Positions 1-23,887 of a stretch of 23,887 nucleotides of DNA are shown here, in pieces (position 1 is the first letter of the stretch; each line of letters starts with the position of its first letter). Location: the IMG/VR virus record IMGVR_UViG_3300017917_001331, positions 1-23,887 of that record. One strand, 5' to 3'. The stretch comes from a virus. The notes beneath the pieces were generated by a model. That model was not told the DNA's origin and searched no databases. It was given only the letters and a program-made list of their open reading frames with translations. The position numbers and the translations under genes are program-made.

Positions 1-1
1 A

Positions 2-79
2 CGCTTGCTTGGCCTGTTCGCATTTGGGTGGATGTTATCAGACATCGCTCGTGCTGCATTCCCTTCAGATTCTAAATAA
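2..79 (+). CDS. C-terminal end of a small unknown protein (partial)
   Basis: Only the last 25 codons are in the window, ending with TAA. The visible tail is hydrophobic (residues LLGLFAFGWML) and then turns polar, which suits the end of a short membrane protein. It is followed 15 bases later by another small membrane-protein gene with a good Shine-Dalgarno, so it is probably part of the same run of small genes. No family is recognised, and the start lies before the window. Confidence 0.5.
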   Translation, partial: RLLGLFAFGWMLSDIARAAFPSDSK

Positions 80-94
80 CACAGGAGTAATAAT

Positions 95-259
95 ATGGAA
101 TGGCAAGAATATTTTCGTTTAGGCGCACCACTTACCACAGGGCAAGCATTTTTTCTAATGTGGTTTTGGGGTGCTGTAGCAGGATACTGTTTTGGTCGCG
201 CACACGCGGCTTGGATTACAATGCGTAACTTTATAAAGGCACACACAGATGTTAAATAA
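95..259 (+). CDS. Small membrane protein, 54 aa, unknown
   Basis: The start ATG at 95 is preceded by AGGAG at 83-87, an ideal ribosome-binding site. The protein has one hydrophobic segment (about residues 18-35, rich in F, W, L, A and G) followed by a short basic/polar tail, so it is probably a single-pass inner-membrane protein. It overlaps the next gene by 11 bases, which suggests translational coupling. No homologous family is recognised. Small membrane proteins of unknown role are common in phage accessory regions. Confidence 0.6.
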   Translation: MEWQEYFRLGAPLTTGQAFFLMWFWGAVAGYCFGRAHAAWITMRNFIKAHTDVK

Positions 260-419
260 AATCTATCGTTGGTTTGTTAAGTATGATGCGGAAATCTGTT
301 GGTTCCTAACAGGTTGGTTCGCCGCAGAGTTCTTCCATGACTTTGCTCATGGCAATTGGTTTGCGGCAATAATTGATTTGATTTTGGTCGTTGTCAATAT
401 CAGTTTCTACAAAAAGTAA
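249..419 (+). CDS. Small membrane protein, 56 aa, unknown
   Basis: The ATG at 249 lies inside the end of the preceding gene (11-base overlap). The 56-residue product has two hydrophobic stretches (about residues 17-27 and 38-53) and ends in a basic tail. It looks like a small membrane protein, and no family is recognised. The gene ends 13 bases before the minus-strand endonuclease gene that converges on it. Support is the intact reading frame and coupling to its neighbour, not similarity. Confidence 0.55.
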   Translation: MLNKIYRWFVKYDAEICWFLTGWFAAEFFHDFAHGNWFAAIIDLILVVVNISFYKK

Positions 420-432
420 ACGCTGTAAATAG

Positions 433-1068
433 TTAAGGTTGTTTAAGACACCATTGTGTAAAATGAGCAATACCCATTTCCTTTCTGTCGTTTATTCTAC
501 ATACGACTTTAGGTTTGGGTATTCCTTTCTTTACTTCGCTTAGATGTTTCTTTAGTTCTGGTGACAGGGGCCCTAATACTCTACCCTTGTTTTTACCTAT
601 AAGCGAAGCCCTTCTTTTAGCACGAGTTTCTTCGGACTGATTGAGTCCAAATCCCTCAGGTTTGGGTTTGCCCTTGTTTACTCCTGTCATACGTTTGGAA
701 TGAGCATCACGCATCTCTTGCGTTCTAACTTTGCCTTTGTTACTGGCAGATAATTTAGCACAATACTCAGGGGTGCGAATAACACCAGATGCCCCATCTC
801 CGCCATCTGTTAGGTTTCTTAATATACCTGTGCCTATATCTTGTCTACCAAACCAAGCAATCATTCTGCGTTCAAGAGCAAACGCACCTAACTCAGTTAG
901 GTTTTGTTCTAATATAACAATTTTGGAACGATCTTTTGGTTTGGGTATGCGGTGATTGTTATCGTATGCTCTATTGCCCTTACCTTTGCCTATGTAGTAA
1001 GGTGTGCCTGCTTTGGCTGTAGTGGAATCTTTTGATCTGATGTATGCGTAGACGTAATAAATATTCAT
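433..1068 (-). CDS. GIY-YIG homing endonuclease with NUMOD3-type DNA-binding repeats
   Basis: This 211-residue protein begins with a GIY-YIG nuclease domain. VYAYI at residues 6-10 stands for the GIY motif and [12 protein letters not shown] at 24-35 for the YIG motif with its basic follow-on. Glu66 in [11 protein letters not shown] is the expected metal-binding glutamate, and NLTDGGDG lies at about 85-92. The second half carries several short GKNKG/NKGKP-like segments typical of NUMOD3 DNA-binding repeats in phage Seg-type homing enzymes. Such proteins nick or cleave DNA and promote their own spread during co-infection. The gene is free-standing, on the strand opposite its neighbours, with GAGG ten bases before the ATG. 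No intron or intein was seen around it. Its target site is unknown, and it may be cutting a related phage that lacks this insertion. Confidence 0.9.
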
Positions 1069-1127
1069 GCTGACATTGCCTCATAATGTTAGAGTAGTTG
1101 GGAACGCCAATTCCGCGAACTACATAT

Positions 1128-1147
1128 ATATTTAGTTCTTTTTTGTT
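1128..1147 (+). repeat. Imperfect direct repeat, copy 1
   Basis: ATATTTAGTT followed by a CTTTTTTGTT tract. The same ten bases followed by a very similar T-tract recur at 1268, 140 bases away. The two copies bracket the 43-codon minus-strand ORF. In an A+T-rich region this could be chance. Confidence 0.35.
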
Positions 1148-1263
1148 AAATCTTTAATAACATCAGCCGCTTGTTGTTTAACATCAACAGGCGGTTTTTC
1201 TTTTTTGGGCTTTTGATTAGCCCATTGTCTGTTGTGTAGTTTAAGGATTTCTTTAACTTTCAT
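1132..1263 (-). CDS. Possible small ORF, 43 aa, lysine-rich
   Basis: An intact ATG-to-TAA frame encodes a 43-residue, strongly basic protein with many Lys and Gln residues, a central proline-containing segment (KPPVDV) and a probable C-terminal helix. It occupies the gap between the endonuclease start and the divergent promoter at 1276. No clear Shine-Dalgarno precedes the ATG and no family is recognised, so it could be spurious. It is the only sizeable frame in this gap. Similar A+T-rich motifs flank it at both ends (see the repeat entries). Confidence 0.4.
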   Translation of the reverse strand: MKVKEILKLHNRQWANQKPKKEKPPVDVKQQAADVIKDLTKKN

Positions 1264-1267
1264 ACAA

Positions 1268-1288
1268 ATATTTAGTTGACTTTTTGTT
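1268..1288 (+). repeat. Imperfect direct repeat, copy 2
   Basis: ATATTTAGTT followed by GACTTTTTGTT. This is the second copy of the motif at 1128, and its TTGACT is also the -35 box of the promoter at 1276-1304. It may be a remnant of a short duplication or insertion, or coincidental sequence in an A+T-rich promoter. Confidence 0.35.
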
Positions 1289-1304
1289 TATATGAGTGTA
1301 TAAT
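1276..1304 (+). promoter_or_regulatory. sigma70-type promoter for the fhs operon
   Basis: TTGACT at 1276-1281 and a perfect TATAAT at 1299-1304 are separated by exactly 17 bases. This is a near-consensus bacterial housekeeping promoter. The predicted start of transcription is near 1311, giving a leader of about 28 bases before the ATG at 1339. It should be read by unmodified host RNA polymerase, as expected for an early phage unit. Confidence 0.8.
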
Positions 1305-1338
1305 ATGATATATACAGTAAAGTATTTAAGGCAAACTA

Positions 1339-1587
1339 ATGACATTTACAACATTTCTATTAGTAATCTTAGCAATAGTAGTAGGTATCAATCTGGATAT
1401 TAAATTAGGATATCCTGGCCGCACCGGTATTAAGTTTTTGTTTACATTGTTCAATGTTGGGTTTATTGTTGTAGACAGTTCATATACTAATGATTTAGAA
1501 ACGCAAAGTGTGATTGGGTTAGTTAAAGATCGTAAAGAGTGGCACTTACACCTCGGCAAGTATTACGTGTTTTATTTTATCAAATAA
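1339..1587 (+). CDS. Small membrane protein, 82 aa, paralogue of the next gene
   Basis: The protein opens with a hydrophobic segment (TFLLVILAIVVG, about residues 5-16), has a second apolar stretch around 32-45 and ends with WHLHLGKYYVFYF. The next gene has the same N-terminal (TFLLIVLAVMIG) and the same WRLHLGHFYVFYI block, so the two are tandem paralogues. The likely location is the inner membrane, with the charged middle exposed. It is the first gene after the promoter at 1276 and lies 12 bases before its paralogue and upstream of fhs. No family or function is recognised. Sharing a transcript with fhs does not by itself show a shared task. Confidence 0.7.
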   Translation: MTFTTFLLVILAIVVGINLDIKLGYPGRTGIKFLFTLFNVGFIVVDSSYTNDLETQSVIGLVKDRKEWHLHLGKYYVFYFIK

Positions 1588-1599
1588 AGGAATAATCAA

Positions 1600-2193
1600 A
1601 TGGCAATCTCAACATTTTTACTAATAGTATTAGCAGTAATGATAGGTAATAACATCAGCATACCACACAGTCTTATTACAACACACACATTTAGAGCAGG
1701 TACTACTTTTGTTATTTGGTTTTTTAACTGTTTTGGCTTTGTTGTTTTAGATGATAGACAGACGCAACTATCGAGCAACTTTAACGACGACGGAGTAAAT
1801 GAACATATCCCAGTTAACAGCATCCGTATTAAAGAATATATTGCCCGCGGCAAATGGCGCCTACACTTAGGGCATTTCTATGTGTTCTATATTAGCACTA
1901 ACCAGGAACGCGAAGAAGCACAAACATACCTACATGATTGGCAATATCTAACAGTAGAACGAACAACTCAAGACGAGTATATGGATTTAGAAGATGCTTT
2001 GGCTGAGTTACATGGTGGTGTAGATGACGACGAGGACGACGAAGAACCCGGTGCCTATCTTATGAAAGGTCTGGAAGAATTAGAAGGATATATGAACGAA
2101 CATCACAGAATTATTGATGAGTTAACCGCAGAGAACGAAAAACTCAAGACTAAAATTGCCCGTTTAGAAAAAGCAAAAAGCAAAAAGAAATAA
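1600..2193 (+). CDS. Membrane-anchored protein with acidic linker and coiled coil, 197 aa
   Basis: Residues 1-105 are a longer version of the preceding small membrane protein: an N-terminal TFLLIVLAVMIG segment, an apolar stretch around 35-50 and the shared WRLHLGHFYVFYI block. It then has its own extension: a soluble region, a very acidic run (DDDEDDEE, about residues 144-151) and a C-terminal coiled coil of about 40 residues ending in a lysine-rich tail (KAKSKKK). This suggests a membrane-bound protein that presents a charged coiled coil to the cytoplasm. AAAGGAA lies 12-6 bases before the ATG. It ends three bases before fhs, so the two are probably cotranscribed and coupled. No function is assigned. 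Confidence 0.7.
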   Translation: MAISTFLLIVLAVMIGNNISIPHSLITTHTFRAGTTFVIWFFNCFGFVVLDDRQTQLSSNFNDDGVNEHIPVNSIRIKEYIARGKWRLHLGHFYVFYISTNQEREEAQTYLHDWQYLTVERTTQDEYMDLEDALAELHGGVDDDEDDEEPGAYLMKGLEELEGYMNEHHRIIDELTAENEKLKTKIARLEKAKSKKK

Positions 2194-2196
2194 TTA

Positions 2197-3807
2197 ATGA
2201 AGAGTGATATCCGCATAAACCAGGCCTACAAAGCCAAACCCATCAAAGACATCGCTAAAAAACTAGGCCTTAAAGACGCTATAGAACCCTATGGTAACTT
2301 TAAGGCCAAAGTTGATGTCAATCAAGTCAAGAAAAAATCTTGGGGTAAACTCATACTAGTCACAGCAGTAACACCAACTCCCGCAGGTGAAGGTAAGACC
2401 ACAACAACCATTGGCCTGGCAGATGGCTTACGCAAACTAAGGTATGACAGCATTGTCTGCCTACGTGAGCCTGCCTTGGGTCCGGTGTTTGGTATGAAGG
2501 GTGGCGCTACTGGGGGCGGGTATGCTCAGGTATATCCCATGGAAGATATTAACCTACACTTCACAGGTGACTTCCATGCCGTTGCCTCAGCACATAACCT
2601 GTTAGCCAGCCTAATAGACAACCACTTACACTGGGGTAATGCGCTGAATTTAGACACTAATCGCATTACATGGCGTAGGGCCAGCGACATGAACGATCGT
2701 GCGCTACGCGACGTTTGTGTAGGTCTAGGAGCCCATAACAGCGTCACACGTCAAACAGGTTACGACATTGTTGTAGCGTCAGAAGTAATGGCTTGCTTAT
2801 GTTTAGCGGACGGGTTTCAGGACTTAAAACGTAGATTGGGCAACATTACCATTGGTTATACACTGGACGATAAGCCCGTTATAGCACGAGACCTTAAGGC
2901 TGAAGGTAGTATGGCAGCCTTGTTAAAAGATGCTGTAAAACCCAACCTTGTGCAGACCTTAGAGGGTACTCCTGCGCTGATACACGGCGGCCCGTTTGCT
3001 AACATAGCGCATGGTTGTAACAGTGTAATAGCCACTAAATTAGGCTTACGTTTGGCCGAATATGTGGTTACAGAAGCAGGGTTTGGTGCTGATTTAGGTG
3101 CCGAAAAGTTCATTAACATCAAGTGCCGCAAAAGCGGATTAAAGCCTGATGCTGTAGTGCTTGTAGCAACTGTTAGGGCAGTTAAACACTGGGGTAACTA
3201 CGATAACTTGGACAAACACATAGCCAATATTAAAACGCACTATAACCTACCTTGTGTAGTTGCTGTGAACCGTTTTAATGATGACACTGACGCAGATGTA
3301 CAGGCATTAATTGAGCATGTTAGAACTACGTTTAACATTGAAGCAGTGGAAAGCACACACTACAAAGACGGTGGTGCAGGTGCTATAGATCTAGCACATG
3401 AAGTTATCATGGCCATTGATGAGTCAGAAAAGACTATGGCATTGACCTATAAAGATGAAGACTCACTGTGGGATAAACTCAACACAGTGGCACGTAACAT
3501 CTACGGTGCTAGTGGTGTTAGCATGGATGCTAAAGTTAGTAAGCACTTAGATTATTTACAGCAATACTACGGCAATTATCCTATTTGTGTAGCCAAAACA
3601 CAGAGCAGTTTCAGTGATGATCCCTCTAACAAAGATGCGGCCACACAATGGCACACACTTACTGTACGTGAATTGAGATTGTGCTCGGGCGCCGAGTTCA
3701 TAGTGGCTATATGCGGTAACATTATGACCTTACCAGGCCTGCCAGAACGGCCCAACGCTGAACGTATTGATATCAATTCTAAGGGTGAGATTACGGGCTT
3801 AGATTAA
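2197..3807 (+). CDS. fhs: Formate-tetrahydrofolate ligase (10-formyl-THF synthetase)
   Basis: The 536-residue product is a nearly full-length member of the Fhs family (usually about 550-560 residues). The family joins formate to tetrahydrofolate using ATP to give 10-formyl-THF, which feeds purine, formyl-methionine and, after reduction, thymidylate synthesis. The P-loop [11 protein letters not shown] is at about residues 61-71, followed by the family blocks [44 protein letters not shown] and [15 protein letters not shown]. It ends with the typical [15 protein letters not shown] region and a GEITGL tail. No frameshift or missing core motif is seen, so it is probably active and cytosolic. It is the last gene of the unit starting at promoter 1276 and is closed by the terminator at 3869. 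Base composition matches most neighbouring phage genes, suggesting long residence. A phage-borne fhs is unusual. Confidence 0.95.
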
Positions 3808-3824
3808 ATATTTTTTGTAGTACT

Positions 3825-3862
3825 CCATTGCACTTTCTATTGTCTAGCTCCTTGTGCAATGG
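3825..3862 (+). other. Inverted repeat / RNA hairpin after fhs
   Basis: CCATTGCAC (3825-3833) and GTGCAATGG (3854-3862) form a perfect nine-base-pair stem around a 20-base loop. The loop contains CTCCTT, which resembles the anti-Shine-Dalgarno end of 16S rRNA. There is no U-tract behind it, so it is not a terminator by itself. It lies just upstream of the true terminator and may protect the 3' end of the fhs transcript. Confidence 0.6.
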
Positions 3863-3868
3863 CCTTAT

Positions 3869-3903
3869 AGCCCAAGTGTAGCGATACATTTGGGCTCTTT
3901 TTT
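3869..3903 (+). terminator. Intrinsic (rho-independent) terminator of the fhs operon
   Basis: AGCCCAAGTGTA and TACATTTGGGCT pair over 12 positions with one G-T wobble. They close a GCGA tetraloop of the stable GNRA type, followed by C and six T residues. It sits 62 bases after the fhs stop and four bases before the -35 box of the next promoter, cleanly separating the two transcription units. Confidence 0.92.
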
Positions 3904-3906
3904 CTC

Positions 3907-3935
3907 TTGACCTTCAGGATTAAATACCATATACT
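3907..3935 (+). promoter_or_regulatory. sigma70-type promoter, predicted leaderless, for the replication operon
   Basis: TTGACC at 3907-3912 and TATACT at 3930-3935 are separated by 17 bases. Only six bases lie between the -10 box and the ATG at 3942, so transcription would be expected to start at or next to the A of the start codon. There is no room for a Shine-Dalgarno on such an mRNA. Confidence 0.75.
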
Positions 3936-3941
3936 AATTAT

Positions 3942-5069
3942 ATGTTAACATTTTCTCACGTCGAAGACTACATTGAAATATTAGCAGGCTATGAACCTGG
4001 CGGCACCAGTGTGCTATTCAATACTAACAAATACACATTCAGTTTGGCTCGCTACGATGTTAAAATAGTCGAAAGCATGGCTAATAGTACCGTGTGGGGT
4101 AGCATGGCCTTAACTGACAAGCAAGGCGAACTGGCACTTAAATTAGTTGAAAAGTATCGCAGACAGTATGCTAAACACGGCATCGACATCACACCTGCGA
4201 TAGAAAATCCCCAATGGCGTATGCCCCTACGAAAGGTTGATCGTACACAGCGCATTTGGTTAGAAGACAGTGAGATTAGAGTTAAGTTTCCCTACAACCA
4301 AAATTGGATTGATGACATACGCAGTTTCAAAGAAGTCAGCCAAGGGCACGCTGAGTGGCGTAATGAGGGCAAGTATTGGAGCCTGGGTCTAACTGAATAT
4401 AACGTTAACTGGGCTGTAGCCTGGGGAGAAACATGGAACATAGACATTGACCCGGAAGTTAGAGACCTGTACAATAAAATATTGTTGGCAGAAACCGAGC
4501 CCTATGAAATTAAGTTAGTACAGCGCGACAACTGTTTTGAAATAGTCAATGCCGCGGAGAGTTTGGTTAATTACGTAGAAGAGAAATTGGGCGGGTTTGG
4601 CCTAGACAATGTCACCCGGTTAGTTGACTCAGCAGGTGTGTTAGGCTACGCTATTGACCGCGGCATCGAGTATGATGAACTATTAGACTTGTTCGGACCA
4701 GATAGACTCATACATGTGCCTTCAACTGAATCAGGTAGTTTAGACCTGATATTTGACTATGCTAAACTAACAGATCGTTGGCCAGTGTACATATACAATC
4801 CAGGTACAAATCAAAAGATCGACCTTGATAGATTTAACGAAAATGAAATTGTAAAGTTTGACCCTGCGGGCAAGACCAAAACACCTGACTACAACTTTTG
4901 GACTACCAAGGTAATCTATGTTAATAAGATACCTAAGGTTTGGGAGTGGCCAATACCATTGTTAGTCAGCACAGTAGAAATGATGTATGGTGGTGCCCGC
5001 ATGGAATGGATGACACGTGCAGAAAAAGTCATACACTATAGTTACGTTCCGTTGAGAGACAATACATGA
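3942..5069 (+). CDS. HARP-like helicase-associated protein, 375 aa (tentative)
   Basis: No enzyme motifs are visible. A segment at about residues 105-160, beginning IRVKFPYNQNWIDDIRSFKE and continuing to a W-rich EGKYWSLGL stretch, resembles the HARP/SMARCAL1-type domain found beside phage helicase cores. That domain helps recognise branched or single-stranded DNA. The preceding LTDKQGELALKLVEKYRRQ region (about 58-76) is a helical element seen in front of such domains in phage proteins. It is the first gene of a ten-gene unit that also contains uvsW, which fits a role in replication or recombination. The ATG at 3942 lies immediately after a -10 box. The next gene overlaps its stop as ATGA. 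The assignment rests on motif resemblance only. Confidence 0.6.
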   Translation: MLTFSHVEDYIEILAGYEPGGTSVLFNTNKYTFSLARYDVKIVESMANSTVWGSMALTDKQGELALKLVEKYRRQYAKHGIDITPAIENPQWRMPLRKVDRTQRIWLEDSEIRVKFPYNQNWIDDIRSFKEVSQGHAEWRNEGKYWSLGLTEYNVNWAVAWGETWNIDIDPEVRDLYNKILLAETEPYEIKLVQRDNCFEIVNAAESLVNYVEEKLGGFGLDNVTRLVDSAGVLGYAIDRGIEYDELLDLFGPDRLIHVPSTESGSLDLIFDYAKLTDRWPVYIYNPGTNQKIDLDRFNENEIVKFDPAGKTKTPDYNFWTTKVIYVNKIPKVWEWPIPLLVSTVEMMYGGARMEWMTRAEKVIHYSYVPLRDNT

Positions 5070-7048
5070 TAAAAAGTTTTTGTCACTTATGTCTAGCTGA
5101 ATGCGGAATCAACATTGAAACACAAAACAACAAATTCATAAAAATTTTACCTGATCGTAGTGATCCTGTAAGTCAAGGATACTTATGTGAGAAATCTCAA
5201 AAACTAATAAATTTTCAACATTCACAAGATAAAATTTTATTTCCAAAAAAAAGAGTTGACGGAAAATATATCGATATATCTTGGAATCAAGCACTTGAAG
5301 AAATTACACAAAGATTAAAAGCCAAAAAAAGTAAAATTCTTTACATGGCTCCACTCAGTCCCAGTTATAACTTTCACACATGCTATAGTTACACACTTGC
5401 TCGTATGTTAGGGGCTGATTATGTTACTAATGTATTTTCGTTTGAGAAATCGCATTTTTTAATATCTCGCAGTCAATCGTTTAACTGCACGCTGTACCCA
5501 GAAAGAGATAAATCAGACACACTGTTGATAGTTGGTCAAAATCCTTGGGTAACTCAACATTATCCACGAGCCAGGACCAGACTCAAACGATTTCAAAAAG
5601 ATAAAAATAAAAAAATGATAGTAATTGACCCCTGCGTAACTGAAACAGCAGAATTAGCAGACCTACACATTAAATTAAAACCAGGTACTGATCTATGGTT
5701 ATTGTTAGGAGTTTTAAAACTTTTATTACCGTGTAAAAATAATAACTATAAGAATATAGATATTTTAGAAAAAAAATTACAATCAGTTAATTTAAATAAT
5801 TGCGCCAACATAACAGGGGTAGATGAAAAAACATTTTATCAATTGGCCTCAATTATTAAAAATTCAAAATCTTTAGCTGTAGAATCAGGTAACGGAGTTT
5901 GTCATATCCCGCATTCGTTGGGTGTAAACTATCTATTAGATTTAATTATTCTATTTTCAAACTCCATTGGTAAAGGAATGATACCAGTTAAAGAATATCT
6001 AACCAATGGGCACATGCAATGGTTTGATTTACAAAAAACACCTATAACAGATCAAAAGTTAGTTTATGGTACCATGGCAGGACCAACTGTTGCGGACAAT
6101 CTAAGTTATTTTGACTGCGTAATAATAGACAATAACAATCCTGTGACTAGATTGCCTAACAGTAAAAAGTTTAAAGAAAAGTTAGCATCTGTTGATCTGG
6201 TCATAGCTTTGGATAGTTTTAATTCAGAATCAACTAAGTGTGCCGAATATATCTTACCAACTAGTACTTTTTTTGAACGCACTGAATGTGTCGGCGCGAT
6301 TAATCCTATAGAAAAAACTTTACAAATAAGTCGTCCGGTTTTGGAGCCCGCTGTAGATTCAAATGATATTTTAGAAGACCTTGCTAAAAGATTAAATCTT
6401 ATACCTGACGTAGACAATTACTTTACTTTATATCATAAGGATCGTACAGAATTTATAAATCTTATAGAAAATTTATACGTGGCTAAAAATCCTATACTAT
6501 ACTATGTTATAAAATACACCTTAGGTAAAGAATTTAGCCATTACTTGCTGGCCTTTGTTTGGTTTGAAATTTATGTATCCAAACGATACTCTATAGATGA
6601 GGTTGATAAAATGATTCGTAACTTAGATGACAATAATGTTTTACACTATGATAATACAAATACTATTGACCTTGACAACATAGATGTCACACCTAAAATG
6701 TTGTTTGCTAGTCTGTCAGTCAGAGAACACGAATACGAATTTATTTTACAATGCGGATACAGAACTAAAGAATCTTTGAATAATGTTATACCTTGTTTAG
6801 AAGATCAAAAATTAGAAATTTATCAGACTGATGCTGACAAACACAACATAAAAGAAAATGATATAATTACTGTATCAAATGGGTTGAATTCAATTGAATT
6901 ATCATGTACAATAATTAATACATCTCAACCAGGACTATTGAGAATAAAAAATTCACAAAATATTAATTTTTTAACCAACGATAAATTAAGTGATTATTTT
7001 GGTTCTCAATATAAATTTGTTCCAGTAACCATTAGGAAACGAGTATAA
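5066..7048 (+). CDS. Molybdopterin (MopB-superfamily) oxidoreductase-like protein, 660 aa
   Basis: The N-terminus has a complete 4Fe-4S motif, C6-x2-C9-x3-C13-x27-C41, with Lys43 where the family has its electron-relay lysine. WNQALEEI (73-80), TLLIVGQNPWVTQHYPRAR (about 152-170), a VIDPCVTETAELADLHIKLKPGTD block and EYILPTSTFFERTE are hallmarks of molybdopterin guanine dinucleotide-binding domains. A C-terminal beta-barrel-like domain (about 550-655) matches the molydop-binding fold. Length and order resemble formate dehydrogenase-like enzymes. No Cys or Sec is present at the usual metal-ligand site; SFEKSH (125-130) lies there, so substrate and activity are uncertain. No signal peptide is seen. 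The gene overlaps the upstream stop by four bases and abuts uvsW with no gap. It is clearly richer in A+T than its neighbours, suggesting later acquisition. Confidence 0.88.
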   Translation: MIKSFCHLCLAECGINIETQNNKFIKILPDRSDPVSQGYLCEKSQKLINFQHSQDKILFPKKRVDGKYIDISWNQALEEITQRLKAKKSKILYMAPLSPSYNFHTCYSYTLARMLGADYVTNVFSFEKSHFLISRSQSFNCTLYPERDKSDTLLIVGQNPWVTQHYPRARTRLKRFQKDKNKKMIVIDPCVTETAELADLHIKLKPGTDLWLLLGVLKLLLPCKNNNYKNIDILEKKLQSVNLNNCANITGVDEKTFYQLASIIKNSKSLAVESGNGVCHIPHSLGVNYLLDLIILFSNSIGKGMIPVKEYLTNGHMQWFDLQKTPITDQKLVYGTMAGPTVADNLSYFDCVIIDNNNPVTRLPNSKKFKEKLASVDLVIALDSFNSESTKCAEYILPTSTFFERTECVGAINPIEKTLQISRPVLEPAVDSNDILEDLAKRLNLIPDVDNYFTLYHKDRTEFINLIENLYVAKNPILYYVIKYTLGKEFSHYLLAFVWFEIYVSKRYSIDEVDKMIRNLDDNNVLHYDNTNTIDLDNIDVTPKMLFASLSVREHEYEFILQCGYRTKESLNNVIPCLEDQKLEIYQTDADKHNIKENDIITVSNGLNSIELSCTIINTSQPGLLRIKNSQNINFLTNDKLSDYFGSQYKFVPVTIRKRV

Positions 7049-8506
7049 ATGGCTGTAGCCAGATTATTAATTAAAGACGAAGTTAATGTAAAGATAGAAG
7101 GCCTGGATTTACATGAACGCAAAGAACTTAGTAATAAGTTTAAATACGAAATACCCGGCGCACGTTACTTGCCTGCTGTTCGCTTGGGCAGATGGGATGG
7201 CAAGGTTGGATTCTTTCAACTGGGCGGCAGTACCTACATTAACTTACTTCCAGAAATACTTCCTTACTTAGACAGCCGTGGATATGATATTGACCTACAG
7301 GATGTGCGTGAATATCGCACACAGTATGAGTTTGACCAAGTAACTGAAGAGACATTCAGTCACAAAGTTTGGCCAGAGAAACATCCAATGGCAGGCGAGC
7401 CTGTGGTCTTACGTGACTATCAAATTGAAATCATCAACAAGTTCTTAGAGAATCCACAGTGTATACAAGAAGTAGCTACAGGCGCTGGTAAGACACTTAT
7501 GACCGCGGCACTTAGTTATAGCTGTGAACCACATGGACGCACTATTGTTATTGTGCCAAACAAAAGTCTAGTAACACAAACAGAAGCAGACTATATCAAC
7601 TTAGGCTTAGATGTAGGTGTGTACTTTGGTGACCGTAAAGAATTTGGACATCAGCATACTATCTGCACATGGCAGAGTCTTAATATCTTACTTAAGAATA
7701 CCAAAGGTGGCGCAGCAGACATTACTATTATGGAGTTCTTAGAAGATGTTGTCTGTGTTATGGTTGACGAAGTACACATGGCCAAAGCCGACGCACTTAA
7801 AACACTACTAACAGGGGTAATGGCGCACGTACCTATACGTTGGGGGTTGACAGGAACTATACCTAAAGAAGCCTATGAGCAGGTCAGCCTACTATGTTCA
7901 TTAGGTCCTGTGGTAGGTAAACTCAGTGCCAGCGAACTCCAAGAGCAAGGTGTCTTGGCTAACTGCCATGTAAATATCTTACAACTTGTAGATCATGTGG
8001 AATACCGAGACTATCAATCAGAGCTACGCTATCTATTAGAAACAGACGCACGCTTAGACTATATTGCACAGTTGGTAGAGTCAATTAGATCATCTGGTAA
8101 TACTCTTATCTTGGTAGATCGTATAGCGCCAGGTCGAGCCTTGGTGGAAAAGATTCGTGACGCAGTATTTGTTTCGGGAGGAACCAAAGCAGATGAACGC
8201 AAAGAAACCTATGACGATGTGGCAACAAGTGAAGACAAAGTTATTGTCGCCACGTACGGTGTTGCCGCTGTTGGCATTAACATCCCTCGTATTTTTAATT
8301 TGGTTCTGGTGGAACCTGGCAAAAGTTTTGTCAGAGTTATTCAAAGCATAGGCCGCGGTATCCGCAAGGCTGAAGACAAAGATTTTGTTCAAATATGGGA
8401 CATAACCAGTACCTGCAAGTTCGCCAAACGGCACCTTACAACACGTAAGAAGTTTTATACGGAAGCAAACTATCCGTACCAAGTAGAAAAAGTGGAGTGG
8501 CAATAA
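7049..8506 (+). CDS. uvsW: UvsW-type superfamily 2 DNA helicase
   Basis: The 485 residues match the size of T4 UvsW (about 500), an ATP-driven enzyme that remodels stalled forks, branched recombination intermediates and R-loops. An N-terminal substrate-recognition domain includes RLGRWDGKVGFF (about 46-57). The helicase core then follows: LRDYQ (Q-motif region), Walker A ATGAGKT (about 143-149), DEVH (motif II), LTGTI (motif III), a VATYGVAAVGINIP segment and QSIGRGIRK (motif VI). All motifs are intact. AGGA lies 11 bases before the ATG, which directly follows the TAA of the molybdopterin gene. The next gene begins right after its stop. It is a core replication/recombination gene of this operon. 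Confidence 0.93.
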   Translation: MAVARLLIKDEVNVKIEGLDLHERKELSNKFKYEIPGARYLPAVRLGRWDGKVGFFQLGGSTYINLLPEILPYLDSRGYDIDLQDVREYRTQYEFDQVTEETFSHKVWPEKHPMAGEPVVLRDYQIEIINKFLENPQCIQEVATGAGKTLMTAALSYSCEPHGRTIVIVPNKSLVTQTEADYINLGLDVGVYFGDRKEFGHQHTICTWQSLNILLKNTKGGAADITIMEFLEDVVCVMVDEVHMAKADALKTLLTGVMAHVPIRWGLTGTIPKEAYEQVSLLCSLGPVVGKLSASELQEQGVLANCHVNILQLVDHVEYRDYQSELRYLLETDARLDYIAQLVESIRSSGNTLILVDRIAPGRALVEKIRDAVFVSGGTKADERKETYDDVATSEDKVIVATYGVAAVGINIPRIFNLVLVEPGKSFVRVIQSIGRGIRKAEDKDFVQIWDITSTCKFAKRHLTTRKKFYTEANYPYQVEKVEWQ

Positions 8507-9007
8507 TTGTATATACTAACCTTAGAAAATACCGCGTATGAAATGAATGAGATACCGGATGAAGTAGATGATCTGCGTTTTGCAATATTAGATAACAGTG
8601 ATCCTAAAAACCCAGATTACTTTTTTATTCCTTTAATCTTTTTAGAGTCATTTAACAGCCCGGCCTTGGTATTGAACATCGGTGGTAATATTGTAAAGAT
8701 GCCTGCAGATTGGCAGATATTGATAGGAGAACCTGATTTTGGTGATCTAGAAGTTATACCTCTAACCAGTATTAATGATCGTGGATTCAGTGTGTTTACC
8801 TTTAATCCATTGGACAGCTTCAAACCGGTGTTTGAGCCCATAGAGATTGTGGACATATACCAAGACGTTAAATGGTATTTCCCTAAACTTAAACCAGGGC
8901 AGATGTTGGCAGTACCTATAGTAGAAGGGCAGAATCCTCGCTGTGCTTACTTTGTTAAAGATATCAGTCGTCAAAGCGAAGTTGTTGATTACGGAAAAAT
9001 TTGGTAA
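8507..9007 (+). CDS. Conserved-looking phage protein, 166 aa, unknown
   Basis: The frame opens with TTG at 8507 immediately after the uvsW stop. GGAG at 8494-8497, nine bases upstream, supports this start over an internal ATG at 8543. The protein is acidic and rich in beta-forming and aromatic residues (for example YFFIPLIFLESF and WYFPKLKPGQML). It has no transmembrane segment, signal peptide or catalytic motif that I recognise. It shares one base with the next gene (TAATG). Its place between uvsW and the gp62-like gene suggests a part in DNA metabolism, but this is position only. Confidence 0.75.
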   Translation: MYILTLENTAYEMNEIPDEVDDLRFAILDNSDPKNPDYFFIPLIFLESFNSPALVLNIGGNIVKMPADWQILIGEPDFGDLEVIPLTSINDRGFSVFTFNPLDSFKPVFEPIEIVDIYQDVKWYFPKLKPGQMLAVPIVEGQNPRCAYFVKDISRQSEVVDYGKIW

Positions 9008-9273
9008 TGGGCACGCTAAAACCAGGTGCAACTTATATATACGAGCGGATTGACGGAGTTGTCTATGCTCGAGAAGCAGGCAGTGACCCTAGTACTCGAT
9101 TTGAAATCGGTCGCGACTATGACCCAAAAACCAAGTCAGTAAGAGAACAGGTATTAGAAGATAAGATGTGGGGTGAAATTCGGCGCATGTCTCAGACAAA
9201 TCCCACTTTACAAGACGCCATAGATCGTGTTATAATGATATATAAGTTAAGCAAGGAATACAATGATGTTTAA
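9007..9273 (+). CDS. Small unknown protein, 88 aa
   Basis: I prefer the ATG at 9007, which overlaps the upstream stop as TAATG; a TTG two codons earlier is also open. The product starts with a beta-rich part (GATYIYERIDGVVYAREAG) and ends in a helical part (about 50-86). It looks soluble. Its end overlaps the next start by 11 bases. No family is recognised. Confidence 0.7.
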   Translation: MGTLKPGATYIYERIDGVVYAREAGSDPSTRFEIGRDYDPKTKSVREQVLEDKMWGEIRRMSQTNPTLQDAIDRVIMIYKLSKEYNDV

Positions 9274-9502
9274 CCCACTACAATTTAAAAAGAAAAAGAA
9301 ACGTGCTGTAAATCCAGATGCGCCACCTCGTCCCAACCTAATGTCACATGACAAAAAGTTACGCGAGCAAACTGAAGCATTTGATAGATTAATACGTATT
9401 GTTGAGCGCCAACAAGATGAAATCGAGCGCCTGCGCAGCGACTACCGAAGTATGCAGGCCAGTGTTGATCAAATTTTAAATGTCTTACGTAGAGGAAGAT
9501 AA
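9263..9502 (+). CDS. Small basic coiled-coil protein, 79 aa
   Basis: The protein has a very basic N-terminus (FKKKKKR), a proline-rich linker (PDAPPRPN), then a coiled coil from about residue 29 to the end with regular leucine/isoleucine/valine spacing. AAGGAA at 9253-9258 is four bases from the first ATG and seven from a second ATG at 9266, so translation may really start at 9266. A basic head on a coiled coil suggests nucleic-acid or protein contacts, with no family identified. It overlaps the next gene by one base. Confidence 0.7.
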   Translation: MMFNPLQFKKKKKRAVNPDAPPRPNLMSHDKKLREQTEAFDRLIRIVERQQDEIERLRSDYRSMQASVDQILNVLRRGR

Positions 9503-10014
9503 TGGCTACTGATTACAATAGCCCACTTTACATCGGTAACGAAATGGCTGCGTTTGATCGTAAAGATCGTGCATACTATGATAAGTTTACTGATGAAGAA
9601 CGTAAACAATTCTCAACTTACTTAATGCTACGGTATGGTGCGAGTGTAGATGTAGATCTTAGGAAAAATCCTAATCTGACCAATGAAGATAAACGCATGA
9701 TTGAAGAATATTATTTGGTTCAAACAAATGAACGAGTTAATAAGTTTTTCTTTGACCTAAATAAACATCCTAAACTACAGTGGCTAATGTGTACATCAGT
9801 TAGTCCTAGTATGGGTCGACAAAACCATTACTGGCAAGCGGCAAAGAAACGTGAAGGCAGTAACAACAAAGCCGTTAAATTTTTAACAGAACAGTTCCCC
9901 CAACTCAAAGATGACGAAATCAAACTACTAGCAGCTATAAATGATAGATCAGATCTTACAGACATGGCAAGAAAACTCGGCTGGGATGACAAACGAATCA
10001 AGTCAGACTTATAA
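9502..10014 (+). CDS. Sliding-clamp loader small subunit, gp62-like (tentative)
   Basis: The 170-residue helical protein has the size and block order of T4-type gp62, the small subunit that works with gp44 to load the sliding clamp. It has a TYLMLRYGAS segment (compare FMVENALSQF in T4 gp62), then LVQTNERVNKFFFDLNKHPK, LQWLMCTSV followed by SPSMGRQNHYWQAAKK (compare YLMAAVPRGKRYGKWAK), and a helical C-terminus ending ARKLGWDDK. These matches are to remembered family patterns, not a database search. A Shine-Dalgarno (GAGGA, 9492-9496) precedes the ATG. No gp44-like ATPase is in the window. The replication operon context agrees with this call. Confidence 0.55.
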   Translation: MATDYNSPLYIGNEMAAFDRKDRAYYDKFTDEERKQFSTYLMLRYGASVDVDLRKNPNLTNEDKRMIEEYYLVQTNERVNKFFFDLNKHPKLQWLMCTSVSPSMGRQNHYWQAAKKREGSNNKAVKFLTEQFPQLKDDEIKLLAAINDRSDLTDMARKLGWDDKRIKSDL

Positions 10015-10687
10015 GTGTAAGTATTGTAGCAAAGAATACCGCAAGGAATCAACTCTTGCGGCGCACCTCTGCGAAAACAAACGTCGGTGGCAACAGGAAA
10101 AAGAAATAGGTGTACAGTTTGGCCTACAGGCATACCTACGCTTCTATGAAATGACACAGGGCAGTGCCAAACTTAAATCATACAGCGACTTTGTTGAAAG
10201 TCCTTACTACAGTGCTTTTGTTAAGTTCGGGCGTCATATGGTTGCTGTACGTGCAGTGAACCCAAGAATGTTTATTGATTGGGTAATCAGGGAAAACAAA
10301 AAACTTGATCATTGGACGCAGGAAAAAGTATATTTAGAATATCTACATCAATACATAAGAAAGGAAGCAGTACAAGATGCATTGGAACGAGCCCTTACAG
10401 AGATGCAAGAATACGTGGACTCTAACCCAGAAATTAAAGGAGGTCTCAGAGACTATTTTCGATACGGTCATAGCAATAGGATTTGTTTTCACATCAGTAC
10501 AGGTCGTGTTAGCCCTTGGATTGTGTTTAATTGCAGTTCAGGTATTGAGTTTCTTGAGTCGTTAAACGAAGAGCAGTTGGCTATGATACTACCTTGGATC
10601 GACCCAGACTATTGGCAACATAAATTTGCAGACTATCTTGCCGACACTGAATGGGTTAAGATGATACTTGCAGAGGCAGGACTATGA
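9986..10687 (+). CDS. Zinc-finger protein, 233 aa, unknown role
   Basis: I take the ATG at 9986, 29 bases inside the preceding gene, because the product then begins just before a clear zinc finger: C11-x2-C14-x12-H27-x1-C29 followed by a basic NKRRW stretch. An earlier TTG would add a poor N-terminus. The remaining 200 residues are mostly helical and aromatic, with no catalytic motif known to me. Such a finger in phage usually means DNA or RNA binding or protein contact. It overlaps the next gene by four bases. Its position next to the gp62-like and DnaE-like genes suggests a replication or late-transcription role, which is inference. Confidence 0.75.
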   Translation: MTNESSQTYKCKYCSKEYRKESTLAAHLCENKRRWQQEKEIGVQFGLQAYLRFYEMTQGSAKLKSYSDFVESPYYSAFVKFGRHMVAVRAVNPRMFIDWVIRENKKLDHWTQEKVYLEYLHQYIRKEAVQDALERALTEMQEYVDSNPEIKGGLRDYFRYGHSNRICFHISTGRVSPWIVFNCSSGIEFLESLNEEQLAMILPWIDPDYWQHKFADYLADTEWVKMILAEAGL

Positions 10688-10857
10688 CAGACCGAGTACT
10701 AGGAGAGCTTGTACAATTACGCAGTGATGTGTTATACTTAGTACGTGTAATTGAAAAGTTAGAAAAGAAAATCACACAACTTGAAAGCACAGTTAATCAA
10801 CAACGAACACAGCAACAGCAGGATCCTTTGCTAGGAAAAATAATTGAAAAACTTTAA
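10684..10857 (+). CDS. Short coiled-coil protein, 57 aa
   Basis: The frame starts at ATG 10684, overlapping the upstream stop as ATGA, and runs 57 codons to TAA. Nearly the whole product is predicted coiled coil, with Leu/Val/Ile at heptad positions through LYLVRVIEKLEKKITQLE. A glutamine-rich stretch (QQRTQQQQ) and a short C-terminal helix follow. It probably oligomerises or docks to a partner. It contains the Shine-Dalgarno of the next gene and overlaps it by 14 bases. Confidence 0.65.
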   Translation: MTDRVLGELVQLRSDVLYLVRVIEKLEKKITQLESTVNQQRTQQQQDPLLGKIIEKL

Positions 10858-11434
10858 CAGTGATATTGACATAGACTTTGCTGATCGTGATCAGGTGTTG
10901 ACATTATTAGATGTTACGCCTAGCAGTATTATTCGCGATGGCAAGTTAGTCAAACATAACACAGGTGTACATCCGACTGAAATACCTGTGGATCCGTTTA
11001 CAGGTTGGGCTAGTCTAGACTACATTGATGCAGAAGATCGAGGTTATATCAAACTAGACTTTCTAAATGTCAACGTTTACAAACAAGTGCGTAATGAAGC
11101 ACACTTAGTTGAACTGATGCGTGAGCCTGACTGGGCTCGACTATATGATCCAGCCGTATGTCAGCAGTTAATTCACGTGAACAATCATTATGACACACTG
11201 TTAAAAATGCCAGAGCCTGTGGATACTATTCCTAGACTGGCTATGTTCTTAGCAGTTATCCGTCCAGGTAAACGTCACCTAATAGGTCGTACTTGGAAAG
11301 ACGTAGCGGCTACTGTTTGGGATCGGGTTGAGGGCGAATATAGTTTTAAGAAAGCACATGCGATTGCTTATGCCCAATTGGTTGTGGTAAATCTTAACCT
11401 ACTCTGCGAACCAAGGTTATCGAACGACGCTTAG
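10844..11434 (+). CDS. Miniature DnaE-like (DNA polymerase III alpha palm) protein, 196 aa
   Basis: The start is TTG at 10844, with AGGA at 10833-10836 seven bases upstream. SDIDIDFADRDQVL (residues 6-19) matches the DnaE block carrying the two catalytic palm aspartates (here Asp9 and Asp11). IKLDFLNV (69-76) matches the block with the third (here Asp72). HNTGVHP (38-44) and FKKAHAIAYA (about 175-184) correspond to DnaE HAxGV and FNKSHSAAYA blocks. All three aspartates are kept in a protein about one sixth the size of DnaE, with no room for full fingers, PHP or clamp-binding parts. Whether it polymerises DNA is unknown; it may have been recruited for regulation or structure. It closes the replication operon, and its last 41 bases overlap a converging gene. 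Confidence 0.8.
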   Translation: MKNFNSDIDIDFADRDQVLTLLDVTPSSIIRDGKLVKHNTGVHPTEIPVDPFTGWASLDYIDAEDRGYIKLDFLNVNVYKQVRNEAHLVELMREPDWARLYDPAVCQQLIHVNNHYDTLLKMPEPVDTIPRLAMFLAVIRPGKRHLIGRTWKDVAATVWDRVEGEYSFKKAHAIAYAQLVVVNLNLLCEPRLSNDA

Positions 11435-11768
11435 ATCTCTTCTGCGCTATTTCTTTTAAACTGACGTAGGGACCGTGATGTATTTCAACGTCCTTACTGT
11501 TGAATGTTTTCAGGCAAACTCTAAATTCTACCCAATCTTGTTTTAAAAACACATTAATAGGCACAAGCCTATTGCTTTCCCACCACCACTGATCTGCTAA
11601 CTCTAAAAATCTTGTTTTTTGTTCTAGGGTTTTAAGCAAACTGAAATCATATATAGTCGTTATGATTTCGTCAGAGTTTTGAATGATGCCGATATACTCG
11701 TTACCGCCGTAGGTAAGATAGCTGATAAAAGGGTATTGATTTAATAAATTCTTGATACTATCTTCCAT
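11394..11768 (-). CDS. Conserved-looking phage protein, 124 aa, unknown
   Basis: A complete frame on the minus strand. The sequence has a compact, patterned look, with TYGGNEYIGIIQNSD near the N-terminus, then ADQWWWESNR, CLKTFNSKDVEI and a basic RSKRRSITLVRR tail. This resembles a family of short proteins I associate with T4-like marine phages, without known function. It looks soluble, perhaps RNA- or protein-binding through the basic tail. It converges on the DnaE-like gene and overlaps its last 41 bases. Its start lies back-to-back with the promoter region of the tail-gene cluster. Confidence 0.75.
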   Translation of the reverse strand: MEDSIKNLLNQYPFISYLTYGGNEYIGIIQNSDEIITTIYDFSLLKTLEQKTRFLELADQWWWESNRLVPINVFLKQDWVEFRVCLKTFNSKDVEIHHGPYVSLKEIAQKRSKRRSITLVRRVG

Positions 11769-11777
11769 AGGACCCGC

Positions 11778-11785
11778 GATAAATA
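11778..11785 (+). promoter_or_regulatory. Candidate T4-type late promoter for the tail cluster
   Basis: GATAAATA lies 18 bases before the ATG at 11803. T4 late promoters have TATAAATA at -10 and no -35 box, so this differs at one base. The same eight bases occur before the second fibre gene at 18004. The position before virion genes fits late control, but the motif is short. Confidence 0.45.
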
Positions 11786-11802
11786 TACTAAAGGATCAGG
11801 TA

Positions 11803-12303
11803 ATGCCCATAATCTCTAGTTATTTATATTCAAATATCTACACAGTTCAGATTTTGGACTACAATGATCCCACTATTGCTAACAGAAGGAATCCTGTCGT
11901 GTATCAAAGACCAATAGAAGTTTATCGCGGTGCAGATAATCCAATAACAATTAAATTTAAAAACCAAGATCAAAAAACAGCTAATATTGCAGGATTAACC
12001 TTTAGCGGTTATATCATTGACACCCATAGAGGCAATGTTGTGAGTAACGTTAGTGTAACCGTTAGTAACGTAGCTACAGCCACAGCAACCTGTGTACTGA
12101 CTAGCGATTTTCTAAACACGCTACCGCAGAACAGATATCATTTGGCATTCCTAAAATACAATGGTGTTTATGAAACTCCTACATACAGTGATGACAACTA
12201 CGGCATCTATGCAGAGTTAAGAATTAATCCAGGATACGAAACAGATCCGTTTACAAGCAGCACAACAGACTACAGCGGTAATGTAGATTTAGGTATAATA
12301 TAA
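11803..12303 (+). CDS. Small virion/baseplate-type protein, 166 aa (tentative)
   Basis: I choose ATG 11803, preceded by AAGGATCAGG. An upstream TTG at 11752 would overlap the diverging gene and the promoter. The product is beta-rich with no signal peptide. A PIEVYRGADNPITIKFKNQD segment (about 40-59), followed by GLTFSGYIID, resembles the N-terminal beta domain of phage upper-baseplate/receptor-binding-complex proteins. It overlaps the 1312-aa fibre gene by one base (TAATG). It is probably a structural adaptor of the tail-fibre assembly; the exact role is inferred from neighbours. Confidence 0.65.
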   Translation: MPIISSYLYSNIYTVQILDYNDPTIANRRNPVVYQRPIEVYRGADNPITIKFKNQDQKTANIAGLTFSGYIIDTHRGNVVSNVSVTVSNVATATATCVLTSDFLNTLPQNRYHLAFLKYNGVYETPTYSDDNYGIYAELRINPGYETDPFTSSTTDYSGNVDLGII

Positions 12304-15300
12304 TGCAGGCACCAAGAAGATTACAATTACGTAGAGGTAACACAGCGGCCGTTAGTACCTACTTAGGTGCGCCGGGCGAGCTTATTGTTAATACCGATAC
12401 CAATACCTTGATAGTACATGACGGATCAACAGTTGGTGGCGTTCCTGCTACAACAAACACGGCCGCTATAACCAGTAACATATCTGCACTGCAATCCGAC
12501 GTTGCTACACTAACAGCCAATGCAGGAGCACAAGCAGGGCAGATTGCTACACTTACAAGTAATGCCGCTGTACAAGCAGGACTAATTGCTGATCTAACAG
12601 CCAACGCTGGTGCGCAAGCCGGTGCTATAGTCACAGCCAACACAGCAATGAAAGGTTATGTTGATGCCGCAGTCGCAGGGATTATTATTCCTGAAGTATA
12701 CGGCAACGCAAATGTTGCGGCATATCTAACAACAAATCAATACGCTACACAAACTTATGTAAACACTGCTAACACTGCAATGAAAGGGTACGTAGATGGA
12801 CAACTAAGTTCAGTTGATAGCGCATGGCAGGCTAATGCAGGAGCACAAGCAGGTAGTATTGCTACATTAACAGCCAACGCCGGAGCTCAGGCAGGTAGTA
12901 TTGCTACATTAACAACTAATGCGGCAGTGCAAGCAGGACAGATCAGTGACCTACAAAGTAATGCAGCTACACAGGCTGGATTGTTGGCCAGTTTAAATTT
13001 CTATAACGACAGTAATGTTGCTACCTACTTAGGTGATCATACAGCTAAAACATTTGGCGGTAATGTAAGCATTCAAGGCAACTTATTTGTCAACGGTAAT
13101 ATCTCTTATGTAAACACTAACAGTTATGTAGTGTCAGACAACATTGTTCAATTTGCCGACAGCAATCCTAACGACAGTTTAGATTTAGGTTTTGTTGCAC
13201 ACCGCACAGTAGGCGGTACACTACAGCATACAGGTTTAGTTCGTGATGCTTCAGATGGTCGCTGGAAATTATTCAGTAACGTAGTACCTCAGGTAGGCAC
13301 AACTGTAGACTTTACTAATGCTGTCTATGACGAATTAGTATTGGGTAATATTTCAAGTCCAACTATAAACAATATCACAAGTAACTTAGGTGCCGTAAGT
13401 GGAAGCCTTGCCACATTAACAGCAAATGCCGCTGCCCAAGCAGGATTGATTGCTGATCTACAAAGTAATGCTGCGGTACAGGCAGGTGACATAGCTACTA
13501 TCTACGCTAACTTAGGTGGTGTAGCAGGTAGCATAGCCACTCTAACAAGTAATGCCGCTGTACAAGCAGGATTGTTGGCAGGATTAGAAGCTAATGCGGC
13601 TACACAGTCTGGACAGATTGTCACAGCCAATACAGCAATGAAAGGCTATGTGGATGCTGCTAATACAGCGATGAAAGGCTATGTCGACAGTGTATCATCT
13701 AACACCAGTTATGGTAATGCCAATGTAGGAGCCTACTTAACCACATACACAGGTAATATCGGCAACGTTTTGACAACTGCTAACGTAGTAACCACACAGT
13801 ACTTTATTGGTAATGGTGCTCTACTAACAGGCATCGTAGCCAGTGTGGGTACTACTTATAGCAACACAAACGTAGCCGCTTACCTAACTACTGCTAATAT
13901 CACAACCACTGGCAACATTACTGCCGCTTGGTTATCAGGTAATATATCAATTACTGGTAACGTAGTAGGTACAAGTCCTAATGTAACTATACAGGCTGGT
14001 AGCTACAGTTCAACATTTAACAATCAAGGCAATGTCATATTGCCAAATGTAGCTGTGACCGGCAACGTAATCAGTGGCGGATACTTCTTAGGCAATGGTG
14101 CTCTACTAACCGGAATAGTATCAGGCGGCGCTTCTACTTACAGTAACACTAATGTTGCGGCATATTTAACCACAGGACTTAATGGTACTGCTCCACAGAT
14201 ACAATTAACCAATGCTACCAGCAATTATATTAAATATAATAATGTCGGTGTTGGAGCTCCAACGTTTACCACATCCAATGTAGGCACTAGAATAATATAT
14301 TGGTCATCTGTTGATGCGACTACTGCCGACTATGCTGTAGGTATTGACGCAGGAGTTCTATGGCATGGTATTCCACGTGCGACCTCAGGATTCGCATTCA
14401 AATGGTACGCTGGTACTACTCAGATTGCTAGCTTAGAAGGCACCGGAAATCTAACGGTTTCAGGTAATGTTTCAGCTACTAACTTTATTGGTAACGGCGC
14501 ACTATTAACAGGTATAGTATCGGGTGGTGGTACTACCTACAGCAACGCAAACGTAGCTAGTTACTTGCCAACCTATTCAGGCAACTTATCTGCTGGTGGC
14601 TATGTTGGTATTGCTGGACAAGATGGTACCACAGTGGTTGATTTCCAAACAGGTGCTGGTACTAATCAAATTATTACTTTAGGCAGTAACTATACCTTTA
14701 GTATCAAAGCAGGCGACGGCGCCAGCAACCGAGGCAGTCTTGTATTAGAATCTGGTAGAAACACACGTGTAAGAGTAAACGGCAGTGGTAGCAACGTATT
14801 AATCACAGCAGGTAATGGTACACAATCTAACACATGGACGTTTGCCAACACGGGTGTATTAACATTCCCAGACGGTACAACACAATCAACAGCAGCCTCA
14901 AGCTACAGTAATGTAAATGTTCAAGCATATCTATCAGGAAGTGTAACTGGTATAGTTCCAGCCAGTGCCTACTCAAATAATCTGGGCACAAACGTTAAAC
15001 CGTGGGGTAACTTCTTTACCTACAACATGGAATTAGCGGGCGGCTACTTAAAAACAGGTGGCACTGGCGGTATATCGGGACAAGTTCTAAAATCAACAGG
15101 TGATGTAAATCCTCCGGCTTGGAGTAATATTGCTGACATAATTAGTGGAAGTACTGGTAACTTTACATTCCCTGCTAACGTTACAGCAACTTATTTTGTA
15201 GGTAACATAACCAACGCCTCAGGCAATGTCTACACTGTGGGCAACGCTGTTATTGGCGTAAGTGGTTACACAGTATTGCCAACCACTATAGCACAGTTCA

Positions 15301-16241
15301 CAGGCAACGCCAATACCTATACGCAACTTAACGTACAGAATATCAGCACAGGCACAGACGCTACCAGCGAATACGTGGCCACTGCTAACAACGGCTCAGA
15401 CACGACATTCTTTGTTGACATGGGTATTGCCAACAGCAATTATGATGTTAACAGCCCTAACAACAGTTTAGGTACCACAATATTCCCCAATGACAGTTAT
15501 CTATATGCTCAAGGTAACACTGCGGCAACCACTGGTGGTAACTTGGCCATTGGTACTACCACAGCCAATAAGACTGTTAAAATCTTTGCTGGTGGTATTA
15601 ACTCTGCTAACATTGTTGCCACAGTGGCTAACACAGGTGTTAGTGTAACTGGTAACATCGCCGCTACCGGTAACGTTGTAGCAGGCAATGTCACAGCATC
15701 AGGTAATGTAACTGCTACATATTTGGTTACCACAGGTGGCTTCGGTAATATCAGCCAAGTTGATACTATCACAGCCAACAGCGTGATTGCCACAGGTAAC
15801 ATCACAGTACAGGGCATGGGTGTGGTAATGTCCAGTCGCCCAGCGTTCCGTATCTACGGTGCTGGTTCAACTAATTGGACCATAGCTAATACCAACTTCA
15901 AAGGCTCAAGCATTGTAGTTGACTACAACCAAGGCAGTCATTTTAACAGTACCACTGGTGTTTTCACTGCGCCTATTGCTGGTTTATACAGCGTAACACT
16001 GACTGCCAGAATTGGCAATAATAATGGACAAAACCAAATAATGGTTATAAAGAATAATCTGACTTCCGCAGGCAATGTGGTGGTGATGTGGGAGTGTGAT
16101 ACCAACACGGGCACAGCCGTTCACTACGGGGTTAGCTCGGTAATGAGACTGGTAGCGGGTGATTTCTTAACTGCTAATATCACTGTAGGGAATGTTCAAT
16201 TTGATTCAAACGATTCGTGGACTGTGACATACTTAGGATAA
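12303..16241 (+). CDS. Giant tail fibre with Mtd-type N-terminus and C1q-like tip, 1312 aa
   Basis: The first 45 residues (RRLQLRRGNTAA, then GAPGELIVNTDTNTLIVHDG) match the virion-attachment N-domain of phage tropism determinants (Mtd N-type). Residues about 60-235 and 365-445 are 14-residue repeats of the type NAGAQAGSIATLTA, that is two heptads each, forming a trimeric coiled-coil shaft. The middle has three copies of a GNGALLTGIV plus YSNxNVAAYLTT module and an FPDGTTQSTA motif. The last 125 residues, from about 1187 (FNSTTGVFTAPIAGLYSVTL to DSWTVTYLG), look like a C1q/TNF jelly-roll knob, a trimeric binding head. No cleavage or catalytic motif is seen. It is likely to be a trimeric receptor-binding fibre. 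Confidence 0.85.
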   Translation: MQAPRRLQLRRGNTAAVSTYLGAPGELIVNTDTNTLIVHDGSTVGGVPATTNTAAITSNISALQSDVATLTANAGAQAGQIATLTSNAAVQAGLIADLTANAGAQAGAIVTANTAMKGYVDAAVAGIIIPEVYGNANVAAYLTTNQYATQTYVNTANTAMKGYVDGQLSSVDSAWQANAGAQAGSIATLTANAGAQAGSIATLTTNAAVQAGQISDLQSNAATQAGLLASLNFYNDSNVATYLGDHTAKTFGGNVSIQGNLFVNGNISYVNTNSYVVSDNIVQFADSNPNDSLDLGFVAHRTVGGTLQHTGLVRDASDGRWKLFSNVVPQVGTTVDFTNAVYDELVLGNISSPTINNITSNLGAVSGSLATLTANAAAQAGLIADLQSNAAVQAGDIATIYANLGGVAGSIATLTSNAAVQAGLLAGLEANAATQSGQIVTANTAMKGYVDAANTAMKGYVDSVSSNTSYGNANVGAYLTTYTGNIGNVLTTANVVTTQYFIGNGALLTGIVASVGTTYSNTNVAAYLTTANITTTGNITAAWLSGNISITGNVVGTSPNVTIQAGSYSSTFNNQGNVILPNVAVTGNVISGGYFLGNGALLTGIVSGGASTYSNTNVAAYLTTGLNGTAPQIQLTNATSNYIKYNNVGVGAPTFTTSNVGTRIIYWSSVDATTADYAVGIDAGVLWHGIPRATSGFAFKWYAGTTQIASLEGTGNLTVSGNVSATNFIGNGALLTGIVSGGGTTYSNANVASYLPTYSGNLSAGGYVGIAGQDGTTVVDFQTGAGTNQIITLGSNYTFSIKAGDGASNRGSLVLESGRNTRVRVNGSGSNVLITAGNGTQSNTWTFANTGVLTFPDGTTQSTAASSYSNVNVQAYLSGSVTGIVPASAYSNNLGTNVKPWGNFFTYNMELAGGYLKTGGTGGISGQVLKSTGDVNPPAWSNIADIISGSTGNFTFPANVTATYFVGNITNASGNVYTVGNAVIGVSGYTVLPTTIAQFTGNANTYTQLNVQNISTGTDATSEYVATANNGSDTTFFVDMGIANSNYDVNSPNNSLGTTIFPNDSYLYAQGNTAATTGGNLAIGTTTANKTVKIFAGGINSANIVATVANTGVSVTGNIAATGNVVAGNVTASGNVTATYLVTTGGFGNISQVDTITANSVIATGNITVQGMGVVMSSRPAFRIYGAGSTNWTIANTNFKGSSIVVDYNQGSHFNSTTGVFTAPIAGLYSVTLTARIGNNNGQNQIMVIKNNLTSAGNVVVMWECDTNTGTAVHYGVSSVMRLVAGDFLTANITVGNVQFDSNDSWTVTYLG
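12487..13005 (+). repeat. 42-base tandem repeats (14-residue coiled-coil units), block 1
   Basis: Units encoding patterns such as SIATLTANAGAQAG repeat at 42-base intervals in two runs (about 12487-12650 and 12829-12990), separated by a TAMKGYVD module that is also repeated. The copies differ at third codon positions, so selection is on protein. They are good substrates for homologous slippage. Confidence 0.85.
13388..13625 (+). repeat. 42-base tandem repeats, block 2
   Basis: A further set of NAAxQAG-type 14-residue units within the same fibre gene, followed by two adjacent copies of a TAMKGYVDA module (about 13627-13695) also present in block 1. Block order suggests duplication of a larger segment. 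Confidence 0.8.
13805..14600 (+). repeat. Three-fold repeated fibre module (GNGALLTGIV - YSNxNVAAYL)
   Basis: The module encoding F(I/L)GNGALLTGIV, a short glycine/serine linker and then YSNxNVxxYL occurs near 13805, 14085 and 14480, with different domains in between. The copies are highly similar at protein level and partly at DNA level. Confidence 0.75.
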
Positions 16242-16244
16242 TCT

Positions 16245-17291
16245 ATGACGACGATCAGCAGTGGTGTTCGATTTGGTGGCGGGGTAATATTTGGCCCCGC
16301 TGTGTCAGATCAATTGTATGCTTTCTCAGCATTTACATTTACTAATGCTAATACTGTGGGCAATATTGGCCCTACACTGAGTAACTGTACCAGTACATAT
16401 AACACTGTGGCTAATCCTTGGTTAACCAATACTGAATACTTTAACATGCTGACACAGGGCTATCAACTGTGGACTGTGCCCAAGACAGGCATCTATAAAA
16501 TACGTGCGGCAGGAGCCAGTGCTGGATACAAACATGCCGTTCCTTATACAGCCAATCAAATCACTCCAGGTTACTGTAATGGTGCTGTGATTGAAGTTGC
16601 CAACGTTGCTCTAACCAAAGGGCAAAAAATACAGATTGCTGTGGGGCAACAAGGTGGTGTATATGCCAACGTATCGGGCGGTGGCGGAGGTGCTACCTGG
16701 ATATGTAACTATACAGGCAATACCAATACCTTAGGCGACTTTATCATGGTAGCAGGTGGCGGAGGAGCCGTAAACCAATCAGGCACAGGAAACGTTGCTA
16801 CTAACCTTTGGGGTGCTAACAGTAATGCCAGCTACACTACTATAGGTAATGTTGGTGCTATACCGGGTGGAGCCGCAGGTAACCTAACCATAGTCAGTGG
16901 AAATACGTATCCCTACACCGGCGGCCGTAACACTACATGGACAGGCGGCGGTGGCGGATGGTATGCTAACGGAGCAAACAGCACGCAGACTAATGGCGGT
17001 CGCGGCGGACAGAGTTTCTTAAACGGCCTACAGGGTGGCGGCGCTAACCCAGTCACAGGAAGTCTAACCAGTTCTACATTTACTGCGGTAGGAGGCTTTG
17101 GTGGCGGTGGCGGAACACACGGCAACTCTGGTGGCGGTGGTGGTGGCGGTGGATGGACTGGCGGTGGTGGTGGCCAGCAAACTAACAACAATGACGTTGG
17201 TGGCGGTGGCGGTAGCTATAGTCAACTACCAGCTACACCAATTGGACAGAACAGAGGACATGGTTACGTTATTGTAACCTTTATGGGATAA
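16245..17291 (+). CDS. Glycine-rich adhesin with ALK/LTK-like glycine-rich fold, 348 aa
   Basis: After a short N-terminus, residues about 25-95 (AFTFTNANTVGNIGPTLSNC, then LWTVPKTGIYKIRAAGASAG) match the opening of the glycine-rich domain known from ALK/LTK receptors and from bacterial glycine-rich proteins. Later blocks also fit it: LTKGQKIQIAVGQQGG, SGGGGGATWI, FIMVAGGGGA, and long GGGGGW and GGGGGxYS runs to the C-terminus. In that fold glycine runs form packed polyglycine II helices, also used by the adhesins of some T-even-like phages. It starts three bases after the first fibre gene and ends one base before the lectin gene. It may sit at a fibre tip. No signal peptide is seen. Confidence 0.8.
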   Translation: MTTISSGVRFGGGVIFGPAVSDQLYAFSAFTFTNANTVGNIGPTLSNCTSTYNTVANPWLTNTEYFNMLTQGYQLWTVPKTGIYKIRAAGASAGYKHAVPYTANQITPGYCNGAVIEVANVALTKGQKIQIAVGQQGGVYANVSGGGGGATWICNYTGNTNTLGDFIMVAGGGGAVNQSGTGNVATNLWGANSNASYTTIGNVGAIPGGAAGNLTIVSGNTYPYTGGRNTTWTGGGGGWYANGANSTQTNGGRGGQSFLNGLQGGGANPVTGSLTSSTFTAVGGFGGGGGTHGNSGGGGGGGGWTGGGGGQQTNNNDVGGGGGSYSQLPATPIGQNRGHGYVIVTFMG

Positions 17292-17292
17292 T

Positions 17293-17988
17293 ATGCTAAT
17301 TCAAGGCGTAACACTTACGGGCACATACATAATTGACCAAAGTTTGGTTACTAATGGGCTAACACTAAATTTAGATGCTGGTGATCCAGCCAGTTATTCA
17401 GGATCAGGATCAACTTGGACTGACTTAGCAGGCACAGCAGACAATATTACTCTGGTAAACTCACCTACATACACTTCCGGTTCGCCTGCTTATTTTACTT
17501 TCAACGGATCCAATCAATACGGCACTGGATCCGGCACTAATGTGTTGCCAAGTACAGGGTATACCAAGTCAGTTTGGTTCCGTATCAACGCCTATGCCGA
17601 TAACAATATAGTCAGCAGCAACACTGGCGGGCATTTTATGTTTATGGCCGGAGCAGGGTTTAATAAGTTATATTGCGGTCATGCTAACTGGGGAGTATAT
17701 ACGGCCTATCCAAGCACAGCAACTATAAACCTTAACACTTGGTACTATGCGGCCCTGACATTTAACACTACCGATGGTATGGTCCTGTATATAAACGGTA
17801 GTCAGGACAGCACCTATACAGCAAACAAAACTGCTCACGCTGGCAATGGTAGTACTAATATCGCAACGTTTGGTGGTGGAAATTTACTAAACGGACGTAT
17901 CGCACAGGTACACTGCTATAATCGCGCCCTTACTGCCGCAGAAGTCTCGCAAAATTACAACACCTATAAGTCAAGATACGGCTTATAA
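17293..17988 (+). CDS. LamG/concanavalin A-like lectin tail protein, 231 aa
   Basis: After about 20 N-terminal residues there is a typical LamG (Laminin_G_3) jelly-roll. It shows LNLDAGDPASYSGSGSTWTD, then YFTFNGSNQYG, a KSVWFRI strand, the signature TWYYAALTFNTTDGMVLYIN and the closing IAQVHCYNRALTAAEVSQNY. The fold usually binds carbohydrates. In this cluster it is likely a fibre or tail-tip subunit contacting surface glycans. It lacks obvious hydrolase residues. It follows the glycine-rich gene by one base (TAATATG), so the two are probably translated together. Confidence 0.88.
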   Translation: MLIQGVTLTGTYIIDQSLVTNGLTLNLDAGDPASYSGSGSTWTDLAGTADNITLVNSPTYTSGSPAYFTFNGSNQYGTGSGTNVLPSTGYTKSVWFRINAYADNNIVSSNTGGHFMFMAGAGFNKLYCGHANWGVYTAYPSTATINLNTWYYAALTFNTTDGMVLYINGSQDSTYTANKTAHAGNGSTNIATFGGGNLLNGRIAQVHCYNRALTAAEVSQNYNTYKSRYGL

Positions 17989-18003
17989 TTCAACCCGGAT
18001 ACA

Positions 18004-18011
18004 GATAAATA
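18004..18011 (+). promoter_or_regulatory. Candidate T4-type late promoter for the 1629-aa fibre
   Basis: GATAAATA lies 25 bases before the ATG at 18036, in a 47-base gap. The same eight bases precede the first tail gene at 11778. A TATAAT at 18015-18020 has no -35 partner. Support is position and repetition. Confidence 0.4.
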
Positions 18012-18035
18012 CTCTATAATAACCAGGGTATAGCA

Positions 18036-21000
18036 ATGATTTTATCTAATGTAAACATAGGCACAGGTCCTTCAGCAGGTGATGGTGATCCGTTACGCAC
18101 GGCATTTAATACAATAAACGAAAACTTTGAACGTATTGAAAGCAACGTTAACGCATTGACTAACAGCGTAAGTTCAGTAGCTGGACGCACAGGCAACATA
18201 GTTTTAACCACACAAGACATCATAGGCATTAATAACTATGCCACAGTCTCTTATGTAAACAGTCAATTGGCCAATGCTGGTGCCGCTAACATATCAAGTT
18301 TACAATCTAATGTAGCTGCTCTACAAGCAGACGTTAATACCCTGTATGGTAATGCTGGTGTACAAAGTGCTACATTAGCTACACTCACAGCCAATGCCGC
18401 CCTACAGGCAGGCAGTTTAGCAACACTAACCAGTAATGCTGCCAGTCAAGCTGGTGAACTTACAACCTTGCTATCTAATGCGGCTGTACAAGCAGGCGAA
18501 ATCGCAAGCCTACTGAGCAACGCTGGTAGCCAACACGAAGCTATCAGTAGCCTACAGAGTAATGCCGCAGTACAAGCTGGACTAATTGCAGCCCTACAGG
18601 CCAACGTGGGTGTCAGTAACTATGGTAACAGTAATGTTGCGGTATACTTAACTACCTACGCTGGTAATGTCAGAGCAGGTAACATTATATTTGATGACCT
18701 ATCAGTACAGACCACAGCCTATACTGGTACACAGTGGCGCAGTAATTTAGAGTCAAATGTTCGTGTAAAACCCAGCTGGTTAAGTTATGTACCAGGCGGT
18801 AAAAATCAAGAAGGTACACAGTATGGTTTTGACACGGGCGGCATGTTCTTTAGAGGCAACAGTGATGGCGATTTTGCTTACCCTATACAGACTAATCTAC
18901 ACTTCCACGAGCAAGATGTATTAGAAGTTATAGCTACTATTTACTTTGGTGCTACTAATAACGACCACGGCCTGTGTATATTCCCAGCCGACGGTCGCCC
19001 CATTTGGCAGTCAAGCGCAAATACCACACGTATAGCATTCCAATACACAGCAGGTATTCCTGTACTGTACGGTCAGACCACTGCTAACACAGCACCAGGT
19101 AGTCCTGTACTGAGCACAGGCAACTACTATACAATCAAATTTAAATACGACCCAGGTAACACTGTGGTTGTAGAAACATTCAGCGGTAACACTGCCACAG
19201 GCAGCCCAGTTGACACAAGAAGTTTAGCTGAAGTCTTACCCGCAGGCGACTACCGTTTAGGTTTTGATGCCGACAACGATGCCTCAGGAGTCAAGAGCTA
19301 TTGGACTAACTTGATAGTTAGAACCTTAACCAACACAGTGGTCAATGACTTAGAAGTACAGGGTCAGGTAATTGGTAACCTTATACCACAGAGCAACGTC
19401 TCACAAAGTTTAGGTAACATCACACACCAATGGAAAGATCTGTGGGTCAGCAACAACACTATCTATATTAACAGTGTACCATTAAGCATTGATGCTGGTG
19501 GAAACTTATTAATAAACGGCGCCCCAGTAAGTGGTGGTGCTGGCAGCACTGCTGATATTACCTTTGCTAATACTTCTATATCTGCAGCAGATGACAGCGA
19601 AATTACTGTAGATGCTAAGACTGCTGAAAGAATCAGAGCAAAATTAAGATTAGAACCTACCAGTGGTGATGCTTACTTAGAAGCGTGGAGTGGCCAAAAC
19701 ACTAGATCAGAAAATGATACAAATTGGACCACTGGTGTTTGGGAAAACAACATCTATGGTAATCCGTTGATGACATTTACTGGGGCATTTGATCTAGCAT
19801 TTTTTGTTGTTAACACCCTACAAAGCAGTGCAGACCCAGACACAGTATCATACAGCATCAATGGTGGCCCTTACATTGCCTGGGACGGTGGCTCAAGTGC
19901 TGATACAACAACAGGCTACGTGCAAATTAACACATCGGGCGTAAGTCCTAATGTTAGTCCAACTGCTATCACTAGCTTAGACTGGCGATATGCGTATAAG
20001 AGCAGTATGGGAATCAGCCATGGCAACGGTAGCATTCAAATAACTGGCAGAAACCAATATCTGCAGGTAGACATTGATCAGTATATCCTAGTAAACAGTA
20101 AAGGATCTATTGAATTCAACAACAGTAATTACAGCAATAATGTAGATATTGAACTCAGATCCGGTGACGATATTTTACTACAGGCCAAAGACAAAACCAC
20201 TTCAGACAGCGAAGGTGGCGACATCAACATCTATGCTGGTGATGGTGGAGATGCTGATGCTGGTGATAGTGCTGGTGGCGGTGGCGACATCACAATCAGA
20301 GCAGGTGATGGTGGAGCCCCGAGTGCTGCTTACAACGGCGGTCTTGGTGGAACTTTAGAATTATACGGCGGTTTTGGTAGCGATGCTAATCCTGGCTTTA
20401 ATAGATCTGCAAGAAATGGTGGTATAGCAAGATTAGTTGCTGGTAGCGCAGGCGGAAATAGCGGCAACATAGCACTTGGTGCTGTGGGCGGCCCAGTAGA
20501 AATCACAGCAGGCCAAACAACACTACAAAATAGCAATGGCGGCATAGTAACAATTACCAGTGGCCAGGGCGGTGCCAATGCTTTAGCAGGAAATGTAGAA
20601 ATTAATACACCAAGCAGTGACCTAGGATCAGGAGGTACTTGGACTTTTGATGGAAAAGGTCAATTAACCTTGCCTGGCAACGTTATCAGCGGTAACGGTC
20701 AAGTAAACTTTGTGGCTAACAGTTCAGGTGATGGCAATGGTTACTCTACTATAGAACTACGTCCAGATGTCAATCAAGCTGGTACCGATCAATATCTAAT
20801 CGTTGACCCTACAGCACCTGGACACATACATATTCGTGCTGGTGGTGAACAGGATAACAGCAGCGCAGATTTAATCTTTGGTGGTGAAAATAGCCACGTA
20901 AGAATACCAGCCGGAGCCAACACAGCACCTTACATTAAATCTAACGGATATGAATGGCAGTTTGGTACTGATGGCATATTAACTTTAGCCGCAGGCGGCT

Positions 21001-22925
21001 CTATCTACGCACCGGTTAATGATCCTATTGATATTCGTGTGCGAGACTCGGGTAATGTCGGCTACGCTATTGAACAATCAGTTCGTGATGGCACAGGTAC
21101 ATTACAAACACTGACATCATTAGATCGTCAAGAATTTAAAATCTATACAGATTTCCAGGGTACTAACAATATATGGACATTTGCTAAATCCGGACAATTT
21201 AGTTTAGCTGGTAACTTACGCTTCCCAGACAGCACAGTACAAACCACAGCATGGACTGGCACGGTGGCATATGGTAATACCATAGCTATAGGTTACAGCG
21301 CAGGACTTTCATCCCAAGGCAATGAAGCCGTGGCTATTGGTCGCTTGGCTGGTAATGTGAATCAAGGCGGGGTATCCGTAGCCATCGGTCGTGCCGCAGG
21401 TAGAGACAATCAAGGCATAGAAGCTGTGAGCTTGGGGGTTGACGCAGGACAACAAAATCAAGGTGATTATGGTATTGCTATTGGTTCGGTTACAGCTTAC
21501 CTAAATCAGGGAGCAGGTGCGGTGGCCATTGGTACCAGTGCTGGTGCGGTGAACCAAGGTACTCATGCTATTGCAATTGGTACCGGTGCCGGTAACGGTA
21601 ATCAAGGTAACAGCAGTATCATCCTAAATGCCACAGGTAGTCCACTTGATCAATCCACAGACAATACATTTACAGTTAAACCAATTCGCGGCGCATCAGC
21701 TGGTAACATACTGTACTACGACCCAAGTTCAGGCGAAATTACCTACAGCACATTAAGTGTTACCTATGGTAACACGATTGCTTTAGGATACAGCGCAGGA
21801 GTAGACCAAGGTGAATTTTCAGTTGCTATAGGCAGCGGAGCGGGCAATGATACACAAGGTAACTTGGCCATAGCAGTAGGTAAAGATGCTGGCTTACAAC
21901 TACAAGGTGATTATGCTATAGGTATAGGTAACGAAGCAGGATGGATAAGCCAATCTACAGAAGCAGTAGCAGTTGGTGTGAGTGCTGGTCGTGATAGTCA
22001 AGGTATAAGTTCAGTGGCTGTAGGTGCCTACGCCGGTTCAGATACGCAGGGCAGTTATTCAGTGGCGATAGGTCCAGGCGCTGGCTCAAGCAATCAACCA
22101 GCTAACAGTATTATTATTAATGCCAGTGTTGATTCACTAAATGCTAGTACCACCGGATTATTTGTAAATCCAATTAGAAATACCACAGGTAATGTAGGTG
22201 TATTACAATACAATAACGTGACTAAGGAAGTTAGTTACAGTTCTAACGTAACACTTGGTAATGTCACTGCTGGTAACGTGAGAGCTAACAATAACGTACA
22301 CTTTGGCACAGGTAATGCAAGAATTACCTCTGATGACAACACCAGTATTTTACTAACCCCAGACACGGCAGCCAATGGCTTGGCAGGTGTAAAAATTGGT
22401 GGCAATGGTTACCTATTAGCATCAAACGGCGCACGAAATATTACCTTAAACTATGGTAGTGTGAATGGCGCAGTTGGTCTACAGGCTAACGTAACAGTTG
22501 GTACATCCGCTTCGAGTATATTAACAGTAAATGGTAATGTCACAGCCAACAATATATCAACTATTGGCAGCATTTTATCCACCGGAGCCAGTGGCAAGAT
22601 TGGTTACAGTGCGGGCGGCTATGTAGTACAAAGTGGCAACACCAGCGGTGTTACTCTAAATACTGTTTCTGGTAACATTCAATTAGACACAGTAAACATA
22701 GCTGTAAACACCTCACATACTGTAGCGTTGACTAACAATAAACTTGATGCCAGCGACATTATATTAGTCCAAGGACAAGATAGTTCTGCTTTAGATCTAC
22801 ACATTGGTGCTTACTATTTGACCACTAATACTGCTATAATTTATCTACGTAATATATCTGGTAGTAGCATAGGTCCGATAGCACCTATGCTGAAATTCAT
22901 TATTGTTAAAGCCCCTGGTAGTTAA
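18036..22925 (+). CDS. Giant tail fibre with YadA-head-like blocks, 1629 aa
   Basis: The N-terminus (GDPLRTAFNTINENFERIES, about 23-42) is a common virion-anchoring head of long phage fibres. Residues about 85-190 are 14-residue NAAxQAG coiled-coil repeats like those of the 1312-aa fibre. Beta-rich middle domains follow, with QTTA(Y/W)TGT motifs near 230 and 1068, and a glycine/aspartate-rich stretch (GGDGGDADAGDSAGGGG-like, about 724-795). Two blocks (about 1078-1195 and 1242-1357) have AIGxxAG units every 15-17 residues, as in YadA/Hep-Hag adhesin heads; each ends in a VKPIRG or VNPIRN linker. The end is a beta-rich domain without a recognised chaperone. It is probably a trimeric fibre for host contact, the second of two in the cluster. 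Confidence 0.85.
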   Translation: MILSNVNIGTGPSAGDGDPLRTAFNTINENFERIESNVNALTNSVSSVAGRTGNIVLTTQDIIGINNYATVSYVNSQLANAGAANISSLQSNVAALQADVNTLYGNAGVQSATLATLTANAALQAGSLATLTSNAASQAGELTTLLSNAAVQAGEIASLLSNAGSQHEAISSLQSNAAVQAGLIAALQANVGVSNYGNSNVAVYLTTYAGNVRAGNIIFDDLSVQTTAYTGTQWRSNLESNVRVKPSWLSYVPGGKNQEGTQYGFDTGGMFFRGNSDGDFAYPIQTNLHFHEQDVLEVIATIYFGATNNDHGLCIFPADGRPIWQSSANTTRIAFQYTAGIPVLYGQTTANTAPGSPVLSTGNYYTIKFKYDPGNTVVVETFSGNTATGSPVDTRSLAEVLPAGDYRLGFDADNDASGVKSYWTNLIVRTLTNTVVNDLEVQGQVIGNLIPQSNVSQSLGNITHQWKDLWVSNNTIYINSVPLSIDAGGNLLINGAPVSGGAGSTADITFANTSISAADDSEITVDAKTAERIRAKLRLEPTSGDAYLEAWSGQNTRSENDTNWTTGVWENNIYGNPLMTFTGAFDLAFFVVNTLQSSADPDTVSYSINGGPYIAWDGGSSADTTTGYVQINTSGVSPNVSPTAITSLDWRYAYKSSMGISHGNGSIQITGRNQYLQVDIDQYILVNSKGSIEFNNSNYSNNVDIELRSGDDILLQAKDKTTSDSEGGDINIYAGDGGDADAGDSAGGGGDITIRAGDGGAPSAAYNGGLGGTLELYGGFGSDANPGFNRSARNGGIARLVAGSAGGNSGNIALGAVGGPVEITAGQTTLQNSNGGIVTITSGQGGANALAGNVEINTPSSDLGSGGTWTFDGKGQLTLPGNVISGNGQVNFVANSSGDGNGYSTIELRPDVNQAGTDQYLIVDPTAPGHIHIRAGGEQDNSSADLIFGGENSHVRIPAGANTAPYIKSNGYEWQFGTDGILTLAAGGSIYAPVNDPIDIRVRDSGNVGYAIEQSVRDGTGTLQTLTSLDRQEFKIYTDFQGTNNIWTFAKSGQFSLAGNLRFPDSTVQTTAWTGTVAYGNTIAIGYSAGLSSQGNEAVAIGRLAGNVNQGGVSVAIGRAAGRDNQGIEAVSLGVDAGQQNQGDYGIAIGSVTAYLNQGAGAVAIGTSAGAVNQGTHAIAIGTGAGNGNQGNSSIILNATGSPLDQSTDNTFTVKPIRGASAGNILYYDPSSGEITYSTLSVTYGNTIALGYSAGVDQGEFSVAIGSGAGNDTQGNLAIAVGKDAGLQLQGDYAIGIGNEAGWISQSTEAVAVGVSAGRDSQGISSVAVGAYAGSDTQGSYSVAIGPGAGSSNQPANSIIINASVDSLNASTTGLFVNPIRNTTGNVGVLQYNNVTKEVSYSSNVTLGNVTAGNVRANNNVHFGTGNARITSDDNTSILLTPDTAANGLAGVKIGGNGYLLASNGARNITLNYGSVNGAVGLQANVTVGTSASSILTVNGNVTANNISTIGSILSTGASGKIGYSAGGYVVQSGNTSGVTLNTVSGNIQLDTVNIAVNTSHTVALTNNKLDASDIILVQGQDSSALDLHIGAYYLTTNTAIIYLRNISGSSIGPIAPMLKFIIVKAPGS
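18295..18605 (+). repeat. 42-base tandem repeats (14-residue units) in the second fibre
   Basis: About seven units encode NAAxQAG-type repeats close in sequence to those at 12487-13005 and 13388-13625 in the other fibre gene. The two genes therefore share shaft modules. Confidence 0.85.
21271..21753 (+). repeat. YadA-head-like repeat block A with linker
   Basis: This block encodes seven AIG/SLG-type turns (AIGYSAG, AIGRLAG, AIGRAAG and so on) separated by NQG motifs, then NSSIILNATG and TFTVKPIRG linkers. The same arrangement recurs in block B at 21763. Confidence 0.8.
21763..22240 (+). repeat. YadA-head-like repeat block B with linker
   Basis: A second copy of the block A architecture: six ALG/AIG/AVG-type turns, NSIIINAS, then LFVNPIRN and a NVTKEVSYS strand (compare SSGEITYS in block A). 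Divergence between copies indicates an old duplication. Confidence 0.8.
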
Positions 22926-22934
22926 TCAAATACC

Positions 22935-22963
22935 TTGACAAACAGTGCTCGGTATGCTAAAAT
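22935..22963 (+). promoter_or_regulatory. sigma70-type promoter, predicted leaderless, for the primase gene
   Basis: A perfect TTGACA (22935-22940) and TAAAAT (22958-22963) are separated by 17 bases. The -10 box ends six bases before the ATG at 22970, the same spacing as at 3930-3942. The transcript is therefore predicted to begin at the start codon. Confidence 0.8.
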
Positions 22964-22969
22964 ATTAGT

Positions 22970-23887
22970 ATGCTGAACACTGTTCAAGACTTCGTTAAAA
23001 CTATACTTCCTGCGAAACGTAAAACCACACCTAGCGGTTGGACCAGTTTCAACGCACCCTGTTGTGTACACAACGGGGAATCAGCAGATACCAGAGGTCG
23101 CGGCGGACTTACAGCAAACGCTGATGGTTCAGTCAGTTATCACTGTTTCAACTGTAACTTTAAAGCATCATATCAACCAGGTCGCCACCTAACATTCAAA
23201 TTCCGTAAACTCTTGCGCTGGTTAGGTGCTGACGAAAACGATGTCAAACGACTGGTAATTGAAGCAATTCGCATACGTGAACTTGTAGCTCCAGAGGAGC
23301 TTAAGGCAGAAGCAGAAGAAAAAATTGAATTCAAAGTTCGTGAACTACCTGAACATGCTCTAAGTTTTCAACAGTTCCTAAGTTTTCACTTATTAGATAA
23401 CTTTCAAAATGTTCCGCCACTTTTAGACACGGCAGTTGATTATGTTACTAGCCGTAAGATTGATAGAGAGAAATATGATTTTTATTGGACTGATAGTACT
23501 GAACATAGTCTACATCAACGTGTAATCATTCCTATGTATTGGGAAGGCAAGATCATTGGTTATACCAGTCGTGCTTTTGTAGACGGAGTTAAGCCAAAAT
23601 ACTACAGCAACTATGAACCCAACATGGTGTTTAACTTAAATAATCAATTACCAGATGCTAAGTTTGTCATAGTATGTGAAGGGCCATTTGATGCTATGAG
23701 CGTAGATGGTGTTGCTGTACTAAGCAATGACTGTAGTGAAACACAAGCAGATATTATCGAAAGCCTAGGTCGTGAAGTCATTGTAGTACCTGACGCAGAC
23801 AAAGCAGGCGCACAGTTAGTAAAACGTGCTATTGAATATGGCTGGAGTGTAAGTTTTCCTGTATGGCAAGAAACCTGTAAAGACATA
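22970..23887 (+). CDS. DNA primase, zinc ribbon plus TOPRIM (partial)
   Basis: The first 306 codons are present, and the frame is open at the window end. A CHC2-like zinc ribbon lies near the N-terminus: C31-x2-H34 and C59-x2-C62. A helical linker (about 80-150) follows, then a RVIIPMYWEGKIIGYTSRA strand-rich region. The TOPRIM core comes next, with the catalytic glutamate motif VCEGPFDAM (about 238-246) and the metal-binding PDADKAG (about 275-281). This order is that of phage primases that make RNA primers for lagging-strand synthesis. Initiation at ATG 22970 gives a natural N-terminus, though no Shine-Dalgarno is visible on the predicted transcript. It has its own promoter, marking a return from late virion genes to replication genes. 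Confidence 0.88.
   Translation, partial: MLNTVQDFVKTILPAKRKTTPSGWTSFNAPCCVHNGESADTRGRGGLTANADGSVSYHCFNCNFKASYQPGRHLTFKFRKLLRWLGADENDVKRLVIEAIRIRELVAPEELKAEAEEKIEFKVRELPEHALSFQQFLSFHLLDNFQNVPPLLDTAVDYVTSRKIDREKYDFYWTDSTEHSLHQRVIIPMYWEGKIIGYTSRAFVDGVKPKYYSNYEPNMVFNLNNQLPDAKFVIVCEGPFDAMSVDGVAVLSNDCSETQADIIESLGREVIVVPDADKAGAQLVKRAIEYGWSVSFPVWQETCKDI

Follow-up and report, generated by a model that had tools for sequence, protein, structure and literature searches.

A MopB-family gene with glutamate at the metal-ligand position, carried by large phages at a cargo site beside uvsW

Phage-borne genes of the MopB (DMSO reductase) superfamily are already on record. Published lists of auxiliary genes include, as single items, a formate dehydrogenase of a deep-water pelagimyophage (PMC7029224) and a molybdopterin oxidoreductase of Microcystis viruses (PMC12542629), and one phage protein family, PHROG 7800, is named DmsA. 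A 2023 survey of the superfamily gives the ligand of the metal as Sec/Cys, Ser, Asp or none, a list from which Glu is absent, and describes the independent loss of the cofactor in three lineages (PMC10100899). Here, we analysed IMG/VR virus record IMGVR_UViG_3300017917_001331, a stretch of 23,887 nt (23.9 kb, hereafter the window) from a large phage. A first-pass annotation had noticed in it a molybdopterin oxidoreductase-like gene, which we call mopB, embedded among replication genes (Table 1).

The reading frame of mopB is open over 660 codons, where chance alone would give some 52 stops at its own base composition. Its start shares four nucleotides (ATGA) with the stop of the upstream gene (gene 3942), and its stop TAA is followed directly by the ATG of uvsW, exactly as the first-pass annotation had described. 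The annotation had also reported a sharp change in composition, and its counts are exact: 12 and 15 G+C of 60 at 5701-5760 and 6901-6960, against 25 of 60 at both 4441-4500 and 7201-7260. The G+C content of the whole gene is 0.307 (31%), versus 0.427 for uvsW and 0.428 for gene 3942 (about 43% on both flanks), and GC3 is 0.22 versus 0.37-0.44 for the flanking genes. Low G+C recurs in the two homologues of mopB elsewhere that were measured (0.31-0.33 versus about 0.40). Hence, this composition is a property of this gene family and not a mark of recent arrival. The label “HARP-like” given to gene 3942 could not be upheld, as this gene had no match in Pfam, PHROGs or NCBIfam.

Table 1. Positions of the features of the window and the evidence for each.
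Feature	Position	Strand	Evidence
Homing-endonuclease-like ORF	433-1068	-	phrog_314, phrog_15526
Formate-tetrahydrofolate ligase, complete, 536 aa	2197..3807	+	PF01268 3.9e-231; NF010030 776 bits, cut-off 652
Gene 3942, left flank, 375 aa, no known family	3942..5069	+	Immediately precedes uvsW in 51 relatives without mopB
mopB, MopB-family oxidoreductase gene, Glu-type, 660 aa	5066..7048	+	PF00384, PF04879, PDB sequence matches, 12 phage homologue contigs, tree
[4Fe-4S] motif, Cys6, Cys9, Cys13, Cys41, with Lys43 two residues on (residues 6-43)	5081..5194	+	Conserved columns (rows of FDH, Nap, Asp-type, Glu-type and phage)
Glu127 codon, alignment column of the Mo/W ligand	5444..5446	+	Alignment column; invariant in 8/8 full-length phage proteins
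Presumed cofactor-binding blocks GQNPW (157-161), IDP (187-189), KPGTD (205-209)	5534..5692	+	Conserved columns, all phage rows
C-terminal presumed MGD-binding domain (residues 578-660)	6797..7045	+	PF01568 Molydop_binding, weak and below cut-off (1.4e-4, 22.3 versus 26.8 bits); model of phage homologue L112 aligned up to residue 675 of 679
uvsW-type helicase, right flank	7049..8506	+	phrog_16 9.8e-78; Pfam ResIII/DEAD
Short separate ORF, PHROG DNA polymerase piece	10844-11434		phrog_11778, 8.5e-60
Two very long repeat-rich ORFs, 1312 and 1629 aa	12303-16241, 18036-22925		LTANAGAQAG-like repeats

The gene encodes a genuine member of the MopB superfamily. The profile search that the first-pass annotation had suggested gave strong matches over the cut-offs for the catalytic domain (PF00384 Molybdopterin, 2.2e-25, 89.9 bits, cut-off 24) and for the cluster-binding region (PF04879 Molybdop_Fe4S4, 7.9e-11, 42.2 bits, cut-off 22.7), and the match to PHROG 7800 was distant (123 bits). 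The structure model of the window protein was weak (pLDDT 67, with less than 50 in the ligand loop), and that of the phage homologue L112 was better (pLDDT 74.9, pTM 0.69). The latter model aligned best with acetylene hydratase (2e7z, Z 28.2, 585 residues, rmsd 5.1, 19% identity). Other MopB entries, formate dehydrogenases and Nap, scored nearly as well (e.g., FdhH, 1aa6, Z 24.6). The alignment of this predicted structure is evidence on fold, not on function.

The 4Fe-4S motif is complete, as the first-pass annotation had read it, and its four cysteines are invariant across all aligned full-length rows. The column of the metal ligand differs between types: it holds Sec/Cys in the formate dehydrogenase (FDH) and Nap types, Asp in a second type (Asp-type), and Glu in each of the eight full-length phage proteins (the window, L111-L116 and L174) and in eight of eight proteins of their cellular sister group (Glu-type). 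The phage rows all retain 29 of the 45 columns that are conserved across the cellular rows, including the four cysteines, Lys43, GxNP, DP, PGxD, NP and LP, and they have altered several glycines and other cell-conserved columns (140, 299, 598, 608). From its place in the alignment, Glu127 may be a ligand of the metal, and the retained motifs point to a Mo/W cofactor. Rv0197 of Mycobacterium tuberculosis may be another Glu-type member; our literature search returned no function for it.

The tree that the annotation had called for, a maximum-likelihood tree of 44 MopB proteins, places the phage rows in one clade (100/100), joined as sister to the small Glu-type cellular group (100/99) and not nested in it. 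The larger Asp-type group is the next clade out (100/99), and the Cys/Sec types lie outside it (100/99 branch). This result held when the tree was rerun without the last third of the protein and with the seven residues around the ligand deleted: phage and Glu-type cellular proteins grouped at 100/97, and the Cys/Sec rows were separated by 99/99. The stem branch of the phage clade is long, with 1.57 changes per column.

Glu-type cellular proteins were found in Bradyrhizobium and other Pseudomonadota, Tsukamurella, Streptomyces, a Moraxella plasmid and a Bacillota genome. Their genes neighbour TetR, SDR, enoyl-CoA hydratase, thiolase, AMP-binding, P450 or dioxygenase genes, with no small subunit annotated beside them. 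The profile of the phage proteins had as best cellular matches “molybdopterin-dependent oxidoreductases”, not formate dehydrogenases. We found no close cellular relative of the window protein among Pseudomonadota, Bacillota, Campylobacterota and plasmids, and a second genome scan returned distant MopB only. Since these were the cells sampled, other groups may contain a closer one.

When viral and genome collections were scanned with single proteins, they gave no matches, probably because the chosen peptides are not conserved, but scans with alignments succeeded. We identified homologues in 12 other IMG/VR contigs (L008, L111-L120, L174), which show 30-42% identity. Four further matches in a phage collection (24-26%, two of them annotated fdhF) look like bacterial DNA and were set aside. 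The homologues adjoin uvsW directly on its upstream side or lie one gene off. In L111-L114, mopB stands between gene 3942 and uvsW, so that the arrangement of the window, for which the first-pass annotation had advised a search in related phages, is reproduced in independent assemblies. In L115-L120 and L008, a gene resembling 2OG-type Asp/Asn hydroxylases (PF05118) lies between mopB and uvsW. In L174, from a more distant phage, mopB comes immediately before uvsW and no homologue of gene 3942 was detected.

The nearest relative of the window, L082 (97% in UvsW, 95% in the formate-tetrahydrofolate ligase), has a clean empty site where gene 3942 runs straight into uvsW. Where both flanks could be read, the site is empty in 51 loci and occupied by mopB in six distinct contigs; in four others the gap is longer, and at least two of these (L084 and L085) contain a different long ORF in place of mopB. 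This makes the junction between gene 3942 and uvsW a cargo site. To explain its distribution, the UvsW tree requires at least five gains or losses of mopB. In close pairs, dN/dS is 0.08-0.24, hence mopB is under purifying selection. It is an accessory gene of phages, intermittently carried at a cargo site beside uvsW. The claim of a phage-borne gene co-oriented with replication genes is borne out by the profile matches, the homologous contigs, the empty site and the selection. With 12 further contigs, a fixed site and purifying selection, mopB is a cellular-type gene stably kept by phages, as expected of an auxiliary metabolic gene. A metabolic role and co-expression with the replication genes, both part of the reading in the first-pass annotation, are inferences.

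Several other features of these phages may be mentioned. Among named phages, Sinorhizobium phage Phosso and Agrobacterium phage Atu_ph07 have the UvsW proteins closest to that of the window, and IMG/VR relatives are on contigs of up to 260 kb. Genes for tRNA gave no clue to the host (one tRNA-Met in one relative). The two repeat-rich ORFs look like fibre or structural proteins, and the short polymerase ORF suggests a split DNA polymerase. The ORFs that replace mopB lie at about 10853-12722 in L084 and about 6037-7314 in L085; one of them resembles, by eye, a B12-binding radical SAM protein. The Asp/Asn beta-hydroxylase-like gene (280-285 aa; 1373-2215 in L008) overlaps or abuts mopB and occurs in one sub-lineage only. 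In relatives only, the gene run also has, farther downstream, an inserted radical SAM protein (PF04055; 4867-6363 in L008, 12587-14083 in L116). The 114-kb contig L112 has a fatty acid desaturase gene (PF00487) upstream (3412-4158). A candidate MobA on the 114-kb phage contig, a nucleotidyltransferase match of 349 aa, was rejected, as by eye it looks more like a sugar-phosphate nucleotidyltransferase with a HAD-like C-terminus.

On balance, we think it fairly probable that mopB is a functional cargo gene encoding a soluble, single-subunit Mo/W-bisPGD oxidoreductase, from a Glu-type clade of MopB in which we found no characterised member. The phage would make the apoprotein from the gene run 3942-mopB-uvsW. 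The host machinery would build the [4Fe-4S] cluster at Cys6, Cys9, Cys13 and Cys41, and Mo- or W-bisPGD of the host would be loaded into the apoprotein. Glu127 would contact the metal, where other families have Cys, Sec, Ser or Asp. The cluster would then relay two electrons between the metal and a carrier of the host, as the enzyme oxidises, reduces or hydroxylates a small metabolite. The protein begins two residues ahead of the cluster-binding region and thus has no signal sequence, and no partner gene or subunit is consistently co-encoded across the loci. On the simplest reading, the enzyme is soluble and takes its cofactor, cluster and carriers from the host. Points against this proposal are the poorly predicted ligand loop of the window protein, the long phage stem branch with its altered columns, and the failure to find an FdhD-type sulfurase or a plant-type ferredoxin on the phage fragments examined, although these are incomplete. 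The gene context of the cellular relatives allows a weak guess that the reaction is the hydroxylation or dehydrogenation of an organic compound. More tentatively, and with rather less than even confidence, we suggest that the phage clade and its cellular sister might form a class of Mo/W enzymes with a Glu-coordinated metal and an undescribed cytoplasmic reaction, which phages repeatedly gained or lost as cargo.

The phage protein could instead have dispensed with the Mo/W cofactor or with catalysis and play a redox or structural role, like NuoG/Nqo3, FhcB or ActB. The long stem branch and the altered conserved glycines are in line with this, and the three independent losses in the superfamily (PMC10100899) set a precedent; with this branch and these changed columns, altered or lost catalysis is possible. 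However, the presumed cofactor-binding blocks GxNPW, DP, PGTD, NP and LP, the cluster cysteines, Lys43 and Glu127 are invariant in phage proteins that share only 36-44% identity with that of the window, and a partner subunit is not consistently co-encoded. We therefore regard a protein without cofactor or catalysis as unlikely.

As another alternative, the protein could be a formate dehydrogenase and serve, together with the phage formate-tetrahydrofolate ligase, the one-carbon metabolism behind nucleotide synthesis. The best NCBIfam name of the protein is Fdh-alpha (TIGR01591, 7e-49), a complete ligase gene sits 1.3 kb upstream of mopB in the window, and the pelagimyophage list (PMC7029224) has a formate dehydrogenase among its items. 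Yet the score, 166.5 bits, is far below the curated cut-off of 666.25, and the FDH-type rows fall outside the grouping of phage and Glu-type proteins. The phage protein is probably not a formate dehydrogenase, because Glu replaces the Cys, Sec, Ser or Asp of other such enzymes. The ligase is common in this group of phages, and more than 20 IMG/VR contigs keep it upstream of gene 3942, but it is separable from mopB: most of the loci that carry it, more than 20 of them, lack mopB, and in L112, L115 and L116 mopB occurs with no ligase next to it. A functional pairing of the two genes is thus unsupported, since they are not consistently linked, and we consider this alternative very improbable. The ligase itself had no PHROG match, and a homologue (44%) occurs in Prevotella Lak phages.

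We give even less credence to the idea that mopB is a selectively neutral gene recently acquired from a host. The patchy presence, low G+C and accessory site would fit it, but the homologues form a phage-only clade with low identity within it, the dN/dS values are low, and the sampled groups of cells contained no close relative. An assembly chimera, or a bacterial gene misjoined to phage sequence, could explain the sharp step in G+C at both junctions and the absence of mopB from the closest relative, but it can be practically dismissed: separately assembled contigs hold mopB at the matching site, the homologues are low in G+C too and all fall in the phage-only clade, and the overlaps of gene ends are preserved at the junctions.

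If the gene works, these phages rely on their hosts for an enzyme cofactor that ranks among the most elaborate known. A gene family that is under selection and repeatedly gained or lost suggests that some metabolic step is worth controlling in the course of infection. The family also brings to notice a branch of cellular MopB proteins with Glu at the metal site, and its small, partner-free protein would be a test case for the ligation of Mo or W by glutamate in the MopB superfamily.

The phage proteins share with the Glu-type cellular proteins (e.g., WP_248890028.1 and WP_068739596.1) the Glu in the ligand column, the 4Fe-4S motif and, in most cellular members, the GxNPW block. They are shorter (654-708 aa versus about 770-830 aa), are 24-29% identical to them, form a clade of their own and are sited beside uvsW. 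The Asp-type cytoplasmic proteins of Pseudomonadota (SxDQLPHH), among which our comparisons identified no characterised member, have a similar overall build, but they have Asp rather than Glu and an NPxxSNG block in place of NPW. Formate dehydrogenase alpha subunits (FdhH, FdhA, TIGR01591) have the same fold, [4Fe-4S] cluster and presumed MGD motifs, but differ in their Sec/Cys ligand and separate clade. Acetylene hydratase (2e7z) has Cys where the phage proteins have Glu; it is a non-redox MopB enzyme, hence MopB enzymes are not all oxidoreductases. The pelagimyophage and Microcystis-virus genes, compared here by their listed descriptions only, and PHROG 7800 are phage-borne MopB as well. In the full-text literature searched, mostly outside subscription journals and without preprints, we found no description of the Glu-type phage clade, of its site beside uvsW or of a Glu ligand. 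The proposal of a new kind of auxiliary metabolic gene must therefore be narrowed: phage MopB genes as such were already on record, and what is unusual here is the clade, which has Glu in the ligand column and occupies a fixed cargo site beside uvsW.
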